A stretch of DNA of 64,000 nt from Candidatus Iainarchaeum sp. (GTDB taxonomy: Archaea > Iainarchaeota > Iainarchaeia > Iainarchaeales > UBA10219): the NCBI GenBank assembly GCA_018304425.1, contig JAGVWE010000007.1, positions 1 through 64,000 of the forward strand, written 5' to 3'. Shown in pieces: positions 1 through 64,000 of this stretch. Made by a program: the position numbers and the translations under genes. Every line of letters starts with the position of its first letter. Position 1 is the first letter of the stretch. The notes beneath the pieces are model-generated. The model saw only the letters and a list, made by a program, of their open reading frames with translations, was not told where the DNA came from and ran no database searches.

Positions 1-99
1 CGCCTACGTCCGCAACCAAGGCGATGCGTTCCAACGCACACTCGCCGACTTCTCCCACACAAAGGGAATCCCCACCCTTTAGGGTGGGGAGGATGTCAA
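1..99 (+). mobile_element. Right end of an IS200/IS605-family insertion sequence
   Basis: Positions 70-89 form a perfect 8-bp hairpin (CCCCACCC, loop TTTA, GGGTGGGG) followed by GGATGTCAA. A GC-rich hairpin with this short tail is the usual right end of IS200/IS605 elements, where the Y1 transposase TnpA binds. An open frame enters from the left edge and stops inside the hairpin (TAG at 80-82); it could be the C-terminus of the companion TnpB, but too little is visible to tell. Just past the tail the interrupted integrase frame resumes. The rest of the element lies outside the window. Confidence 0.75.
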
Positions 100-598
100 T
101 CGGACAGGAAGGCACCTTAACTATGCCGCTACCCGCAAGATGCTGAGGCTTTGCCTGGAAGAGGCAGGAATCAAAAAGCGAGTGAGTTTTCATACCTTCC
201 GCCATAGGAGCTATACCCGTTGCGTCCTTTCCATGGGGGAAAGCGCTACGCAAGCTCGCCATGGCCACATTGTAGGCAAGTCCCAAATGGGCCGGATTTA
301 CACTAATCTATCCGACCAAGAAGTCGACGCCAAATACGATGCGATGACCGGGAAGGCAGTAGAACAGGTACAACCAAAAGGATTGGTTGAAAGCAAGGTC
401 TGCCTCCGCTGCCAGGCCAAGAATAAGCCCACGAATGTATCCTGCGAGTCTTGTGGCATAAGCCTAAATCCAGCTGCGCTGGTGGATGACCAGGAAATGA
501 TGGAAAAGGCAATTGCCAAGCTTGCAGGCCTTTTATCAAAACTCGTAGAACAAGCGGTCGAAGAAAAAATGAAAGTTCGGGAGGTAATGAAAGGGTAA
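100..598 (+). pseudogene. Tyrosine recombinase/integrase, C-terminal fragment cut by the IS
   Basis: The frame open from the end of the IS to 598 encodes the catalytic C-terminal half of an archaeal tyrosine recombinase. It begins at the insertion edge with a GRHLNYAATRKML segment, carries the HxxR box in HTFRH, and has the catalytic tyrosine in YTNLS about 50 residues later. It ends with a Cys4 zinc ribbon (CLRCQ and CESCG) and a charged helix, a known architecture among archaeal Xer-like integrases. The N-terminal arm-binding domain and first catalytic arginine are absent because the IS abuts the frame, so the gene is presumably dead. An ATG at 140 could start a 152-residue remnant. It marks this AT-rich stretch as an integrated element. 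Confidence 0.8.
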
Positions 599-848
599 CT
601 GTTAACACACTTACAAAATCATTATAAATAACTTTAAAGAATATGTTAATAACAATTAGAGCGATTCCGAGCTTTTCGGAATTATGTAGGGCAGAGTGCC
701 ATAGAACAAAAGGTCTAGGCATAGAATGTGGCAAGCGCCATTGCCTAGATTCTCTGTTTTTGACGATGTCTTTAAGCCCAAGTGGGTGTGGCATCGTGAG
801 AACGGGGAGCATTCTCTATCGTAAGCAGCCACCTGAAGGCAGGGGGCA

Positions 849-1205
849 TTGCACGCATGGAGGATTATCCCCGTGTATTGTGTATCGAAATTATCGTGGC
901 AGCAAAGAAAAATTATTGGCTTTTTGAAGGCGTCTAGCCCATCTACTATACGTCAGACTGACTTGGTTGAACGTATTCTCAAGGATAAGCTTGACGGATG
1001 CTTCTTCCCGGAAAGAAGTGCAAACAAGCGCAGATGCATAAGAATGCGTTCTATTTCTGCAGAACAGTTAAAGATGTATGCGTGTGTGCGTGCGTCTGTT
1101 TGCCGTTCTGTTAAAGCTCTCATTGAGCGGAAGCTACTTGAAAGGGATGAAGCGGGCAGATATGCGCTAACTCATAGGGCGAGCATGCTGGAGGCCGTAA
1201 AATGA
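849..1205 (+). CDS. Small winged-helix protein of the mobile region
   Basis: This 118-residue protein is not assigned to a named family. Residues about 60-115 look like a winged helix: helices rich in Ala, Ser and Arg, then the wing-like segment LIERKLLERDEAGRYALT. It is likely a DNA-binding regulator or replication accessory of the element. The N-terminal 20 residues are odd and the true start may be internal. The stop overlaps the next ATG (ATGA at 1202-1205), so the genes are translationally coupled. The 250 bases before it, after the integrase remnant, show no convincing gene. Confidence 0.55.
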   Translation: MHAWRIIPVYCVSKLSWQQRKIIGFLKASSPSTIRQTDLVERILKDKLDGCFFPERSANKRRCIRMRSISAEQLKMYACVRASVCRSVKALIERKLLERDEAGRYALTHRASMLEAVK

Positions 1206-1357
1206 ATTGGGCTGTTTATAGCCTCCAACAGCTGGAGAAGCTCTTACGGCTAAATCCAGAGCTTAAGCAGTTTATTGAAACCTATGAGAAGAAGCGCCTG
1301 GAAACTACCACTCCACCAGCGGGTGAAGGTGAGGAATTAGCGGGGGGAAGCCCATGA
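1202..1357 (+). CDS. 51-residue hypothetical protein
   Basis: This is a short frame beginning MNWAVYSLQQLEKLLRLNPE and ending in an acidic, Gly-rich tail. Its ATG overlaps the stop of the winged-helix gene before it, and its stop overlaps the next start (ATGATGA at 1354-1360). Overlap at both ends is the main evidence that it is translated. The central part is predicted helical (LEKLLRLNPELKQFIETY), perhaps a protein-protein adaptor. No family is recognised. Confidence 0.5.
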   Translation: MNWAVYSLQQLEKLLRLNPELKQFIETYEKKRLETTTPPAGEGEELAGGSP

Positions 1358-1563
1358 TGAAGGTTTCCGGGAGTGAGCTAGGTAAAGCCCATTACCTAAG
1401 CCTGAGAGAGCGATCCCATCTAGAGGAATTAATTGTACACTCGCCTTGTCAAAAGCATTGCGTGTTTTGTCAGGCTCTTCTGGAAAAACTTTCTTCTGGT
1501 AGACGATTAAAGATTCCGCCAAAGAATGGCCGGCGTTCTGTGTGGAGAGACCTAGAAGCGTGA
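1354..1563 (+). CDS. 69-residue Cys/His-rich hypothetical protein
   Basis: A small basic protein with the cluster CQKHCVFC (residues about 32-39), which could form part of a zinc site. It starts inside the preceding gene's stop (ATGATGA), continuing the run of coupled small genes. The next gene has its own Shine-Dalgarno sequence, so coupling ends here. No homologous family is recognised; a small nucleic-acid-binding protein of the element is possible. Confidence 0.5.
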   Translation: MMKVSGSELGKAHYLSLRERSHLEELIVHSPCQKHCVFCQALLEKLSSGRRLKIPPKNGRRSVWRDLEA

Positions 1564-1586
1564 TGTTTAACCCAAGGAGGAATTCA

Positions 1587-1844
1587 ATGTTTCACAACAG
1601 ATTTCGAAACGACCTAATCGCATATATGAAGGCATGCAAAGATAAGGAAGTAGAGCAGATTCTTGTCCAAGATCTTCGGCACCAACTCGCTGAATATGTT
1701 GGTTCGGATCGGACAAAGTTGAAATTTGCTGAGGATCACTTAAAGAAAATAGGGTTCTTGCTGAAAGAGAATACAATGGCGTATCGTGTGAATTATGCGG
1801 TAATTCCAAAATACTTGGAAGATCCGCACCAGCTTTTATTGTAA
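1587..1844 (+). CDS. 85-residue hypothetical protein of the mobile region
   Basis: The start was chosen at the ATG at 1587 because AAGGAGG lies 7-8 bases upstream. Earlier in-frame starts at 1542 and 1563 lack such a site. The protein is mostly helical and charged (NDLIAYMKACKDKEVEQI) with a basic C-terminal half. It precedes the HTH/zinc-knuckle gene by 18 bases and probably shares its transcript. No family is recognised. Confidence 0.55.
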   Translation: MFHNRFRNDLIAYMKACKDKEVEQILVQDLRHQLAEYVGSDRTKLKFAEDHLKKIGFLLKENTMAYRVNYAVIPKYLEDPHQLLL

Positions 1845-1862
1845 CCGTGCAAGGGTAAACCA

Positions 1863-2411
1863 ATGAGTCAAAATGCACCAGCGAAGGGGGATCAACTTAA
1901 GGTAGAGCTCCGCCGGGAGCTAGTTAAACAATTGATTCCCCGACAATTTTCTCAATCGGCCATAGCTACAAAATTAGATGTTAGTCGCTCTACCATTCAA
2001 AGGGATGTAGAAGCTATTAAGGCAAGAATTCGGGATGAGACTTCAAACAGCCGGCCTAGTGACTTTCTTGCCGGCATCATCATCAACCATGAGGTTATTC
2101 TCCGTGAGCTGTGGAAACTTGCGGATTCAACTTCACACCCAAACATCAAATTAGGGGCGCTTAAGCAAATCAGCTCACAATGGATTGCTCACACTGAATT
2201 GCTATACAAATTAGGGTTTATCAATGAGGCAGTGAAGGGAACACCAGAAAACTTGAGTTTTGTGGACTACTTGAAGCGCGCGGCTGATGAGAAGAAGGCC
2301 AGGGAACTTATGCGCGTGAAGGGTTCTGGGGAACCCACGAAGGCAGGGTTTTGCTTGCAATGTGGGAGTAAGGAGCATTTCCGGGGCGAATGCGGGTTGC
2401 CGTTGGGTTAG
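1863..2411 (+). CDS. HTH protein with C-terminal CCHC zinc knuckle
   Basis: 182 residues. An N-terminal helix-turn-helix is visible at about residues 30-60 (FSQSAIATKLDVSRSTIQRD), resembling small-terminase or resolvase-type HTH domains. A helical middle follows. Residues about 163-176 read CLQCGSKEHFRGEC, exactly the CX2CX4HX4C spacing of a retroviral-type zinc knuckle, which binds single-stranded nucleic acid. The pairing of a DNA-reading HTH with a CCHC knuckle suggests a role in element replication, packaging or transposition, but no named family is recognised. It is the last gene of the coupled run; a perfect stem-loop follows 50 bases downstream. Confidence 0.6.
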   Translation: MSQNAPAKGDQLKVELRRELVKQLIPRQFSQSAIATKLDVSRSTIQRDVEAIKARIRDETSNSRPSDFLAGIIINHEVILRELWKLADSTSHPNIKLGALKQISSQWIAHTELLYKLGFINEAVKGTPENLSFVDYLKRAADEKKARELMRVKGSGEPTKAGFCLQCGSKEHFRGECGLPLG

Positions 2412-2461
2412 TTGTCAATTATTCTTCAATTAGCAGCAATGGGTTATAGGAACGGAGTGGG

Positions 2462-2501
2462 GTTGTGTTTAAAACCACTTTTAGGGGATCTTAAACACAA
2501 C
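2462..2501. repeat. Perfect 11-bp inverted repeat (stem-loop)
   Basis: GTTGTGTTTAA at 2462-2472 is exactly complementary to TTAAACACAAC at 2491-2501, with an 18-base loop that contains TTTTAGGGG. It lies between two convergent genes, so a bidirectional terminator is the simplest reading. A replication or nicking site of the element is an alternative. Confidence 0.6.
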
Positions 2502-2524
2502 AGATTTACTTTATGTGCTCTGCC

Positions 2525-2671
2525 TTAGTTTGGGCAACACGTTCGGCAATGATTTCTTTGGATTGATTTGATTCCATGTGTTAGGCAGACCGTATCTTCT
2601 ACGGTTTGCCCATTTTTTTGCACGAGCATGGCTTTGCCACAGTCAAGGCAGGTAATTTTATGGGGCTCCAT
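2525..2671 (-). CDS. 48-residue zinc-ribbon microprotein
   Basis: The frame starts at ATG 2671 behind the strong Shine-Dalgarno CTAGGAGGG and ends at TAA 2525. It reads MEPHKITCLDCGKAMLVQKN, then a second half with three further cysteines and a histidine ending CRTCCPN. The two CxxC pairs (residues 8-11 and 42-45) are 30 apart, as in a zinc ribbon. The good ribosome-binding site and paired cysteines support a real gene despite its size. Archaeal viruses and plasmids commonly carry such small zinc proteins. Confidence 0.6.
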   Translation of the reverse strand: MEPHKITCLDCGKAMLVQKNGQTVEDTVCLTHGIKSIQRNHCRTCCPN

Positions 2672-2770
2672 TCGAAATCCCTCCTAGTATAATAGGTCAC
2701 CACTTGCATTTAAATGTGTGTGTATTCTGGGCTTGCAGCGTGACAATGAACAGTGCATACGTCGATTCCT

Positions 2771-2790
2771 CTAAATAACTATTTTAGGGG
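2771..2790 (+). promoter_or_regulatory. TATA-like box and TTTTAGGGG motif upstream of the HEPN-like gene
   Basis: CTAAATAACTA (2771-2781) resembles an archaeal TATA box and is followed directly by TTTTAGGGG (2782-2790). The same nonamer occurs at 2479-2487 and at 3737-3745, always between genes in this AT-rich stretch. It may be the operator of the winged-helix regulator at 3465-3722. Confidence 0.35.
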
Positions 2791-2886
2791 TAGAGTGCGG
2801 ACTTAAGGTGGGGGAAGCCTTTGGGCGCAGCAAGGGTAGGTAGACTTAAATGAATGACTTAACACACGTTATTACAGGGTGGAGAT

Positions 2887-3468
2887 ATGCCAACGATTAA
2901 GAAAGACGCATCCTCAAAAACCGTGATTTATGACTTACTAAAAGATCTGGAAAACCCCTTGCCAGAAAGAGATATCATTCTAACTTGCCACCTGTACTTA
3001 GAGTTTATAATGGATGAAATTTTGATGGAATATTTCTGTCCGTCTAGCTTGAAGGAGTATTCTAATGGTCGAAGAGGAAAATTTAGTGAAATTCTTATAT
3101 TTTTGGGTTTCTTTAAAAAAGTGAATCTACTGCAGGCTGTTGGGATTATTGATACAGACCTTGCCAAAGGAATTTTCTTGCCTATAAATAGCACTCGCAA
3201 TGCCGTATCCCATAATCTTGATATGGGTGAGGTCACCTACAAAGGTAACCTAATCATTCAAGGAAATGGGTTGGAAGAATACAAAAAAGACAGTATAACT
3301 GCATGGACCACTTTAAATGCTGTTGTTGGTGTGTTACTTGAACAGCCAAACAAATTTTGGCGGTCTCATTTGGAGTTTAAACTTGAGAAACCAACTATTC
3401 ATATTGGTGGGAGAGCCTCCCTATTTATTGAACTAGGGAAAGAGGAAAATAGCACCGAAAAAAATTAG
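2887..3468 (+). CDS. HEPN-like protein with RNxxxH motif
   Basis: 193 residues, mostly helical in the first 120. The segment NSTRNAVSHNLD (about 98-109) carries RNAVSH, the Rx4-6H signature of HEPN domains, many of which are metal-independent RNases in TA, abortive-infection and CRISPR systems. A C-terminal segment of about 70 residues is unassigned. The gene is followed by a convergent winged-helix gene whose end overlaps it by 4 bases. No antitoxin-like gene is coupled to it, so whether it is a toxin or a structural HEPN is open. Confidence 0.5.
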   Translation: MPTIKKDASSKTVIYDLLKDLENPLPERDIILTCHLYLEFIMDEILMEYFCPSSLKEYSNGRRGKFSEILIFLGFFKKVNLLQAVGIIDTDLAKGIFLPINSTRNAVSHNLDMGEVTYKGNLIIQGNGLEEYKKDSITAWTTLNAVVGVLLEQPNKFWRSHLEFKLEKPTIHIGGRASLFIELGKEENSTEKN

Positions 3469-3722
3469 CCCTTCATTTCCTTTATTTTTTTCAATGCAGC
3501 CTTACCTTCCTGGGTTAGGCCATAGATACTGATGTTTCTCTCACTTGGATTCAAACGCTTGACAAGGCCATATTTTCCTAATTCCCCTATTGCCTGACTA
3601 ACTGTAGGCCTATGTGAGTTAAGCTTTTTGGCCAAATCGGTGGGATTGTTAGGGATTGACAGAGCTTCCAAGATCTTTGTTCTTAATTTACCCCTTCTAA
3701 CGAAAGAAACGACCTTCCACAT
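3465..3722 (-). CDS. Winged-helix transcriptional regulator (ArsR/MarR-like)
   Basis: 85 residues forming one winged helix: the helix-turn-helix lies at about residues 28-50 (TDLAKKLNSHRPTVSQAI) and the wing at about 55-70 (KRLNPSERNISIYGLTQEG). This compact form is common among archaeal regulators. It is divergent from the membrane-anchored protein at 3815 and could regulate that promoter, its own, and the HEPN-like gene; TTTTAGGGG lies in the two intergenic regions that it touches. Confidence 0.7.
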   Translation of the reverse strand: MWKVVSFVRRGKLRTKILEALSIPNNPTDLAKKLNSHRPTVSQAIGELGKYGLVKRLNPSERNISIYGLTQEGKAALKKIKEMKG

Positions 3723-3736
3723 GCTAATAGGGGCAT

Positions 3737-3785
3737 TTTTAGGGGTTTTAAGAGAGCGTTAGAAAGAGCGTAGGATTTTATAAAA
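3737..3785. promoter_or_regulatory. Divergent promoter region with TTTTAGGGG
   Basis: Between the divergent genes at 3722 and 3815 lie TTTTAGGGG (3737-3745) and a TATA-like TTTTATAAAAA (3776-3786), the latter placed to serve the rightward gene. A related TAGGGG lies at 3729-3734, giving two close copies in the same direction. Confidence 0.4.
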
Positions 3786-3814
3786 ACTTCCATTACTGTA
3801 AGTTAAGGTCAGCA

Positions 3815-4228
3815 ATGAAGAAACGATATATTTTGGCCGCATTAATTATTCTGGCTCTACTGGGATTTCTATTCCCATCTGAAACGAAGGATAAAACATA
3901 CGCTGATGAAGAGGCCGATAAAGGACGGGCAGAAAAAGAAATAAGTGCCGCAATAAGCGAGATTAAAGGTTGGCTCAACGTAAACGAAGTGGGGGTGTTT
4001 GATTGGGAAGGGCTTGCTAATCCAAAAGGAGATGGCATAATTGTCGCTGGCTCACATAATAACGAAAGAATAATTGCGTATGTGGTAAATTTGGAGAAAT
4101 CTAATTATGAAAGAATATGCGCGATAAATGGCACAGGCATGCAGTACTTAGATAGAAGGGTTGCTAATGGTAAAGTCCAATATTGCGAAAATTTAAGCTT
4201 CGATGATGTAGAAAATTTTTTTAAATAA
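3815..4228 (+). CDS. Membrane-anchored or secreted hypothetical protein
   Basis: 137 residues with a typical N-terminal anchor: KKR followed by a hydrophobic helix (YILAALIILALLGFLF, about 4-19). The rest is soluble and outside the membrane, with an alternating pattern that suggests a small alpha/beta domain. Two cysteines (about 108 and 128) could form a disulfide. It stands alone behind its own promoter. No family is recognised. Confidence 0.55.
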   Translation: MKKRYILAALIILALLGFLFPSETKDKTYADEEADKGRAEKEISAAISEIKGWLNVNEVGVFDWEGLANPKGDGIIVAGSHNNERIIAYVVNLEKSNYERICAINGTGMQYLDRRVANGKVQYCENLSFDDVENFFK

Positions 4229-4319
4229 ATAAATCTGGACACTGTTTCGGTCGCGGTTTTCCTGAAGTCTATCCTAAGTCTGGAATGCCTAACTAAAGTT
4301 TACTAGCTAACACTACGTT

Positions 4320-4871
4320 TTAGTGTTTCCAGGGCGTTGGTTTTGAGAAGAAGTCTGGCTGCCAACCACATTTGTAAATGGTCGCAGACTTGATACCAAT
4401 TGATTCCATAATTCTCAGAGTTTCTTTGATTATCTCTGGTTCTAGCTTAGCATATAACAGTTGCGTTTTTACAGTATCGAGTTCTTCCGGATGTTCTAGG
4501 GCATTTCTCATTTCCCTTGAAATGGAAAGTTTTTCAACATCGTTGAAGGCACTAAATGCCGCCCCCGTCGTGAGTTGTTTCAGTAGGGGGGCTGTTGCCG
4601 CCGGTTTATAGATGTGCGGGACGCCAGTGTCAAAAGTTTGCAGCCATCGAGTGATGGAAAATTTCCTGCTGTTTGTTTGGTTCGTCTGCCTTCGAACCAT
4701 GGCATCAAAACCAATCCATGCAAAAACGAGGGCGGCTCGCAGGAAGGCTCTTTCATCAAATTCTCGGTTCGTATAGTTGGGAAGTTTGTGTATTTCCTCA
4801 GCTCTTTCCAAAAAGAGCCTCGAATCAATGATTGATTCGGCATCGTATCTGACGATTGTGAAGTTTATCAC
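4320..4871 (-). CDS. HEPN-like protein coupled to a membrane protein
   Basis: 183 residues, helical. SREMRNALEHPEE (about 121-133) holds RNALEH, the Rx4-6H motif typical of HEPN RNase-like domains; the preceding helices (LRAALVFAWIGFDAMVRR, about 44-61) fit the first half of that fold. Its ATG lies only 2 bases after the stop of the upstream 504-residue membrane protein, so the two are cotranscribed and probably cotranslated. A membrane partner with a possible HEPN effector resembles the layout of some abortive-infection systems, but neither gene is recognised as a known system and the function is inferred. Confidence 0.5.
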   Translation of the reverse strand: MINFTIVRYDAESIIDSRLFLERAEEIHKLPNYTNREFDERAFLRAALVFAWIGFDAMVRRQTNQTNSRKFSITRWLQTFDTGVPHIYKPAATAPLLKQLTTGAAFSAFNDVEKLSISREMRNALEHPEELDTVKTQLLYAKLEPEIIKETLRIMESIGIKSATIYKCGWQPDFFSKPTPWKH

Positions 4872-4873
4872 CT

Positions 4874-6388
4874 CTACACCTTTGCAGCATTGCGATTAAA
4901 CCATTCCTTGATTTTTTTACGCCATTTGGCCAATCGTGGCCTGAATGTTCTCACGCTATTCCAAGAGAATACATTGCGCTGAGCATCTTGCCAACTCACT
5001 GTATGAATTGTTTGTAATGCGCCCACCACTAGACTAATTACAATAGTCAGCACACTAAAATATGCGGTGGCCCACACAACTTTCTGATTCTGTGCTTCTT
5101 GGAAATTTTGGTCTTCTTTTTGGTGTTTTTCTTCGAGCAACCGGCCTTTTTCGAGTTCTAGCTCGTCGATTCTTTCCCGTATTTTGCTTAACTTATTTCT
5201 AACTTTTTCGCCGTAATCTAAAAAGAGGTCTGTTGCGTGCTTGAATTCGTTTCCCATAAACGTGTTGGCGAGGTAATTCTTGTATTCTTCGGGTAAATCG
5301 CTGGCCTCAATGCGTGTTTTTACGTGGGCGATGAAACGTGCAAATTGAGTTAATTCACCATCTCGAAAATCTTCCAAGAGGTTCCTTTGCCGGTGGAAGG
5401 CTTTAAGTTCCACGTCGATAGAATTCATCGTGAAATTGCCGTCTTGTTCTTTAGCCGCTAGTGCTTCAGGCCAATAGGCATTGCAGTCTCCTGCTGTGGA
5501 GGCTTTTATATCTAGCCCCGGAACGGCTCCTGCTAAGCATTGGTATCTTTTTTGCAAAAAATAATCCGAGTAGTATTGCAAAAATCCCTGCCATTGCGCT
5601 AACCTTATAGCGTTGAGAACATCGTTGTTTCCTCCATCGCAAGAGTTAAGGGGTCGGCTAAATGGTGGGCTTGGCAAATTTGTATAGAGCACAAGTCGAT
5701 CAGTCCTTTCGCTGCTGGTTTCGTCAAAGGCAAAAATAACTTGGTTGCCTCCATATTCCTTTACGAAAAATCGGGGTGACGAGAACAGCCCGCCAATATT
5801 TATCAATTGTTGTGAAAACTTCTTGGATTTGTCGAGCGGAACTTCATACCACTTGTTTGGGGAAGGCACAGTCAAACGCCCGAAGTAATCGTTTTGCGTC
5901 GTCCCTATGACCACGATGGCCCCAGAACCGTAGGAACTGCCTCCTGTGGATGCAGACACCCCAAAAACGGTTTCGGCAACACCCAAGTATTTGTCATTCT
6001 CATTCGCAAACCAAGGCGATTCGGAAGAGGTTATGCACTCTTTTTCTGACTGTGTTTCCTTCACCACGCAAAAAGCGTCGGCAGCGTAGCGTTCTGTCGG
6101 ACTTTTATCCCAAAAAGGAAAACTGCAGTTTAAGTCCATTGTTGAGAGGCCTTGGGCTTCGAGGCGTGTTTTCCATTGTAAGCAGAGGTTTGTGTCGTGG
6201 CCAACTGGAAACGGTGGGGTTGGAGAAGCAGTGGAAAGATTCAAAGCTTTGGTGTAATCTGGCATGCGGCTTAAGTCGTATCCTATTGAAACCAAGAGCT
6301 GGTAGTTTGTGACCCCGCAGACTTGTTCTTTGGCAAATGCAAGTGGAACTAAAAGCAAGGCAAGAGGCAAAAGAAGGTGCAAACGCAT
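4874..6388 (-). CDS. Secreted-domain membrane protein with coiled coil and C-terminal anchor
   Basis: 504 residues. An N-terminal signal peptide (LHLLLPLALLLVPLAFA, about 3-19) is followed by a long extracellular part with many Cys and N-glycosylation sequons, then a charged coiled coil (about 395-435, KIRERIDELELEKGRLLEE). A transmembrane helix (about 442-463) and a basic cytoplasmic tail of about 40 residues end the protein. This layout suits a sensor or receptor whose tail could contact the HEPN-like protein encoded 2 bases downstream. No known family is recognised. The 5' flank is the AT-rich spacer before the AbiE cassette. Confidence 0.55.
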   Translation of the reverse strand: MRLHLLLPLALLLVPLAFAKEQVCGVTNYQLLVSIGYDLSRMPDYTKALNLSTASPTPPFPVGHDTNLCLQWKTRLEAQGLSTMDLNCSFPFWDKSPTERYAADAFCVVKETQSEKECITSSESPWFANENDKYLGVAETVFGVSASTGGSSYGSGAIVVIGTTQNDYFGRLTVPSPNKWYEVPLDKSKKFSQQLINIGGLFSSPRFFVKEYGGNQVIFAFDETSSERTDRLVLYTNLPSPPFSRPLNSCDGGNNDVLNAIRLAQWQGFLQYYSDYFLQKRYQCLAGAVPGLDIKASTAGDCNAYWPEALAAKEQDGNFTMNSIDVELKAFHRQRNLLEDFRDGELTQFARFIAHVKTRIEASDLPEEYKNYLANTFMGNEFKHATDLFLDYGEKVRNKLSKIRERIDELELEKGRLLEEKHQKEDQNFQEAQNQKVVWATAYFSVLTIVISLVVGALQTIHTVSWQDAQRNVFSWNSVRTFRPRLAKWRKKIKEWFNRNAAKV

Positions 6389-6881
6389 AAGTAAAATCAG
6401 TTACAAAACCTAAATAAATCAACCCCCCAAAAATAATTCTCCTCTCTTGGAAGTAGGCTTTTCTTCCTGCATTTCTTGGCATTGCCTAATAAGGTCAAGG
6501 AGCTCAATAATGCCCTGCTAGGTTAAGTGAAGGGCATGCCCAGCCAATTTTTTGAGCCTTGGTTATCTTTTGAGGGCAACTTTTATATACCCCTTGGGAC
6601 ACATGTACATGGCCAAAGGAACTTGCTTTGAACTAGGGGGCTAGTGCCCACCGGTGGCTTTGAACCGAGGGTTTCGGTTCCGCTAATTCGGTATATATAG
6701 TTTCTCGGGAGGAAGGTATGTATGCCGGTAGCGCAGCAAGCCTATTATGACAGAGTCTTTTGCCTTAAAGTGCTTTGACTAATTTTATTTTATCGTGAAT
6801 ACCCCGTGCTCTTGGCGCGGGGTCATTCATTAGATAAGCAGCGTAATAGCGATTTTTGTTGTTTCTAGCTTCTAGCTTGCG
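6389..6881. other. 493-base spacer without a convincing gene
   Basis: No frame here has a good start, ribosome site and protein-like composition. It holds TATA-like boxes (TTTATATA near 6589 and GGTATATATAG at 6690-6700), the left copy of the repeat bracketing the AbiE cassette (6645-6705), and a GC hairpin near 6801-6823 (ACCCCGTGC with GGCGCGGGGT) that could terminate a transcript. Confidence 0.5.
6645..6705 (+). repeat. Left copy of inverted repeat bracketing the AbiE-type pair
   Basis: This stretch starts with the palindrome CCACCGGTGG and continues through GAGGGTTTCGGTTCCGC to AGTTTCT. The reverse complement of 8582-8640 matches it in the same order with small gaps, about three quarters identical by eye. 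The two copies point in opposite directions with the AbiE-type genes between them, as terminal inverted repeats would. Confidence 0.55.
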
Positions 6882-7625
6882 TCAGATTCTTTCCAGCAGT
6901 TCAGTCAGCCTATTTTGGTCTATCCTGAGCATTCCTGCGGCATCAGCGAGGGTGCCGTCTGTTTTGAATCGATCTAGTTTTTGCTTGAAGGTGCGGACGA
7001 GTTTGGGGTCGAGGCCTTTGGTGCGGGCGCGCTGGCCTTGCTTGACCACCCAGAGCTCTGGGTGGCTGTTTAGGAGGGCGTAGAGGTCGGCGACGTCTTT
7101 CGTGCGTTTGAAGGCGTCCGTGCGTTCGGGGGCCGCTTTGAGTTTCATTTCGATGAGGACTTTGGCGGCGGGCACCAGGATGGGGACACCTTTGACTTTT
7201 ATGCGCGTTTTTTCGCCTTGGTAGACCTTTTTGAGGAGGGGTTCGGGCATGGCGTGCGGGCAGGGCGTGGGGGTGGCGAGGTCGAAGTAGATGTAGGAGA
7301 GGTTGTGGATGGGGTGTTTCTTGCTTTCTTCTGGGTGGAGTTCTTGTTCGGTTTCGCTGTGGAAGATTTTCACCCAGCGGAAGGTCGAGTGGCGGTGGAA
7401 CCCCATTTTTTCCAGCTTGGCGTCAATGGTTCCGGGCTTGACTTTTTTGGGGTCGAAGAAGATGTCGATGTCCCTGGAGCCGAGGTGGACCACGTCCAGG
7501 CCTTTGAGGAGGTAGTGGACGGCCCAGCCGCCCATGAGGCCGATGCGGGCTTGGTCCCTGTTACTGAGGTTTTTAAAGAACTCGTAGAGGAGTTCGTCGG
7601 ACTTTTCAACCATGAGTTTTTCCAT
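6882..7625 (-). CDS. AbiEii-type nucleotidyltransferase toxin
   Basis: 247 residues of the DNA polymerase beta-like nucleotidyltransferase superfamily. The diagnostic GGWAVHYLL (about 32-40) and SRDIDIFFD (about 50-58) form the GG/GS and DxD catalytic motifs, and a later KLKAAPERTDAFKRTKD segment matches the conserved region of AbiEii toxins. Such enzymes block growth by adding nucleotides to tRNA acceptor ends. It follows its partner regulator by 4 bases in the same direction, the order expected for a type IV (AbiE) pair. The pair has no integrase but is bracketed by an inverted repeat. Confidence 0.7.
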   Translation of the reverse strand: MEKLMVEKSDELLYEFFKNLSNRDQARIGLMGGWAVHYLLKGLDVVHLGSRDIDIFFDPKKVKPGTIDAKLEKMGFHRHSTFRWVKIFHSETEQELHPEESKKHPIHNLSYIYFDLATPTPCPHAMPEPLLKKVYQGEKTRIKVKGVPILVPAAKVLIEMKLKAAPERTDAFKRTKDVADLYALLNSHPELWVVKQGQRARTKGLDPKLVRTFKQKLDRFKTDGTLADAAGMLRIDQNRLTELLERI

Positions 7626-7629
7626 GGCC

Positions 7630-8349
7630 TCACATCCGGTTGTCCAGCCATTCTTCCAAGAGCAGCCTGCCCTGTTCCTCGGCGAGGCCTCCCATGCTCA
7701 GGAGGTCGCTTAGCAGGATGGGGGCGGGCGCGACTTGGAATCCCTTGACCTTTTGGCCCTGCCCGAGGAGGGATTCTATGCGGGTGGGCACGAGGAAGAG
7801 ATTGGCTTGGCTCTTGGAGGTCGCGCGCAGGCAGTTCTTGGCGCGCAGGTAATTCTCCCACTGGCCGGCGTCGGCTTCCCGGATGTAGGCGTGAACTTGG
7901 TCGGTTTTCACGTAGGGGTGGTAGAGCTCGCCGCCAGCGAAGGCAGTGAGGGCATAGGGTAGTTTGGCTTCCTGGAGGAGCTTCAGGGTTGCCGTGAAGC
8001 CGAGGGGGCTATAATAGTCGATGGTATCTAGCCCGCTGAACGGCCGGGCCAGCGAAATAAGCTTGACGAGGTCGCTTGCTTTGGCCACGCGGTACTCGGA
8101 GGTCTTGGAATCCTTGACCACATAGCCGTTTTTCTCCAGTTCTTTGGTTACAAAGGTGTACGTGGGGCCGTACGTGAGGGATCTCCCGTCAATGATCGGG
8201 AAGGGCGTCTTCTGCTTGTATTTAACCTCGTCGTCCTTCTTGTTCAGCAAGGCGACCGCGCCCTTGCGGAGCGCCAGAATGCTCCAGGTCTTGTCCTTGT
8301 TCTTTAGCATCCAGAGCAGGGAAACTAGCCGCTTATCTGTCAACTCCAT
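7630..8349 (-). CDS. AbiEi-like antitoxin and transcriptional regulator
   Basis: 239 residues. An N-terminal winged helix (about 1-95: LVSLLWMLKNKDKTWSILAL, then YTFVTKELEKNGYVVKD) precedes a larger domain. This is the architecture of AbiEi-like antitoxins, which repress their own operon and neutralise the nucleotidyltransferase. The start is supported by the 21-bp palindrome and TATA box immediately upstream. The sequence is divergent enough that the family call rests partly on its neighbour. Confidence 0.6.
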   Translation of the reverse strand: MELTDKRLVSLLWMLKNKDKTWSILALRKGAVALLNKKDDEVKYKQKTPFPIIDGRSLTYGPTYTFVTKELEKNGYVVKDSKTSEYRVAKASDLVKLISLARPFSGLDTIDYYSPLGFTATLKLLQEAKLPYALTAFAGGELYHPYVKTDQVHAYIREADAGQWENYLRAKNCLRATSKSQANLFLVPTRIESLLGQGQKVKGFQVAPAPILLSDLLSMGGLAEEQGRLLLEEWLDNRM

Positions 8350-8352
8350 ACT

Positions 8353-8382
8353 ATTATCTGTTAAACAGATAATATATAAATA
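8353..8382 (-). promoter_or_regulatory. Operator palindrome and TATA box of the AbiE-type operon
   Basis: ATTATCTGTT (8353-8362) and AACAGATAAT (8364-8373) form a perfect 10-bp inverted repeat around one central base, 3 bases before the antitoxin start at 8349. It abuts an AT-rich box (ATATATAAATA, 8372-8382) that fits an archaeal TATA element, so a bound repressor would cover the transcription start. Confidence 0.7.
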
Positions 8383-8581
8383 TAACGAATAGTGGCTATT
8401 ATAGGTTAATTGCTCCCTCTGAGGTCTCTAACTAATTCTGGAGCTTTATTTGCAACTTATATAATTGCTGAATCAAACCATCTGGCCCCTATCACTATCC
8501 AGTGATATATCCTTGTTTGGTGATCTGCTTTACAGAAACACAGAAACCGTTATTAACCAGAACAACCCTTAAGGTGGTTAG

Positions 8582-8640
8582 AGAAACTTTTACCGGTTCG
8601 CGGAATCGGAACCCTAGTTTTGGAGCCCACCGGTGGCGTT
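8582..8640 (-). repeat. Right copy of inverted repeat bracketing the AbiE-type pair
   Basis: It runs from AGAAACTTTTACCGG through GCGGAATCGGAACCCTAG to GCCCACCGGTGGC (8626-8638). It is the inverted counterpart of 6645-6705. Its outer tip (CCACCGGTGG) ends one base before the lipoprotein start at 8641, so it also forms that gene's leader. Confidence 0.55.
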
Positions 8641-9402
8641 ATGCGCGGGATTTTGCTTGCTTGTCTGGCCGTGCTTGCTTTGCTGGCCTTGAGTGGCTGC
8701 GTGATTGGGGGGTTTGGCGGCGTCATCGTCAAAGACCAATACGACGCCTTGGCCGTGGACTGCCTCCGCAACAACTGGTCGTCGCCCAAGACGCAAATGA
8801 ACTGCCTTGCCGGCGTGGGCGTGAAGCCCATGCAGGAAGGCGGCAACAACGGGAGATACACCGAGTTGTGCGCGGACTTCGCGCCCATGATTCTCTCGGG
8901 AAGGCTTGAGTACGTGTATGCGTCGGAGGAAACCGCCCTCACGCGCGCAATCGTCTACGACTGCGAGCAACGCGTGAAAGAAGCGGCCCGTGGGCAAGGC
9001 ATCGTGAACTTTTTCACGCTCCCCCAGGAACTCTACAACGAGATGCGCGAGACCTGCGACACCCACCGCTGCATCGTGGAATGGATCCTGGCCAAGAACC
9101 TGCCGGCCGACCTCTGCCATTATGCGGAGGAGGACACGGACATCTGCCTGTGGAAAGTTGCCATGCAACGCAAGGACCCAAGCCAGTGCAAGTACTACCT
9201 GCCCCTTGCTTCCATAGTCTGCTATTACAACGTGGCCCACGACACGGGTGACATCGCCTTGTGCGAAAAAATACGCGAGGTCGCCAAGGAAGAAGAGGGC
9301 TTGTACCAGGAATGCCGGGAAAAGACCTGGACCGAATACCGGCAGGGTAAGACGACCTCCTACGTCGACGAAGCCGCCACCCAAACGAATTTAAGGAGTT
9401 AA
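8641..9402 (+). CDS. Cysteine-rich putative lipoprotein
   Basis: The start at 8641 gives a clean signal sequence MRGILLACLAVLALLALSGC, whose LSGC end is a lipobox; an earlier in-frame start at 8620 would spoil it. The mature part (about 230 residues) has roughly 16 cysteines in a repeating pattern (for example CDTHRCIVEWILAK, DLCHYAEEDTDICLWKVA), suggesting short helical repeats held by disulfides outside the cell. Such Cys-patterned helical repeats recur in DPANN surface proteins. The function is unknown. The next gene, also secreted, follows by 15 bases. Confidence 0.65.
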   Translation: MRGILLACLAVLALLALSGCVIGGFGGVIVKDQYDALAVDCLRNNWSSPKTQMNCLAGVGVKPMQEGGNNGRYTELCADFAPMILSGRLEYVYASEETALTRAIVYDCEQRVKEAARGQGIVNFFTLPQELYNEMRETCDTHRCIVEWILAKNLPADLCHYAEEDTDICLWKVAMQRKDPSQCKYYLPLASIVCYYNVAHDTGDIALCEKIREVAKEEEGLYQECREKTWTEYRQGKTTSYVDEAATQTNLRS

Positions 9403-9417
9403 CCGCTTATTCTCGCC

Positions 9418-9822
9418 ATGCAGGGCAAGCTCTGGTTGGCGTTGCTGGTGATGGCCCTGGCTTACTACTGGTTCGTGTGGGCCCCCCAAGGGCAAGCCCC
9501 CGTGGCGCAACCTCCACCGGCCGTGGACGCCACGGCCTGTTCCGCCAGGCTCTCAGCGGCCCAGGAGTTCGCCGCGCAACACCGTTCCTGCCGGTCCTCG
9601 GATGACTGCTTCCCGGTCACGGTGGCCCAACTCGACCCGGTAACCGGTTGCCAAACCGTTTTCGACGAACTCGTGAACATCGACGAGGCCGAGGCCCTGG
9701 AAGGAAAAGTGAACGGCTTTTTCGCCGGCGGTTGCGGGGAGCGCGTCGTGTACTGCCCCCTTGAACGCGCGGAAGCCCCCACCATCCGGTGCGTGGCCCA
9801 GCAGTGCGCGTGGGCAAAATAA
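9418..9822 (+). CDS. Secreted Cys-rich small protein
   Basis: 134 residues. The N-terminal hydrophobic helix (LWLALLVMALAYYWFVW, about 5-21) acts as a signal anchor, followed by a proline-rich linker (GQAPVAQPPPAV). The remaining domain of about 90 residues has eight cysteines and the string CRSSDDCFPV, typical of small disulfide-stabilised domains. It lies directly after the Cys-rich lipoprotein and probably shares its transcript. No family is recognised. Confidence 0.6.
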   Translation: MQGKLWLALLVMALAYYWFVWAPQGQAPVAQPPPAVDATACSARLSAAQEFAAQHRSCRSSDDCFPVTVAQLDPVTGCQTVFDELVNIDEAEALEGKVNGFFAGGCGERVVYCPLERAEAPTIRCVAQQCAWAK

Positions 9823-9848
9823 GCCAGGCCCGACGCGGGCCCGGAACC

Positions 9849-11327
9849 TCACTCGGTGCGGATGTCGAAGGTCTTCTGGATGGTCTTCCGCTCCAAGGGG
9901 TTGAAGGCATCCGAGTAACGGATGAGCAGCAAACAGGTCTGGATGAAGTCCTTGGGCGTCTGCTTGGGGGCCGTGACCAGGAGGCGCGTGTCCTTCTCTT
10001 TTCGGCCGGGCGCGATGGAGTCAAAGCTCTTCAAGCCCTCGATGGAGGCCCAGGAACTGTCGCATTTCACGGAGTCCAAGGCGACGCTCACGCTTTGCAC
10101 GTCCACGTCCCCCTTGTTCGCCAGTTCAATGGTGTCGGTCTCGGTCTCGTACTTGCCCGTGGTCGGGTCCTTGGACAACACGAACTTGTCCGCGACCCCC
10201 TCCAAGACCAAGGCCACGGCCTTGCCTTCGACATCCAGTTCCACGTTCAAGGACTTCTCCCAGTAATCGGTCTTCAACTGCATGCGGGCATTGATTTTGT
10301 CGTTTGCGGCATTGCTTGGGACTTCAATGCGCAGGTTAATGGTTTCCGCGGACTTCGAGCCATAGCCGATGGAGTCCACGGTCTCGGGAAAGAACGTGAA
10401 CCATTGCCTGACAACCTCCGCGGGGTTGTTCTGGGTGCGGATGTCCTCCAGGGAAACCCTGACGTCCTTCAAGTCGAAGTCCTTGTTGTTGTTGCTTACC
10501 TTGACCTCTTTTTCCTTGACGTCGCCGGCGTTCACCTTCCCGTAGTCGAGGCGCGAGACGTTGACCGTGACCTTGGAGGGGTCGAATTCGATGAGGCTCA
10601 ACACGACGTCCTTTTTCTCCCGCGTGTACTTCACCCGGACGCTGCCCTTCTTGTCCTTGCCGAGCTTCTTCTTGTCCGCGCCTTCCTTGACGCTGATGGT
10701 CAACGGGATTTCGTCCGAGGAGTTGCCGCCCAAGGTGATGGGGTCGAACAAGATGGTGAGCGTGTCCGGCGCAAGCACGCCCTCGAACACGAAGTCAATG
10801 GTTTCGGGGGCGGGCTTCTTGTTCTTCAACTTGATTTTGCCTTGCAGGGTCTGCCCCACGACCAGGGTGGCGGGCAGTTCGAGGTCGAGGTCCACGTCGA
10901 TGTTCTTCGACAGCTCGACGAAAACGTTGTTCTCCCCCGGCGTCACCGCGAAGGGCACGCCTTTCATGGGCTTGTAACCAGAGGCAGCCACCTCGTACGC
11001 GTAATCGCCGCGCTTCAATTCCAGGGTTTTCGCGCCCGTGAAGGTCGCCAGGGGATTGGCTTGGCCGTTCGCGTAGACGCGGAGGGTCGCGTTGTTGATG
11101 GCCTCGTTCTCGCTGTTTTTCACGGAAAACGAGACCTTTTGGATGCTGCCCACGAAGTAGTCGTAGGCGAAATACCCCCCGCCTGCCACCAGGAGGAGCA
11201 CGACGAGCAGGGGCACGAGTTTCTTGGCCTGGTCCGCGGCCCCGCCGCCGGCCTCGGGTTGCTGGGCATAGCCATAGGCTTGCGGGCCATAGGGTTGGGG
11301 GTCGTCCAAGGGCATAAAACCACCCAT
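9849..11327 (-). CDS. Membrane-anchored protein with PEGA-like and Ig-like repeats
   Basis: 492 residues. A Tyr/Gln/Gly-rich cytoplasmic N-terminus (about 1-35) precedes one transmembrane helix (VPLLVVLLLVAGGGYFAY, about 38-55). The first outer domain resembles a PEGA or carboxypeptidase-regulatory fold (ATLRVYANG, KRGDYAYEVAASGYKPMKG). Two or more beta-sandwich domains follow, of the type that protrudes from archaeal surfaces. A second ATG at residue 5 could be the start. Upstream and divergent is another single-anchor protein (11374). A structural or adhesive role is inferred. Confidence 0.6.
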   Translation of the reverse strand: MGGFMPLDDPQPYGPQAYGYAQQPEAGGGAADQAKKLVPLLVVLLLVAGGGYFAYDYFVGSIQKVSFSVKNSENEAINNATLRVYANGQANPLATFTGAKTLELKRGDYAYEVAASGYKPMKGVPFAVTPGENNVFVELSKNIDVDLDLELPATLVVGQTLQGKIKLKNKKPAPETIDFVFEGVLAPDTLTILFDPITLGGNSSDEIPLTISVKEGADKKKLGKDKKGSVRVKYTREKKDVVLSLIEFDPSKVTVNVSRLDYGKVNAGDVKEKEVKVSNNNKDFDLKDVRVSLEDIRTQNNPAEVVRQWFTFFPETVDSIGYGSKSAETINLRIEVPSNAANDKINARMQLKTDYWEKSLNVELDVEGKAVALVLEGVADKFVLSKDPTTGKYETETDTIELANKGDVDVQSVSVALDSVKCDSSWASIEGLKSFDSIAPGRKEKDTRLLVTAPKQTPKDFIQTCLLLIRYSDAFNPLERKTIQKTFDIRTE

Positions 11328-11373
11328 ATGTAGGGAAAACGTATATTAAATACTTTTGCAGCAATTTAGGCGT

Positions 11374-11790
11374 ATGCCTCACCTGGATGACCGCATGGTC
11401 TTCTACTCGTTGCTGGCGGCCCTGGCCGTCATCGTGGGCTTGTTCTTTTACTCGTTGGCCAACCCCCGCACGTCCGAGGGCTTCACCGAAGTCTACTTCA
11501 AGCAGGACCCCGAAGTAAAGGCGGGCAGCCTCTCGTTTTCCTTCGTCGTCGCCAACCACGAGGGCAAGGCCGTGGAATACGCGTTTGAAGTGTTCCTCGG
11601 CGGTGAGCGGTTGGATTCCGGCAAGGCCTTGGTCGAAGACCAGGGAATAAAGGTGGTCAAGGTGGACCGGCCCCTGGCCGCGCCCCTGCAGGAGCCCACC
11701 AAGCTCTTGGTCTCGGTTTCAAGGGACGGCAAGCCAGCGCCCTACACCTTGTGGTACTGGGTCGGGGAAAAGCAGTCCATCGGGGGCTAG
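11374..11790 (+). CDS. Single-pass membrane protein with outer beta domain
   Basis: The start at ATG 11374 (MPHLDDRMVFY) lies a plausible leaderless distance after the TATA-like TATTAAATAC (11343-11352). A transmembrane helix spans about residues 10-28 (YSLLAALAVIVGLFFYSLA). The outer part is predicted as a beta-sandwich (SLSFSFVVANHEGKAVEYAF), similar in style to CARDB/DUF1616-like domains, though no family is certain. The following gene starts 4 bases after its stop, suggesting an operon. Confidence 0.55.
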   Translation: MPHLDDRMVFYSLLAALAVIVGLFFYSLANPRTSEGFTEVYFKQDPEVKAGSLSFSFVVANHEGKAVEYAFEVFLGGERLDSGKALVEDQGIKVVKVDRPLAAPLQEPTKLLVSVSRDGKPAPYTLWYWVGEKQSIGG

Positions 11791-11793
11791 GCA

Positions 11794-12228
11794 ATGCGGT
11801 TGGCCCTGGTTTCAAGCGAGGACTCCGCGTTGGACATCCATAAAGAGGTCCGCGCGGCCCTGGAAAAGGAAATCATCAACGTCGAGGTCGTCGAGCAAAA
11901 GCTGCCCCAGGTCCTTGACATCCCGGTGTGGGTGGGGGAAAACCCGGGCTACGACCTCTACTTCGTCTTCGTCGTCTACCGCCGTCCACGCGTTGAACAC
12001 AAGGTTTTGCTCGAAAAACTCGTCTCCCTGGAAATGGATGGGAAGGCGCGCATCCTGAAAGCGGTCTCCAAGCTCGACGACGAATGGGATAGAGACGAGC
12101 TCGCCCAAAAGTGGGTCAAGAAAATCCTGCGCCAGTTGTTTCCCGGCGAAGCCGAGCCCGTGGCAGGGGAAGCCGGCGAAGAAGACGAAGAAGAAGAGGA
12201 AGCCGGTCAGGGCTTCAAATTCATTTAA
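11794..12228 (+). CDS. Possible riboflavin/lumazine synthase-like fold protein
   Basis: 144 residues: an alpha/beta domain of about 115 residues, then a Glu-rich tail (EEDEEEEEAG). Spacing of LPQVLDIPVW and PGYDLYFVFVVYRRP recalls the VPGIKDLPV and DIVMALG motifs of archaeal riboflavin synthase and lumazine synthase, but catalytic-site agreement is weak. A divergent non-catalytic relative or an unrelated Rossmann-like protein are both possible. It is coupled to the membrane protein 4 bases upstream. Confidence 0.35.
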   Translation: MRLALVSSEDSALDIHKEVRAALEKEIINVEVVEQKLPQVLDIPVWVGENPGYDLYFVFVVYRRPRVEHKVLLEKLVSLEMDGKARILKAVSKLDDEWDRDELAQKWVKKILRQLFPGEAEPVAGEAGEEDEEEEEAGQGFKFI

Positions 12229-13258
12229 CGCGCTTTTCCTTGAGCTTTGCCAGCTCGCTTTCCCGTTCGTCCACCATCTCACGGAAGTCCTTCAACAACT
12301 GGTTCTTGTCCCTGACTTCCAGGCGCAGGCGCTCGAGTTCCTGGGCGTTCTCAGCCCGTCCCTCCTTCCGGGCCGCGAGCTTGGCTTCCTCGACTCCCAG
12401 GAGTCCCCTGGAATAAGTGGAACGCTGGCGTGCCAGGTCCTGTTCGGCGTCCAGCAAGGCCCTCCGGGCATACCCGCTCTCCTGCTTGAGGAGGGCGGTG
12501 AGCTCCAAGGACTTCGCGGCGTGCTCCGCGTAAACGTCGTTGAGGGACTGCAGTTTCCGGTCGAATTCGAGCTGCCGGTCCAGCAGCGAATTGATTTCGC
12601 GGTTGGAAGACTCCAAGTCCTTTTGCAGGAGGGCGCGCTCGGTTTGCAGGCGCGCGTTCAACTCCATCAACTCGCGTTCGAGGCCGGCCGCGGTCTCCCC
12701 GGCGCCGAAAAAGCTTTTCCCCCGCAAGTCCAAGAACTTCTTACGGGTCTCCTCCAACTCGGCCTCCTTCTGCTCGAGCAAGACCAGCATGCCCTTCGGC
12801 GCGCCCTTCAACGCGGGCGAAAAATCGGCTTGCCTCCGGCCGTGCAGGTTGATGCGCTCGCAGAGGAACACGGTCTTCGTGAGCAGGGCCGCGAGCTTGT
12901 CCTCCAGCGAGGCATAGAGTTCGGGCTGCTCCCGGGACTCGGACAGCCTGGAATGCCCGGAAACGTTCAATGGCTTGGCTTCCTCGAGTTTGAGGTTGCG
13001 CTTGAACACCACGAGCGTGGCATTCAGTTCCCGCAGGTGTTCGGCGAGGTCCGGCTGGTGGGGCAACGGCTTTTCCTGGAACGCGGCCCGCAGGGCCTCC
13101 AGTTGCGCGGCGATTCCCTCCAAACCCTCGACGCCTTGCCGCAAGTGGTAGACGAAGGCCTCCCGGGACAACTCCCGCCAGGGCCTCCGCTGGACCTGCT
13201 CGCGCACGGTCTCCAACCGCTCCAAGAGCGGGTCAGCCAAGAACAGGGTTTCCGCCAT
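12221..13258 (-). CDS. Long coiled-coil protein
   Basis: 345 residues. Residues about 155-340 are almost continuous heptads rich in Glu, Leu, Arg and Lys (EKEAELEETRKKFLDLRGKS, RLQTERALLQKDLESSNREI). The first 150 residues are helical but less regular. There is no signal peptide or membrane segment, so it is probably cytoplasmic. The 3' end overlaps the convergent gene by 8 bases. Its role (scaffold or chromosome-associated) cannot be told from sequence alone. Confidence 0.55.
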   Translation of the reverse strand: MAETLFLADPLLERLETVREQVQRRPWRELSREAFVYHLRQGVEGLEGIAAQLEALRAAFQEKPLPHQPDLAEHLRELNATLVVFKRNLKLEEAKPLNVSGHSRLSESREQPELYASLEDKLAALLTKTVFLCERINLHGRRQADFSPALKGAPKGMLVLLEQKEAELEETRKKFLDLRGKSFFGAGETAAGLERELMELNARLQTERALLQKDLESSNREINSLLDRQLEFDRKLQSLNDVYAEHAAKSLELTALLKQESGYARRALLDAEQDLARQRSTYSRGLLGVEEAKLAARKEGRAENAQELERLRLEVRDKNQLLKDFREMVDERESELAKLKEKRVK

Positions 13259-13298
13259 ACTCCAAACTAGTAGGGTATTCGCCTATTTATTCCTATCT

Positions 13299-13753
13299 TC
13301 AACGCCCCATTTCCCGGTCTAACGTGGTCGTCCCCCGCTTTAGTTCAAATTTATTCCGAGGATAGTCAAAGGTTATCTTTACTTTTTCAAAAAAGCTGGA
13401 ACCAAAGATTATTTCTTCGTCTTTGGATTCTCTGCCTAGGTTGATGGCACAATGGCATTCCACGAGTATTTTTCGCGGCCTTTTTGTATAAGCACGCGCA
13501 CAGCCGACCGGGTCGTTACGATGCGGCTGCCCGTGTAGGTATTGCCTTCTTCCCTTTCACTTTCGTCATATTCGAGTCCAAGCATGTCAGCGACTTCCCG
13601 GGGCAACAGGATAAAATCCGAGCCACTGTCCAGCACCGAGGTAAAATTCATTTTTTCGCTTTTCCCTATGAGCGTGACGGGCATGGGCGGGCGTTTGACG
13701 ACGATGCCCTTAAAGAACTCGGTGTGCGTGCATCGATAAGTGAGCGTCATATT
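13299..13753 (-). pseudogene. Retropepsin-like aspartic protease, frameshifted
   Basis: The N-terminal half starts at 13753 (MTLTYRCTHTEFF) and shows the retropepsin active-site loop VLDSGSDFILLP (Asp about residue 41). The frame then runs out at 13436. The -1 frame continues as CHCAINLGRESKDEEIIFGS and FEKVKITFDYPRNKFELKRG to a stop at 13299, the usual C-terminal end of this family. Adding one A to the five-A run (plus strand T 13469-13473) rejoins both halves as GREKILVECHC. It is therefore a recent frameshift or a consensus error. It follows a DUF5678-type gene, a pairing seen elsewhere in archaea. Confidence 0.7.
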
Positions 13754-13754
13754 C

Positions 13755-13964
13755 TCACAAATAGCTGGCCGTTTTCTTAACTTTTGACAGCAACACTTTT
13801 GTGAGAGGAACGCCGCTCTTCTTTGTCGCTTCCACAACTTTCTTCAACTTTTCGCCGTGCGAAATAATTTTCTTGTTGTATATGGCGATCCATTCGCCAT
13901 CCTTATACTCGGATAAATCAGTGGATAAAAAGTAGCTAAACTCTGCATCAAGCGTGTGTCCCAA
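13755..13964 (-). CDS. DUF5678-like small protein
   Basis: The conserved core is LSEYKDGEWIAIYNKKIISH followed by a helix KKVVEATKKSGV, matching small archaeal DUF5678 proteins (about 60-70 residues). A TATA-like box (TATAAATA on this strand, about 13997-14004) suggests transcription starts near 13970. A TTG start at 13964 (LGHTLDAEFSYF) therefore fits better than the in-frame ATG codons near 14042, which lie upstream of the box. The stop is 1 base from the start of the retropepsin-like gene, so the two are coupled. Function unknown. Confidence 0.55.
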   Translation of the reverse strand: MGHTLDAEFSYFLSTDLSEYKDGEWIAIYNKKIISHGEKLKKVVEATKKSGVPLTKVLLSKVKKTASYL

Positions 13965-14086
13965 TCCGACCCCACTATTATCTTGCTTAAATGGATATTT
14001 ATACCTTTTTATTGGCGGTATGGCTGGCTTAAATGCCATCATTGCCCGGCGGTTGGTTTAAATACCTCGAACGCCTTATTACTGCG

Positions 14087-15079
14087 ATGGATGTCTTCGG
14101 CCAGAACGGGGTGTGCGTGCACGCGGATTCGAACCGGTTGTTCGTGGACGCGTGCAAGAAACGCAACGAGACGATTGTCATCAGCCACGCGCACTCGGAC
14201 CATGCTAGAATCAGCCAGACCAACCGCTACCTGATGACGCCCGCAACCGCGGAAATGGTGCGGGGCCGGCTCCGCCCCGACCAGTTGCAGGTTTTGCCCC
14301 TCGGCCGGACCGCGGAAGTCAACGGCTTCGGCGTTTCCCTCCACGAGGCCGGCCACATCTTCGGCAGCGCGCAAGTGAAAATCGCCAACGGACTTACAAC
14401 CGTCGTCACGGCGGACATGAAGCTGCAGAAGAGCCTGATCAACGAGCCCGCGGAAATCCTGAAATCGGATGTGCTGGTCATCGAGAGCACGTTCGGCAAA
14501 CCCGAGTACGCGTTCCCGCCCCGCGAGAAAGTCTACGAGGACCTCATGCTGTGGGCCGCGCGCAACATCCAGCGCAAGCACTTCATCGTCTTGAGCGGCT
14601 ACGCCACGGGCAAGGCCCAGGAACTCACCAAGTTCTGCAACGAGTTCCTGGGCGAAACTCCCATCGTGCACGAAAGGGTCTTCGAGCAAAACCAGGCCTG
14701 CGAAAAGCATGGCTTGAAGCTCGGTGGTTACCTGAAACTCGACCACAACCTGAAGGACGCGAACGTCTTGATCGTGCCGCCCAGCCTCGCCGACCCCCAC
14801 TTGTTCCAGGTCATCGAGCACTTCACCGGCAAAAAAGCCTTGTCCGCGATGGCCACGGGCTGGCCCGGCAACCGCGGTTTCTCCAAGACCTTTCCCTTGT
14901 CCGACCACGCGGACTTCAACCAGCTCCTGGAATACGTCCGGCAATCCGAGCCCAGGCAGGTGCTCACCCAGTACGGGTTCCCCCGCGAGTTCGCCTTCCA
15001 GGTGCGGAGGAAACTCGGCATCCCCGCCCGCGAACTCGACGCGAAAGGGCAGAAGACAATGGGCGAGTACGCGGGCTGA
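14087..15079 (+). CDS. MBL-fold beta-CASP exonuclease (YSH1/SNM1-like)
   Basis: The start at ATG 14087 lies about 28 bases after the TATA-like GTTTAAATA (14054-14062), consistent with a leaderless transcript. Metallo-beta-lactamase motif SHAHSDH appears at about residues 35-41, a further metal ligand lies in EAGHIFGSAQ, and a beta-CASP-type region with FPLSDHAD (about 280) follows. Members are putative exonucleases acting in DNA repair or RNA 3'-end processing (COG1236 type). At about 330 residues it lacks the KH domains of archaeal aCPSF1. It stands alone, divergent from the DUF5678 gene. Confidence 0.75.
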   Translation: MDVFGQNGVCVHADSNRLFVDACKKRNETIVISHAHSDHARISQTNRYLMTPATAEMVRGRLRPDQLQVLPLGRTAEVNGFGVSLHEAGHIFGSAQVKIANGLTTVVTADMKLQKSLINEPAEILKSDVLVIESTFGKPEYAFPPREKVYEDLMLWAARNIQRKHFIVLSGYATGKAQELTKFCNEFLGETPIVHERVFEQNQACEKHGLKLGGYLKLDHNLKDANVLIVPPSLADPHLFQVIEHFTGKKALSAMATGWPGNRGFSKTFPLSDHADFNQLLEYVRQSEPRQVLTQYGFPREFAFQVRRKLGIPARELDAKGQKTMGEYAG

Positions 15080-15123
15080 ACACCGCTTTTTAACCCCTTT
15101 CAGGCAACTAATTAGCGGTCCGC

Positions 15124-15828
15124 ATGCCCGAGGTTTCCGTCATCGTTCCAGCCCTCAACGAGGAGAAAAGGATTCGCGCCTGCCTCGAGAGCCTCCGCGC
15201 CCAGAAGTTCGGCGGCGACTTCGAGGTCGTCGTGGCGGACGGCAAGAGCGGGGACCACACCGCCGAGATTGCCGTCGGGCTGGCCGACCGCGTCGTGACC
15301 GAGGCGCGGCGGAGCGCGGCCTTCGAACGGCAAAAGGGGGCGCTTGCTGCGCGGGGAAAGGTCTTGGCGTTCACGGACGCGGACGCGGTTTGCCCCCGTG
15401 ACTGGCTGGAAAACCTGTGCAAGCCCTTTTCCGGGAAAGGGGTCGCGGCAACCTATGGCAACGTGTTCCTCTCCGAGGGCTCGCAGGCCGAAAAAGCGTT
15501 CGTGCGCGTGCTGGTGTCCTCGTATTTGGGGGCGAGTTCCCTGCTGGGCATGCCCATGCCCATCGGCTCGAACATGGCCGTTTCCAGGGAGGCCTTCAAC
15601 CGCGTGGGCGGCTTTGACACGAGGCTCGTGACCAGCGAAGACATTGATTTGGCTAAGCGCGTGCAAGCCATTGGCCGCGTGGTGTACGCGCCCGAGGCCG
15701 TGGTCCGCGTGTCCAACCGGCGGCTGCGGGCCTGGGGTTATGGGAAGTTCTTGTCCTACCACGTTTCCAACGCCTTCCGGTACCGCTTGCTGGGCCACGC
15801 CCACGCCGACTACGAGGTCGTGAGATAG
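15124..15828 (+). CDS. Family 2 glycosyltransferase
   Basis: 234 residues with the GT-A N-terminal signature SVIVPALNEEKRIRACLESL (about 5-24). The metal-binding acidic motif is in FTDADAVCP (about 81-89), and a later TSEDIDLAKR supplies a second acidic motif of the acceptor site. There is no transmembrane anchor. It transfers a sugar from a nucleotide or lipid-linked donor, probably in surface glycan or glycolipid synthesis. It is followed after 1 base by a family 4 glycosyltransferase, so the two likely act in one pathway. Confidence 0.8.
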   Translation: MPEVSVIVPALNEEKRIRACLESLRAQKFGGDFEVVVADGKSGDHTAEIAVGLADRVVTEARRSAAFERQKGALAARGKVLAFTDADAVCPRDWLENLCKPFSGKGVAATYGNVFLSEGSQAEKAFVRVLVSSYLGASSLLGMPMPIGSNMAVSREAFNRVGGFDTRLVTSEDIDLAKRVQAIGRVVYAPEAVVRVSNRRLRAWGYGKFLSYHVSNAFRYRLLGHAHADYEVVR

Positions 15829-15829
15829 C

Positions 15830-16999
15830 ATGCGCATCGCGTTTTTTTCCGACACCTTCCAGCCGCAGACGAACGGCGTTGTAGTGTCGCTGTCCAACCT
15901 CGCGAGGGGCCTGGCCGGCCAAGGCCACGAGTGCCTGGTTTTCGCTCCCTGGCCCGGGCACGGCAAGCCCCTGGACTTGGATGAGCACGTGAAAGTCGAG
16001 TGGCTGGACTCCCTGCGGTTCCCGCCCTACCCCGAGTACCGCATGGTGTTCCCCGTGCAATTCAGGGTGCTGCCCTTGTTGCGGGAATTCAAGCCCGACC
16101 TCGTCCACGTGCACACGCCGTTCAGCGTGGGACTCATCGGGGCCAAGGCCGCACAGGTTTTGGGCAAGCCCCTGGTGGGAACCTATCACACCCTGATACC
16201 AGAATTCCGCATGTACTCGCCGGTTCCCTGGCTGTGGAAGCTCGGCTTCGTGCGCAGGCTTGCGTGGGCGTACACCAACTGGTTTTACGGCCAATGCGAC
16301 CTGGTTTCGACGCCGTCCGAGGCCATGAAGCGGGAGCTCGAGAGAAACGGGTTGAAGGCAGCCGCCTTGAAAGTGGTCTCCAACGGCATCGATTTGGGCC
16401 GGTTCAGGCGCGTGGAAAAGCCCATGAGTTTGTTCCCTGTCCAGGCCAGGGCCTTCAAGTTCGTTTACTTTGGCCGCGTGAGCTACGAGAAAAGCATTGA
16501 CGTCTTGTTGAAGGCTTTCGCGCGCCTCGTCAAGGCCAACCCGGGCAGGGAATTGCAGTTTGTCGTCGTGGGCAGCGGCCCGGCCGAAGCCGGTTTGAAG
16601 GCGTTGGCAGGCAGGCAAGGCGTCGGGGAAAGGGTCTTGTTCACGGGCCTGTTGAAGGACCAGGCCCTGTTGAACGTCTTGTCGGCATGCGATGCCTTTG
16701 TCACGGCGTCCACGATTGAAACCCAGGGCCTCACGGTCCTCGAAGCCATGGCCGTGGGGTTGCCGGTGCTTGCCGCAGACTATTTGGCGCTGCCGGAAGC
16801 CGTCAAGCACGACTACAATGGCCTGCTGTTCAAGCCTTTCAACGTGAGGGATGCAACCGAAAAAATGCAGTGGGTGCTGGACTCGCCGGAACTCCGGAAG
16901 AAGCTGGTGTCCAATGCAAGGGACTTCGTCCAACAACACGACTTTCAAAACGTGTTAGGCCAATGGGAAAAGATTTATGCGGGGCTGGCAGGCGTTTGA
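15830..16999 (+). CDS. Family 4 glycosyltransferase
   Basis: 389 residues with GT-B architecture. The N-terminal domain starts RIAFFSDTFQPQTNGVV with the Gly-rich acceptor loop. The C-terminal donor domain has KFVYFGRVSYEKSIDVLLKA (about 203-222) and STIETQGLTVLEAMAVGLPV (about 300-319), the E(x7)E-type motif of retaining enzymes. It resembles diacylglycerol glucosyltransferases and PimA-like mannosyltransferases, so a glycolipid or glycan role is likely; the exact sugar cannot be told. The 3' end overlaps the convergent VapC gene by 25 bases. Confidence 0.8.
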   Translation: MRIAFFSDTFQPQTNGVVVSLSNLARGLAGQGHECLVFAPWPGHGKPLDLDEHVKVEWLDSLRFPPYPEYRMVFPVQFRVLPLLREFKPDLVHVHTPFSVGLIGAKAAQVLGKPLVGTYHTLIPEFRMYSPVPWLWKLGFVRRLAWAYTNWFYGQCDLVSTPSEAMKRELERNGLKAAALKVVSNGIDLGRFRRVEKPMSLFPVQARAFKFVYFGRVSYEKSIDVLLKAFARLVKANPGRELQFVVVGSGPAEAGLKALAGRQGVGERVLFTGLLKDQALLNVLSACDAFVTASTIETQGLTVLEAMAVGLPVLAADYLALPEAVKHDYNGLLFKPFNVRDATEKMQWVLDSPELRKKLVSNARDFVQQHDFQNVLGQWEKIYAGLAGV

Positions 17000-17433
17000 G
17001 CGCCGGCTTTGAACGGGTTCACGACCTTGACCGGGCAATCCTTGAAGCCATTCGCGTCTTCCGTGAGCAGGGTGTAGACGCCGTTTTCCACCATGGTTTC
17101 CACGATGAGCGCATCCCACAAGGGAGTGCCGTGTTCGGCGGACCGCCTCATGGCCTTGGAGACCGTGGAAGCCGTGTAATTGATTTTTCGCCAGTTCTTG
17201 GCGACGATAAAGCCATTGACAGTGGCGCGTGCCTCCTCTTTGTTCATTTTGAATTGTGATTTGGAGCTGAGGATTGAAAAGAGTTCTGCCAGCACTTGGT
17301 TGGAAACGACCCCGTGTGCGAGGCCCGACATTACTTCTCCGACGATCTTTTTGGAGACCTCGTTTTTTTGGGGGTCAGTCGTGTCAAAGACGTAGGCGAG
17401 GACATTGGTGTCGACGAAGAACTCACCGTTCAT
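16975..17433 (-). CDS. VapC-type PIN-domain toxin
   Basis: Starting at ATG 17433 (MNGEFFVDTNVLAYVFD), the protein has the PIN acidic residues: Asp in VDTNV (about 8), Glu in LAELFS (about 50) and Asp in LWDALIVETM (about 105). PIN toxins are Mg-dependent RNases, often cutting tRNA or rRNA. The start overlaps the upstream antitoxin gene by 11 bases. About 10 residues of unusual tail (GAQTPASPA) read into the convergent glycosyltransferase. Confidence 0.8.
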   Translation of the reverse strand: MNGEFFVDTNVLAYVFDTTDPQKNEVSKKIVGEVMSGLAHGVVSNQVLAELFSILSSKSQFKMNKEEARATVNGFIVAKNWRKINYTASTVSKAMRRSAEHGTPLWDALIVETMVENGVYTLLTEDANGFKDCPVKVVNPFKAGAQTPASPA

Positions 17434-17659
17434 GGAGTTCAGCTCGCGTTTTATATAGGCGCTTGCCAAGATAGAATCCCCGCTCCATCAATTCCAGCAT
17501 TTTGGCCACATCACTATTGCCTTCCTGTTCGCTCCAGGTCTCCAACGCTTCAGTCGCAGCCTTGCCCAGGCTGCCCTTGCCACGGCCGAACTTCAGCGCG
17601 ACGGCCTTCCGGAACTTTTCTTCCGTCTCCTTCGGGAGGTTGAGCGTGATGGTGCCCAT
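17423..17659 (-). CDS. VapB-type antitoxin
   Basis: 78 residues from ATG 17659 (MGTITLNLPKETEEKFRKAV). The N-terminal strand and two helices fit a ribbon-helix-helix DNA-binding domain (residues 1-45), and the C-terminal part (KMLELMERGFYLGKRLYK) would wrap the toxin. The start is fixed by the operator lying 2 bases upstream; longer in-frame readings would translate through the operator. It is coupled by overlap to the PIN toxin. Confidence 0.75.
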   Translation of the reverse strand: MGTITLNLPKETEEKFRKAVALKFGRGKGSLGKAATEALETWSEQEGNSDVAKMLELMERGFYLGKRLYKTRAELHER

Positions 17660-17660
17660 G

Positions 17661-17698
17661 CCAATACATTTAGATAAACTAACATTTAAATGTATTGG
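17661..17698 (-). promoter_or_regulatory. 12-bp perfect inverted repeat, VapBC operator/promoter
   Basis: CCAATACATTTA (17661-17672) and TAAATGTATTGG (17687-17698) are exact inverted copies 14 bases apart, directly before the antitoxin start. The right arm overlaps a TATA-like ATTTAAAT (17684-17691). The arrangement fits autorepression by the ribbon-helix-helix antitoxin. Confidence 0.7.
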
Positions 17699-17810
17699 AT
17701 TGCGTTTAGTTTGCCTGGCGATTGCATCCATTAATACGTTGATTGACGAAATTCTTATATTTCCCTCTCGTTGAGGAACCCATTTATTTGCCGCCCTCCA
17801 AGTAATCGGT

Positions 17811-18080
17811 ATGCAGTTGAGGTTTTGCGAATTCCATTCCGGGAACGCCCAGGGGGCGGACTTCGAGGCTTTCCTGCATTTCTCCCGCAAACTGGATAAA
17901 GGGGAAGCAGACGGCGCGATCAACGTAAGCTACCGTCGCCTGCGCCCCCATGAAATCCTCCGCCGATTGCGCGCTCAGGGGTTGACCGCCCGGCAACTCG
18001 CCGCCACGCGGGCCCGTTTGCGTGAAAAATTTGAGTCATGGAAGCGCAGACCCAACCGGCATTCACCAAAGCCCAAGTGA
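17811..18080 (+). CDS. 89-residue hypothetical protein before the DNA glycosylase
   Basis: A small basic protein with a helical C-terminal half (HEILRRLRAQGLTARQLAAT, about 47-66) that could contain a helix-turn-helix. Its stop lies 5 bases before the chosen start of the glycosylase, suggesting a two-gene operon. Base composition matches the surrounding chromosome. No family is recognised, and it could be spurious. Confidence 0.4.
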   Translation: MQLRFCEFHSGNAQGADFEAFLHFSRKLDKGEADGAINVSYRRLRPHEILRRLRAQGLTARQLAATRARLREKFESWKRRPNRHSPKPK

Positions 18081-18085
18081 AACCC

Positions 18086-18730
18086 ATGCATCCCCGCGAC
18101 CTCTTCGACCGCCTCTTCGCCGCCTATGGCCCCCAGCACTGGTGGCCGGCCAAAACCAGGTTCGAGGTCTGCGTGGGCGCGATTTTGACGCAGAACACGG
18201 CGTGGTCGAACGTCGAGAAGGCCATCGCAAACCTACGCCGCGAGAAGCTGTTGACGCTCAAGGCCCTGGCGGCCGCCGACAAACGGGAACTCGCGCGCTG
18301 CATCCAGCCGGCCGGTTACTTCAACCAGAAAGCCGGTTACCTGAAGAACTTCTGCCGGCACGTCGTCGGAGAGCACGGCACGCTCGCGGCCTTCTTCCGC
18401 CCCCCGCTTCCCGTCCTGCGCCGCGAGCTCCTGGCCGTCAAAGGCATTGGGCCGGAAACCGCTGACTCGATTCTGCTCTATGCGGCGGGCAAGCCTTCTT
18501 TCGTCATCGACGCCTACACCCAGCGCATCGTGCACCGTTTGGGGTTGTCGGAAGAGGAAAGCTACGCTGGCCTTAAGCAATTCTTCGAGTCAAGGCTTCC
18601 CGTCGACGAACGCCGGTTCAACGAATTCCACGCCTTGTTCGTCGAGCACGCGAAGCGGGTTTGTTTGAAGGCAGCGCCCTGGTGTGGCGAGTGTTGTTTG
18701 GCGAAAGAATGCCGTAAAATAGGGGTATAG
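18086..18730 (+). CDS. Endonuclease III-related DNA glycosylase (COG2231/MagIII type)
   Basis: The start at ATG 18086 (MHPRDLFDRLFAAYGPQHWW) avoids overlap with the preceding frame; an earlier start at 18038 adds 16 unlikely residues. The WWPAKTRFEVCVGAILTQNT segment, the helix-hairpin-helix LAVKGIGPETADSIL (about 117-131) and the catalytic Asp in FVIDAYTQ are typical. A C-terminal cysteine set (CLKAAPWCGECCLAKEC) could hold a 4Fe-4S cluster. Members excise damaged bases such as 3-methyladenine in base-excision repair. Confidence 0.75.
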   Translation: MHPRDLFDRLFAAYGPQHWWPAKTRFEVCVGAILTQNTAWSNVEKAIANLRREKLLTLKALAAADKRELARCIQPAGYFNQKAGYLKNFCRHVVGEHGTLAAFFRPPLPVLRRELLAVKGIGPETADSILLYAAGKPSFVIDAYTQRIVHRLGLSEEESYAGLKQFFESRLPVDERRFNEFHALFVEHAKRVCLKAAPWCGECCLAKECRKIGV

Positions 18731-18772
18731 GTTTAAAATGGAGTTAGGGGGTTAGCTAATACGAGTGGGGTT

Positions 18773-20083
18773 ATGAAGGAAAGGGTTCATAGCACGCAAT
18801 TAAAGCAGTTTATTGGCAAAACAGCGGTTGCCGCCGGCTGGGTGCAGGACATCCGCTTGATGGGGGGCCTCAAGTTCCTGGTCGTCAAGGACCGGGAGGG
18901 CTTCTTCCAGATTACGTTGCCCAAGAAAGCGGTTTCCGCCGAAATCTTCGCGGTTCCCGACAAGCTGACGAAGGAGTCGGTTGTGCGGGTGGAAGGAGAA
19001 GTCAAGGCCGCGGTCCAGGCGGCCGGCGGCTATGAAATCATTCCCGCGCGCCTGGAAGTGGTTTCCCTGGCCGGAGCTCCCACGCCCCTCGATACCTCGG
19101 GCAAGATAGAGTCCGGCTTGGACGCGCGCCTGGACTACCGTTTCCTCGACCTGCGCAACCACAAGAGCATTGCCTTGTTCAAGTTGCGCGCGAAGATGCT
19201 GAAGTACGTCATCGACTACTTCGAACAACAGGGGTTCATCGGCATCAACACCCCGAAGCTGACCTCGGCCGGCGTGGAGTCGGGCGCGGAATTGTTCGAA
19301 GTCAACTACTTCGGCCGGAAAGCCTGCCTCGCGCAGTCGCCGCAAATCTACAAGCAGATGATGGTGTGCGCGGGCTTCGAGAAAGTCTACGAAATCGGCG
19401 CGGTCTACCGCGCGGAAAAGTCGCAGACGACCCGGCACCTCACGGAATTCACGGGCATCGACTTCGAGATGGGATTCATTGACTCGTTCCACGACCCCAT
19501 GGACGTCATCGAAGGCATGTTCAGGCACGTGATAGCGGAGTTGAACAAGAATTGCGCAAAGGAGCTTGCCTTGTTCAACCGCAAGCCGGTTGTGCCGAAG
19601 AAAATCCCGCGGCTGTCGTTGGACGAGGCAAAGAAGCTGCTGGCCGCGCAGGGGAAGAAGATTCCGGACGGCGAGGACCTCGACCCGGAAGGCGAGCGCC
19701 TCATCGCGAAAATCGTCAAGGAAAAGTTTGGCGAGGAATTCGTTTTCCTCACCCATTACCCGTGGGGCAAGCGGCCGTTCTACCACATGCGGCCCGTGGA
19801 TGACCCGAAGGTCACGCTGTCCTTTGACCTCGTCTGGAACGGCATCGAGGTAAGCACGGGCGCGCAGCGCGAACACCGCTATGAGGTCTTGAAGGCGCAG
19901 GCCAAGGAGAAGGGCCTGGACCTGGACGCCATGAAGGACTATGCTAACCTGTTCAAGTACGGGGCGCCCCCCCACGGGGGAGCGGGCCTGGGCCTGGACC
20001 GGTTCGTGGAATGCCTCCTGGAACTGGACAACATCCGGGAGGGAATCCTGTTGCCGCGTGACCCGATCCGGCTCACGCCCTGA
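18773..20083 (+). CDS. aspS: Aspartyl-tRNA synthetase, archaeal type
   Basis: 436 residues, class II. An N-terminal OB fold (about 1-100, AAGWVQDIRLMGGLKFLVVK) binds the anticodon. Motif 2 is visible in YRAEKSQTTRHLTEF and motif 3 in GAGLGLDRFVE (about 403-413). Length and ending (LPRDPIRLTP) match archaeal AspRS. It charges tRNA-Asp with aspartate. The residue at the position where discriminating archaeal enzymes have Trp (GWVW) is Gln here, so strictness towards tRNA-Asn is uncertain; the AsnRS gene 12 bases downstream suggests mischarging is not needed for Asn. A TATA-like GGTTTAAAAT lies 40 bases upstream. Confidence 0.93.
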   Translation: MKERVHSTQLKQFIGKTAVAAGWVQDIRLMGGLKFLVVKDREGFFQITLPKKAVSAEIFAVPDKLTKESVVRVEGEVKAAVQAAGGYEIIPARLEVVSLAGAPTPLDTSGKIESGLDARLDYRFLDLRNHKSIALFKLRAKMLKYVIDYFEQQGFIGINTPKLTSAGVESGAELFEVNYFGRKACLAQSPQIYKQMMVCAGFEKVYEIGAVYRAEKSQTTRHLTEFTGIDFEMGFIDSFHDPMDVIEGMFRHVIAELNKNCAKELALFNRKPVVPKKIPRLSLDEAKKLLAAQGKKIPDGEDLDPEGERLIAKIVKEKFGEEFVFLTHYPWGKRPFYHMRPVDDPKVTLSFDLVWNGIEVSTGAQREHRYEVLKAQAKEKGLDLDAMKDYANLFKYGAPPHGGAGLGLDRFVECLLELDNIREGILLPRDPIRLTP

Positions 20084-20095
20084 ACGAGGAAAACC

Positions 20096-21430
20096 ATGCC
20101 ACAAATCAAGCCAGAAAACCTTTCCACGCGCCTGGATGACCCGTCTTTTACGCCCGTGGCCCGCGTGCTGGCAGCCGGGAAGGGCCGGTTCAAGGTCAGG
20201 GGCTGGATCAAGCGCAAGCGCGACCAGAAGGGGAAAATCTTCTTCGTGTTCCGCGACGCCTCCGGGGAGATGCAGGTCGTGGTCGACGAGGCCAGGGTGT
20301 CCAAGGAAGACTATGGCTTGGCGGGCAAGCTCCAGATGGAGTCCAGCGTCTTCTTCGAAGGCGAGGCCAGGGCCGATGAGCGCGCGCCGGGCGGAGCCGA
20401 ATTGCACGTTTCAAGCGTTACGCCGGTCTGGGTGGGCAAGGAGTTTCCCATCCAGAAGGACTTGAGCGAGGACTTCCTCTTGGACGTCAGGCACCTGTGG
20501 CTGCGGAGCGGCCGAATGGGCGCCGCGTTGAGGGTGCGGGCCGGCGTGCACCAGGCCTTCCGGGACTTCATGGCCGCGAAGGGCTACCGGGAAATCCACA
20601 ACCCCTCCTTTGTCTCGGGCGCGGTGGAGGGCGGCTCGACCTTGTTCGAGGTACCCTACTTCGGCAAAAAAGTCTTCTTGACTCAATCAGGCCAGTTCTA
20701 CAACGAGGCCTACGTCTTCGGTTTGGAACGGATTTGGGGCATCGCGCCCAGCTTCCGCGCCGAGAAGTCGAGGACGCGGCGGCACTTGACCGAGTTCTGG
20801 CACGCGGAAATGGAGGCGGCCTGGATGCAGTTGCCGGAACTCATCGACTTCTGCCAGGAAATGGTTGTTTCCATCGCGCAGGATGCCCGGGAAAAGTTTC
20901 CCAACGAGTTGAAGCTGTTGGGCCGCGACCCCAATGACTTGAAGAGAGTCGACAAGCCCTTTGAGCGCTTTACTTACCGGAAAATCTTGGAAGCAGCGAA
21001 AGAGAAGTTCCCGGACTTGCGGTTCGGCTCGGACCTGGGCGAGGCCGAGGAACGCGAGATAACCAAGGACTTCACGAAGCCGATTGTGGTGACGCATTAC
21101 CCGGCCAGCCTCAAGCCCTTCTATCACCGCCCCAACCCGGCGGACGAGGAGACCGTGTTGTGCTGTGACTTCCTGGCCCCCGAAGGCTATGGGGAAATCA
21201 TTGGCGGAGGGGAAAGGTGTTGGACGCTGGACGAGGTCGTGGGCCGCATGAAGGCGGAAAAGCTCGACCCAAAGGCCTACGAGTGGTACTTGGACCTCCG
21301 AAGGTATGGGGCCGTGCCGCACTCGGGGTTCGGCCTGGGCCTTGAAAGGCTGACGACCTGGCTCTGCAAGCTCCCCCACATCCGGGAAGTCATCGGGTTC
21401 CCACGGACCATGAACCGGTTCTATCCGTGA
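20096..21430 (+). CDS. asnS: Asparaginyl-tRNA synthetase
   Basis: 444 residues. An N-terminal OB domain is complete (VRGWIKRKRDQKGKIFFVFR, about 38-57). Class II motif 2 appears in FRAEKSRTRRHLTEFWHAEM and motif 3 in GFGLGLERLTTW (from about 411). EGYGEIIGGGER in the catalytic domain is characteristic of AsnRS rather than AspRS. The OB domain also separates it from the AsnRS paralogue that makes asparagine. It charges tRNA-Asn(GTT), encoded at 35286-35356. It sits 12 bases after aspS, in the same operon. Confidence 0.92.
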   Translation: MPQIKPENLSTRLDDPSFTPVARVLAAGKGRFKVRGWIKRKRDQKGKIFFVFRDASGEMQVVVDEARVSKEDYGLAGKLQMESSVFFEGEARADERAPGGAELHVSSVTPVWVGKEFPIQKDLSEDFLLDVRHLWLRSGRMGAALRVRAGVHQAFRDFMAAKGYREIHNPSFVSGAVEGGSTLFEVPYFGKKVFLTQSGQFYNEAYVFGLERIWGIAPSFRAEKSRTRRHLTEFWHAEMEAAWMQLPELIDFCQEMVVSIAQDAREKFPNELKLLGRDPNDLKRVDKPFERFTYRKILEAAKEKFPDLRFGSDLGEAEEREITKDFTKPIVVTHYPASLKPFYHRPNPADEETVLCCDFLAPEGYGEIIGGGERCWTLDEVVGRMKAEKLDPKAYEWYLDLRRYGAVPHSGFGLGLERLTTWLCKLPHIREVIGFPRTMNRFYP

Positions 21431-21478
21431 GGCCGGGAGCCAGAGCGGGTTAAAAATTGGTTGCCGCTGGGTGGTGGC

Positions 21479-22258
21479 ATGAACGCGGACTTCCTGCACG
21501 TCGCCAAAAAGGCCGCGCTGGCCGGCGCCAAGGCCATTCAGCGCGTGCAGGCAAATGGTTTCCGCGTGCGTTACAAGGCGGCGCGGAACCTCTTGACGGA
21601 AGCCGACCTGGCATCGCAGGCCGCCGTCCAACGCGTGCTGTCCAAGGCCTTTCCCGACCACAATTTGTTGATGGAGGAGAACCTGGATCTTCGACAGGGC
21701 TCCGAGTACACTTGGCTGGTGGATCCCCTGGATGGAACGACCAATTTCGCGCACGGTTTTCCCATGTACGCCGTGTCCATCGGCTTGGCCCGGGGAAAAG
21801 AGCCGTTGGTGGGCGTGGTCTACCACGTGCCCGCCAAGGAATGGTTCGTGGCCGTGAAAGGCAGGGGAGCCTACTTGAACGGCGAACGGATTCATGTTTC
21901 GCGCGTGAAGCGCCTGGAACGGGCCCTGGTCGCCACCGGTTTCCCCTACAAGGACCCCGGAGTCGCCAGGCAAACCGTTCACGACATCGGCCGGTTGTGG
22001 AAAAAAGTCGAGGGCATCCGCCGGGCGGGTGCGGCAGCCCTGGACCTCTGCTTTGTGGCGTGTGGTCGCCTGGACGCTTTCTGGGAGCACCGGCTTTCCC
22101 CCTGGGATTTGGCCGCAGGCCAGCTGGTCTTGCGGGAGGCAGGGGGAAAGGCAACCGACTTCAGGGGGCGGCCCGTGGACGCGTTCGCGGACTGCGTGGT
22201 GGCTTCGAACAAGGCCATTCACCTGCCGTTGTTGAAGGCATTGGGGGGAAGGAAGTGA
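21479..22258 (+). CDS. Inositol-monophosphatase/fructose-bisphosphatase family enzyme
   Basis: 259 residues from ATG 21479, about 25-28 bases after the TATA-like GGTTAAAAATT. Metal-binding motifs are all present: MEEN (about 65-68), VDPLDGTTNFAHGFP (about 81-95) and SPWDLAAG (about 209-216). Archaeal members hydrolyse inositol-1-phosphate, and many also fructose-1,6-bisphosphate or NADP; substrate cannot be chosen from sequence. The stop overlaps the next start (GTGA), so it is coupled to an MBL-fold hydrolase. Confidence 0.82.
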   Translation: MNADFLHVAKKAALAGAKAIQRVQANGFRVRYKAARNLLTEADLASQAAVQRVLSKAFPDHNLLMEENLDLRQGSEYTWLVDPLDGTTNFAHGFPMYAVSIGLARGKEPLVGVVYHVPAKEWFVAVKGRGAYLNGERIHVSRVKRLERALVATGFPYKDPGVARQTVHDIGRLWKKVEGIRRAGAAALDLCFVACGRLDAFWEHRLSPWDLAAGQLVLREAGGKATDFRGRPVDAFADCVVASNKAIHLPLLKALGGRK

Positions 22259-22998
22259 AGCTGACCGTGCTGGGCTCTGGGGTCCTCGTCCCCCAGGCAG
22301 GGCACGCGCCGTCCTGTTACTTCCTGGAGGCGGGCGGCAAGCGCTTGTTGTTTGACGCGGGTTCGGGGAGCTTGCAGCAGCTGGTGCGTGCGGGCCTCGA
22401 CTACCGGAAAATCGACGCGTTTTTTTTCTCGCACCTGCACCCCGACCACGTCCACGAGTTGCCCATGTTTTTCGTGGCGGCTGGCCTGGACAAGGCGAAC
22501 AAGGCCAAGCGGTTCACGGTGTTCGGTCCGAAGGGCATCAAACGGTTTTTTGCAAAATGCCTCGACTTGTATCCGTTCATGAAACGGTTGCCGGTGAAGA
22601 CGCGGTTCAGGGAATTGGCGGACACGAGCCTGAGGTTGGGCGGCGTCAAGGTGCGGTCCGCAATCGTCCAGCACACCGTGGGCGCGTTGGCGTACCGCGT
22701 GGAGGCCGGGAAGAAGTCGTTCGTTTTTTCCGGGGACTCGGAGGACTGCCTGGCCCTGCGCAAGCTGTGCTGGAAAGCCGACCTGGCCATGCTCGAGTGC
22801 TCGAGCCCGCGCAAGCCGTTTTCGGGGCACCTAACGGCCCTCGATTGCGGGGCCCTTGCCTCGGCGTGCGGCGTGAAGCACCTGGTGTTGTCGCATCTTT
22901 ATCCGGCGAGCGTGAAGGCAAACGTGAAGGGGCTGGCGGGAAAACGGTTTAAGGGAAAAATAAGGGTGGCCCGCGACTTTTCCGTCATCCCTTTTTAG
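22255..22998 (+). CDS. RNase Z-like metallo-beta-lactamase-fold hydrolase
   Basis: 247 residues from GTG 22255, preceded by GGGGGAAGG. The sequence opens VKLTVLGSGVLVPQAGHAPS and has the metal motif FFSHLHPDHVHE (about 57-68), with downstream ligands His in VQHTVGA and Asp in FSGDSEDC. The layout matches RNase Z-like proteins, but it is shorter than typical tRNA 3'-endonucleases and lacks an obvious exosite, so a general phosphodiesterase is also possible. It is coupled to the inositol-phosphatase gene and overlaps the convergent methyltransferase by 14 bases. Confidence 0.7.
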   Translation: MKLTVLGSGVLVPQAGHAPSCYFLEAGGKRLLFDAGSGSLQQLVRAGLDYRKIDAFFFSHLHPDHVHELPMFFVAAGLDKANKAKRFTVFGPKGIKRFFAKCLDLYPFMKRLPVKTRFRELADTSLRLGGVKVRSAIVQHTVGALAYRVEAGKKSFVFSGDSEDCLALRKLCWKADLAMLECSSPRKPFSGHLTALDCGALASACGVKHLVLSHLYPASVKANVKGLAGKRFKGKIRVARDFSVIPF

Positions 22999-23677
22999 CG
23001 ATGGCCAGGTAACCAATGGAGGCCTTGTCGTTGTAGAACCAGGCGTCCAGGGTCTTGCCGAGGACGTTCAGGAACGGGAATGCGAGGAACCACATCACGC
23101 GTTTCGTGAACCAGTTTTCCCAGGGCCTGCGGCCGAATACGGCGTGCTTTGCCAGGAGGGCCAGGATCTGGAAGTAGCATTGGATGAAGCCCCCCAGCGG
23201 CCGGACTTCCACGCTTGAAAAGCCCGCGAACAGCCGTTGAAAGCCGTGGGGCATGAACCGCCACTTGGGGTTGGGCGGGTCGAACAAGGGGTAGGTGCCG
23301 GGCGCGGAAACGAAGGCGACCCCGTTTTTTTTGAGGACGCGGTGCATTTCCCGGGCCGCGTGGAACGGGTCGTCAAAGTATTGGAGGACCTGCGTGCACA
23401 GGACAACGTCAAAGGAGGCCGGTTTGAAGGGCAGGCTTTCCCCGCGTCCGCGGACGTCCGGCAAACCGTTCTCGCCTGGCTCCAAGCCGATGACTTTCCT
23501 TGCCTTGCCTTCGAAGAAGGGCTGGTACTTTTTCCAGCCACAGCCAATGTCGAGCACGAGCAGATTCCGGCCTTTCACGTGTCCTTCAACGGCTTTGCGG
23601 AGTTCCCAGTAGAGGGTCCCGAGTTCGAGGAAGAGGTAGTGCCGTATGCCGGGGTTGACCACGATTTCCTCGGACAT
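22985..23677 (-). CDS. Class I SAM-dependent methyltransferase
   Basis: The start at ATG 23677 (MSEEIVVNPGIRHYLFLELG) follows the stop of the upstream gene by 4 bases. Motif I is LLVLDIGCGWKKYQPFF (about 40-56), the acidic end of strand 2 is GLEPGENG, and post-motif FDVVLCTQVLQYFDDP follows. It belongs to the UbiE/methyltransferase-11 group. Hydrophobic C-terminal helices (VMWFLAFPFLNVLG) suggest membrane association and a lipid or glycan substrate. Confidence 0.75.
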   Translation of the reverse strand: MSEEIVVNPGIRHYLFLELGTLYWELRKAVEGHVKGRNLLVLDIGCGWKKYQPFFEGKARKVIGLEPGENGLPDVRGRGESLPFKPASFDVVLCTQVLQYFDDPFHAAREMHRVLKKNGVAFVSAPGTYPLFDPPNPKWRFMPHGFQRLFAGFSSVEVRPLGGFIQCYFQILALLAKHAVFGRRPWENWFTKRVMWFLAFPFLNVLGKTLDAWFYNDKASIGYLAIAKKG

Positions 23678-23681
23678 GGTT

Positions 23682-24164
23682 TTAGCCTCCGAACATGGCT
23701 TCCAAGAGGGAGCCATGGCGGCGGATGTTCTGGGTGTCCTGTTCGGCGATGGCCTTGCGGAGGTTCCGCACGGTGTTCACTTCGCTGCCCATGCCCTTGG
23801 CACTGAAGCCTTCTTCGAGCCGTGCAAGGGCTTGCTGTAAGCCCTGCTCGGTGTTCCCGGCTTCGAGTTCGGCCTTGGCCTCGCGGTAGGATTGGACGAG
23901 CCCGGGGTCCGTTATTTTTTCGCCGTCAAAATCGGTGGAGGGTTCCCCGAAGCTGGTCAACGGGTTTTGTTCGCCTGCCGGTGGGGCGCCCATGCTTTTC
24001 TCGAGCTGGCCCGAGCCAATCAAGCCGGGCAGGCCGGCTTCGCCGAGTTTGCTGGCCGCGCTCGAAATCGTTATCACGCCGAAGAGGGCGGCGGCGAAGA
24101 AGGCAATCAGCAGCAGGTCGCGGAGGATGGCAACAACATCCCGGACGGCGGAGAGCAGGCCCAT
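23682..24164 (-). CDS. Single-pass membrane protein, hypothetical
   Basis: 160 residues. An N-terminal hydrophobic helix spans about 15-35 (LRDLLLIAFFAAALFGVITI). The remainder is soluble, Gly/Glu-rich and helical (YREAKAELEAGNTEQGLQQA). It lies in a leftward three-gene run between another membrane protein and the methyltransferase, with gaps of 3-4 bases, so they are probably one operon. No family is recognised. Confidence 0.55.
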   Translation of the reverse strand: MGLLSAVRDVVAILRDLLLIAFFAAALFGVITISSAASKLGEAGLPGLIGSGQLEKSMGAPPAGEQNPLTSFGEPSTDFDGEKITDPGLVQSYREAKAELEAGNTEQGLQQALARLEEGFSAKGMGSEVNTVRNLRKAIAEQDTQNIRRHGSLLEAMFGG

Positions 24165-24167
24165 GCC

Positions 24168-24542
24168 CTATTCCTCGCGGTGCGGGAACTTGTGGGCCCT
24201 GGTCTTCTTGGCTTTTTTGGCGGTCGCGAGGGAAAACACGTGGTCGAGGATGCAGGCGACCAGGTACCACAATCCGAGGTTGGCCGCGAAGTTGAAGTCG
24301 TAGAAGTAATTGTAGCGGGTTTCGCCGCGGACCAAAATTTTGTAGGTTTCCAGGGGGAAGCCCACATGCCGCCGGAGTTCGCCGGTATACCTGCAGTTGG
24401 TTTCGGCGCCTGACTCGCTGGTCACGCACTGGTATTCGAGGGTGTTGACGTTGTCGCTCCACCGGATGAGGAAGACGATGATGAGTGCCACGTAAATCAG
24501 GAGCTTGCGGCTGCGTGGGTAAAGGAATTCGACTTCATCCAT
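24168..24542 (-). CDS. Two-helix membrane protein, hypothetical
   Basis: 124 residues. Transmembrane helices lie at about 13-28 (KLLIYVALIIVFLIRW) and about 88-106 (FAANLGLWYLVACILDHVF). The loop between them holds two cysteines that may form a disulfide outside the cell. The C-terminus is basic (KKAKKTRAHK) and cytoplasmic. It is the first gene of a leftward operon. No family is recognised. Confidence 0.55.
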   Translation of the reverse strand: MDEVEFLYPRSRKLLIYVALIIVFLIRWSDNVNTLEYQCVTSESGAETNCRYTGELRRHVGFPLETYKILVRGETRYNYFYDFNFAANLGLWYLVACILDHVFSLATAKKAKKTRAHKFPHREE

Positions 24543-24654
24543 GGAAATCGTATACCATTAGCGCTCTACCCTTTTTAACCCTTACCCCCGGAAACACCGT
24601 AAAATGCCGCAAATCGTTCTATAACCGTACTAAACTGCGGGCATTGTACCAAAA

Positions 24655-24798
24655 TTGATTTATAAGGGGCCGGCAGCATAGGGTATTGAACGGCAAGATT
24701 CACCAACCGTTCAAACCCCTCGCATTAAGTCGTCGAAAAGGGATTGAGGTGGGGCCCTGAAGGGCATTCAATCCCTTTTTCTATTTTTCTTCGCTCTG
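24655..24798 (+). ncRNA. Structured RNA or leader with two hairpins and a T-rich end
   Basis: A TATA-like TGATTTATAAGG (24655-24666) predicts a transcript from about 24688. Hairpin one pairs TTGAACGG (24686-24693) with CCGTTCAA (24707-24714). Hairpin two pairs AAAAGGGATTGA (24736-24747) with TCAATCCCTTTT (24768-24779) and has an inner GCCCT-GA-AGGGC stem. A T-rich tract (TTTTTCTATTTTTCTT) follows. It may be a small RNA with a terminator, or the regulated leader of the membrane protein gene at 24819. No known RNA family is recognised. Confidence 0.45.
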
Positions 24799-24818
24799 CA
24801 TTGAATGGAGGTAAGAAT

Positions 24819-25139
24819 TTGCCTGAATCAATCGTTCATCCATGGGATGCCCTGCGGGAAGTCAGTGACGTCGCGGCCCAAAACGACGCTTTCACGCGCT
24901 TCCTGGTGTTGCTGCTCTCGGCCGCCATCCTGTTCATCGCGGTCAAAGCCTATCAGAAGAACAAGTCCGAGCGCCTCAAGTTCGTCACGCTTGCCTTCGC
25001 CTTGTTCGCGGTCAAGTGGGGGTTGAAGGTGCTGGACCTCTTCGTGAGCCCGGGCAACTTTTTCAATGACGCCAGCGAAAACGTGTTCGAGTTGTTGATT
25101 CTGGGCTCGCTTTTCACGGCGCTCTTCCGGAAAGAATGA
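24819..25139 (+). CDS. Small integral membrane protein
   Basis: The start is taken as TTG 24819 because GGAGGT (24807-24812) sits 6 bases before it; a TTG at 24744 would translate through the upstream hairpin. About 106 residues with three hydrophobic helices (FLVLLLSAAILFIAVKAY, FVTLAFALFAVKWGLKVL, VFELLILGSLFTALF). It is followed by a two-domain winged-helix regulator on the same strand, a pairing common in archaea in which the membrane protein may report to the regulator. No family is certain. Confidence 0.6.
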   Translation: MPESIVHPWDALREVSDVAAQNDAFTRFLVLLLSAAILFIAVKAYQKNKSERLKFVTLAFALFAVKWGLKVLDLFVSPGNFFNDASENVFELLILGSLFTALFRKE

Positions 25140-25162
25140 TGCGTTGGTGCGTGGGTGCCTGA

Positions 25163-25699
25163 ATGGATGACGCCGAGCAAGCCCTGGAGTTGAACGTCCG
25201 GAACCGCTTATACGACGCCGTCAACGAGAGCCCGGGCCTGCACTTCCGGGAACTCCAGAGGCGAACCGGCATCGCGGTCGGCAGCCTCCAATACCACCTG
25301 GACTTCCTGGAACGCGTGCACCTGGTGCGGAAAGTAAGGGAAGGCAAGTTCACCCGCTATTACTCGGTGCGCGGCGAACAGTTGGGGGAAGGGCAGCGCG
25401 TCATGTCCCTCATCAGGCAGGACAGCATCCGCCGCATCGTGTTGTTCCTCCTGCACCCGAGGCCCCGGCAAGCCAATAACCTCGAGATCAGCCGGGGCAT
25501 CGGGTTGAGCCCTTCCACGGTCTCCTGGCACCTCCAGAAAATGCTGGAAGCCAACCTGGCCCTCAAAGAGCAAAGGGGCAGGGAAGCCTTTTTCTCGCTT
25601 GCCAACCCCGTGCAGGTGGCCCAGCTCCTCGTCCAGCACCGGAAGTCCTTCTTGGACGAACTCGTGGACAACTTCGCCGAAGTATGGCAACAGATTTAG
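25163..25699 (+). CDS. Tandem winged-helix transcriptional regulator
   Basis: 178 residues forming two winged helices. The first (about 8-75) has LHFRELQRRTGIAVGSLQYH; the second (about 88-155) has LEISRGIGLSPSTVSWHLQK. Duplicated ArsR-like domains of this kind are typical archaeal regulators and usually act as dimers on DNA. It is on the same strand as, and 23 bases after, a small membrane protein, and 10 bases before an RNA methyltransferase. Confidence 0.75.
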   Translation: MDDAEQALELNVRNRLYDAVNESPGLHFRELQRRTGIAVGSLQYHLDFLERVHLVRKVREGKFTRYYSVRGEQLGEGQRVMSLIRQDSIRRIVLFLLHPRPRQANNLEISRGIGLSPSTVSWHLQKMLEANLALKEQRGREAFFSLANPVQVAQLLVQHRKSFLDELVDNFAEVWQQI

Positions 25700-25709
25700 G
25701 GGGAAAGGA

Positions 25710-26621
25710 ATGCCAGCCCCTTTTCTGCCGGAAGCCTTCGTGGAAAAGTTCACGCGCTTGCTGGGCAGCGAAGCCGAAGAATTCTTCGCGTACTCCCGGC
25801 GAAAGCTGGGCAAGAGTTTCCGCGTGAACCCCTTGAAGGCAGTCATGCCTGCCGTGCAAGCCTCGCTGGAACGACAGGGCTTCGGGCTCGAGCCGCTCTC
25901 CTTTTCCCCGGAAGCGTTCCGGGTGCCGGGGGAAAACATTGAGCTTGGCAAGACTCCGGAGTATGCCCTGGGCTCGATTGCCGTGCAGGAAGCGAGTTCC
26001 ATGGTTCCAGCGCTCGTCCTGGCCCCGCAGCCCGGCCAACTCGTGCTGGACGCCTGTGCCGCGCCGGGCAGCAAGACCTCGCAAATGGCGGCGCTCATGG
26101 AGAACCAGGGCGGCATCCTGGCCTTGGACGTCAACCGGGAACGCGTGAAGTCCTTGAAGTTCACCCTGGGCCGGCTGGGCGTGGCGAATACCGTGGTTGC
26201 CTTGAACGATGCCACTAAAACCGCGTTTCCCGCCTTGTTTGACCGGGTTTTACTGGATGCCCCGTGCTCGTCCGAGGGCCTGGTCCGCAAGCGCCTGGAT
26301 GCCTTAAAGGGCTGGAGCCCCCGCCTCGTGGAATACAAGGCCAGGCTCCAAAAAAAGCTCATCCTGAAAGCCTTTGACGCGTTAAAGGAGGGCGGGCAAC
26401 TGGTTTACTCGACGTGCACGCTTTCCCCAGAGGAAAACGAGGAAGTGGTGCAGTTCCTACTCGCCGAGCGGCCCGCGGCCGGGTTGTTGTCGGTGAGGCT
26501 TCCCGGGTTCCGGTTTCGTCCCGGCCTCTTGGAGGGCCTGGAGGCGTGCGCGCGCGTCTTGCCCCAGGACAACGACTCGGAAGCCTTTTTCGTGGCGCGC
26601 CTCGGGAAGGGAAAAGCATGA
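25710..26621 (+). CDS. RNA (cytosine-C5)-methyltransferase, NOL1/NOP2/Sun family
   Basis: 303 residues from ATG 25710 (MPAPFLPEAFVEKF) with AAAGGA just upstream. SAM-binding motif I is VLDACAAPGSKTSQMAAL (about 112-129). Both cysteines of the mechanism are visible: the release Cys in LLDAPCSSEG (motif IV) and the nucleophile in VYSTCTLSPEENE (motif VI). It makes m5C in tRNA or rRNA. The stop overlaps the start of a PUA-like gene, which probably supplies RNA binding in trans. Confidence 0.85.
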   Translation: MPAPFLPEAFVEKFTRLLGSEAEEFFAYSRRKLGKSFRVNPLKAVMPAVQASLERQGFGLEPLSFSPEAFRVPGENIELGKTPEYALGSIAVQEASSMVPALVLAPQPGQLVLDACAAPGSKTSQMAALMENQGGILALDVNRERVKSLKFTLGRLGVANTVVALNDATKTAFPALFDRVLLDAPCSSEGLVRKRLDALKGWSPRLVEYKARLQKKLILKAFDALKEGGQLVYSTCTLSPEENEEVVQFLLAERPAAGLLSVRLPGFRFRPGLLEGLEACARVLPQDNDSEAFFVARLGKGKA

Positions 26622-26908
26622 CCTTTGAACCCGTGTCGGACGCCGAAGCCCGTCGGCTGGTGAATGCCTTGGCCCAACAATTCGGCGAAGGCATGCGCGG
26701 GTTCTTCGAGGGAAAAGTGTTTTTCGCGCGCGGCAACCACGCGTGGCTCGCGACTAGGGAATGCATGGAACTTATTCGGTCCTGCCGCGGCGTGAACGTC
26801 CAACAGCCGGGGTTGCTGGCGTTGGTGGACGTGAAGGCGTGCACGCCGTCCAGGGAACTCGCCGGCCTGCTGCAGGCCGTTTCACCTGGTTTAGGCAGAT
26901 TTGTTTAA
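26618..26908 (+). CDS. Small PUA-like protein (NIP7/RsmF-tail type)
   Basis: 96 residues from ATG 26618, overlapping the methyltransferase stop (ATGA). It opens MTFEPVSDAEARRLVNALAQ and has the string FFEGKVFFARGNHAWLATRE, reminiscent of the NIP7-like or post-PUA domain that follows RsmF-type methyltransferases. Here it is a separate coupled gene, so it probably works with the upstream enzyme on RNA. The 3' end overlaps the convergent gene by 4 bases. Confidence 0.55.
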   Translation: MTFEPVSDAEARRLVNALAQQFGEGMRGFFEGKVFFARGNHAWLATRECMELIRSCRGVNVQQPGLLALVDVKACTPSRELAGLLQAVSPGLGRFV

Positions 26909-27768
26909 GCGGATGGGCTCCTTGTTGGATGCCCGGCCTCTTGCGGCCGTGAACCGGTTACCGGGTGCGTGGCGGGCAGCCGGGTCACGCACAGGGATTG
27001 CACGTACAGGTGGCTACTGGGCTGCTCCTGCCATTCATTGCGGAGTTCGGCGTGGAGGCCCTGCGAGGCGAACGCCTGCCTAATGTTGCTGTCGCTCATG
27101 AGTTCGGGGCGAATGACTTCGATGTAGGCGCGTCCGTCAGGTGTCAGTATCTGGTTCAGTAAACCGGCCAGGTACTTGGGGTGCAGGGTCTGCGTTTCGC
27201 CGGCATGGCAGACGACGAAGTGGAATGTTTTGCCTTGTTTCACAAATCTAGAGATGAGCCGCTCAATGCGTCCCACGCGATAATCGTCAAGTTCCTTGAA
27301 TGGATATATGGCCTGCTTTGGGGCCTTGGGAGTCGGGCGGGCCACTCTTTCACGTGGAAGCGGCGGCCTGCGCAGGCCCGTTGCGGTGACCTCCACGGTG
27401 TCTTTGAACAAGGTCTTGATGCCGCGGGCGAGAATTGCGTTTCCGGCGCTGAGCTCGAGCACCCGCACCTGCTCTGTTTCAGGGATTTCGGTCTGCTTTT
27501 TCCCGACTTCGGTTCCAAGGTCGGTTCTGAAGACTTCCACGAATTTCCGCCGGCCGCTGTGCGTGTAATAGGCTAGATTTCGTCTCCCACGTATGCCGAC
27601 CAGGTCCTGCCTGCGCGCCCGCTGGAACATCCGGGCTTCTGACGTCCGGCCGCTGAGCCTTCCGCGTATTTTGATTCCAAGGGTCTTCAGCCGGGTTCGG
27701 GTTCCCTGTGCGGCCCTTTGCAGTGTTTCCATTAAGCGGCGCATAGCTACCCTAGATATGGGCGCCAT
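26905..27768 (-). CDS. Divergent SAM-methyltransferase-like protein
   Basis: 287 residues. The first 70 residues are very basic (RLKTLGIKIRGRLSGR). The middle resembles a Rossmann methyltransferase: VRVLELSAGNAILARGIKTL (about 100-119) as motif I and a late strand FHFVVCHAGETQTLHPKYLA then LTPDGRAYIEVI. The usual GxGxG is replaced by SAGNAI, so activity is uncertain. The C-terminal 20 residues are low complexity. It starts 26 bases beyond tRNA-Ile on the same strand. Confidence 0.5.
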   Translation of the reverse strand: MAPISRVAMRRLMETLQRAAQGTRTRLKTLGIKIRGRLSGRTSEARMFQRARRQDLVGIRGRRNLAYYTHSGRRKFVEVFRTDLGTEVGKKQTEIPETEQVRVLELSAGNAILARGIKTLFKDTVEVTATGLRRPPLPRERVARPTPKAPKQAIYPFKELDDYRVGRIERLISRFVKQGKTFHFVVCHAGETQTLHPKYLAGLLNQILTPDGRAYIEVIRPELMSDSNIRQAFASQGLHAELRNEWQEQPSSHLYVQSLCVTRLPATHPVTGSRPQEAGHPTRSPSA

Positions 27769-27793
27769 GGAAGAATAAAAGCTTTATGGGGAG

Positions 27794-27868
27794 TGGGCAG
27801 GGGCGGATTTGAACCGCCGACCTCTCCGTTATCAGCGGAGTGCTCCAACCAGACTAAGCTACCCGCCC
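27794..27868 (-). tRNA. tRNA-Ile (GAT anticodon)
   Basis: All arms fold: the acceptor GGGCGGG pairs with CCTGCCC (one G-T pair), the anticodon stem CTCCG/CGGAG encloses loop CTGATAA (anticodon GAT), and the T arm GGCGG/CCGCC encloses TTCAAAT. The discriminator is A73 and no CCA is encoded. It is divergent from tRNA-Gln; the 80 bases between hold a TATA-like CCTTTATATG at 27911-27920. Confidence 0.95.
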
Positions 27869-27948
27869 AAGGGGCTGACAAGCCGGATTCCACCTAATTC
27901 GGTAGGAAAACCTTTATATGCCTTTTCAGCGCCCTTACTGTAGGCTTT

Positions 27949-28114
27949 AGCCCCATCGTCTAGTGGCCAAGGATACAGGGCTTTGAACCCGCCCTTTTCT
28001 TTCTTTGAAAGAAAGAAAAGTGCAGGGTGCCCAAAAGAAAGAAACGGCTCTTTTGGTGTGCCTTCAATGTGGGGAAGATACCCTGGGACAGGAGTTCGAA
28101 TCTCCTTGGGGCTA
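27949..28114 (+). tRNA. tRNA-Gln (TTG anticodon) with a 93-nt intron
   Basis: Exon 1 (27949-27986) and exon 2 (28080-28114) join to a full tRNA. The acceptor AGCCCCA pairs with TGGGGCT with discriminator A; an A1-U72 pair is typical of archaeal tRNA-Gln and is read by GatDE. The anticodon stem CAGGG/CCCTG encloses CTTTGAA, anticodon TTG. The T arm is AGGAG/CTCCT. The intron sits at the canonical 37/38 site and contains a strong hairpin (CTTTTCTTTC 27994-28003 with GAAAGAAAAG 28011-28020). GatD and GatE in this window would convert its Glu-charged form to Gln. Confidence 0.85.
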
Positions 28115-28147
28115 TCCGCTCACGCGGCGGATGGGCGCGCATACGTC

Positions 28148-28166
28148 GGCCCATCTGCGATGGGCC
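28148..28166. repeat. Perfect 8-bp hairpin after tRNA-Gln
   Basis: GGCCCATC (28148-28155), loop TGC, GATGGGCC (28159-28166). A related GATGGGC occurs just before at 28130-28136. It matches the style (7-10 bp perfect stems, 3-base loops) of the hairpin array beside the second tRNA-Pro copy. Confidence 0.6.
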
Positions 28167-28189
28167 ATAAATAGTCTCGTGGTGCAACA

Positions 28190-28378
28190 ATGGGTTTCCT
28201 GGATTTCCTGAAAAAAAAGGGCGGGCAACCAGCCGGCGGAGAAGGCCTCGCCGAAGGCAAGTACGCCGAGGCCTGCACGCTCTGTGGGAAAGCCCCCACC
28301 GACAAGAAGTGGATGGCCCAGTTCTTCCACAAGAAATGCTTCCGCAAGATGAAGAAAGCCGGGAAAGGAATGATATAG
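28190..28378 (+). CDS. 62-residue treble-clef-like zinc protein
   Basis: Starts at ATG 28190, about 20 bases after the TATA-like CCATAAATAG. An amphipathic start (MGFLDFLKKKGG) precedes a Gly-rich linker and the zinc motif CTLCGKAPTDKKWMAQFFHK followed by KCFRKMKK. CxxC plus HxxxC fits one zinc site. Such small proteins are common in DPANN archaea; the function is unknown, probably nucleic-acid or protein binding. Confidence 0.6.
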   Translation: MGFLDFLKKKGGQPAGGEGLAEGKYAEACTLCGKAPTDKKWMAQFFHKKCFRKMKKAGKGMI

Positions 28379-28414
28379 CGCAGCGTTGCGAATGAAAAAC
28401 AAGATGGGCAAAAA

Positions 28415-29032
28415 ATGACGCACGATGCAAGAAAGCACTGGGAGAGTATTTATCAAGCGAAAAAATCCGATGAATTGAGTTGGCATCAGGAGAAACCCGA
28501 AACATCGCTTAAGTTGATTGTTGAAACCGGGTTGGGAAGGGATGCCGGCATAATCGACGTGGGGGCAGGAGACTCAAAGCTGGTGGACAATCTTCTTGAC
28601 CTCGGTTTTAAGAACATAACCGTCTTGGATGTTTCCCCAACTGCATTGGAGCGGGCGAAGAAAAGGCTAGGAAGCAGGGCGGTCAGCGTTAAATGGGTGG
28701 CCTCTGATTTGAGGGAATTTGAAACAGGCGATAGCTACGACCTTTGGCATGATAGAGCAGTTCTCCATTTCTTGACCAACGAAGAAGACATTAATCGCTA
28801 TGTGGAAGTCGTGAGACGGGTCTTGAAACCAGGGGGTTACTTGATTGTCTCGGCCTTCTCATGGAGGGGGCCAACGAGGTGCAGTGGGCTGGACACACGG
28901 CAATACTCCGAGGCCTCCATGGAAAAGTTGTTCAACGATTTTGAGCGCATAAAAAGCTTTGAAGAGGAGCATGTAACCCCCTGGGGGGCCGGCCAGATTT
29001 TCCTTTGGAGCGTGTTCAGGAAAAAGGGATGA
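28415..29032 (+). CDS. Class I SAM-dependent methyltransferase
   Basis: 205 residues. HWESIYQAKKSDELSWHQEK at the N-terminus and GIIDVGAGDSKLVDNLL (motif I, about 44-60), VLDVSPTALERAKKRLG and LWHDRAVLHFLTNEEDI mark the group sometimes annotated as thiopurine S-methyltransferase-like or methyltransferase-25. The natural substrate is not evident. It is transcribed alone, 36 bases after the small zinc protein. Confidence 0.75.
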   Translation: MTHDARKHWESIYQAKKSDELSWHQEKPETSLKLIVETGLGRDAGIIDVGAGDSKLVDNLLDLGFKNITVLDVSPTALERAKKRLGSRAVSVKWVASDLREFETGDSYDLWHDRAVLHFLTNEEDINRYVEVVRRVLKPGGYLIVSAFSWRGPTRCSGLDTRQYSEASMEKLFNDFERIKSFEEEHVTPWGAGQIFLWSVFRKKG

Positions 29033-29114
29033 AACCGGATGGAGGGCGTCAATAGGGTGACTGAACCGAGCCGGCAAGGGAATGATTTAAATAGTGGGAA
29101 AGGCTAATTCTTTT

Positions 29115-29732
29115 GTGACCCGGAAACCGAAGACGCCGAGGCGTGCCGCGTTCGTTCTAAGCAACAAGACCAAGCGCTTGCCGTTGCCGGTTTTCACGCC
29201 ACACGAATTAGAGCACCGGATAAAGTTGCAGAAGCTTTTGAGCCCAGTCCAGTTATCGGAGCTCCGCACGCTTCCCGTGACGGTTTCCACCAACGTGTTT
29301 CGTCACGCGCTGCCCACCCTGGAACGAGTGCTTCAAACCCATGGAATGAGCGAAGCCCAGATTCGGGCCGCCGTGCAAGCCGCGCCCTGGGATGCCTTGC
29401 GGCGGATGGGCGGCCGGCATGAGCTCGTGGAAGGCAACCTGACCGGCTTGCTGGCTATTCGTCGTCTCCTCAACGGCCAGGCGTTCCCGGACTTCATCCG
29501 GTTCGCGGCGGCCTCCCCCGGTAGCATTTCTTCCCTCGTAACAGTCATTGAAGCGCATAGGGAAAGGGTTTCGCTGGACGAAGCAAAGGCCCTCCTTGTG
29601 GCCGATTACACGGATGTAGCGAGCATGGAACGCGGGCTTGGGTTGCTCCGGCAGCGGGCCGCTGAAAGAGCCGCGAAGCAACGGGAAAGCCGCGGCCCCA
29701 GTCAGCCGCGCATGTTCCGCGCGCACGCCTGA
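29115..29732 (+). CDS. Hypothetical basic helical protein
   Basis: A TATA-like GATTTAAATAG (29084-29094) lies 25 bases before GTG 29115, so a leaderless start there (MTRKPKTPRRAAFVLSN) fits better than GTG 29094, which sits on the box. About 205 residues, basic N-terminus, then helical repeats of about 35 residues (LPTLERVLQTHGMSEAQIRA, FPDFIRFAAASPGSISSLVT). The look is of a helical-repeat binding protein. No family is recognised. Confidence 0.5.
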   Translation: MTRKPKTPRRAAFVLSNKTKRLPLPVFTPHELEHRIKLQKLLSPVQLSELRTLPVTVSTNVFRHALPTLERVLQTHGMSEAQIRAAVQAAPWDALRRMGGRHELVEGNLTGLLAIRRLLNGQAFPDFIRFAAASPGSISSLVTVIEAHRERVSLDEAKALLVADYTDVASMERGLGLLRQRAAERAAKQRESRGPSQPRMFRAHA

Positions 29733-29748
29733 TTTCTCCGGGCTTTCC

Positions 29749-31107
29749 TCAGCCCAACAACGCAATCTGCACGTCCATGACATTGGTCTTCGTGTAGCCC
29801 GTCATCACGAGGTCCCCGAGTTTCGCGAAGAAGGCGTGCGAGTCGTTGTCGTCCAGGAACTTTTTCCAGTCCAGGCCCAGCGCATGGGCGCGGGCCAGCG
29901 TGGAAGTCGTGGCAATCGCTCCGGCCGCGTCGCTGGTTCCGTCGATGCCGTCGGTTCCAATCGAGCACAGCAAGGCGTTTTCGAGTTCACTCAATTCCTC
30001 GCAGCCGCCCAACACGAGTTCCAGGTTCCGCCCACCCCTGCCCTTTCCCTTCACCTTCACCGTGGTCTCGCCGGCCGCCAACAAGGCCAGCGGCCGGAAC
30101 TTGTGCTGCCGGGCGGCCAGCTTCAACCCGCTGGCCAGCTTCCAGCCCGCGTTCCGCGCTTCGCCGGCCAGTTTGTCGCTGAAGACCAGGCAGTGGATGC
30201 CGAGCTCGGAAGCCCGTTTCTTCAAGGCATTCAAGGCCACGGCGTTGTTCAGGATGACCAGGTTGTGCACGCTCCGGAAGCACTTGTCCTTTTTCTTGGG
30301 CGTGTCCCCGGTTTTTTTCCGGATGCCCTCCACCAGGTGCCGCTTGGCCGTGGCCGGACAGTTGTCCCACAAGCCATGGTTTTTGAGGACCAGGACAGCC
30401 GAGGCAAACGTGCATTCATCGGGGGCCGTGGGGCCGGAAGCGATGACGTCCAACGCGTCCCCGATGACGTCGGAGACGAGGAGGCACAGCAGGGTGGCCG
30501 GGGCCGCGGCCTTCGCCAATTGGCCGCCCTTCACCCTGGAAAGGTGCTTGCGCACGCAATTGAGTTCCCGGATGTTCGCCCCCGCTTTCAGCAGCCGGGA
30601 GGTGAGTTCCTGTTCGTCTTTCAGGGACACGCCTTCCGCCGGCAACGGGAGCAGGGCGCTGCCTCCCCCCGAGACCAGGCAGAGGATGAGGTCCTTTTCG
30701 CCCGCGCTTTTGGCGAGGTCGAAGATTTTTTTCGCGCCCTCGACCCCTCGCTGGTCCGGAAGCGGGTGCGCGGCCACGTTGACCTCGATTTTTTTGGTGG
30801 GCACGGCTTCCACCGTGTTCACGACGCCGCCGGAAATCCAGTCCCCCAGGACTTCCTCGACTACCAGGGCCATCAAGCCCGAGGCCTTGCCGAAGCCGAT
30901 GACGTACACGTGTTCGAAGGCCTTGAGGTCGAAGGACTTGTTGCGGACGCGCAACCGCGAGCCGCTGAGCTTCAGTTCCCGGTGCAGGGCCCGTTTCACG
31001 TCGATTTCCTCGAACACGGCTTCCAGGAGTTCCAGGCACTGGCCGCGCAGCCTTGCCTCGGAACTCTCGCCCTTGACCAGTCCGGCGGCGTTTTCAATCA
31101 GCGGCAT
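29749..31107 (-). CDS. Glycerate 2-kinase (MOFRL family)
   Basis: 452 residues in two domains. The N-terminal domain has VYVIGFGKASGLMALVVEEV (about 68-87) and the phosphate-binding CLVSGGGSALLPLPAEG (about 145-161). The C-terminal MOFRL domain has LAAGETTVKVKGKGRGGRN and LCSIGTDGIDGTSDAAGAIA. It phosphorylates D-glycerate to 2-phosphoglycerate, feeding glycolysis, as in archaeal branched Entner-Doudoroff routes. It is the last gene of the gatE operon, starting 1 base beyond the cupin gene's stop. Confidence 0.88.
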   Translation of the reverse strand: MPLIENAAGLVKGESSEARLRGQCLELLEAVFEEIDVKRALHRELKLSGSRLRVRNKSFDLKAFEHVYVIGFGKASGLMALVVEEVLGDWISGGVVNTVEAVPTKKIEVNVAAHPLPDQRGVEGAKKIFDLAKSAGEKDLILCLVSGGGSALLPLPAEGVSLKDEQELTSRLLKAGANIRELNCVRKHLSRVKGGQLAKAAAPATLLCLLVSDVIGDALDVIASGPTAPDECTFASAVLVLKNHGLWDNCPATAKRHLVEGIRKKTGDTPKKKDKCFRSVHNLVILNNAVALNALKKRASELGIHCLVFSDKLAGEARNAGWKLASGLKLAARQHKFRPLALLAAGETTVKVKGKGRGGRNLELVLGGCEELSELENALLCSIGTDGIDGTSDAAGAIATTSTLARAHALGLDWKKFLDDNDSHAFFAKLGDLVMTGYTKTNVMDVQIALLG

Positions 31108-31461
31108 TCATTTTCGCCCATAGCGGTCGGAAAACCGTTTTTCATCGTGTTCCAGGAACTTCCCAAAGGAAACCTCCAACACGCGTACGGGGTTTTTGCC
31201 GGCACTCAACCGGTGCCTTTGGCCGCGCCGGATGAACACCTGCTTTCCCCTGGCGGCCCGCATTTTCCTGCCATTCACCTGGATGGTGCCCTGCCCGTCC
31301 AAGACCACCCAGTACTCGTCGCGCCTGCGATGCGATTGCAGGGAAAGCGCTTGCCCGGGCTTCACGGAAATGATTTTGACCGTGCACTCCACGTTCAAGG
31401 CCAGGAGCTCGAATTTCCCCCAAGGCCGTTGAACGGTTTTGACGCGTGGCTTGCCTTTCAT
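31108..31461 (-). CDS. Cupin, type II phosphomannose-isomerase-like
   Basis: 117 residues from ATG 31461 (MKGKPRVKTVQRPWGKFELL), overlapping the upstream stop as TGATG; a start 15 bases earlier is possible. VQRPWGKFELL and LQSHRRRDEYWVVLDGQGTI are hallmark stretches of the isomerase domain found at the C-terminus of mannose-1-phosphate guanylyltransferase/phosphomannose isomerase proteins. As a stand-alone cupin it could interconvert fructose-6-P and mannose-6-P for glycan precursors. Confidence 0.75.
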   Translation of the reverse strand: MKGKPRVKTVQRPWGKFELLALNVECTVKIISVKPGQALSLQSHRRRDEYWVVLDGQGTIQVNGRKMRAARGKQVFIRRGQRHRLSAGKNPVRVLEVSFGKFLEHDEKRFSDRYGRK

Positions 31462-32339
31462 CACTTGAATCCCCATTTTTTGAGCAGCCTGGGAATGACG
31501 ATGAGGAAGTCCGAGGCAATGAACGTATAGCCCTTGACGGCGTGCAAGATGTCTCCGGCCCTCCCATTGAGGTAAGCGGCTGCGCAGGCAACGTCGAGGA
31601 GGCCGTTCTTGCTTGCCGCGAGGCCCAGGCAGATTCCAGCCAGGACATCCCCGGTTCCGCCCACGGTCATGCCCGCGTTCCCGGTCTTGTTGACTTTCGT
31701 GGTCTTGCCGTCGGACACGACGTCAAACCTTCCCTTCAACAGCACCACGCACCGGTGCTTTTTCGCGGCAGCCTCCACGGCCTTGATTTGCTTGGAGAGC
31801 TCCTTGGGCAGCTTCTTGCCCGTGAATGCCTCGAATTCCTTCGCGTGCGGGGTAATCAGGGCAGGGCCCTTGAACTTCAAGCCCTTGGCGGCCTTCAAGG
31901 CATCCGCGTCCACGATAAGCGGTTTCCTGATTTTGGGGAGCACCCTGCGCACGAAGGACCTGGTTTCCGGGTCGAGGCCCATGCCAGGCCCGATTAAGAC
32001 GGCGTCCGCCTTGGCCGCCTCGGCCAGCACTTCCCGGACATGCCTTTCACCAAGGTGGCTGCCGCGCAACTTCAAGGTGATGAGGTCCGGAGAAAACGAG
32101 TTGATGACCCAGGCCACTTTCTCAGGCGCCATGACCCTGACCAAGTCGATGCCGGTCCGCAGCGAAGCCAGGGCCGCCTGCGCTCCCAATGCGGGTGCGC
32201 CCACCAGTTCATTGCAGCCGCCCACCACCAGGGCCACGCCGTTCTCCCCCTTGTGGGAGTCGGGGCGTCTCTTCCGGGCGCACCGAACCACGTCCGCCGG
32301 ACTGCACAACCACACCATCTGCGAACCGGGCTTCGTCAT
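31461..32339 (-). CDS. nnrD: ADP-dependent (S)-NAD(P)H-hydrate dehydratase
   Basis: 292 residues of the ribokinase-like YjeF C-terminal family. Visible motifs are GENGVALVVGGCNELVGAPA (about 31-50), VLIGPGMGLDPETR, and the nucleotide site NKTGNAGMTVGGTGDVLAGI (about 218-237). It repairs hydrated NAD(P)H. The epimerase domain (NnrE) often fused to it is absent. Its start overlaps the gatE stop (ATGA), and its stop overlaps the cupin start, so the four genes form one tightly packed transcript. Confidence 0.88.
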   Translation of the reverse strand: MTKPGSQMVWLCSPADVVRCARKRRPDSHKGENGVALVVGGCNELVGAPALGAQAALASLRTGIDLVRVMAPEKVAWVINSFSPDLITLKLRGSHLGERHVREVLAEAAKADAVLIGPGMGLDPETRSFVRRVLPKIRKPLIVDADALKAAKGLKFKGPALITPHAKEFEAFTGKKLPKELSKQIKAVEAAAKKHRCVVLLKGRFDVVSDGKTTKVNKTGNAGMTVGGTGDVLAGICLGLAASKNGLLDVACAAAYLNGRAGDILHAVKGYTFIASDFLIVIPRLLKKWGFK

Positions 32340-34243
32340 TTCCTTCCCGTCCTGGCCTCGATCTCCTTTTTCAGCAGGCCCGAAACCATGCTTCCCGGGA
32401 TTTTCCCCCGCGCTTCCCGCATGACTTCCCCCATCACGGCCTGGAATGATTGCATGCCTTTCTCCTTAATAATTCCTTCGTTGCGGGCCACGATTTTCTG
32501 CACAATGGCCAGGGCTTCCACGTCGCTGGCCCGGGAGGCACCGGCCTCCGCCATGATTTCCTCGAACGGAGCCGCCGGCTTTTTCGCCCACGCCCCCAGC
32601 ACGCCCAGCACGGCTTCCTTCACCAGCACGCCCTCTTTTTGCGCTGACAGCACGCGTTCCACCATTTCCCGGGAAACGTTGTCCACGTCCACGCCCTCGC
32701 GCTTGAGCTTGGTCAGCCCCTCCAACAACAGCACGGCCGTCGAAGTGGGCTCGAAGCCCCGCTTCACGAGGTCCGCGAAAAACCGGGCCTCGTTGCTGAG
32801 CTTCATCTCGTTGGCCAGCTTCTCGCCGAGCTTCAATTCCTTGGAGTAAAACCGAAGCCGTTCCTCGGCGCTCTGTGGCAGGTTCTTCCGCAGCCCTTCC
32901 ACGCGCGCGGCATCCGTTTTCACGGTCGGCAAATCGGTTTCAGGGTACATCCGCGCCGCACCCGGCAGGGGCCGCAGGTACTCGTTGTTGCCGTCGGGCA
33001 GCGGCCCCCTCGTCTCTGGGGGAACGCCTTTCAGCGCCTGCCTGCAGCGCTCGACCAGGATTTTCATGGCTTCTTCGGCCTTGCCGGGTTCCTCGCAGAC
33101 CAGCACAAAGGCATCCAAGGCATCCTCGCGCAGGCCCAGTTGCCGGGAAAGGCCTTTCACGTCGGCCTCGGTCAAGCCATAGTTGGGCAGTTCATCCGAG
33201 TGCAGCAAGCCCGCTATGCCGAGCCTAGCCTTCAGGTAGCCGGCCAGTTCCTTTCCGAAGCGCCGGCCGGGCTGGACTTCCCGGCCCAGGATTCCCTTGA
33301 AGCCCTTGAGCCGGAGGCCCAGCACTTTTTTTCCCTGCCGCACGCCGTCCGCGAAGAACTTGCACGCCGAACCTTCGGCCAACGCACTCACGTCCAAGGC
33401 ATTGGGCACCAAATCGGCTTCCTTCACCCGCTTCAGGAGTTCGCCCCGGATTTCCAGCAAGGCCGCCTGCCGCTGCGCTTCCCTTCGCACGAACTCGTCC
33501 AGCAAGTCGAGTTCCTGCACGCCCTTCAATTCCACGCGCGTCCCCCCCCGGATGCTCACGTTGACGTCCTGCCGGATGGTGCCGAGGCCGCGCCGCGCCT
33601 TGCCCGTGAGCCGCAGGAGTTCCCCGATTTTTAGGGCCACTTTCTTGGCGTCCTCCGGGGAATGGATGTCAGGCAGCGTCGCAATCTCGATGAGGGGAAT
33701 GCCCTGCCGGTCCAGCCGGTAGACGACTTCCTTGTCGCCGCGCACCACGGGCCTTGCCGCGTCCTCTTCGAGGACAATGGTGTCGATGCCGAGGCATTTC
33801 CCGTTGAAGTCCAGGCAGCCGTTGGTGGCGATGAGGGCCGTCCGCTGGAAGGAACTGGTAGTTGAACCATCCACCACCATCTTCCGCATGACGTAGATGT
33901 TGTCCACGAGGTGGGCTTTCAGGAGCAGCGCCACTTCCAGGACGGTGTCAAAGGCCTCCGCGTTGAAGGGCCGCACCGGTTCCTCGTCGGTTTCCACGAG
34001 GCACGTGGTGTCGGAATAGGCCTGGTAGGCAAAGGTCTGCCCCTTCTGGTAGGCTTCGAGTGCCGCGGGGTCGTATTCACCCAGCTCGGACATGACCGGC
34101 CGAATCCTTCGTTTCACGAGGATGTCGGGCGCGTCCTCACGCATGACGCTGGGACAGTTGCAGAACAGTTTCCGCGTGTTGAGCTGCTGGTGGCATTCGA
34201 GGCCGCATTTGAGGCCCAAGGCCAGGTAATCGAGGTCCGGCAT
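32336..34243 (-). CDS. gatE: Glu-tRNA(Gln) amidotransferase subunit E
   Basis: 635 residues, the usual GatE length. The N-terminal GatB-like cradle has GLECHQQLNTRKLFCNCPSV (about 14-33), and an inserted AspRS-like domain plus C-terminal helical Yqey tail complete the family layout. GatE binds tRNA-Gln charged with Glu, activates the glutamyl group with ATP and accepts ammonia from GatD. It is archaea-specific. GatD is 1.7 kb upstream on the same strand, and the tRNA-Gln(TTG) gene is at 27949. Confidence 0.93.
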   Translation of the reverse strand: MPDLDYLALGLKCGLECHQQLNTRKLFCNCPSVMREDAPDILVKRRIRPVMSELGEYDPAALEAYQKGQTFAYQAYSDTTCLVETDEEPVRPFNAEAFDTVLEVALLLKAHLVDNIYVMRKMVVDGSTTSSFQRTALIATNGCLDFNGKCLGIDTIVLEEDAARPVVRGDKEVVYRLDRQGIPLIEIATLPDIHSPEDAKKVALKIGELLRLTGKARRGLGTIRQDVNVSIRGGTRVELKGVQELDLLDEFVRREAQRQAALLEIRGELLKRVKEADLVPNALDVSALAEGSACKFFADGVRQGKKVLGLRLKGFKGILGREVQPGRRFGKELAGYLKARLGIAGLLHSDELPNYGLTEADVKGLSRQLGLREDALDAFVLVCEEPGKAEEAMKILVERCRQALKGVPPETRGPLPDGNNEYLRPLPGAARMYPETDLPTVKTDAARVEGLRKNLPQSAEERLRFYSKELKLGEKLANEMKLSNEARFFADLVKRGFEPTSTAVLLLEGLTKLKREGVDVDNVSREMVERVLSAQKEGVLVKEAVLGVLGAWAKKPAAPFEEIMAEAGASRASDVEALAIVQKIVARNEGIIKEKGMQSFQAVMGEVMREARGKIPGSMVSGLLKKEIEARTGRK

Positions 34244-34380
34244 GCAATCACTAATTCACTTCCGCGAAAAGGTTTATAATGTCTTTCAACGCCTTTTGCC
34301 GGGCTTCAGGCGCGCGCACTGGTTGCGGCTTATGAAAGCGAATTTCCCTTCCGGCGGGCCCCTGCCCTTGCTCGGGCCCT

Positions 34381-35259
34381 TCACTCGAAGTAGGCCATGG
34401 TTTCCTCGCGTATCTGGTCGGCGAGTTCCGCGTCCCGCACGACCTGCACTTTGATTGAAACCGGTTTTTCGTGCAGGAATTCCAGCAGCCAGCCCAGGTC
34501 GAATTCCTTCAGGTTGCTGGCCGAATTGAGTTTGTAGAGCATTTCCTCCCGGGCCTGGGTCGGGAAATAGGCCCTGGCCACGTAGTCCCCGACCACTAGG
34601 ACGTCGGAGTCCAGCGCGACCAAGGCGTTGTACCGGAGTTTCACGGAAGCCCCAAGGTGTTCCGCCATTTTCGCGAGCGCGTTCCCATGGCATTGGTCCA
34701 TCATGCCGCCGGAGTTGACGAGGATGTAGCATTCGGTGCGCGAAACCAGCCGCGCCAGGCGGTGGAGTTCCTCCCGGGACAGGCCGATGAGCGAGTAGAC
34801 GTGCTTCCAGTGGAAGACAGAGGGCTTGCCGGCTTCGTTGGGGTATTCGAAGTAGTTGAACAAGAGGAACCGGTAAAAGTCGAGGATGGTTTCGAAGCCG
34901 TACTTGGCGTAGTCTTGCCGCGGCATTTCAGCGTTCTCCTGGAAAGGGTTTTCATTCAACGATTTTTCGAGGCTGGAAACCAGGTTCCGGAGGTTCTTCA
35001 GCCACCGGGGGCTCAAGGCATACTTGCGGTCGGTGCAGGAGAGGATGCCCTCGGCCGCCATTTGCCGCAACGATTTGTGGATGGCCTGGTAGCTTACCTC
35101 GACGCCGTGCCGGGACTTCAGCTTGGAGTACACCTGCGTGAGCGTCAGCGGCCAGTCCAGGGAGAGCACGGACACGATGGCGTCGCGCGTGGACTTGGGT
35201 TGAACCGTTGGAACAGCCGTTCCCAGGCTCACCGGCTGGTATTGAGTCACGAGATCCAT
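34381..35259 (-). CDS. Winged-helix regulator with a large C-terminal domain
   Basis: 292 residues from ATG 35259 (MDLVTQYQPVSLGTAVPTV). The frame stays open 25 codons further into the tRNA-Asn gene, but those would be translated tRNA, so this start is preferred. The winged helix is at about 28-90 (WPLTLTQVYSKLKSRHGVEV, IHKSLRQMAAEGILSCTDRK). The C-terminal part resembles a ligand or phospholipase-D-like sensory region (RYNALVALDSDVLVVGDYVA). A similar layout occurs in TrmB-like archaeal regulators. Targets are unknown. Confidence 0.65.
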   Translation of the reverse strand: MDLVTQYQPVSLGTAVPTVQPKSTRDAIVSVLSLDWPLTLTQVYSKLKSRHGVEVSYQAIHKSLRQMAAEGILSCTDRKYALSPRWLKNLRNLVSSLEKSLNENPFQENAEMPRQDYAKYGFETILDFYRFLLFNYFEYPNEAGKPSVFHWKHVYSLIGLSREELHRLARLVSRTECYILVNSGGMMDQCHGNALAKMAEHLGASVKLRYNALVALDSDVLVVGDYVARAYFPTQAREEMLYKLNSASNLKEFDLGWLLEFLHEKPVSIKVQVVRDAELADQIREETMAYFE

Positions 35260-35285
35260 GCTTTTCCTTGCCTCGCCCGTGGGAG

Positions 35286-35356
35286 CTGCCAGAGTCGGAT
35301 TCGAACCGGCATCACCTGAGTAACAGTCAGGCATCCTTCCATTGGACTATCTGGCT
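35286..35356 (-). tRNA. tRNA-Asn (GTT anticodon)
   Basis: The anticodon stem CCTGA/TCAGG encloses CTGTTAC (anticodon GTT), the D stem GTCC/GGAT and T loop TTCGAAT are normal, and the discriminator is G as in archaeal tRNA-Asn. Two irregularities are seen: the acceptor pairs as six base pairs (GCCAGA/TCTGGC) with an A-A apposition at 1-72, and the T stem has one C-A mismatch (GCCGG/CCGAC). It lies between a regulator gene and an Lrp/AsnC-type gene. Confidence 0.85.
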
Positions 35357-35403
35357 TTGAGCCGGTTATCATGGCATTATACCTTACTTCGACCTTTTAT
35401 TTA

Positions 35404-35456
35404 ATCACTTCGACAAATTTTACGTCATTTTCACGCTTAAGTGATGTATTTATAAC
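35404..35456 (+). promoter_or_regulatory. Promoter with inverted repeat upstream of the Lrp/AsnC gene
   Basis: ATCACTT (35404-35410) and AAGTGAT (35439-35445) are inverted copies; a TATA-like TATTTATAAC (35447-35456) follows and is 24 bases from ATG 35480. Lrp-type proteins usually repress their own promoters, so this is a plausible self-operator. Confidence 0.45.
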
Positions 35457-35479
35457 ATAATTGTAGTCATTTATTCGGT

Positions 35480-35923
35480 ATGCTGGACAAAAAGGATGCA
35501 ATTATCCTGGACAGCCTGCGCCAGAACAGCCGCAAAACCGTCAAGGAAATCGGCCGCGAAACCGGCATTCCCCGCACCACGGTTTTCGAGCGCATCAAGC
35601 GCATGGAGCACAACCAGGTCATCAAAGGCTATTCCGTGAAACCCGATTACGAGAAAATCGGCTTTCCCACCACGGCCTTCACCATGGTCGCCCACAACGG
35701 TTCGGCCGGCGTATCCCAGAAGTCCGTGGCCAAGGAAATCGCGAAACTCCCCGGAGTCTATGAAGTGCAAATAATTGCCGGAGAATGGGACATGCTCGTC
35801 AAGGTGCGTGGCAGGTCCTTGGAATCCATCGGTGACCTAGTAGTGGGAAGGATGCGGGACATTACGGGCATTGCCAGGACGCTGACCTACTCCGTTTTCT
35901 ACACCATCCGCGAAGACTGCTGA
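35480..35923 (+). CDS. Lrp/AsnC-family transcriptional regulator
   Basis: 147 residues. The N-terminal HTH (about 1-50) reads AIILDSLRQNSRKTVKEIGR and IPRTTVFERIKRMEHNQVIK. The C-terminal RAM (amino-acid-sensing) domain starts near residue 63 (AFTMVAHNGSAGVSQKSVAK). Such proteins form octamers and respond to amino acids. It is next to tRNA-Asn and convergent with gatD, so a role in amino-acid or amidation control is possible but not shown. Confidence 0.88.
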   Translation: MLDKKDAIILDSLRQNSRKTVKEIGRETGIPRTTVFERIKRMEHNQVIKGYSVKPDYEKIGFPTTAFTMVAHNGSAGVSQKSVAKEIAKLPGVYEVQIIAGEWDMLVKVRGRSLESIGDLVVGRMRDITGIARTLTYSVFYTIREDC

Positions 35924-35947
35924 CGGTTGAAAACGCTCCCGGTTCCC

Positions 35948-37273
35948 TTACTCCGGCTCAAAGCAGTCGATGCGGCTCGAGGCCGTGATTTCGCCGCGCA
36001 GGTTCTCAGGCACTTTTTTCACGGCTTCCTCGCGCTTGAAGTTGCCCAGCAACCACGCCAGCTTCACGAAAGCGGTTTCGGGCAGCAGGTCTTCCGCGAA
36101 AACGACGCCAATCTCGGAGAGCCGCCGCAGGTTCGTGTAGACGTACGGGTGCACGCGGCCATACAGGCATTGGGCGGTCATCACCACCACGCAGCCGGAT
36201 GCAATCAGTTTCTTGAGCGCCTCGTAATTGGGCAGGTTTTCCGGGGTGTTGGTGGGCATGTGTCCCATCCCAGTTCCCTCTACAACGAGGCCTTTGAACC
36301 CGTGCTCCAAGTAGAACAGGATTTCCTCGGGGTGCATGTTGGGGTGCGACTTGAGCAGCCCGACCTTTTCCTCGAACCCGTCCTTCACCGTGAACGGCTT
36401 TTTCTTGTCCACCCTGGGATAGTCCTTTTTCAGGTACTCGACCCTTCGCTCGTTGAAGTGCACGCGGGCAATCGGCTGGTCGTTGACCGCCTTGAAGGCA
36501 TCCCGTCGGGAGGTATGCATCTTCCGCGCCTTCGTTCCCGGCAGAACCACGCAGGCCTGGTCATCCGAGGTCTCATGCATGCAAATGGCCACTCCCGCGA
36601 AATCCGTTTGCTTGATGAATTCGGCCGCGCACAGGAGGTTGATGGCGGCATCACTCGAACCCCGGTCCGAGCTCCGCTGGCTGCCCACTAGGAGCACGGG
36701 CACCGGCGGGTTTTCGAGGGCAAACGACAGCGCGGCCGAGGTATAGGTTAGGGTATCCGTGCCATGGCCCAGGATGATTCCCTTGGCGCCGTCCCGGATG
36801 GCGGCCTGGATGGCTTGGACCATGAGTTTGTAGTGCGAGAACCGCATGTCCTCCGACATCAGGTTGGCCACGTGCCTGGGCTCGAAGTTCGCGACCCGCG
36901 TGAGTTCCGGGAACATGGCAATCAGGTCCTCGGTCGAAAACGAGGCATACACCCCGCCCGTGGAATAGTTGACGCGGCTGGCAATGGTTCCCCCCGTGTG
37001 CAGGACCACGATTTTCGGGAGGGAAACATCCATTTTCAGGGCCTGGCTTTTCACGCCCGCCTTCGCGGAGGGTTCCCCGGTCTTCTTCAACTCCATGCCG
37101 GCTTCCACGCGCACGCCCATGTTGTAGCCGGTGTGGAGCTTGAGGGAAAGCGTTTCAGGGTCGGCCGATGGAAGGACGTGGCCCCGGAACGACTGCCCGT
37201 TCTTCGCCAACTCGACGAAGTCGCCTTCCTGGACCCCGGATTTCCGGAGCAATTCCCGGTAATCGGCTTTCAT
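35948..37273 (-). CDS. gatD: Glu-tRNA(Gln) amidotransferase subunit D
   Basis: 441 residues from ATG 37273 (MKADYRELLRKSGVQEGDFV); a longer open frame upstream is antisense to the diphthine ligase gene. The N-terminal SH3-like domain (about 1-80) contacts GatE. The asparaginase-like domain has the catalytic Thr in VLHTGGTIASR (about 90-100), the second Thr/Asp pair in LGHGTDTLTYTSAALSF and a conserved Lys region. It releases ammonia from Gln or Asn for GatE. It is convergent with the Lrp gene and divergent from the diphthine ligase gene. Confidence 0.93.
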   Translation of the reverse strand: MKADYRELLRKSGVQEGDFVELAKNGQSFRGHVLPSADPETLSLKLHTGYNMGVRVEAGMELKKTGEPSAKAGVKSQALKMDVSLPKIVVLHTGGTIASRVNYSTGGVYASFSTEDLIAMFPELTRVANFEPRHVANLMSEDMRFSHYKLMVQAIQAAIRDGAKGIILGHGTDTLTYTSAALSFALENPPVPVLLVGSQRSSDRGSSDAAINLLCAAEFIKQTDFAGVAICMHETSDDQACVVLPGTKARKMHTSRRDAFKAVNDQPIARVHFNERRVEYLKKDYPRVDKKKPFTVKDGFEEKVGLLKSHPNMHPEEILFYLEHGFKGLVVEGTGMGHMPTNTPENLPNYEALKKLIASGCVVVMTAQCLYGRVHPYVYTNLRRLSEIGVVFAEDLLPETAFVKLAWLLGNFKREEAVKKVPENLRGEITASSRIDCFEPE

Positions 37274-37327
37274 AGCGTTAATTACAGCTGAACGGTTTTT
37301 AAGCCATTCCCAGCCGAATTTTTGACG

Positions 37328-38011
37328 ATGCGATTTGTTTCCCTGTTTTCCGGCGGCAAGGACTCGACCTATGCGCTCTACTGGGCATTGCGGGAAGGCC
37401 ACCAGCTGGCCAGCCTCCTCACCATCCGTTCTTCCTATGCCGAGTCCTACATGTATCATTTGCCCAACATCCACCTGACGGAGGTCGCGGCCGAGGCCAT
37501 GGGCTTTCCCCTCGTGGTCGCGGAAACCAGCGCCGGCAAGGAAGCCGAGCTCCAGGTCCTGGAGGACTCCCTGGCCGACCTCAAGGAAAGCCAGGGCATC
37601 GAGGCCGTGGTCTCCGGGGCCTTTGCCTCCCGCTACCAGAAGGAACGCGTGGACCGGATATGCGAAAAGCTCGGCCTTGAAAGCCTGGCGCCCCTCTGGG
37701 GCCGCGACGGCGAAGACCTCTTGAACGACATGCTGGCCGCAGGCTTCAAGTTCATGCTCGTCGCCGTGGCCGCGCAGGGCCTGGACGAGAAATGGCTGGG
37801 CCGGCTCATCGACGAAAAAGCGGTTTCCGACCTCAAAGCCCTGCACGAAAAATACCAGGTGAGCCTGGTGGGGGAGGGCGGCGAATTCGAGTCCCTCGTG
37901 GTTGACTGCCCGCTCTTCCGGAAAAAAATCGAAGTCGTTTCCGCGGAAAAAAAGTGGGACGGCTGCCGTGGCGAACTCGCCATCAAGGAAACCAGGCTCG
38001 CCCCAAAATAA
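37328..38011 (+). CDS. dph6: Diphthine-ammonia ligase
   Basis: 227 residues from ATG 37328. The PP-loop ATP-pyrophosphatase motif is SLFSGGKDSTYALYWAL (about 5-21), and the Dph6-typical SGAFASRYQKERVDRICEKL and GEGGEFESLVVDCPLF lie further on. It performs the last step of diphthamide synthesis, amidating diphthine on elongation factor 2 with ATP and ammonium. This modification is specific to archaea and eukaryotes. Transcribed alone, divergent from gatD. Confidence 0.9.
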   Translation: MRFVSLFSGGKDSTYALYWALREGHQLASLLTIRSSYAESYMYHLPNIHLTEVAAEAMGFPLVVAETSAGKEAELQVLEDSLADLKESQGIEAVVSGAFASRYQKERVDRICEKLGLESLAPLWGRDGEDLLNDMLAAGFKFMLVAVAAQGLDEKWLGRLIDEKAVSDLKALHEKYQVSLVGEGGEFESLVVDCPLFRKKIEVVSAEKKWDGCRGELAIKETRLAPK

Positions 38012-38025
38012 TCAAATGCATGGAG

Positions 38026-38991
38026 TCAAAGGCATTGCTCGAGAGGTTCCTCGGCCCACACGCTGGCACGGCTCCAGTCCCTAATCGTTTCCTCGCCGAG
38101 CCTTGGCTCCCAGGCCAGCTTGCATTCGTAGTCGAACTCGCAGCCCTCGCAGAGGAATTCCTGGAGGCACGTTTCCGCTTCCAGCCGGTCCCGGCCCTGG
38201 ACCGTGGCCTTGCACCGCCCCTCCCCCGGCTGGCCAGAAGCCTTCACCAGGAATTCTTCGACGGCCTTTCCCGCGTCCCCGCCCCGGGCTTCCAGCCGAA
38301 CCCGGTAGTTGCCGGCCTCCCGTATCTCGAGGGGCAGCGACAAGCCGGTCTCCCCGGCCGGCGCTATTTCCCCCACTTCCCGGTTGACGGGCCCCGAGTG
38401 GAGGGCTTCGACCGGTTTCCCGTCAAGGACTGAAAGCCGGTAAACCCTGGCCGAAACGATGACGTCAGAAGCCTTTGCCTGCCCGGCATTCTTCACCTTG
38501 AAAGAGACCAGCGGCGAATCGACGCCCAACTCCATTTCGCGCGGCGCGCGCACGCCGGCCAGCTCGAGTTGCGCGGGTTTCCTTCCAAGGTAAGCAGTGC
38601 AGAGGTTGAGGCCCTGTTCTTCGACGCAGCGGAAGCCCACTTCCAGCAAGGCATCGCGTTCCACCTGCAGCCTCCGCTCGTCCGCGGCCACGAGGCAGCC
38701 CGGGCCGATGTTCTGCCGCGGGCAACACCGCAGGACATCCATGCAGCGGAAGTTCACGGACCGGGTCATGGAATCCAGGGCATCGGCCAAAACCATTTCG
38801 CCTTGCCGGAACTCCACGTTCTTTGAAAAAACCTTTCCATTGAGGCCCTCGGCGGCGTCCAGCGATTCCAGCAGCGCGTGCTGGAGCGGGGCCCTGGGCG
38901 CGAAGCCCGGCAAAATATAGGCAAAGAAAATCCACAGCAGGGCCAGGGCCGCAACCGCGACCGTCAAAAGCTTGAAGGGGGATTCGGCCAT
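38026..38991 (-). CDS. Membrane-anchored outer-surface protein with CARDB-like domain
   Basis: 321 residues. An N-terminal anchor (LLTVAVAALALLWIFFAYIL, about 8-27) precedes a Cys-containing region (FRCMDVLRCCPRQNIGPGC) and a beta-sandwich resembling CARDB (VSFKVKNAGQAKASDVIVSA, about 163-182). The C-terminus holds four more cysteines (CLQEFLCEGCEFDYECK). It probably faces outside and is disulfide-stabilised. It follows a small membrane protein by 4 bases. No function can be assigned. Confidence 0.55.
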   Translation of the reverse strand: MAESPFKLLTVAVAALALLWIFFAYILPGFAPRAPLQHALLESLDAAEGLNGKVFSKNVEFRQGEMVLADALDSMTRSVNFRCMDVLRCCPRQNIGPGCLVAADERRLQVERDALLEVGFRCVEEQGLNLCTAYLGRKPAQLELAGVRAPREMELGVDSPLVSFKVKNAGQAKASDVIVSARVYRLSVLDGKPVEALHSGPVNREVGEIAPAGETGLSLPLEIREAGNYRVRLEARGGDAGKAVEEFLVKASGQPGEGRCKATVQGRDRLEAETCLQEFLCEGCEFDYECKLAWEPRLGEETIRDWSRASVWAEEPLEQCL

Positions 38992-38995
38992 GGCC

Positions 38996-39235
38996 TCACC
39001 TCGCGAACGTGGCCCGCACGTGCCATTTCAGCAGCCACTCGAAGATTTTTTTCAGCACCAGCAACCCCACGAACAGGTAAAGCAAGGACGTTACGTCTCC
39101 CGTCAGCAAAAAATAGCGCCGGAAGTAATCCGCCCACACCTCGAGCCGGAACAGGAACCAGACCACAACGCCCAGGGCCAGCAACACCAGCAACAGCTTT
39201 TCCGCCAAATCCAGCCAAGCCAGCAGCCGCCGCAC
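38996..39235 (-). CDS. 79-residue membrane protein
   Basis: Two hydrophobic helices, LLLVLLALGVVVWFLFRL (about 14-31) and SLLYLFVGLLVLKKIFEWLL (about 50-69), with basic ends. It is 4 bases upstream of the anchored surface-protein gene, so the two are probably cotranscribed. No family is recognised. Confidence 0.5.
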   Translation of the reverse strand: MRRLLAWLDLAEKLLLVLLALGVVVWFLFRLEVWADYFRRYFLLTGDVTSLLYLFVGLLVLKKIFEWLLKWHVRATFAR

Positions 39236-39279
39236 GTCAAAGACCCCTTAAACTATGGTTTGACGGCTTAATAAACGTT

Positions 39280-41157
39280 TCAGGCGCTGTCATCGCCTTT
39301 CCCACTTTCCTGGGTTTTCTGCGCCTTCTGCCGGGCAAACATGTCCCGGATTTCCTTGGTGGAAGTGGCTTCCTCGGCCTTCTTGTCCGTGCGGAAGGAA
39401 ACCAGGCGCGGGAATCGCAACGCGTATCCCGGCTTGCCGGCTTCCCGGCCGCAGGCATGCACCGGGCTGCGCGTGATTTCGTCGGCGCGCACCTCGATGA
39501 CGTGCACGGGCTCGGTCCACACGTCGGGTTCAAGGCCGGACTCCACGCGCGCGGGCTTCCGGTTGGCCTTGATTTTCTTCAAGCGCTCCTCCCATTCCGC
39601 GAGCTGGGCCTCGCTCAAGCCCGTGCCAATCTTGGCGATGCTTTCAAAGCAATCCCTTTCCCCATTGTAGGCGGCGGCCAGCAAGGCCCCCAACCCGAAC
39701 CGGGTGCGGATGCCCTTCCCCTTGAAGTAACCGATGACCGCCAAATCCACGGAGTCCTGCAACTCGCCCTTGTAACTGCGCTTCAGTTTTATCCACGCGA
39801 ACTTCCTCGCACCCGCGATGTACTTCGCGTCCAGGTCCTTTGCGACGATGCCTTCCAGGCCCTGCTCGATGCACCGCGTGAAGAAAGCGTCCACGGCTTC
39901 CGGCTCCTTCGTCACTATCATCGGCGTCACGTCCAGCACCCCGCCCCTTTCCACGATTCGCTCCAGGGTTTTCCTGCGCTCCCGGAACGGCAAGGGCATG
40001 AGGTTTTTTCCGTCCACCATCATGACGTCAAAGGCGAACAACTTCAGCGGCAGCTCCTCGGAAGCCCTTTCGATGCCGTGCTTGCGCTTCCGCTGGATGG
40101 TCACCTGGAAGGGGAAGAACTCCCCGGTTTCCTCGTTCACCGCCAGGGCCTCCCCCTCGATGATGGCAGTCCGGGCCTTCAAGTGGGTTTTGACGCCTTC
40201 AATGACTTCGGGGAACATGGGTGTTACATTCTCGCTGCGGCGGCTGAAGATGCTTACCTCGTCTTCCCTCTTGTGCACCTGCAGCCGGAAACCGTCGAAC
40301 TTTCCCTCCACCATGCATTCCCCGAGCTTTTCCACGATTTCTCCCGCTGAAGGCAGCCGCTCGGCCAGGGTGGGCCGGATGGGCACGCCAGGCGTCAGCT
40401 CCACGGCATCCAGTCCCTTGAGGCCCTTTTCCTTGAGCAACCGCGCGATGTCCCCCAAATCCGAGTGAATGTTGTACTTTTCCTCGATGCGTTCCCGCAG
40501 CAGCTGCCGCACGCGCCGCTCGAACTCCTCTCCCCGCTTTTCCTCTTTTTTTTCCTTGAGCTCGGCCTCGATTTTTTCGGCGGCCCGCTTCTCCTTTGCC
40601 AAAAATTCTTTCGAGTAAACGACGGCCAAGGCGTCCATCAAGGTGGGGTCGCCGATGCCCAGCCGCATGGCCCCCAACGGAATCCTTGTGACGAATTTGG
40701 CTTCCAAGGGAGAGGCGCTGTTCAGGAGCTCGGCCAGCAGCTTGAGCTTCTGCTCCTGGCTACCGTGGCCCGAGGCCTTCGCGATGCGCAAAAAGTTGTC
40801 GTACACCTTTTCGACGGACAGTTTTTCGCGGAAGAGACTTTGCTGCCGCTTTTTTTCCGCGATTTCCTGGGCCACCAGGCCGAGGTCGCCGAGTTTCTGG
40901 AACCGCTTCCCGACTTCCTCCCGCGCGTACCCAGAAGTCATGGCCAGGGCCTCTTCCACGAGCTTCTCCCCCAAGCCGATGTCATAGCCCTTGAAGCCCG
41001 GGGCAATCTGGCCCTGGCACAGGTAAATGACCTTGGAGACAACGGCGGCATCGGTCTCCCGCTCCCGCAGGAGCCCCCCCAGCAGGGAAGTCATCTCCAG
41101 GCGCGAGGCAGCGGCCTCGATTCGCTCCCAGTAACCGGCCAATTTCCCGAATTCCAT
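39280..41157 (-). CDS. lig: ATP-dependent DNA ligase
   Basis: 625 residues from ATG 41157 (MEFGKLAGYWERIEAAASRL). The N-terminal DNA-binding domain ends near 240. The adenylation motif is EGKFDGFRLQVHK near residue 285, whose Lys becomes adenylated; FSRRSENVTPMFPE and IIEGEALAVNEETGEFFPF are motifs III and IIIa-like, and the OB domain follows (GLGALLAAAYNGERDCFESI). The length is typical of archaeal replicative ligases. The C-terminal tail is poorly conserved and Lys/Glu-rich. Confidence 0.93.
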   Translation of the reverse strand: MEFGKLAGYWERIEAAASRLEMTSLLGGLLRERETDAAVVSKVIYLCQGQIAPGFKGYDIGLGEKLVEEALAMTSGYAREEVGKRFQKLGDLGLVAQEIAEKKRQQSLFREKLSVEKVYDNFLRIAKASGHGSQEQKLKLLAELLNSASPLEAKFVTRIPLGAMRLGIGDPTLMDALAVVYSKEFLAKEKRAAEKIEAELKEKKEEKRGEEFERRVRQLLRERIEEKYNIHSDLGDIARLLKEKGLKGLDAVELTPGVPIRPTLAERLPSAGEIVEKLGECMVEGKFDGFRLQVHKREDEVSIFSRRSENVTPMFPEVIEGVKTHLKARTAIIEGEALAVNEETGEFFPFQVTIQRKRKHGIERASEELPLKLFAFDVMMVDGKNLMPLPFRERRKTLERIVERGGVLDVTPMIVTKEPEAVDAFFTRCIEQGLEGIVAKDLDAKYIAGARKFAWIKLKRSYKGELQDSVDLAVIGYFKGKGIRTRFGLGALLAAAYNGERDCFESIAKIGTGLSEAQLAEWEERLKKIKANRKPARVESGLEPDVWTEPVHVIEVRADEITRSPVHACGREAGKPGYALRFPRLVSFRTDKKAEEATSTKEIRDMFARQKAQKTQESGKGDDSA

Positions 41158-41271
41158 GCCATCATAGGGAGTCAATGGCCTTAAAACCCTTGTTCCCAGC
41201 CTTTCCAGGCCCCCAACAGGGAAATATTTAAATGGCCGAACTCCCTATATTCTGCCGTTCCAGGGACTTGC

Positions 41272-41918
41272 ATGGCGAAACCAGGTGCATCGGCCGAAGA
41301 CGGGGGCGGCAGCACTTCCACGGGCATCCAAGAATTGGCACCTTTCTGGGGGGCGGTTTCCCCAAGGGAGCCGTGGTCCTCGTGGCCGGTTCCTCGGGCA
41401 GCGGCAAGACCATTTTCTCGTTCAACTGGCTGTTCGACGGCGCCCGCAAGGGCGAGAACGGCGTCTACGTCACCTTCACCGAGCCCCTGTTCAAGTCCGT
41501 GAAAAACCTGGAAGTCATGGACTTCTACGACCGCAAGCTCATCGAAGACGAGACCATCAAGATCCTGGACATCCGCGACCTCTACGCCGAGCAAGGCTTC
41601 GACGCCCAGCGCATCCTGGACACCGTGGAACGGCAGGTCAAGGAAACCAACGCCAAACGCCTCTGCATCGATTCCGTGACCGCGATCGCCTACAACCTGG
41701 ACGACAAGGCGAAGACCCGGAAATTCATTTTCGTGGACTCGCTGTCCACGATGCTGATTTACAACCGGCCGGACGTCTTCGCGCGGTTCATCCACAGCGT
41801 GCTCGTGAAAATCCGGCTGAACTCCATCAGCGGCCTGCTGTTGTTCATTGAAACGCAGGCGGACCGGGAAGTCCGCGCCGAAATCGCACAGTTGTGCGAC
41901 AAGGTCCTGCGGGTCTAG
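41272..41918 (+). pseudogene. KaiC/RadA-like ATPase with apparent one-base frameshift
   Basis: A TATA-like ATATTTAAAT (41221-41231) precedes ATG 41272, which reads MAKPGASAEDGGGSTSTGIQ, the usual STGI-type opening. That frame then diverges, while the next frame carries LGGGFPKGAVVLVAGSSG with Walker A GSSGSGKT, Walker B-like KFIFVDSLSTML and the rest. Inserting one A near 41338 restores STGIQELDTFLGGGFPKG, the canonical family sequence. At about 215 residues it is a single-domain member. Single-domain KaiC-like ATPases occur in many archaea, with roles in signalling or recombination. Confidence 0.7.
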
Positions 41919-41924
41919 GGGCTT

Positions 41925-42317
41925 TCACCAGCCGTCTGTTTTGAGGTTTTTCACGCGGTCGAAATGTTTGCGGTTGTTGGTGACCAAGATGGCCTCATGG
42001 CATACTGCGATGGCCGCAATCATGAGGTCCAGTACTTCGAGGCGGTTCCCCTTGCGGATGAATTCTGCGTCGAGTAGGGCGACCTGTTCGGCGGCATCAA
42101 CTTCGAAGGGAAGCGGTTGTAGCGAGGCCAGGAATTTCCTCGCAAGGTCGAGGCTGGCAGGCGTGCCATACAGCCGCTCTCCAACCAGCACTTCGTATAT
42201 GTTGATGCAGGTAGTGGCGATTTCCTTGTCCTGCTCCGGTAGTTGCCGTAATTTTGCGGTCGCAGCCTCTTTTCCGCGAAGATAGGCGATGATGCAATCG
42301 GAGTCAAGGATTATCAT
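41925..42317 (-). CDS. VapC-type PIN toxin
   Basis: 130 residues. PIN acidic residues lie in IILDSDCIIAYLRG (Asp about 4 and 6), INIYEVLVGE (Glu about 39), LDLMIAAIAV (Asp about 99) and the last strand ILVTNNRKHFDRV. Its start overlaps the antitoxin gene by 14 bases. The 3' end lies 6 bases from the convergent KaiC-like gene. No tail fragment follows it, unlike the VapC genes further right. Confidence 0.85.
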   Translation of the reverse strand: MIILDSDCIIAYLRGKEAATAKLRQLPEQDKEIATTCINIYEVLVGERLYGTPASLDLARKFLASLQPLPFEVDAAEQVALLDAEFIRKGNRLEVLDLMIAAIAVCHEAILVTNNRKHFDRVKNLKTDGW

Positions 42318-42555
42318 GCATTCTCGCCTGTCGTTTCCAGAATGATGCCGTCGAGTCTTTCCTCAGTCGCCTGTACAAGGCCAGCCGCTTTTCGGCTTCC
42401 TCATCGGTCATCGGGATGCTGCCGAAATACTTCATGAGGTCGGGTTGTTCCTTTTCCGCCAGCCGCTCGAGCAGGTCGCTGAAGCTCTCGCCTTCGTGCT
42501 TGGCCCTGATGAGCTTCTCATAGACCTTGCCCTTGATGGTAAGGGTTTTGAAGAC
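42304..42555 (-). CDS. VapB-type antitoxin
   Basis: 83 residues from ATG 42555 (MVFKTLTIKGKVYEKLIRAK). The N-terminal strand and helices fit an AbrB- or RHH-like dimer (TLTIKGKVYEKL, then ESFSDLLERLAEKEQ), and the C-terminal part is a charged toxin-binding tail. Earlier in-frame ATGs (42576 and beyond) lie within or before the operator, so 42555 is preferred. Confidence 0.75.
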   Translation of the reverse strand, partial: VFKTLTIKGKVYEKLIRAKHEGESFSDLLERLAEKEQPDLMKYFGSIPMTDEEAEKRLALYRRLRKDSTASFWKRQARMHDNP

Positions 42556-42560
42556 CATGC

Positions 42561-42580
42561 TATGTTTAAGGTTAAACATA
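42561..42580 (-). promoter_or_regulatory. 9-bp inverted repeat operator of the leftward VapBC pair
   Basis: TATGTTTAA (42561-42569), GG, TTAAACATA (42572-42580) is a perfect palindrome 5 bases before the antitoxin start, next to a TATA-like ATTAAATATA on the gene strand. It fits autoregulation by the antitoxin. Confidence 0.65.
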
Positions 42581-42669
42581 TATTTAATCCTTGCTTCCAT
42601 CCTTTTAAGCAACAAACTATTTTTAAGGCAATTGTCGTAATATTGGTGTGTTCGGAGAGTAGATTAATA

Positions 42670-42699
42670 TAGCCATAAAGCAATATAGCTATATGGCTA
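42670..42699 (+). promoter_or_regulatory. 8-bp inverted repeat overlapping the start of the rightward VapB
   Basis: TAGCCATA (42670-42677) and TATGGCTA (42692-42699) are exact inverted copies; the right arm contains the ATG at 42693. Inside it ATATAGCTATAT is itself palindromic. A likely self-operator. Confidence 0.55.
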
Positions 42700-42941
42700 C
42701 AACTACGTTGCGGGTGCAACTGCCGGAGGAAAAAGCCAGAAAGGTGCGGGAGCAAGCCATGAAACGCTTCGGTTATTCGAAAGGGGCCATCAGCAAGGCG
42801 CTCAATGTGGCCTTGGATGAATGGTTGGGGAAGGCGAAACCAGCCAAACCGCCTATCACGGCCAAGGACTTGTTAGGGCGGCTGAGTGGCGTAAAGGAGT
42901 CCTCCGTGGAACTCCAGCACAAGGCTCGTGACTATTGGTAG
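42693..42941 (+). CDS. VapB-type antitoxin (RHH)
   Basis: 82 residues. The opening strand and helix ATTTLRVQLPEEKARKVREQ and YSKGAISKALNVALDEWLG form a ribbon-helix-helix domain; the C-terminal AKDLLGRLSGVKESSVEL would bind the PIN partner. It ends 8 bases before the PIN gene. It is divergent from another VapBC pair, with 137 bases between the two starts holding both operators. Confidence 0.75.
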   Translation: MATTTLRVQLPEEKARKVREQAMKRFGYSKGAISKALNVALDEWLGKAKPAKPPITAKDLLGRLSGVKESSVELQHKARDYW

Positions 42942-42949
42942 GCTGTGCC

Positions 42950-43354
42950 ATGTATTTGCTGGACACCAACATTTTTTTGGAAATCCTCCTCGATGGCGCA
43001 CGCGCCACCGAATGCCTGCGCCTGCTCTCCCTTTTGCAGGGCGAACGGCTGTCTGCGGTTGTTTCGAAGTTCGCGGTTTATTCGATTTGCCTGATTCTTT
43101 TCAGGAAAAAACAACCCGATCTGGCCCGGGATTTCCTGGCCTATCTGGATTCCCTTCCAACCCTGCAAATCCATGGGACCTCCCTTGAGGAGGATGCCGA
43201 AGCCTTCGCCAGCGCGGAGAAATTTGGCCTTGACTTTGACGACGGCCTGCAGTTTACGGTTGCCAAGCGCTTGAGCGTGGAAGCCATCGTCTCCTTTGAC
43301 CGGGACTTCGACAAGACCCCCTTGAAGCGCCTGGAGCCAAGTCAAATCCTTTGA
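42950..43354 (+). CDS. VapC-type PIN toxin
   Basis: 134 residues from ATG 42950 (MYLLDTNIFLEILLDG). PIN residues: Asp in LLDTN (about 5), Asp in LDFDDGLQ (about 93-94), Asp in VSFDRDFDKTP (about 117-120). The Glu usually in the second helix position is weak (AVYSICLILF), as in a subset of PIN proteins. A predicted Mg-dependent RNase. It follows its antitoxin by 8 bases. Confidence 0.75.
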   Translation: MYLLDTNIFLEILLDGARATECLRLLSLLQGERLSAVVSKFAVYSICLILFRKKQPDLARDFLAYLDSLPTLQIHGTSLEEDAEAFASAEKFGLDFDDGLQFTVAKRLSVEAIVSFDRDFDKTPLKRLEPSQIL

Positions 43355-43368
43355 CGAGAACCGCTGTT

Positions 43369-43533
43369 TCACTCGGCTTCCGTTTCCTGTCGTCTGACCC
43401 GAAGGAAGATGCCCGCCGCAATCAGGGCCGCGAGCGCCATCGTGAGTTCGTCGTACTCGGGGATGACGTTGAGGGTGTTGCGGCTGCCGAAGGCGCTGGT
43501 CGTGGTTGGACGGGAAAACCGCTCGTTTCCCAT
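43369..43533 (-). pseudogene. PEY-type C-terminal tail fragment A
   Basis: In minus frame it reads MGNERFSRPTTTSAFGSRNT, then LNVIPEYDELTMALAALIAA, then GIFLRVRRQETEAE. The last 40 residues match the end of the large surface protein at 48316-52128 almost exactly (NTLNVIPEYDEITMALAALI there). Only the sorting-signal end exists here, so it is best read as a remnant of a lost surface-protein gene or a recombined tail. It overlaps the 3' end of the VapC copy in another frame. An ATG at 43533 keeps a 54-residue open frame, so translation as a small membrane peptide cannot be excluded. Confidence 0.7.
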
Positions 43534-43952
43534 ATCGTCAGTAAAACATTTGGCGGTGAAATATGACAGTCGAATATTCTGTTGAGCCCTGGTACGCGCT
43601 TGAAATGCCTGGCGTTCCCGGTCAACAGGGTTTCCCGGGCTTGGAGGGCAATGGCCGCAATCATGCAGTCCTGTGGTTCGATGGGTTGGCCGGTTTGCCA
43701 GAGTCCTTGCTGGATTTCGCCTGCCTCGTTTGCGGCTTGGGCATCCAATGGCAGGGCAGGCAGGGAGGAAAAGAGTTCGCGGACGCGTTGCCTTTCTTCT
43801 TTTCCGGCGCGGTGGAGGCTTTGAATGACTTCAAACACGGTGATAGCCGTCGTCAGCAACGGTTCGCCTTTTCGCTTCAACTCCTCCGCCTTGGCGGCCG
43901 CACCCTTTTCTCCCCTGATAAGGTCAATGACGTAGCTGGTGTCAAGAATCAT
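43422..43952 (-). CDS. VapC-type PIN toxin, copy 1, with altered C-terminus
   Basis: From ATG 43952 (MILDTSYVIDLIRGEKG). Asp about 4, Glu in TVFEVIQS (about 41), Asp in EPQDCMIAAIAL (about 96) and the ending LLTGNARHFKRVPGL give a full PIN domain by about residue 125. The remaining 50 residues (from SPPNVLLTIWETSG) are the surface-protein tail DNA read out of frame, so the natural C-terminus was replaced when the module joined the tail. It overlaps the antitoxin gene by 4 bases. A second copy lies at 45751-46326. Confidence 0.75.
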   Translation of the reverse strand: MILDTSYVIDLIRGEKGAAAKAEELKRKGEPLLTTAITVFEVIQSLHRAGKEERQRVRELFSSLPALPLDAQAANEAGEIQQGLWQTGQPIEPQDCMIAAIALQARETLLTGNARHFKRVPGLNRIFDCHISPPNVLLTIWETSGFPVQPRPAPSAAATPSTSSPSTTNSRWRSRP

Positions 43953-44182
43953 GGACGGAAGCCTTCCATGAGGGCGCGACTCCGCGCCAGGCCGGTGGCT
44001 CTCGACGCTTGCACGGCTTCCTCCACCGTTGCCGTGGTCTTCTTGGACAGTATGCCCGCGAATTTCGTCAAATCCGTTTTGTTGGTGAGCCTGCAAATCA
44101 CTTGGCTGAAGCTCTCCCGCGCTTTTTTGCTGGAGGCCAGGCGCTTATAGGCGTCCACCGTAATCGAAATCGTTTTCGTTGC
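43949..44182 (-). CDS. VapB-type antitoxin, copy 1
   Basis: About 77 residues from TTG 44182, read ATKTISITVDAYKRLASSKK; longer in-frame starts would pass through the promoter repeats. The N-terminal strand-helix pattern (TKTISITVDAYKRLAS, then FSQVICRL) is that of AbrB/RHH-type VapB, and the C-terminal AVQASRATGLARSRALMEG would bind VapC. Upstream on this strand are a TATA-like CTTAAATAC and the repeated ACATAC steps 44204-44219. Confidence 0.65.
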   Translation of the reverse strand, partial: ATKTISITVDAYKRLASSKKARESFSQVICRLTNKTDLTKFAGILSKKTTATVEEAVQASRATGLARSRALMEGFRP

Positions 44183-44261
44183 CAATCTCCCACCTACACA
44201 TACATACACATACGTGTATTTAAGGCTTTGGCTGGAAAAGTGGTCGCCCTCGTTTATGCCA

Positions 44262-44366
44262 TTAAACGGTTTTCCCGCGTTCCATGCGCCTAATCCATCC
44301 GAAGGCGAGCGCGGCCAGTAGTACGGTCAAGGCCAGCGTGTAGTCCTCGTATTCTGGGTTCACCTC
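44262..44366 (-). pseudogene. PEY-type C-terminal tail fragment C
   Basis: In minus frame it encodes EVNPEYEDYTLALTVLLAAL then AFGWIRRMERGKTV and a stop at 44262. It has the same three parts as the other tails (PEY, hydrophobic helix, arginines) but is diverged in sequence. It begins 2 bases after the AbiEii stop and extends out of frame from it, with no start of its own. Read as another truncated surface-protein end. Confidence 0.6.
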
Positions 44367-44368
44367 GG

Positions 44369-45148
44369 TTAATGCTTTTTCAGCCCATTTTTTTGAATCC
44401 GTTCTTCAATTTCTTTTTTCACTTGGGGAAAGGAAGGCAGCGGGCCGCCAACCAGCCCACCCAAGTCCCGTTCCCAACTGCCTTTTTTTTCGTCCACTTT
44501 GGCCCAGAAACCGTCTGGCGTGAACCGGAGCCCGGCATGCGCCATTTTCCTGCTTATGAGCCCCGGTTCGGCGGGCACGCCTCTTCGTTTCAGCAGGTGC
44601 CAGAGGTCGTAGACGTCCCTGGCCTTGTTTCTTTCATGGATTGCCCTGATTTTTTCGGCAAGGATTTCTTTTTCGTCCATGGCAAACAGATTGAATGGCC
44701 GGATCTCCCGATAAATCGGGGCATACGGAAACGTTTGAACGGGCAGCAGCACGCGTTCCCTCAAGCTGATGTTGACGGCAAGGGAGGTTAGGCTTTCCTT
44801 GCTGCCGTCGTAAAGCGGCCCCCTTGCCTGCACGTAAACGTTTGTGCTCCTTTCAAACGCTTCCACGGTTGCCTTCGCCTTTACGTCCAGCAAGCTGAAA
44901 AGGCCGGGTAACCGCGTAAAGAAATTTTTTGGCTTGAAGCCTTTTCCAGCCGTGAAGTCGAGGTCTTCGCTGAAACGGTCCAACTTGTACGCCTTGTATA
45001 GGCAGGTTCCGCCTTTAAAGACGAGCTTGCTCCCGAACTCCCGGTAAATGTTTATCAAGGCCAGGTCCTGCAGGTAATCCAATTCCGTGAGCCGGAGGCT
45101 GAGGCCCTTGAATTTTGCGACGGCCTGCAGTTCTTCACGCTTGAGCAT
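44369..45148 (-). CDS. AbiEii/DUF1814-type nucleotidyltransferase toxin
   Basis: 259 residues. GSKLVFKGGTCLYKAYKLDR then FSEDLDF (about 39-66) are the GG/T-S and DxD-like motifs of the family; ILAEKIRAIHERNKARDVYD (about 160-179) is the conserved C-terminal region. Predicted to nucleotidylate tRNA or a similar target. It overlaps its antitoxin gene by 14 bases. A surface-protein tail fragment lies directly after its stop. Confidence 0.85.
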   Translation of the reverse strand: MLKREELQAVAKFKGLSLRLTELDYLQDLALINIYREFGSKLVFKGGTCLYKAYKLDRFSEDLDFTAGKGFKPKNFFTRLPGLFSLLDVKAKATVEAFERSTNVYVQARGPLYDGSKESLTSLAVNISLRERVLLPVQTFPYAPIYREIRPFNLFAMDEKEILAEKIRAIHERNKARDVYDLWHLLKRRGVPAEPGLISRKMAHAGLRFTPDGFWAKVDEKKGSWERDLGGLVGGPLPSFPQVKKEIEERIQKNGLKKH

Positions 45149-45722
45149 GCAGCGCCTCCCGCAATTTTTTGGCCCAGCCCCTCGCCTTTTTCGCGTGAAG
45201 CAAAAGCCTGTCCCTGTTGATTTTCCGCTTGTTGTTTTTTATGATGTCCACGGCCTCGGCCAAAGACATTTTCCTGGTCGCCAAGGCGTCCACGATTGCT
45301 TTTTCTTTCTCGGCCAAGAAGATTTCCCGGCCCTGGTAGGTCGTCCGCTGGAAGCCGGTGAAGGCGGTTTCCTTGATTTTGATGAATTCAATCCGGGCGT
45401 TCCCATAGGAAACGATTTTTTTCTTCCTCTTCCGGGTCGTGATTACATGGATGGTGAACGGCAGTTGCTCCGTCAATTTATGGTAGTTTAACGCCGCCCA
45501 GCACGAGATATAACTTGGCCAGACGATCCATGACGCCACGAGGAATGAATCCGTTTCCAGCGTGTACTTGCCCTTCTCGATTTCGTGGAGGACGCCCGCC
45601 TTTTTCAGCCGGTGTGCGACGAGGTACGCGTAATCAATGCCTTTATGGAGCGTGTCGGCGAGGTCCCTGGCCGTAAAAACCGGGTACGGCTTTAATGCCT
45701 CCAGCTCCTTCTTTTTTATCAT
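45135..45722 (-). CDS. AbiEi-type antitoxin regulator
   Basis: 195 residues. The N-terminal winged helix is at about 10-65 (FTARDLADTLHKGIDYAYLV, LKKAGVLHEIEKGKYTL), followed by the AbiEi C-terminal domain (IVWPSYISCWAALNYHKLTE, QLPFTIHVITTRKRKKKIVS). It pairs with the nucleotidyltransferase by overlap. A short inverted repeat, TATCA-AAAC-TGATA (45734-45747), lies just upstream and may be its operator. Confidence 0.85.
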   Translation of the reverse strand: MIKKKELEALKPYPVFTARDLADTLHKGIDYAYLVAHRLKKAGVLHEIEKGKYTLETDSFLVASWIVWPSYISCWAALNYHKLTEQLPFTIHVITTRKRKKKIVSYGNARIEFIKIKETAFTGFQRTTYQGREIFLAEKEKAIVDALATRKMSLAEAVDIIKNNKRKINRDRLLLHAKKARGWAKKLREALHAQA

Positions 45723-45750
45723 TCCACCAACCTTATCAAAACTGATATGA

Positions 45751-46326
45751 TTAGCCGCCCAACAATTTATAAGGCTTTTCGCTGGTGTTGCCGCCTAATC
45801 CCTGCAAACGCCATGGCCGCCAGGATAACGGCCAGCGCCATCGTGAGTTCGTCGTATTCGGGGATGACGTTGAGCGTGTTGTGGCTGCCGAAGGCGCTGG
45901 TCGTGGTTGGACGGGAAAACCGCTCGTTTCCCATATCGTCAGTAAAACATTTGGCGGTGAAATATGACAGTCGAATATTCTCTTGGCGTTCCTGGTCAAC
46001 AGGATTTCACGGGCTTGAAGGGCAATGGCCGCAATCATGCAGTCTTGTGGTTCGATGGGTTGGCCGCTTTGCCAGAGCCCTTGCTGGATTTCGCCTGCCT
46101 CATTCGCGGCTTGGGCATCCAATGGCAGGGCGGGCAGCGAGGAAAAAAGTTCTTGGACGCGTTGTTTTTCTTCTTTTCGGGCACGGTGCAGGCTTTGAAC
46201 TACTTCGAACACCGTGACGGCCGTCGTCAGCAACGGTTCGCCTTTCTTCTTCAATTCCTCGGCTTTGGTGACCGCACCCTTTTCCCCCCGAATCAGGTCA
46301 ATGACATAGGTGGTGTCAAGAATCAT
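45751..46326 (-). CDS. VapC-type PIN toxin, copy 2, with altered C-terminus
   Basis: From ATG 46326 (MILDTTYVIDLIRGEKG). It is very similar to copy 1 up to LLTRNAKRIFDCHISPPNVL. Compared with copy 1 it lacks about 9 residues (HFKRVPGLN), so the last PIN strand is damaged and activity is doubtful. As in copy 1 the C-terminal 60 residues are tail DNA read out of frame. The start overlaps the antitoxin gene by 4 bases. Confidence 0.7.
   Translation of the reverse strand: MILDTTYVIDLIRGEKGAVTKAEELKKKGEPLLTTAVTVFEVVQSLHRARKEEKQRVQELFSSLPALPLDAQAANEAGEIQQGLWQSGQPIEPQDCMIAAIALQAREILLTRNAKRIFDCHISPPNVLLTIWETSGFPVQPRPAPSAATTRSTSSPNTTNSRWRWPLSWRPWRLQGLGGNTSEKPYKLLGG
45767..45934 (-). pseudogene. PEY-type C-terminal tail fragment B
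   Basis: Same layout as fragment A: MGNERFSRPTTTSAFGSHNT, LNVIPEYDELTMALAVILAA, then MAFAGIRRQHQRKAL and a stop at 45767. The first 45 residues match fragment A closely; the last 20 differ, so the helix and basic end were diversified or exchanged. It overlaps the VapC copy 2 reading frame. Its end lies 45 bases upstream of the AbiE antitoxin start. Confidence 0.7.
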
Positions 46327-46559
46327 TGTTGGAGGCCTTCCATTAGGGCGCGACTGCGTGCCAGGCCGGCAGCCCTTGACGCTTGCACGGCCTTTTCCAT
46401 GGTGGCCGCGGTTTTCTTGGACAAGATGCCCGCGAATTTCGTCAAATCCGTTTTGTTGGTGAGCCTGCAAATGACTTGGCTGAAGCTTTCCCGTTCCATT
46501 TTACTAGAAGCCAGGCGCTTGTAGGCGTCCACCGTAATCGAAATGGTTTTCGTCGCCAA
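46323..46559 (-). CDS. VapB-type antitoxin, copy 2
   Basis: About 78 residues read ATKTISITVDAYKRLASSKM, nearly the same as copy 1; TTG 46559 corresponds to the copy 1 start, with GTG 46568 as an alternative. The upstream CCTACACATACATACACATA promoter stretch is identical to copy 1 over about 35 bases, marking the right edge of the duplicated segment near 46600. Confidence 0.65.
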   Translation of the reverse strand: MATKTISITVDAYKRLASSKMERESFSQVICRLTNKTDLTKFAGILSKKTAATMEKAVQASRAAGLARSRALMEGLQQ

Positions 46560-46650
46560 AGCTATCACCTACACATACATACACATACGTGTATTTAAGG
46601 ATTTGGTTGAAACCGCCTTCTCTGCCCAGTCTGCCCGGTTTGCCCAGGCC

Positions 46651-46896
46651 TCACCGGTCTTTCCCGCGTTCCCTGCGCCGGATGTGCGCGAACGCCATCG
46701 CCACCAGGGCCACGGCTAGCAGCAGGGTTAGGTCATCGTACTCGGGGATGACGTTGAGGGTGTTGGGGCTGCAGGCGCTCGTCGTGGTGTAGAGGTCGTC
46801 GGCCACCACGCGGATGTAATAGTCGCCGCTGGTGATGTCGCAGTTCCAGGCGTACACGCAGTTGATGTCTTGAGGTCGCAGACGGGTGGAGACCAT
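46651..46896 (-). pseudogene. PEY-type C-terminal tail fragment D (longest)
   Basis: 81 open codons: INCVYAWNCDITSGDYYIRV, then ADDLYTTTSACSPNTLNVIP and EYDDLTLLLAVALVAMAFAH with RRRERGKDR. Its first part matches the end of the last Ig-like domain of the surface protein (CLYSWTCDVTIGNYYLRVEA) and the rest is the PEY tail. It is clearly the 3' end of a lost or truncated paralogue. It begins exactly at the 3' end of the DUF234-type ATPase gene. Confidence 0.75.
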
Positions 46897-48272
46897 CAGC
46901 CGAATGTTTCTTCAAGATCCTTCAAGTCATAGAGGTCGGCGTTTTTTTCGTCGATCTTTTTTTCCTTGAATGATTTCGCGAATAGGCAATACCGTTCCGT
47001 TCTGTGCTCTTTGAACCAGCTTACTTTTTCCGCTTTTTGTTTGAGTTTTCGCAGCAGGCTCTCGGCATCGACTTTTTCTTTCCACTTGCATTCGCAGAAG
47101 AGTGCGCTTTTTTTTGCCTTGCTAAGGCCCACGATGTCTATTTCTTCGCCTTTATCCCACCAGCTGCCGATGAGGTAGTCCTTGAAGGCGGCATTTTTGG
47201 ACAGCCGGTCTCGGCACACCTCTTCGAACCCTTTGCCGATGAAGGCGTTCAGTTCGGGCTCTATTTTCTCGTTTAAGAGGTTTTTCTGCTTGCGTTGTTC
47301 TACGTAATCCATGTTTTCAAACACGAAGCGGAACCAGAAGCGGAAGAAAGGGTCTTTCAGTTTGTAGATGCCTTTCCTCGATTTTTCCTTTCGCTCAGTA
47401 ATGGGCACGGCACGCTCGACGAGGTCAAGGTCAATCAATACGCCAAGGTATTTGTTTACGGTGCCTTTTTCCAGGCCCGTGTCGTTGACGATGCGCCCGA
47501 TGCCGGTGTTGCCCTTTGCGATGGCGGCCACGATGGAAAAATAGTTTCTCGGCTCGTCCAGTTCCTCCCGCAGCACGAACATCGGGTCCCGGAACAGGAA
47601 GGACTGCTTTTCCAGGATTTTTTCCCCGATATTGGAAACCAGCGTTTTCGTGTAATCAAATTCAAGCAGGTAGGCAGGGGTGCCACCGAGCACCGCGTAG
47701 TAACTGATTTGTTTTTTGATGTCCATCGTTTTCGGGAAGAAATGGCGGGCTTCGCTGAAATCAAGGGGGTCAAGCTTCATTTGATGTGTTCGCCTCCCGT
47801 AGAGGGGACTCTTATAGCCGAGGAGTTTTTCCATCATGGAGACGCTGGAGCCGCATAAGACGAAGAGGCAGGGCATGTGTTGGAGTGCCTTATCCCAGTG
47901 GTCTTGCAGAATGGAGGGCAGCGAGGGGTTAGCTTGTACGAAGTAAGGGAACTCGTCCAGGAATACGGCGAACGGTTTTTGCTTCAGTTTTTCGGCGAAG
48001 TAGGAGAAAACGGAGTCGAAGTTGCCAAAGGGCCTTGAATTCAGTTGTTCATCGTTGAAAAACTCGGCGCAGGCCCTGCTGATATGCTCCAATTGCTTGT
48101 GTTCGGATTCCTGCCGGCCCAGCAGGTAAACAGCGGGATGATTTTTTGTGAATTCCCTTAGTAACTCGGTTTTGCCGATTCTACGTCTGCCGTATACTAC
48201 GGCTAGCACTGGCTTTTTTGCCGACCAAAGCGTTTCAAGCAACTGTAGTTCCTTCACCCGGTTGTAAAACAT
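46896..48272 (-). CDS. Archaeal AAA+ ATPase with DUF234-type nuclease-like domain
   Basis: 458 residues. Walker A is VVYGRRRIGKTELLREF (about 25-41), Walker B AVFLDEFPYF (about 101-110) and sensor-like VLCGSSVSMMEK (about 138-149). A winged helix follows (GIGRIVNDTGLEKGTVNKYL), and the C-terminal DUF234 region has EEIDIVGLSKAKKSALFCEC (about 381-400), a restriction-endonuclease-like D-(E)xK pattern. These ATPases are abundant in archaea, often mobile, and of uncertain function. It lies 43 bases after the surface-protein gene, and tail fragment D follows it directly. Confidence 0.8.
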   Translation of the reverse strand: MFYNRVKELQLLETLWSAKKPVLAVVYGRRRIGKTELLREFTKNHPAVYLLGRQESEHKQLEHISRACAEFFNDEQLNSRPFGNFDSVFSYFAEKLKQKPFAVFLDEFPYFVQANPSLPSILQDHWDKALQHMPCLFVLCGSSVSMMEKLLGYKSPLYGRRTHQMKLDPLDFSEARHFFPKTMDIKKQISYYAVLGGTPAYLLEFDYTKTLVSNIGEKILEKQSFLFRDPMFVLREELDEPRNYFSIVAAIAKGNTGIGRIVNDTGLEKGTVNKYLGVLIDLDLVERAVPITERKEKSRKGIYKLKDPFFRFWFRFVFENMDYVEQRKQKNLLNEKIEPELNAFIGKGFEEVCRDRLSKNAAFKDYLIGSWWDKGEEIDIVGLSKAKKSALFCECKWKEKVDAESLLRKLKQKAEKVSWFKEHRTERYCLFAKSFKEKKIDEKNADLYDLKDLEETFG

Positions 48273-48315
48273 AGTAAACTCTAAAGTATACTACTTATGA
48301 GAATACTATTTAAAC

Positions 48316-51300
48316 CTATGGTTTGGCCGCCCGTCGCACGCGCAGGAAGATGCCTGCCGCGATCAGGGCCGCGAGCGCCATCGTGATTTCGTCGTACTCG
48401 GGGATGACGTTGAGGGTGTTGGGGCTGCAGGCGTTGGTTTTGGTGAACCCGTCGTCGGCTTCGACGCGGAGGTAGTAGTTGCCTATCGTTACGTCGCAGG
48501 TCCAGGAATAGAGGCAGCTGGTGTCATCCGGGTTGCAGGCCGCCGTGGTCTGGCTGATGTTGCCGATGATGAGGTTGGTGTTGTTGGCGCAGGTGCTGGC
48601 GTCCGTGCCGTAATAAATGCTGAAGTTGACGTCGTCGAGGTCGGCATCGTCGGCTGTCCATGTAATGTCGTAGGGGGTTGGAACGGTGCAGCTCTGCCCG
48701 CTGCCCGTGGGCGCCACGCTGCTCACGGCCGGCGCATCGTTGGCGCTGATGAGGACGCTGCCGGACTGCTGCTTGATTTGCTTCTTGTTGAGGACACTGT
48801 TCCAGATGAAGACTGAGTCTAAGTCTATATGTGCAAAACCAAGATTATCTAATCTTTGCCCAAATATGATTTTTTGGTCTTCATCACTCATCGTGGTATT
48901 ACCCGAACTGGCCCTAAGAACGCCATTAACATACAATCTTCCGCCAACAGTAGTATTCGCCGTCCCTGCGACATGTATCCAGGTATTTTGAGGGAGTGTA
49001 TCTACTGCAGTCAACAAGTTAGCGGTGCCCGACGCACCATATACTAAAACAATATCCTGAGGGAAAGCATCAGCAGCGGTTCTAAAATCGAAAGGTGCAG
49101 GAAAGTTATTATTCGTTGATCCATTTTTTTCGACCATGGGATTATATACTGCAGATTGTGCTCTTACCCAATATGCTACAGTAAATGCCGTGCTAAGACT
49201 AGAAGTCAAATCTGCAATCTCGACTTTGTCATCTACCCCATCAAATTTCAAGTCAGTGTATTCAGCCGGTGTCATAGGGGTGTTCGTGTCCCATCTCGGG
49301 CCGGAAAGCAGTTCCCCATGCTTGTTGCCAGACGTTGCATCCCAGGCCCGGATGGCGTTGCTGTCGTCTTTGTTGAAGTTCCACGCGCTGACCAGCCCGC
49401 TTTCCGTGCCCATTAGTTGTTTGGGCGTGCTGTCTTGTCCAATGTTCTTGGCTTTGTCGTAGACGTTGACGTCGATGAAGTAGTTTTGGTCTGCGAGGCC
49501 AGCGGGGTTCCAGTCGTAGAAGCATAGCACGTTCTGGTCGAAGAAGTAACGGGGTTCGCTGGCGTAACTGGTTCCGCCGGGCGCACTGCAGTTGGCGTCG
49601 TTGGTGGGGTTGCGGGCGAGTTGGGCGAGGTTGACGTCGGCAGCGAATTTGCCTGACGTGTTGAAGTCGGCCGCGTAGAGGCTCGCGTAGAGGCTTGCAT
49701 AGAGTTCGTCTTCTTCGCGGAAGTTGCCACTAGCTGGGAGGGGAGCGTAGGAAGTGTCTCTCACCGTGAACTTGACGAGGATGTTGCCGTCCGTTTTCTG
49801 GTAGTGCGAGCCGCCTTCCGGCCAAAGCAGGTTGGCGTCCGGTCCGTTCGTGGTATGCGTGCCACAGTAGTTGTTGCAGCGGTTTATGTAGCCGCTTTCT
49901 TGGTGGATGAAACAGGTGTTGCCGCCCGAGCATTGCCCGGAAGCAGTGCAGGCCGGGTTGCAGCCCCATTGGTTGATGAAGTCCGTGGGCCAGGCGGACG
50001 TGATGTTGGCGGTGGTGGCCGCAATGTTGAAGTCGATGTCAGCATAGTAGGTGGCTACGCCTAATGTGCCGGTACTGATATTGCAGGGCGCGAACAGGAG
50101 GTTGAAGTCGTACTCGGTGCCGCCCGTGTAGCTGCCGGCACAGGTGATGTTCGCGGTGTTGTCGGGGGCGCTCGAATAGGTGCGTGAACAGCCGGTGGGT
50201 AGCAGGGGCGCGCTGACGAGGGCAAACGTTTTGTAGGGGATGTCGGGGGAGTCAATTAGGGGGTCGTTGCAGGTGTAACCGACTTGTTGGGGCGCCGGTA
50301 CGAGGGGCGTGGCATGGTTGCCGCGTATGGGGGTGAGGAGCGATGTCGCATAGTGGGGCTCGATTTTGAAGCCTAGGTTGCCGCTGACATTGGGCATGAC
50401 TTTGAGTCTCACGAGGTATTGGTGGGTGTTGGTGTCCGTGGTTGTCAGGTTGAAGGTGAAGTTGGAGTCGGGACTGCAGGCCATGTTGTTGCCGTCTCCG
50501 GCGCGGCCCACGAGGTCGCTGGGGCAGGTGGCGGGCGCGTTGGCGCCGTTGAGGTCAATGCTCGCGTAGAGGACGGCCGCGTTCCAGTCATCAATCCAGT
50601 CCATGGGGTACATGCGCCACGCGCCTCCCGAGGTCCCGCCGTCGGCTGAAAGGTTGAGGTCTTCGGCCTGGATGTCGGTTGTTCTGGGATGGTTTGCCCA
50701 GCGGCAGGGTTTGACGGTGATTCTTCCAGCGTACGGGGTGCCGCCGGCCAAAGTAGTAGTGGCGTTGCCGTCGTCTCCAACGTAATTGGTGTCGGTGAGC
50801 GTCCAGTGGGGGTTGCGGAGGCCGGCCGTGTTGCCCGTGGTTCCAAACCAGCCGTTGGGGCTGAGGGGGCTGTCAATGAAGTCAACGATTTCCCAGCGGG
50901 GAAGGTTGAGGTCGATGGGCTCCCACAGTGCCCCCCCGAGTATGGGGTCTGAGAAGCATTTGTTGCCCGCGAAGGCGGTGGAATTGTTTGGTACGTAGCT
51001 AATGGGTTTGCCTTGTCTTACGCCTGCGTCCACGTTGTGGTCGCCGTACGGCGAATCCCATTTTCCGACGGCGCCCGCCGAATAGCGCAAGCCAAAGTTG
51101 TTGTCGATGCTGCGGTGGATGTTGCTCATGATGTTGTAGTCGATGACGTAATTGGTGTCCAGGATGAAGGCCGTGTCGGGCGTGCAGTAGGGGAGTTCCC
51201 CGTTGGTGTCGATTTCGCCGTTATTGGCGTTTCCGGCGTACACCATGCCTCCCATGCTGGTGTGGCTGACGAGGGAGCGGGTGCCGTTCTCGACTTTGAC

Positions 51301-52128
51301 GCAGTTGATGTTGTTGCCGGTCAATTCGAGTCCATGGTAGATGGCGTTCACGTTCCAGTCATCGATGAAGTCCAGGGTGTAGGGTTGGGCACCGCAGTTG
51401 CCGAGGTTGCTCTGGTCGTAAAAACGCACGTCCAGGCGCTGGGGGTGGTTCACGAACCGGCATGGAATGGCGGTAGTCCATTTCCCCGCGCATCCGATGA
51501 TTCCCCCGGGGCACATCGGGGGCGGGGTGCCACAGGCTGTGCAAGTATTCGGGTTGGGGCAAATCAGTCGTTCGGCGAGGTAGCTGGTGGTGGGGGTCGT
51601 GGAGGTGCAACCGCATCCTTGTCCGGGGGGAACGCAGGCACCGAACGCGGTCTTGGCGCCGCCGATGCAGGCGCCGCCTCCGAGGTTAGCCGTCGTGTTG
51701 ACCGCCCATCGGGGCCCGACTCCGGACTTGTTCTCGTCGTTGATGCATTGCCAGCCGACTTCATAGGCCAAGGTCTTGCTGGGGCCGTTTCCACAACTCC
51801 AGATTGCGTTGAAGCTGGGACATGTTTCGATGCTGATGTTCTCGTCGTAGCTGGGATCAAGCCCCAGGGCTTCGGTCATTTCGAGTTCGAAGGCCCCGGC
51901 CGCGCGTTGGGTTAAGGGTCCAAGGCCTTGGTCTAGGCCGGGGGCATAGGCGTCGATGGGAGTGCAGGAGTCAACTCCTCCCGCCGTCGTCGCACACGGG
52001 GTTCCGGCGCCTCCCGAGTTCGGGCCGCCCCAAGTCAATTCCATGGCGTGTCCGGTGAGGATGGCGGATAGGGCCAGGGCGAGCGCCACCAGCGTCCATC
52101 CGGTCGGCCATCGGATCTGTTTACCCAT
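48316..52128 (-). CDS. Giant surface protein with LamG domain and PEY-type C-terminal signal
   Basis: 1,270 residues. The signal peptide is WTLVALALALSAILTGHA (about 11-28). The first 900 residues are Cys-, Asn- and Thr-rich beta repeats with many glycosylation sequons. A LamG/concanavalin-like domain spans about 925-1125 (GLVSAWNFNKDDSNAIRAWD, YTDLKFDGVDDKVEI). An Ig-like domain follows (about 1135-1235), then NVIPEYDEITMALAALIAAG and FLRVRRAAKP, a tripartite sorting-type end. The gene stretch encoding LamG (about 48780-49280) is visibly AT-richer than its flanks, suggesting domain acquisition. Probably cell-wall or envelope attached and glycosylated, perhaps for adhesion. Confidence 0.75.
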   Translation of the reverse strand: MGKQIRWPTGWTLVALALALSAILTGHAMELTWGGPNSGGAGTPCATTAGGVDSCTPIDAYAPGLDQGLGPLTQRAAGAFELEMTEALGLDPSYDENISIETCPSFNAIWSCGNGPSKTLAYEVGWQCINDENKSGVGPRWAVNTTANLGGGACIGGAKTAFGACVPPGQGCGCTSTTPTTSYLAERLICPNPNTCTACGTPPPMCPGGIIGCAGKWTTAIPCRFVNHPQRLDVRFYDQSNLGNCGAQPYTLDFIDDWNVNAIYHGLELTGNNINCVKVENGTRSLVSHTSMGGMVYAGNANNGEIDTNGELPYCTPDTAFILDTNYVIDYNIMSNIHRSIDNNFGLRYSAGAVGKWDSPYGDHNVDAGVRQGKPISYVPNNSTAFAGNKCFSDPILGGALWEPIDLNLPRWEIVDFIDSPLSPNGWFGTTGNTAGLRNPHWTLTDTNYVGDDGNATTTLAGGTPYAGRITVKPCRWANHPRTTDIQAEDLNLSADGGTSGGAWRMYPMDWIDDWNAAVLYASIDLNGANAPATCPSDLVGRAGDGNNMACSPDSNFTFNLTTTDTNTHQYLVRLKVMPNVSGNLGFKIEPHYATSLLTPIRGNHATPLVPAPQQVGYTCNDPLIDSPDIPYKTFALVSAPLLPTGCSRTYSSAPDNTANITCAGSYTGGTEYDFNLLFAPCNISTGTLGVATYYADIDFNIAATTANITSAWPTDFINQWGCNPACTASGQCSGGNTCFIHQESGYINRCNNYCGTHTTNGPDANLLWPEGGSHYQKTDGNILVKFTVRDTSYAPLPASGNFREEDELYASLYASLYAADFNTSGKFAADVNLAQLARNPTNDANCSAPGGTSYASEPRYFFDQNVLCFYDWNPAGLADQNYFIDVNVYDKAKNIGQDSTPKQLMGTESGLVSAWNFNKDDSNAIRAWDATSGNKHGELLSGPRWDTNTPMTPAEYTDLKFDGVDDKVEIADLTSSLSTAFTVAYWVRAQSAVYNPMVEKNGSTNNNFPAPFDFRTAADAFPQDIVLVYGASGTANLLTAVDTLPQNTWIHVAGTANTTVGGRLYVNGVLRASSGNTTMSDEDQKIIFGQRLDNLGFAHIDLDSVFIWNSVLNKKQIKQQSGSVLISANDAPAVSSVAPTGSGQSCTVPTPYDITWTADDADLDDVNFSIYYGTDASTCANNTNLIIGNISQTTAACNPDDTSCLYSWTCDVTIGNYYLRVEADDGFTKTNACSPNTLNVIPEYDEITMALAALIAAGIFLRVRRAAKP

Positions 52129-52236
52129 CCATTCCCCTCAATTCAACCCCTATACTAATAGTGTTTGTCTAATATAATACGGATAGGATTAAATTGTTTG
52201 CCTTTAAAAGCATTTCCGGCACCCAATGGTTTCAGG

Positions 52237-52309
52237 GGGCGTGTAGTCTAGTCTGGTAGGATACCAGCTTTGGGAGCTGGCGACCTCGGTTCAAATCCGG
52301 GCACGCCCA
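52237..52309 (+). tRNA. tRNA-Pro (TGG anticodon), intact copy
   Basis: The acceptor GGGCGTG pairs with CACGCCC, discriminator A; the anticodon stem CCAGC/GCTGG encloses TTTGGGA (anticodon TGG); the T loop is TTCAAAT. No intron and no CCA. Its 3' part (from the anticodon loop on) recurs at 53941-54033 and 55456-55497, bracketing two ATPase genes. Confidence 0.93.
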
Positions 52310-52418
52310 TCCTTTTAAAGCCGCTTTTTTTCTTGGCTGGGCTGGGGGAGCCGCTTCTAGTGCCAAGCCTGCTTTGTCTATCAGGGCAGGGCCTGCACGA
52401 AGATTATTATGCCTGGTG

Positions 52419-53624
52419 TTAAAACCGGATGGCGGGTTCTTTTTCCGTGAGCCATTCTTGGAGGTTCTTGTTTTCTATTTCGATGTTTTCTTCGGTGCTT
52501 TTGCTTGTCTTTCCGGGGTAGAGGATGGTTGCTTTCAGGGCCTTGTTTTTTTTGCAGAATTCCATCAGGCCTTCCTTTTCCCTTTTTGGCAGGTTTTCGG
52601 AGTAACAAACGTTTATCGGCAACAGGCTCGTTTTTTTCTTTGCGACGAAATCGACTTCCCCGGCGTTTTTCCAGTAATAGGCCTCGAATCCCCGGTGCTT
52701 GAGTTCGATTGCAACTGCTGCCTCGGCAAGCCTGCCCCTGTCTTCGGTGAATGACTTTGAAGCGTATTGCTGCATTCCCAAGTCAAAGGCAAAGACCTTT
52801 CTGGGCTTTGAAAGGGATTCCTTTAGGGAGAACGAAAAGAACGGGACCTGGAAAACCAGGAAGGAGGCTTCCAGGTAACCCAGGAACTGTCTTATCGTGT
52901 CGTACGACAAGCCAAGGGCGACCCGCATTTTTTTCAGGCTTACTTGTTTTCCGGAGTTCGTCAACAGGTAAAACGCAAGGTTTCGTAAAGCCGCAGGGTC
53001 TCTCACGTCATGCCGCGTAATTATGTCTTTAATCAAGGCGAGTTCGAAATAGGACTCCAACAATTTTTCTTTTTTTTCGGGGTGCAAGGCGACTTCAGGG
53101 TAGCCCCCAATCTTGAGGTAGGCGTTAAGGCCTTTCTTGGTTACGCGCTGAAACTCGCTGAAAGAAAAAGGCAGTACTTGAAAACCAATCCCCCTTCCAC
53201 CCAAAGAAGTCGCAAACTCGCTGCTCAAGAGCTTTGCGGAAGAACCCGTGACTATTACCTGGCACTGCCGTGTGTCGACGGCCCTTCGGACCCATTTCTC
53301 CCATCCCTCGACTAATTGCACTTCATCGAAGACAAGGGTGTCTTTCGCCTTCAAGCCGTCTGCAAAAGCGTCCAGTAAATCGGTGTTCAACGAGCCCACA
53401 AGCTTCGGGTCTTCCAGGTTGACGTACCGTGTCAACGTGTTCTCCGGCATTTTTTTCAGAAGCCTTCGGGCGACAACGGATTTCCCTGAACGCCTGGGGC
53501 CATACAAGAAAACGACGTTGCGACTGCCCACGAAGGGCAGTATGTCATCTTCAACGTCTCTTTTGAAGGTAGTCTCTTTGACGGCCCATTTTTCCAGAAG
53601 CTCGCCTAATTCCCTTGAAAGCAT
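52419..53624 (-). CDS. AAA+ ATPase with DUF4143-type domain, A
   Basis: 401 residues. Walker A VVFLYGPRRSGKSVVARRLL (about 38-57), Walker B DTLVFDEVQLVEGW (about 96-109), sensor VIVTGSSAKLL (about 124-134), a winged-helix region (NSGKQVSLKKMRVALGLSYD) and a C-terminal DUF4143 nuclease-like region with AYYWKNAGEVDFVAKK (about 320-335). These standalone ATPases are widespread, mobile and of unknown role. It sits between the intact tRNA-Pro and the copy with an insert, as a cassette of about 1.7 kb. Confidence 0.82.
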   Translation of the reverse strand: MLSRELGELLEKWAVKETTFKRDVEDDILPFVGSRNVVFLYGPRRSGKSVVARRLLKKMPENTLTRYVNLEDPKLVGSLNTDLLDAFADGLKAKDTLVFDEVQLVEGWEKWVRRAVDTRQCQVIVTGSSAKLLSSEFATSLGGRGIGFQVLPFSFSEFQRVTKKGLNAYLKIGGYPEVALHPEKKEKLLESYFELALIKDIITRHDVRDPAALRNLAFYLLTNSGKQVSLKKMRVALGLSYDTIRQFLGYLEASFLVFQVPFFSFSLKESLSKPRKVFAFDLGMQQYASKSFTEDRGRLAEAAVAIELKHRGFEAYYWKNAGEVDFVAKKKTSLLPINVCYSENLPKREKEGLMEFCKKNKALKATILYPGKTSKSTEENIEIENKNLQEWLTEKEPAIRF

Positions 53625-53741
53625 GAAAAACCGGTGCGCAAACGAATATATAAAGGGTTACGTTACAACGTAACCCTATATAAAGGCTCAAAAAACGCTG
53701 TTGGCGGGTTTAAACCCCCAAACAGGATGTAAGCCGGGCCA

Positions 53742-53909
53742 GGCCTATGCAACGCATAGGCCGTTTCCCCGAAGACTTTGTCTTCGGGGCCTCGTCTCCC
53801 AACAGGGAGACAAGGTCGCAGGCCTTTTGTAAAAAGGCGTGCGAGGCGAAGCCGAGCCAGTTCCATGCCGTGCATGGAACCTTTTCGCAGGCCTTTTGTA
53901 AAAAGGCCT
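53742..53909. repeat. Array of six perfect hairpins before the second tRNA-Pro
   Basis: Six exact stems in 168 bases: GGCCTATGC/GCATAGGCC (53742-53762), CCCCGAAGAC/GTCTTCGGGG (53767-53789), GTCTCCC/GGGAGAC (53794-53811), GCCTTTT/AAAAGGC (53822-53838), GTTCCATGC/GCATGGAAC (53860-53880) and AGGCCTTTT/AAAAGGCCT (53889-53909). Five have 3-base loops and one has a 4-base loop. Only the fourth and sixth are similar in sequence. The last ends 2 bases before the tRNA. No protein is supported here, though one minus frame stays open throughout. Confidence 0.8.
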
Positions 53910-53910
53910 T

Positions 53911-54033
53911 GGGCGTGTAGTCTAGTCTGGTAGGATACCAGCTTTGGGAAAGCCTTTTTTGCTTGCGCAAAAAACCCTTGGGAAAAGGGCTTCCAGCGTG
54001 CTGGCGACCTCGGTTCAAATCCGGGCACGCCCA
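53911..54033 (+). tRNA. tRNA-Pro (TGG anticodon), second copy with 50-nt insert
   Basis: 53911-53948 and 54000-54033 match the intact tRNA-Pro exactly. The 50 or so bases between, just after the anticodon, form nested stems: AAGCC (53950-53954) with GGCTT (53988-53992), enclosing TTTTTTGC/GCAAAAAA (53955-53974) and CCCTT/AAGGG. The position matches the canonical archaeal 37/38 intron site, so an intron is the first choice. An inactivating insert is the alternative, since the intact copy lacks it. A bulge-helix-bulge could not be confirmed by eye. Confidence 0.65.
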
Positions 54034-54072
54034 TCATAGTATAGTTCCAATCAGCTTGTCCTTGTGGGTAGC

Positions 54073-55332
54073 TTACCTTTCAAGGAGCCATTTCCAGGCA
54101 GGCGTCACCCTTGTCTTGCCGATTCGGGTTTCTTGGTCATACGTTATGATGATGCCTTTCCTGCCGCCAAATCGTTGGATGGCTTCCTCTAGGCCCCTGG
54201 TTTCGCGTTTCTTGTTTTCTTCGGTGAGCGTGTGGCACACCTGTATGCAGGCATCCTTGGTTAGGAAGTCGCATTCAAATCCGTTCTTGTAATAGTTTAT
54301 TTCAGTGTTGCCACGGCGGAACAATTCCGTGAACACAATGTTTTCCAGTATTCTGCCGGGGTCTTTTTCGGTGTTGTAGTAGTTGATGAAGCCATGGTCG
54401 CAGACATAGGCCTTTTTCAGGTAGGCCGATTCCTTTTTGAAGGATTTTTGTTTTGCATTGACAAAGAAGCAAAAGTATGCGTCTTCAAGGCATTTCGAGT
54501 ATTTCTGTATAACGGAGGTGCTGGATTTGTAGCCACTGCTTTTCGCAAAGTTGTTGAATTTGTTCATTGAGTACTCGGAAGCATATTGCCTCGTGAGGTT
54601 CTTCATGAGCAACCGCATCAGTTCGATGTTCTCTACCTTGAACCGCTCGACGATGTCCTGGAATAGCGTGGTTTTGAAGTATTGGTCGATGAACTCCAGC
54701 TTCTTTTCCAGCACTATTTCCGGGAACCCACTCAGGTGCATGAACTCGTCAAACGCTTTTTTTACGGCTGCTTTGGTTCCATTGAACTCCCAATTCCTGC
54801 CCGGGCGGATGCCCCGTATTCCAAGGAATTCCTTGAATGACAAGGGCATCACTTGAATGGGATAGTCCCGTCCCCTCACGGCAGTGGCGATTTCCTTGCT
54901 TAAAAGCCTCGAATTGGAGCCGGTGACATAAACCCGATAAGCTTCGTCGTTCACGCGCCTGACGAATTTTTCCCAGCCCGCCACATTCTGGATTTCGTCA
55001 AAAAAAAGCAGGGGTCTTTTGTCCGGGTAAAGCTCGCCATAAGCTTCCAGTGCCAGCCCCAGCTGGCTGGCTTTCATTTCCGAAATCCGTTCGTCCTCGA
55101 AATTAAGGTAGAGAAAATCAACCAAATCCAAACCCTTTTTCAGGTGTTCCTGCATGATCTGGTAAAGCATGTAGGTTTTGCCGGCCCTCCTGGGACCAAG
55201 GATTACGAAAACCTTGTTGACCTCCTTGAATTCAGGCACTTCGACGTCTCTCTCGAATGCCTTCGGCAGCCCCCTTGAATGAAAACCCGCAATGGCTTCC
55301 TTGACGGCTTTCTTTATCTCGACATCCAGCAT
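54073..55332 (-). CDS. AAA+ ATPase with DUF4143-type domain, B
   Basis: 419 residues. Walker A VILGPRRAGKTYMLYQIM (about 42-59), Walker B LLFFDEIQNVAGWEKF (about 108-123), sensor VYVTGSNSRLLSKEIA (about 134-149), and the C-terminal region with NYYKNGFECDFLTKD. It is a different subfamily member from ATPase A (low identity), so the two cassettes did not arise by recent duplication of one gene. It lies between the second tRNA-Pro and the 3' tRNA remnant, a cassette of about 1.5 kb. Confidence 0.82.
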   Translation of the reverse strand: MLDVEIKKAVKEAIAGFHSRGLPKAFERDVEVPEFKEVNKVFVILGPRRAGKTYMLYQIMQEHLKKGLDLVDFLYLNFEDERISEMKASQLGLALEAYGELYPDKRPLLFFDEIQNVAGWEKFVRRVNDEAYRVYVTGSNSRLLSKEIATAVRGRDYPIQVMPLSFKEFLGIRGIRPGRNWEFNGTKAAVKKAFDEFMHLSGFPEIVLEKKLEFIDQYFKTTLFQDIVERFKVENIELMRLLMKNLTRQYASEYSMNKFNNFAKSSGYKSSTSVIQKYSKCLEDAYFCFFVNAKQKSFKKESAYLKKAYVCDHGFINYYNTEKDPGRILENIVFTELFRRGNTEINYYKNGFECDFLTKDACIQVCHTLTEENKKRETRGLEEAIQRFGGRKGIIITYDQETRIGKTRVTPAWKWLLER

Positions 55333-55455
55333 ACTATACTAGCCCCCCAACAGCTATTTAAATCTTTCTTTTAAAAGAAAGAATTATGGCAAAATTGTTC
55401 TCTTAAAAGAATGCTTTTGCCTGCGGCCATTAGTCTGGCCCGGCAGGCTGCCCCA

Positions 55456-55497
55456 CTTTGGGAGCTGGCGACCTCGGTTCAAATCCGGGCACGCCCA
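55456..55497 (+). pseudogene. 3' remnant of tRNA-Pro (TGG)
   Basis: 42 bases from CTTTGGGAGCTGG to CACGCCCA are identical to the anticodon loop through discriminator of the intact tRNA. Upstream, TAGTCTGG at 55433-55440 recalls the D arm, but a palindromic GC insertion (GCCTGC and GGCAGGC) disrupts the rest, so no acceptor 5' strand exists. It may be an attachment-site copy left by integration into tRNA-Pro, or a decayed tRNA. Confidence 0.75.
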
Positions 55498-55517
55498 TTC
55501 GCCTTCTATTTTCCCTC

Positions 55518-56642
55518 TTAGCCGATGACCACGCCCAGCCACAAGCCAACCAAATAGGTTACGGTGGCCGCGCCCAGGCCAACCAGCGTCATTTCGAGGC
55601 CGCTGCGGAAAAACGAGCGAAGCGTCACCAGGGTGCGCAACGCGCCCGCCAGGAACAGGGCCAGGCACGTGAAAGCAATCGAGGCCGGCAAGGCCGAGGG
55701 CAGGGGCAGCAACGCGAAGGGCAGGACCGGGACCATTCCGGCCACGGCGAACGCGAAACCCGTGTAGGCGGCAAGGCGCCTGGGAGAATCGAAACTGGCT
55801 TCGCCAATGCCTTGTTGTTCGGTCAGCAGGGCCTTCACGAACTCCGCGGGGGAACGCGCCAACCGCTCGGTGACGGTGCGCGCCTCTGCCTCCGTGAAGC
55901 CCTTGGCCAGGTACGCGCGCCGCAACTGTTCTTTCTTGTCCTCCAAGGCAAAGGCAATGGCCTCGCGTTGGAGGCCCGCGCGGGACTCAAACACTTCCTG
56001 CTCGGCTTTCACCGAAATGTAGTTGGACGCGGCCATCGAGACCGCGCCGGCAATCAGTCCCGCGGTTCCCGCGATGAGGACCGGCGCGGTTGCCTGGCTG
56101 GCGCCTGCAACGCCGGCCACCAGGGCCAGCGTGCTTCCCAGGCCGTCGTTCGCGCCGAGAATCATGCTCCGCAAGACGCCTGCCGAACGCCCGGTTTCCT
56201 GCAACTGGTCGAACAACTCGACTTCGTGGCTGACTTCCTCGGGCAGCAACTGCTTGAAGAGGGCCTGCGCGCGCTCGTCCTTCCACCGGCTGGCCTGGTC
56301 CTTGTACCTGGCGATGCCATCCACTTCCGCCTTGTGCAGCAAGGGCAGCACCGCGCGTACACCAGCCAGGCGCGCAAGCAGGGCGAGGACCTGGTGCTCA
56401 ACCATCCGCTGGCGCGCGGGCACGGCCTGCCTTAGTTCGTCCAAGAGCTCTCGCCAGTGGCCGGCATGCTTTTCCTCGAAAGACGCCAGGGAACGCAGCA
56501 GCGCGGCCCGCGCCGCGTCCTTGTCCATGGCGGCCAGGGCCTCGTACAGCCACTGGCTGGACACCTCGTCCACGTAATTGGCTTGGAGTTCGCGCACGTC
56601 CCGCGCACGCCATTCAAAGGCATTGGCTGCAGCCATAACCAT
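55518..56642 (-). CDS. Ferritin-like/VIT1-CCC1 family iron or manganese transporter
   Basis: 374 residues. The N-terminal half is a ferritin-like helical bundle (LYEALAAMDKDAARAALLRS, SFEEKHAGHWRELLDELRQA, with Glu/His metal ligands). From about 160 the CCC1/VIT1 domain begins with VLRSMILGANDGLGSTLALV and has further membrane helices (VLIAGTAGLIAGAVSMAASN, and four near the C-terminus). Fusions of this kind export or store Fe2+/Mn2+. GTT-ATG allows a start 2 codons later (56636). The promoter region is shared with the divergent tRNA-Pro(GGG). Confidence 0.82.
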   Translation of the reverse strand: MVMAAANAFEWRARDVRELQANYVDEVSSQWLYEALAAMDKDAARAALLRSLASFEEKHAGHWRELLDELRQAVPARQRMVEHQVLALLARLAGVRAVLPLLHKAEVDGIARYKDQASRWKDERAQALFKQLLPEEVSHEVELFDQLQETGRSAGVLRSMILGANDGLGSTLALVAGVAGASQATAPVLIAGTAGLIAGAVSMAASNYISVKAEQEVFESRAGLQREAIAFALEDKKEQLRRAYLAKGFTEAEARTVTERLARSPAEFVKALLTEQQGIGEASFDSPRRLAAYTGFAFAVAGMVPVLPFALLPLPSALPASIAFTCLALFLAGALRTLVTLRSFFRSGLEMTLVGLGAATVTYLVGLWLGVVIG

Positions 56643-56710
56643 GCCTGTGCCCCGAACAGAATAAATAAAGCGGGGTTATAAAGTTTTCCCTGGCTAAAAT
56701 CGTGGGGCCA

Positions 56711-56783
56711 GGGGAGGTAGTCTAGTCTGGCAGGATACCAGCTTGGGGTGCTGGCGACCCGAGTTCAAATCTCGGCCTCCCCA
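56711..56783 (+). tRNA. tRNA-Pro (GGG anticodon)
   Basis: The acceptor GGGGAGG pairs with CCTCCCC, discriminator A; anticodon stem CCAGC/GCTGG with TTGGGGT (anticodon GGG); T loop TTCAAAT. It is closely related to tRNA-Pro(TGG). It stands just before proC-proA-proB and 4.1 kb before ProRS. Confidence 0.94.
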
Positions 56784-56933
56784 CTGACCGCCACAGCCGG
56801 TCAACGTCTGTGGACTTTCCCGTGCCGCTTCGCGTCACGGGAAGAGGCCTGCCTTTGGGCAGGCCCCAAGTTGCAGCAAACCTTTAAATACTCCTGTGGA
56901 TATAAGTAGTATGATGAACCTGCAAAGAAGGCG

Positions 56934-57736
56934 ATGTATTCCAGGCCGGTTCCACTGATTTCACTAGCCATCGCCCCAAATTTTTCTGCATCGGTTTCAT
57001 CGGCTTCGGCCGCCTTGCCTCCGCGCTGGCTGCCGGGCTCCTCTCTGCCGGCTGGCCTGCGCGCCTGATTTCCGCGTGCACGCGGCGCAACGCTCGGACC
57101 ATTGCCGGTGTGCGTTGCACCCGTGATTGGGCGTCCACGCTCCGGAACGCGCGCGTCGTCATCCTCGCGGTCAAGCCGAAGGACGCCGAAGCCGCGCTCA
57201 CGCAGGCCCGGCCGCACTTCGCCCGCGACACGCTGCTGGTTTCCGTGGTCACCGGGGTTTCCCTGAAAAACCTGCAGTCTTTTTTCGGCTTGAAGCGAGT
57301 CGCGTACGCCATGCCGAACGTGGCCGCGCGCGAAAATTGTTCGCTTACTGCGCTGTGCTTCAGCCGCGCGTGCACGCGCCAGGACAAGCGCAGGGTGCAG
57401 GAAATATTCGGCCTGCTCGGCGAGACCCTCTCGCTTTCTGAGCGTGACTTCATGGCTTTCATGTACGCCGACGCTTGCGGCATTGCTATCGTCTCCTATC
57501 TCGTGCAGGCGCTCTTCCTTTCGTTCAACGATTTGGGTCTATCGGAAAAACTTTCGCTGCGCGTCACGCGCGCGCTGCTCCGCGGCACGGCCTCGCTTGC
57601 GGACACCTGGTCGTTCGAGGAGATAATCGGAATGGTGAAGACTAAGCGCGGCTACACCGAGCGGTTGCTGCAAGCCCTGGACCAGCAACGCGTCGCCAAA
57701 GGAATTCGGCGCGCGTACGAAAAGGTGGGCCGATGA
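56934..57736 (+). CDS. proC: Pyrroline-5-carboxylate reductase (N-terminal frameshift)
   Basis: The Rossmann motif GFIGFGRLASALAAGLLSAG and the body (VVILAVKPKDAEAAL, LVSVVTGVSLKNLQSFFGLK, AYAMPNVAARENCSLTA) are in one frame from about 56980 to 57736. That frame has no ATG, GTG or TTG before the motif: it is open only from 56918. ATG 56934 in the neighbouring frame joins smoothly (PNFFCIGFIGFG) if the T run 56981-56985 had one more T. It is read as a likely single-base error or a mutation. The product reduces pyrroline-5-carboxylate to proline. The stop overlaps the proA start. Confidence 0.75.
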
Positions 57737-58995
57737 CCTCCATGAAATCGTTGGCCGCTGGGGCGCGCACCGCGCAGTCCGAACTGGCCGCGTCCACTTC
57801 CACGCAACGCGCGAAAGCCCTGCGCTGGATGGCCAAGGCCGTGCGGAAATCCGGGAACCGGGTCCTGGCCGCCAACCGCAAGGACCTGGCCCGTGCCCGC
57901 GTAAAAGGCGTTTCCGAGGCGTTCCTTGACCGATTACGGCTTAGCGACCGGCGGCTGGAAGAGGCCGTTCAGGCGGTCGAAGAGTTTAGTCGTCGCGAGG
58001 ATTTGCTCGGTGAAACCATCGAGGCATGGACGACTTCCGCCGGCCTCCGCATCCGCAAAGTGCGCGTGCCCCTCGGCGTGGTGCTGTTGGTGTTCGAAGC
58101 CCGGCCCCTCGTGTGCCTGGAAGCCGCCATGCTCGCGTTGAAGGCAGGCAACGCCCTCCTGCTCCGCCCCTCCCGCGACGCGGAGAATTCCTGCCGCGAA
58201 CTCATTGCCTGCGTTCGTTCCGCGCTGAAGCATGCCGGCCTGTCCGCCGACTGCGTGGCCCTCGTGCCTCCCGTCGGCGGCAAGCGGAGGCTGCACGAGC
58301 TGCTTGCCTTGCATGGCCTCATCGACGTCGTCATCCCCCGCGGCGGGGCTTCGTTCATCGACTGGGTGCGCTCGCACGCGAAAATCCCGGTCATCGAGAC
58401 CGGTGCGGGCAACTGCCACGTCTACGTCGACGCGTCCGCAGACGCATCCGCAAATCTCCGGCAGGCGCTTGCCATCCTCGTGAACGCGAAAACCTCGCGT
58501 CCCTCGGTGTGCAACGCGGCCGAGAAACTGCTCGTGCACAAAGCCATTGCCAGAAAGTTCCTGCCGGTGGCCGTGGCCGCGTTGCGCGAGCGCGGCGTGC
58601 GCGTGCATGGCTGTGAGCGCTCCCGCAAACTCGTGAAGGGGCTTTTGCGTGCCACCGAGGCCGACTGGTTCAAGGAATATCTTGGCCTGGAAATCGCGGT
58701 CAAGGTGGTTGACTCGGTCGACGAAGCCATTGCGCACATCAACCGTTATTCCACGCACCACTCGGAGGCCATCTGCGCGAAGGACCGGAAGGCACTCCGC
58801 CGGTTCCTCGCTGGCGTGGATTCGGCCGCGGTTTACGCCAATGCCAGCACGCGGTTTTCGGATGGGGGTTGTTTCGGCTTCGGCGGGGAAATCGGCATCA
58901 GCACGCAGAAGCTGCACGCCCGTGGCCCCATGGCCGAGCGGGAGTTGACGTCCTACAAGTACGTGGTGGAAGGCAAGGGCCAGGTGAGGACATGA
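57733..58995 (+). CDS. proA: Glutamate-5-semialdehyde dehydrogenase
   Basis: 420 residues, normal length. VPLGVVLLVFEARPLVCLEA (about 113-132) and VIPRGGASFIDWVR are typical, and the catalytic Cys is in KTSRPSVCNAAEKLLVHKAI (about 254-273). The C-terminal GGCFGFGGEIGISTQKLHAR completes the family. It reduces glutamyl-5-phosphate with NADPH. The start overlaps proC (ATGA) and the stop overlaps proB (ATGA), so the three enzymes are made together. Confidence 0.92.
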   Translation: MTSMKSLAAGARTAQSELAASTSTQRAKALRWMAKAVRKSGNRVLAANRKDLARARVKGVSEAFLDRLRLSDRRLEEAVQAVEEFSRREDLLGETIEAWTTSAGLRIRKVRVPLGVVLLVFEARPLVCLEAAMLALKAGNALLLRPSRDAENSCRELIACVRSALKHAGLSADCVALVPPVGGKRRLHELLALHGLIDVVIPRGGASFIDWVRSHAKIPVIETGAGNCHVYVDASADASANLRQALAILVNAKTSRPSVCNAAEKLLVHKAIARKFLPVAVAALRERGVRVHGCERSRKLVKGLLRATEADWFKEYLGLEIAVKVVDSVDEAIAHINRYSTHHSEAICAKDRKALRRFLAGVDSAAVYANASTRFSDGGCFGFGGEIGISTQKLHARGPMAERELTSYKYVVEGKGQVRT

Positions 58996-59822
58996 CTGAA
59001 AACCTGTTCGCGGGCACGAAGCGGCTGCTGGTGAAGATTGGCACCAATGCCTTGCTGAAGGACAATGCCCCGGACCGGAGGGCCATGAAGGACTTGGCGC
59101 GCGCGCTTTCCGCGCTGCGGAGGCGCGGCATCCAGTGCGCCCTGGTGTCCAGTGGAGCCATCGGCTTCGGCTGTGAGCGGCTCTACCTCACCCGCAGCAC
59201 GCTTAGCCTGGCGCTCCAGCAGGCCTGTGCCGCCGTCGGCCAGGTGGAGTTGATGGCCGAGTACGCGCGCGCCTTCCAGGCCTTCAACCAGCGCATGGCC
59301 CAGGTGCTGGTTTCGGGCGAGAATTTCCGTTCCCCGCAGGCCCTGGCCAACCTGCGCGCCACGGTGGAAGCCTTGTTTGGCCTCAACACCATTCCGGTCT
59401 TCAACGAGAACGACGCGGTCTCGGTCGCCGAACTCGATAGTGGCAAGCTGTTCTCGGACAACGATGGCCTCACGGCCTTGGTGGCCCTGCACCTGGGTTT
59501 CGATGGCGTCGTCTTCATCTCGGATGTCGGCGGCCTCTACGAGCGGGGAGCGGGTGGAAACGGCTTTGGGGTGCTGGTCAGGGAAGTGGGGGACGTGTCC
59601 GTGCTCGACTTTTCCGGCCGCGTCGTGGGGGCCAATGGCAAGGGCGGCCTTGCCTCCAAGCTGGCGGCCACCCGGCGGCTCACCGAGCAAGGCATCCCGG
59701 TGGCGCTCGTCAAGAAGGAGAAGGACGCGCTGGACAAGGTCTTCGCGGGCCGCGCCCATGGCACGCTTTTTATGCCTAAGCCGGGAATGCTGGGCGGGGG
59801 AGAAAACCGTGGCAATGATTGA
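58992..59822 (+). CDS. proB: Glutamate 5-kinase
   Basis: 276 residues from ATG 58992 (MTENLFAGTKRLLVKIGTNA). Amino-acid kinase motifs are KRLLVKIGTNALL, ALVSSGAIGFGCERL and FNENDAVSVAELDSGKLFSD then NDGLTALVALH. It lacks the C-terminal PUA domain of many bacterial enzymes, so it is a minimal form. It makes glutamyl-5-phosphate, the first step. Overlaps proA upstream and the next gene downstream. Confidence 0.9.
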   Translation: MTENLFAGTKRLLVKIGTNALLKDNAPDRRAMKDLARALSALRRRGIQCALVSSGAIGFGCERLYLTRSTLSLALQQACAAVGQVELMAEYARAFQAFNQRMAQVLVSGENFRSPQALANLRATVEALFGLNTIPVFNENDAVSVAELDSGKLFSDNDGLTALVALHLGFDGVVFISDVGGLYERGAGGNGFGVLVREVGDVSVLDFSGRVVGANGKGGLASKLAATRRLTEQGIPVALVKKEKDALDKVFAGRAHGTLFMPKPGMLGGGENRGND

Positions 59823-60141
59823 CGACTTCCTGAAACTCGACATCCGTGTCGGAAAGGTCATCCAGGTGGAGGAGGCCCCGGACCTCCGGAAGCCGGTCTA
59901 CAAGCTGACGATCGACTTCGGCGCGGAAATCGGCGTGAAGCGTTCCCTGGCAGGGGTTCCGCCCAACTACAAAAAGGAGGCCTTGCTCAACCAGCTCGTG
60001 CTCGCGGTAGTGAATTTCCCGCCGCGGCAGATGGGCAAGCACCTCTCAGAAGTGCTCACCTTGGGCGTGGACGACGCCGAGGGGAAGTGCGTGCTCATCA
60101 AGCCCGATTGGGACGTGTTTTTGGGCTCGCGGCTGCACTAG
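59815..60141 (+). CDS. tRNA-binding-domain protein (MetG C-terminal/Trbp111-like)
   Basis: 108 residues from ATG 59815, inside the end of proB. MIDDFLKLDIRVGKVIQVEE, LYKLTIDFG-like KPVYKLTIDFGAEIGVKRSL and VVNFPPRQMGKHLSEVLTLG are the OB-fold tRNA-binding domain found at the end of MetRS and as stand-alone Trbp111/CsaA proteins. It probably dimerises and binds tRNA elbows non-specifically. Its position between proline synthesis and ProRS is suggestive. Confidence 0.85.
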   Translation: MIDDFLKLDIRVGKVIQVEEAPDLRKPVYKLTIDFGAEIGVKRSLAGVPPNYKKEALLNQLVLAVVNFPPRQMGKHLSEVLTLGVDDAEGKCVLIKPDWDVFLGSRLH

Positions 60142-60153
60142 GCCCTGTGTCGG

Positions 60154-60432
60154 CTACTGGTAGGCATGGTTGTGGTGGTCGAAGTCTACGAAGAGAACGA
60201 ATTTGATCGCCTTGTCATATTTGAACGTCAGCACAAAGTGCTTGTCGATGTGCACGCGTTGTTCTCCCTTGCGCCCGTGCCGCAGGTGCTTGTAGCGTTC
60301 GATGGCGGATTCGTCCGAGTTGACGATTTCCTGGATTTTCTTCATCACGATTTCGTACCTGTGGCGGTCGCGCCTGAAAAGCCTGTCAAGGATGGATTTC
60401 AGTTCAGGGGAAAAGTCGTGGGCTAGCGGCAT
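60154..60432 (-). CDS. RelE/ParE-superfamily toxin
   Basis: 92 residues: HDFSPELKSILDRLFRRDRH, YEIVMKKIQEIVN, RYKHLRHGRKGEQRVHIDKH, FVLTFKYDKAIKFVLFVDFD. This is the helix-helix-four-strand pattern of RelE-like mRNA interferases, with the basic/His residues of the active face in the third and fourth strands (DFDHHNHAY). It starts 1 base after its antitoxin's stop. Confidence 0.8.
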   Translation of the reverse strand: MPLAHDFSPELKSILDRLFRRDRHRYEIVMKKIQEIVNSDESAIERYKHLRHGRKGEQRVHIDKHFVLTFKYDKAIKFVLFVDFDHHNHAYQ

Positions 60433-60696
60433 TTACTTACCTTCGATTTCCTTGCGCAGCTCTTCGATGCTCGTGGGCCGGTAGCCAGGTTTCCTGGCTT
60501 GCTTGTAGTACTCGCGCTGGATTCGGTCCAGCTTCTTCAAATAGCTCGGCTTCACCTTGCGTTCAACCTCGTCTTCGCCGTACATTTCCGCGAACTTGTT
60601 AATCGCCTCGCTCTTGTCCTTGAGCCCGTACTTGGCCTTGACGACCATCAGCACCCGGTTCGTGTACTCGTTCAGCGAGACCCTGGCGTCCACCAT
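60433..60696 (-). CDS. Antitoxin partner of the RelE-like toxin
   Basis: 87 residues from ATG 60696 (MVDARVSLNEYTNRVLMVVK), with a strong AGGAGGT about 6-8 bases upstream deciding the start; the frame is open 23 codons further up. The N-terminal RHH-like domain (about 1-45: VSLNEYTNRVLMVVKAKYGL, KDKSEAINKF) is followed by a charged region and a C-terminal PTSIEELRKEIEGK that would wrap the toxin. Confidence 0.75.
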   Translation of the reverse strand: MVDARVSLNEYTNRVLMVVKAKYGLKDKSEAINKFAEMYGEDEVERKVKPSYLKKLDRIQREYYKQARKPGYRPTSIEELRKEIEGK

Positions 60697-60902
60697 GCAT
60701 GCACCTCCTGTGTATTCGGTGTACACATGGGGTGCATAGGGTTTAGTTAAGGCTTTCGGCTGCATGCGGGTAAAGTAGGCAACGGAATTAATTTAACTAT
60801 TTCGTTGATTGTCGTAATAAATGGCTTTTTGGGGGTCTGGGGGGTCCCGGGCAGCAGGGTTCCCAAGGTTTAAATAACTGGCTTCCCATATATGGTGCGT
60901 TC

Positions 60903-62357
60903 ATGGCCGAAAAAAAGCCTGCCGAAAGGGATGCTTTGCTGGGCATTGGCGTTAAGAAAGCCCAGGACTTCGTGGAATGGTATTCCCAGGTCGTGCTCAA
61001 GGCCGAGCTCGCCGACTACGCTCCCGTCAAGGGCTTCATGGTCATCCGGCCGCGGGGCTACGCGGTGTGGGAAAACATCCAGGCCCACTTCAACCAGTGC
61101 ATCAAGGCCTTGGGCGTGCAAAATGCGTACTTCCCGTTGCTGATTCCGGAGAGCTTCTTCAGGCGCGAGGCCGAGCACGCGCAGGGCTTCGCCCCCGAGC
61201 TCGCCTGGATCGAGAAAAAGGAGGGCGAGGAACGCGTGGCCATCCGCCCCACGAGCGAGACCATCATGTATGATTCCTACGCGAAGTGGATCAGGTCCTA
61301 CCGCGACCTGCCCCTGCGTATCAACCAGTGGTGCAACGTGCTCCGCTGGGAAGTCAGCCAGACCAAGATTTTCTTGCGGACGCGGGAGTTCCTCTGGCAG
61401 GAAGGCCACTGCGTGTACGAGTCGAAAGAGGACTGCGACCGGGAAGTCCAGCTGATGCTGGAGGAATATCGGAAACTATGCGAGGACGTGCTGGCCATCC
61501 CGGTGCTGACCGGTTACAAGTCGAAGGCCGAGACCTTCGCCGGCGCGCTTTACACCACGACCTTGGAGGCGCTGATGCCGGACGGGAAGGCCCTGCAGTT
61601 GGGCACCTCCCACAACCTGGGCCAGGGCTTCGCGAAAGCGTTCGGCATCGAGTTCCTGGGCCGCGACGAGGAAAAGCACGTGCCCTGGCAGTCTTCCTGG
61701 GGTTTTTCCACGCGCCTGATTGGGGCCCTGGTGATGGTGCACGGGGACGACAAGGGCTTAATCCTGCCGCCCCGCATCGCCTCGGTGAAGGCCGTGGTCG
61801 TGCCCATCGTCTTTGACAAGGGCCGCGAGGCCGTGCTGGCGAAGGCCAGGGAGCTGGCACAGGCGCTCAGCAAAGCCGGCATAGCCTGCCACTTGGATGA
61901 CCGCGACGAGTACTCCGCGGGCTGGAAGTTCAACGAATGGGAACTGAAAGGGGTTCCCCTTCGCGTCGAGGTGGGCCCGAAGGACGTCGAAAAAAAGCAG
62001 TGCGTCCTGGTGCGCCGTGACACCGGGGAAAAGGCGTTCGTCAAGGAAACCGATCTGGTGCAGGAAGCGGGGCGGCTCTTGGACGCCGTCCAGGCAGGCC
62101 TCTTGGCGCGCGCGAAGAAGTTCCGCGACGAGAACACCGTGGAAGCCAAGTCGTACGCGGACTTCCAGAAGGCCATCGAGGCGCGCAAGCTGGTGAAGGC
62201 CTTTTTCTGCGAGCAGGAAGCCTGCGAGAAGAAAATCAAGGAAGAGACGACCGCGACCAGCCGCTGCATTCCCTTCAACCAATCGGGTGCCGGCGGAAAA
62301 TGCGTCAAATGCGGCAGCCCGGCCAAGCGGTGGGCGTACTTCGCGAAGAACTACTGA
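60903..62357 (+). CDS. proS: Prolyl-tRNA synthetase, archaeal/eukaryotic type
   Basis: 484 residues. A TATA-like GGTTTAAATAAC (60868-60879) lies about 28 bases before ATG 60903, fitting a leaderless transcript. The catalytic core has FPLLIPESFFRREAEHAQGF, IRPTSETIMYDSYAKWI and FLRTREFLWQEGHCVYES (class II motifs), an anticodon-binding domain (VVPIVFDKGREAVLAKAREL) and the C-terminal zinc-type domain (CEQEACEKK and CVKCGSPAKRWAYFAKNY) ending in the conserved Tyr. It charges the two tRNA-Pro species encoded just upstream. Confidence 0.94.
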   Translation: MAEKKPAERDALLGIGVKKAQDFVEWYSQVVLKAELADYAPVKGFMVIRPRGYAVWENIQAHFNQCIKALGVQNAYFPLLIPESFFRREAEHAQGFAPELAWIEKKEGEERVAIRPTSETIMYDSYAKWIRSYRDLPLRINQWCNVLRWEVSQTKIFLRTREFLWQEGHCVYESKEDCDREVQLMLEEYRKLCEDVLAIPVLTGYKSKAETFAGALYTTTLEALMPDGKALQLGTSHNLGQGFAKAFGIEFLGRDEEKHVPWQSSWGFSTRLIGALVMVHGDDKGLILPPRIASVKAVVVPIVFDKGREAVLAKARELAQALSKAGIACHLDDRDEYSAGWKFNEWELKGVPLRVEVGPKDVEKKQCVLVRRDTGEKAFVKETDLVQEAGRLLDAVQAGLLARAKKFRDENTVEAKSYADFQKAIEARKLVKAFFCEQEACEKKIKEETTATSRCIPFNQSGAGGKCVKCGSPAKRWAYFAKNY

Positions 62358-62380
62358 TTTACCGCTGCGGTTCGGCACGC

Positions 62381-62403
62381 GTTCACGGATACGGTGAGCG
62401 GTT
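62381..62403 (+). repeat. 23-bp direct repeat, copy 1
   Basis: GTTCACGGATACGGTGAGCGGTT; the same sequence with one change (C to G at base 12) is at 63596-63618. On the minus strand each copy encodes the shared ending NRSPYP and stop of the two small membrane proteins. Confidence 0.75.
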
Positions 62404-62640
62404 GGCAATCAGGCCCTCGTGCTTCGTGGCCGGCACTTTTTTCTTTATGTGGATTTTGGAGACGAAGACAACAAATAGGAGAAGCCCCAGGCCCGCCGAA
62501 TAGATAAGCCATTCCCGATAAATAAATTCTCCTTGGGGGCCGGTGAATGTCCCGGTTGCAAGGGCGGCGATGCCAGCTGTCGCCAGCACCAAGCCATTCA
62601 ATCCGAGCAAGAGGCCCGTGATTTTTTTTGCCATTCCCAT
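62383..62640 (-). CDS. Small two-helix membrane protein ending NRSPYP
   Basis: 85 residues: helices GLLLGLNGLVLATAGIAALA (about 9-28) and LIYSAGLGLLLFVVFVSKI (about 45-63), then a basic tail and the ending ANRSPYP. A homologous layout and the same ending recur at 63598-63852. It is divergent from the gene at 62678, and that pair is repeated to the right. No family is recognised. Confidence 0.6.
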   Translation of the reverse strand: MGMAKKITGLLLGLNGLVLATAGIAALATGTFTGPQGEFIYREWLIYSAGLGLLLFVVFVSKIHIKKKVPATKHEGLIANRSPYP

Positions 62641-62677
62641 GATACGTTGTTAAGCGGATTCGCTTATAATTATAGGC

Positions 62678-62983
62678 ATGGCCTCAAACCGATTGAAGGG
62701 GGCTTTTAAGAATGGATACGACTTCTTGGACGCCCTGTCTCTGGTTGGGGACTACTTGGAGGAACCGGGTGAACTCACTCGCTGCCTCGAGGAAGTCGGC
62801 GACAAGCGGAAGAAAGCGCTTGAGAGAGAATGGAAAAACGCCGAACTCGTCAGCAAACACCGCACCATTCTCACGTCGTGGTCGGAGGACGACCGCTATG
62901 CGGACGACAGATTTTACCAGAAAAAGCTCCTTGAATGCTATGATGTGAACCGGAAGTTGCGTCGGGCCATGGGCCTGCCCTAG
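62678..62983 (+). CDS. 101-residue helical protein, copy 1
   Basis: Starts at ATG 62678, about 18-25 bases after a TATA-like TTATAATTATAGG. Highly charged helices (RLKGAFKNGYDFLDALSLVG, CLEEVGDKRKKALEREWKNA). The first 40 residues align with the partial protein at 63882 (RCLEEV versus ACLKEV, RLKGAF versus KVKGLL), so the two are paralogues. A short soluble adaptor is likely; no family is recognised. Confidence 0.55.
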   Translation: MASNRLKGAFKNGYDFLDALSLVGDYLEEPGELTRCLEEVGDKRKKALEREWKNAELVSKHRTILTSWSEDDRYADDRFYQKKLLECYDVNRKLRRAMGLP

Positions 62984-62988
62984 CGGGT

Positions 62989-63252
62989 TCAAAAGAACTG
63001 CCGGTACCATCGCTCGTATTCCTTGTGCGTGCCGACAAAGTAGAACCTGGCTTGTTTCGGCGTTTCAAACACGCGGTACGCGATGCGATGCTGTCCGACT
63101 TCGTCGACGAAATAGTTGGCCCCTCGCTTCAGGTGCCGCTTGAACGGTTGTTCCAGGATTTTCGCAATCTTCTTGGCCACTCTTTCCTTCAACTCGTTGT
63201 CAAGCCGGTTGAAATGGACGGGCCAATTTTCGTCGAATGCTGCCGCATACAT
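62989..63252 (-). CDS. RelE/ParE-superfamily toxin
   Basis: 87 residues: FNRLDNELKERVAKKIAKIL, then KRGANYFVDEVGQHRIAYRV and ARFYFVGTHKEYERWYRQFF. Two helices and the RelE beta-sheet with the usual ExGxxRIxYRV-like strand are present, as is the final aromatic/basic end. It follows its antitoxin by 5 bases and lies between the two copies of the duplicated gene pair. Confidence 0.8.
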   Translation of the reverse strand: MYAAAFDENWPVHFNRLDNELKERVAKKIAKILEQPFKRHLKRGANYFVDEVGQHRIAYRVFETPKQARFYFVGTHKEYERWYRQFF

Positions 63253-63257
63253 GCGCG

Positions 63258-63503
63258 TTATCCCTTCAGGTGTTTGGCATGAGCGCCGAGTGCCTGTTCG
63301 GGAGTGAGCAGCCTTCTTTTCCCTTCGCTTATTTCCTTGTCAATGGCATCCAGTTTCCGGTTCACGAGGGTTTCCTCGTCCAGGTACTCGTTTCCAAAGT
63401 GGACGATGGCCAGCCGGATGGCCTCGGATTGCGTGTTGGCATACCCGTCCTGGACCATGGTTTCCAGGATTTGCTTGGTCTTACCTCGTAAAGCTACGTT
63501 CAT
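63258..63503 (-). CDS. RHH-type antitoxin partner
   Basis: 81 residues: MNVALRGKTKQILETMVQDG then YANTQSEAIRLAIVHFGNEY form a ribbon-helix-helix domain (about 1-40); the rest is a charged toxin-binding tail. A TATA-like CTATTTAAAG on the gene strand (about 63541-63550) lies about 40 bases upstream. Confidence 0.78.
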   Translation of the reverse strand: MNVALRGKTKQILETMVQDGYANTQSEAIRLAIVHFGNEYLDEETLVNRKLDAIDKEISEGKRRLLTPEQALGAHAKHLKG

Positions 63504-63595
63504 GGCGAAAACCAGTATAACCTATATGCCTCCCTTACGCTTTAAATAGGTTCTGTTTTTGCGTCAAATCGGTACCTACTGTCTTAGGGCAAGCG

Positions 63596-63618
63596 GTTCA
63601 CGGATAGGGTGAGCGGTT
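63596..63618 (+). repeat. 23-bp direct repeat, copy 2
   Basis: GTTCACGGATAGGGTGAGCGGTT, differing from 62381-62403 at one position. The spacing between copies is 1,215 bases and equals the step between the two membrane-protein genes. Confidence 0.75.
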
Positions 63619-63852
63619 GATTGACATTCCTTCGCAACGCATGGGTGCGCGAGGCGTTGTTTGTGGGGTGCCAGTTGGCCTGGCAAAGAGCGCCCAAACC
63701 AGCACCAGCCAGAAGACGGCTAGCTGGGGTAACAGGCGGAGGAACCGTTCGCTACCCGTTGAGCCAGTGAAGAGGGCAGATAGTGCAATTGCGTGGTAAA
63801 CCATGAATTCCAGGCCAAACAGGGCTGCCAGAACCTTTTCATGGAATTTCAT
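63598..63852 (-). CDS. Small membrane protein ending NRSPYP, copy 2
   Basis: About 84 residues from ATG 63852 (MKFHEKVLAALFGLEFMVYH); a TTG at 63870 is an alternative. Helices at AALFGLEFMVYHAIALSALF and LAVFWLVLVWALFA, a proline/threonine linker and the ending INRSPYP. Same size, orientation and ending as 62383-62640, but the rest has diverged. Divergent from the partial gene at 63882. Confidence 0.6.
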   Translation of the reverse strand: MKFHEKVLAALFGLEFMVYHAIALSALFTGSTGSERFLRLLPQLAVFWLVLVWALFARPTGTPQTTPRAPMRCEGMSINRSPYP

Positions 63853-63881
63853 ATTGACTTGTTGCCGCAAACAGAATAAAT

Positions 63882-64000
63882 ATGGATGCCAAAAAAGTGA
63901 AAGGCTTGTTGCAACTTGGCACGGTTAAAAAGATAATCGATTTCTTCATGGAGCCGCTGAAAAGAGAAAATGAGGCATTGAATGCTTGCCTGAAAGAAGT
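63882..64000 (+). CDS. Helical protein, copy 2 (runs off the window)
   Basis: The first 39 codons are visible: MDAKKVKGLLQLGTVKKIID, then a charged helix ending ACLKEV. ATG 63882 is preceded by AATAAATAT. It aligns with the start of the protein at 62678. The end lies outside the window. Confidence 0.5.
   Translation, partial: MDAKKVKGLLQLGTVKKIIDFFMEPLKRENEALNACLKE

What the first reader, a model, noticed from the sequence alone, without database searches (positions are those of the whole stretch)
43369..48316. TA and ATPase cassettes each capped by the same surface-protein tail
On the minus strand four unrelated cassettes lie in a row: DUF234 ATPase, VapBC copy 2, AbiE pair, VapBC copy 1. 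Immediately after the last gene of each comes a fragment encoding a PEY-type C-terminal signal (46651-46896, 45767-45934, 44262-44366, 43369-43533). The only full-length gene with this tail is 48316-52128, just upstream. The regular cassette-then-tail order suggests the DNA encoding the tail is a recombination or insertion hot spot, or that defence-type cassettes repeatedly replaced surface-protein ectodomains. I know of no described system with this layout.
Basis: partly seen in the sequence, partly recalled or inferred. Interest (0 to 1): 0.85.

Follow-up and report, generated by a model that had tools for sequence, protein, structure and literature searches.

The report
Defence cassettes capped by duplicated gene ends
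In a small archaeon, toxin-antitoxin and ATPase genes sit in a row behind a surface-protein gene, each followed by a spare copy of that gene's last ~100 letters; relatives show the same layout at unrelated genes, which suggests small, integrase-less mobile cassettes that settle at the ends of genes.

Summary
All five PEY tails of the 1.48 Mb genome lie here: one intact surface gene (48316-52128) and four 3' fragments, each directly behind a DUF234 ATPase, VapBC, AbiE or VapBC cassette. The two VapBC-tail units are one duplicated unit (86%), so there are three junction types, not four.

The reading changes. Ectodomain replacement is not supported. The fragments are extra copies of the gene's 3' end, and the same geometry, [intact gene]-[one TA/ATPase cassette]-[copy of that gene's 3' end], recurs in the same order at unrelated genes: a reductase gene (DUF234), a DUF192 gene (Fic), a reverse-transcriptase gene (DUF4143) and tRNAs (DUF4143, LAGLIDADG). 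In the clean cases the repeat stops within about 5 nt of the stop codon or tRNA end. In one relative the same DUF4143 cassette (85% DNA identity, ending at its stop codon) sits behind both the RT gene and a tRNA-Thr, each with its own 3'-end copy. In 2.39 Mb sampled, 10/45 such genes had flanking direct repeats against 13/1924 others.

Best explanation: compact cassettes without integrase or transposase inserted at gene 3' ends, duplicating the end; this window is a stacked array. The enzyme is unknown.

The parts
48316..52128 (-). Only full-length surface-protein gene (1270 aa, Laminin_G_3 domain) with the PEY tail; host gene of the array
48316..48444 (-). Tail of the intact gene: ...NTLNVIPEYDEITMALAALIAAGIFLRVRRAAKP*
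46896..48272 (-). DUF234 ATPase (ATPase_2 + DUF234; PADLOC candidate PDC-S27); its stop codon abuts the tail fragment
46651..46896 (-). Tail fragment t2; 171 nt at 77% identity to the end of the intact gene
46323..46568 (-). VapB antitoxin, copy 2
45985..46326 (-). VapC (PIN) toxin, copy 2; C-terminus and stop lost, frame runs on to 45751
45883..45981 (-). 99-nt AT-richer block between VapC2 and tail, 100% identical to 43482-43580
45767..45934 (-). Tail fragment t3 (5' half like t1, 3' half like t2/t4)
45135..45722 (-). AbiEi-like antitoxin
44369..45148 (-). AbiEii nucleotidyltransferase toxin; stop codon about 8 nt before tail t4
44262..44366 (-). Tail fragment t4 (NPEYEDYTLALTVLLAALAFGWIRRMERGKTV*), most degenerate
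43949..44209 (-). VapB antitoxin, copy 1
43587..43952 (-). VapC (PIN) toxin, copy 1; last ~5 residues and stop lost
43482..43580 (-). 99-nt block between VapC1 and tail, identical to copy 2
43369..43533 (-). Tail fragment t1 (5' half like t3, 3' half like the intact gene)
52237..52309 (+). Intact intronless tRNA-Pro(TGG); host of the second array
52419..53624 (-). DUF4143 AAA_14 ATPase (PDC-S01) between tRNA-Pro repeats
53911..54036 (+). Second tRNA-Pro copy, exons identical, 50-nt intron
54073..55332 (-). DUF4143 AAA_14 ATPase (PDC-S01) between tRNA-Pro repeats
55457..55498 (+). tRNA-Pro 3' fragment (anticodon loop to 3' end)

Best explanation
The row is a stacked insertion array at the 3' end of one surface-protein gene. 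Small cassettes (a TA pair or a single nuclease-type ATPase with its own promoter, 0.7-1.4 kb, no integrase or transposase) inserted just behind the stop codon of the gene; each insertion left the gene intact and a second copy of its last ~80-170 nt on the far side of the cassette. Shown: the geometry here; the same geometry at other genes in relatives; repeat ends that coincide with gene ends in the other loci; and, in one relative, one cassette behind two unrelated genes, each with its own 3'-end copy. Inferred: that insertion (rather than inheritance of old duplicates) made the copies here, that it happened at least three times, and that later exchange between tails made or homogenised the two VapBC units. 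The enzyme is unknown; likeliest is a recombinase acting in trans, or break repair at gene ends, with the cassettes kept because they are addictive or defensive.
For: Tails and cassettes. Same geometry elsewhere: G023 GGR-like gene/DUF234/GGR 3' end, 101 nt at 95%; G012 DUF192/Fic/DUF192 3' end, 85 nt at 92%; G003 RT/DUF4143/RT 3' end, 112 nt at 96%; G029 tRNA-Thr/LAGLIDADG/tRNA 3' half, 48 nt at 94%; window tRNA-Pro/DUF4143 twice. Repeat ends within about 5 nt of the stop codon or tRNA end in these cases. Same DUF4143 cassette at two targets in G003: DNA homology (85%) runs from the promoter to the ATPase stop codon; the targets are an RT gene and tRNA-Thr, the latter with a degenerate tRNA 3' copy behind the cassette. 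Flanking direct repeats: 10/45 TA/ATPase/homing-nuclease ORFs vs 13/1924 others, Fisher p 1e-11; 3.7e-8 without the window. Mosaic tails: t1/t3 98/98 identical block and 42/45 in the tail 5' half, then 34/69 in the 3' part; t1 3' half is 16/16 aa identical to the intact gene, t3 only 8/16; the tail ends directly before each VapBC unit (t2, t4) share 17/18 nt.
Against: No integrase or transposase lies in or next to the array. Tail copies here are diverged (77-88% DNA), with fewer changes at amino-acid-changing than at silent sites, so they diverged as working coding sequence, not as neutral leftovers of one recent duplication. The most distal tail (t1) is the most like the intact gene, not the order simple stacking predicts. 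The repeat-end rule is clean in relatives but blurred here by divergence. No strain or sister species is held: family of one genome, and no relatives of tail or surface gene in genome contigs. A formal breakpoint test on the short tail alone was not significant (p 0.10). One HisRS case has the fragment on the other side of the insert and a methyltransferase as cargo.
Confidence: 0.6

Rival explanations
1. Homology-facilitated illegitimate recombination: DNA from another strain carrying [gene-cassette] pairs with the resident gene on one side and is joined by microhomology on the other, inside the resident gene's 3' end. No special enzyme is needed; copies differ because donor and recipient alleles differ.
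For: Explains divergent tails under coding constraint, the lack of an integrase, the variable 5' ends of the fragments, and the loss of VapC C-termini at junctions.
Against: Does not explain why repeats end at the gene end in unrelated loci, why fragments are always short (35-170 nt), or why one cassette got behind an RT gene and a tRNA in one genome.
Confidence: 0.2
2. Decayed tandem array: several paralogous PEY-tail surface genes once stood in a row; cassettes landed in them and deletions removed everything but the tails.
For: Tails diverged as coding sequence and fall into two 3' types; a relative has surface genes in tandem next to DUF4143 and DUF234 ATPases.
Against: No 5' remnant or upstream ectodomain between tails and cassettes; needs at least three deletions each stopping just behind a cassette gene; cannot account for the same layout at reductase, DUF192, RT and tRNA genes.
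Confidence: 0.15
3. The tails are kept because they work: small translated membrane peptides or terminators for each cassette.
For: All fragments keep an open frame and stop; the DUF234 stop and the t2 start overlap (TGATG); pN is below pS.
Against: t4 has no start codon; t1 and t3 are out of frame with VapC; tails fold no better than shuffles; in relatives the copies come from genes with other functions.
Confidence: 0.05

Closest known systems
Integrative elements at the 3' ends of tRNA and protein genes (attL/attR with displaced 3' end)
   Same: Intact gene at one side, copy of its 3' end at the other, repeat ends at the gene end; for tRNAs the repeat starts near the anticodon loop
   Different: Cassettes are one or two genes without integrase, and one cassette sits behind unrelated genes with copies of different sequence
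Integron gene cassettes (also described in Archaea, PMC9668308)
   Same: Row of promoter-ORF units each followed by a repeat
   Different: No integron integrase over the cut-off and the IntI-specific middle part is unmatched; tails do not fold like attC; repeats are ends of host genes
Xer/pdif modules of Acinetobacter plasmids (from memory)
   Same: TA cassettes moved without their own recombinase
   Different: Repeats here are gene ends of various genes, not dif-like sites; dif sites were not searched for
Diversity-generating retroelements
   Same: Repeat at the 3' end of a surface-type gene plus a second copy downstream
   Different: Differences here are not adenine-directed (6 of 39 at template A; 12 of 14 in the true DGR found in G003); no RT next to the array
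PADLOC single-gene candidates PDC-S01 (DUF4143) and PDC-S27 (DUF234)
   Same: The ATPases match these models strongly
   Different: Their frequent placement at gene 3' ends with a duplicated end was not found described in the papers searched

Membership tests
3'-end integrative element | Direct repeat = 3' end of target gene on both sides of insert | tested here: met
3'-end integrative element | Encodes or lies next to an integrase | tested here: not met
   No integrase among the array ORFs; weak integrase-like match only at C7:110-313, about 42 kb away
3'-end integrative element | Excision or an empty site in other strains | not testable with these tools
   No close relative held
Integron | IntI integrase | tested here: not met
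   TIGR02249 best 112 bits, cut-off 265
Integron | attC-type foldable site after each cassette | tested here: not met
   DNA folding z-scores -0.4 to 0.9
DGR | Adenine-directed differences between copies | tested here: not met
PEP/archaeosortase C-terminal sorting signal | Short motif + TM + basic end at the C-terminus | tested here: met
   IPEYD + hydrophobic stretch + RR in the copies; no NCBIfam CTERM model over its cut-off for the intact protein or the three fragments scanned
PEP/archaeosortase C-terminal sorting signal | Archaeosortase in the same genome | tested here: met
   C1:451927-452664, PF09721 26.1 bits (cut-off 25.7), TIGR04178 30.9 bits (cut-off 23)
VapBC (type II TA) | VapB antitoxin + PIN toxin pair | tested here: met
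   both VapC C-termini are cut, so activity is uncertain
AbiE (type IV TA) | AbiEi + AbiEii pair | tested here: met

The most novel reading that the evidence does not exclude
DUF234/DUF4143 nuclease-ATPase genes and TA pairs are a class of minimal mobile cassettes that insert precisely at the 3' ends of protein and tRNA genes, copying the last 35-170 nt of the target, without any known integrase or transposase.
Probability: 0.3. Interest if true: 0.88.

Novelty: new variant of a known kind. Interest (0 to 1): 0.68.

Why it matters
It would explain how lone toxin-antitoxin and candidate defence genes spread through tiny archaeal genomes without visible mobile-element machinery, give a sequence mark (gene-end copy behind the cassette) for finding such insertions in any genome, and warn that short C-terminal 'ORFs' behind TA genes are displaced gene ends rather than genes.

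Tried and rejected
Integron cassettes: rejected. DGR: rejected for the window, found for real in G003. Ectodomain replacement: no 5' remnants. Relatives of tail, surface protein or VapC in genome contigs and viral contigs: none. Viral relatives of DUF4143 (about 30% identity): no flank repeats. Max-chi breakpoint test on the tail alone: not significant. In the host genome the other sampled TA/ATPase loci mostly lack gene-end copies; repeats there were paralogues, promoter repeats or an unidentified repeat. Literature searches found no description of this layout.

Full report
What is there. The window is C7:1-64000 of a 1.48 Mb, 92.6% complete genome in 7 contigs with no other genome held from its family. 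On the minus strand the intact surface-protein gene 48316-52128 (1270 aa, Laminin_G_3) is followed by a DUF234 ATPase, tail t2, VapBC copy 2, tail t3, AbiEi/AbiEii, tail t4, VapBC copy 1 and tail t1; t1 abuts a convergent VapC at 42935-43354. All five PEY tails of the genome are here. The tail has the shape of an archaeosortase signal and the genome has one exosortase/archaeosortase-family protein on C1, but no curated CTERM model reached its cut-off in the intact protein or the three fragments scanned.

Corrections. VapBC1+t1 and VapBC2+t3 are one duplicated unit, so three kinds of junction remain. Both VapC genes lack their natural C-terminal residues and stop and run out of frame into the tail; homologues end about five residues after the GL motif. 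Between VapC and tail, 98 of 98 sites are identical in the two units although VapBC differs at 79 of 630 (P about 2e-6 at that rate). Past a point inside the tail the two copies are different in type: t1 continues as the intact gene does (16/16 aa), t3 as t2 and t4 do. The tail ends in front of the two VapBC units share 17 of 18 nt. So tails have probably exchanged partners, although a formal breakpoint test on the short tail alone was not significant (p 0.10). Silent changes outnumber amino-acid changes per site between tails, so they diverged as coding sequence.

Looking at relatives for surface genes, I found in G023 a DUF234 ATPase flanked by a 101-nt, 95% direct repeat that is not a surface tail but the 3' end of the neighbouring geranylgeranyl-reductase-like gene: intact gene, ATPase, copy of its last 100 nt including a stop codon. 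Stretches of G003, G012, G013, G029 and more of G023, most taken without regard to content, gave further cases: DUF192/Fic in G012, RT/DUF4143 in G003, tRNA-Thr/LAGLIDADG in G029, a tRNA-like 95-nt repeat around a DUF1761 gene in G013, and arrays with a repeat of unknown origin around TA units in G023 (four copies) and around YhcG and a YoeB/ParE-like unit in G003. The window holds another: tRNA-Pro copies around two DUF4143 ATPases. In the clean cases the repeat stops within about 5 nt of the stop codon or tRNA end.

Mobility. In G003 two DUF4143 genes are 87% identical. Their DNA is alike (85%) from about 100 nt before the ATPase start to exactly its stop codon, and no further; one lies behind an RT gene with a 112-nt RT 3' copy, the other behind tRNA-Thr with a degenerate copy of the tRNA's 3' part. 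So the unit that moved is promoter plus one ORF, and the gene-end copy belongs to the target, not to the unit.

Numbers. In 2.39 Mb, direct repeats of 40 bits or more in the two 500-nt flanks occur at 10 of 45 TA/ATPase/homing-nuclease ORFs and 13 of 1924 others (p 1e-11; 3.7e-8 without the window). DUF234 is 2 of 2 and DUF4143 3 of 5, or 4 of 5 with the degenerate tRNA case. Caveats: the host-genome stretches and a few others were chosen because they hold such genes or surface genes, some 'others' are partners of TA genes or other repeat types, labels come from small home-made profiles, and the class list was drawn up after seeing the first cases. With translated ends, fragments outside ORFs came from C-termini nine times, N-termini four times and middles once.

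Mechanism. Shown: geometry, recurrence, gene-end precision in relatives, one unit at two targets. Inferred: insertion just behind the gene with duplication of its end, repeated at this gene, then exchange between tails. Unknown: the enzyme. A recombinase in trans, staggered breaks with fill-in, and homology-facilitated illegitimate recombination all remain possible. The PADLOC matches PDC-S27 and PDC-S01 make the ATPases candidate single-gene defence systems, which fits retention but was not tested.

Relation to known kinds. It works like a 3'-end integrative element but fails that family's integrase requirement, and it is neither an integron nor a DGR. I file it as a new variant of a known kind. 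The papers searched did not describe it; most subscription papers are not in that library.

Noticed in passing
52237-52311, 53911-54036, 55424-55500: tRNA-Pro array: an intronless copy, a copy with identical exons and a 50-nt intron, and a 3' fragment, with a DUF4143 ATPase in each gap; how an intronless and an intron-bearing copy have identical exons is unexplained.
   Followed up: partly
L160 5819-9695 (G003): Diversity-generating retroelement: FGE-sulfatase target gene with variable region, bAvd, template repeat, reverse transcriptase; 12 of 14 differences at template adenines.
   Followed up: partly
L197 9754-13233 (G023): Row of TA genes (PIN, MazE-like) with the same 60-100 nt repeat behind each unit; origin of the repeat unknown.
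   Followed up: partly
L168 17121-18983 (G003): Three copies of a ~60-nt repeat around a YhcG nuclease gene and a YoeB/ParE-like unit.
   Followed up: partly
L097 10233-12908 (host genome C1): Fic and AbiE units separated by copies of a GC-rich repeat of unknown origin.
   Followed up: partly
L092 4238-4293 and 5957-6009 (host genome C1): The same 56-nt upstream sequence (86%) precedes two neighbouring TA-like cassettes.
   Followed up: no
L152 781-2831 (G012): Copy of the HisRS 3' end lies before a methyltransferase gene and the intact HisRS, the reverse of the usual order.
   Followed up: partly
140-598: C-terminal part of a tyrosine-recombinase-like ORF with a zinc ribbon at the contig start.
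   Followed up: no
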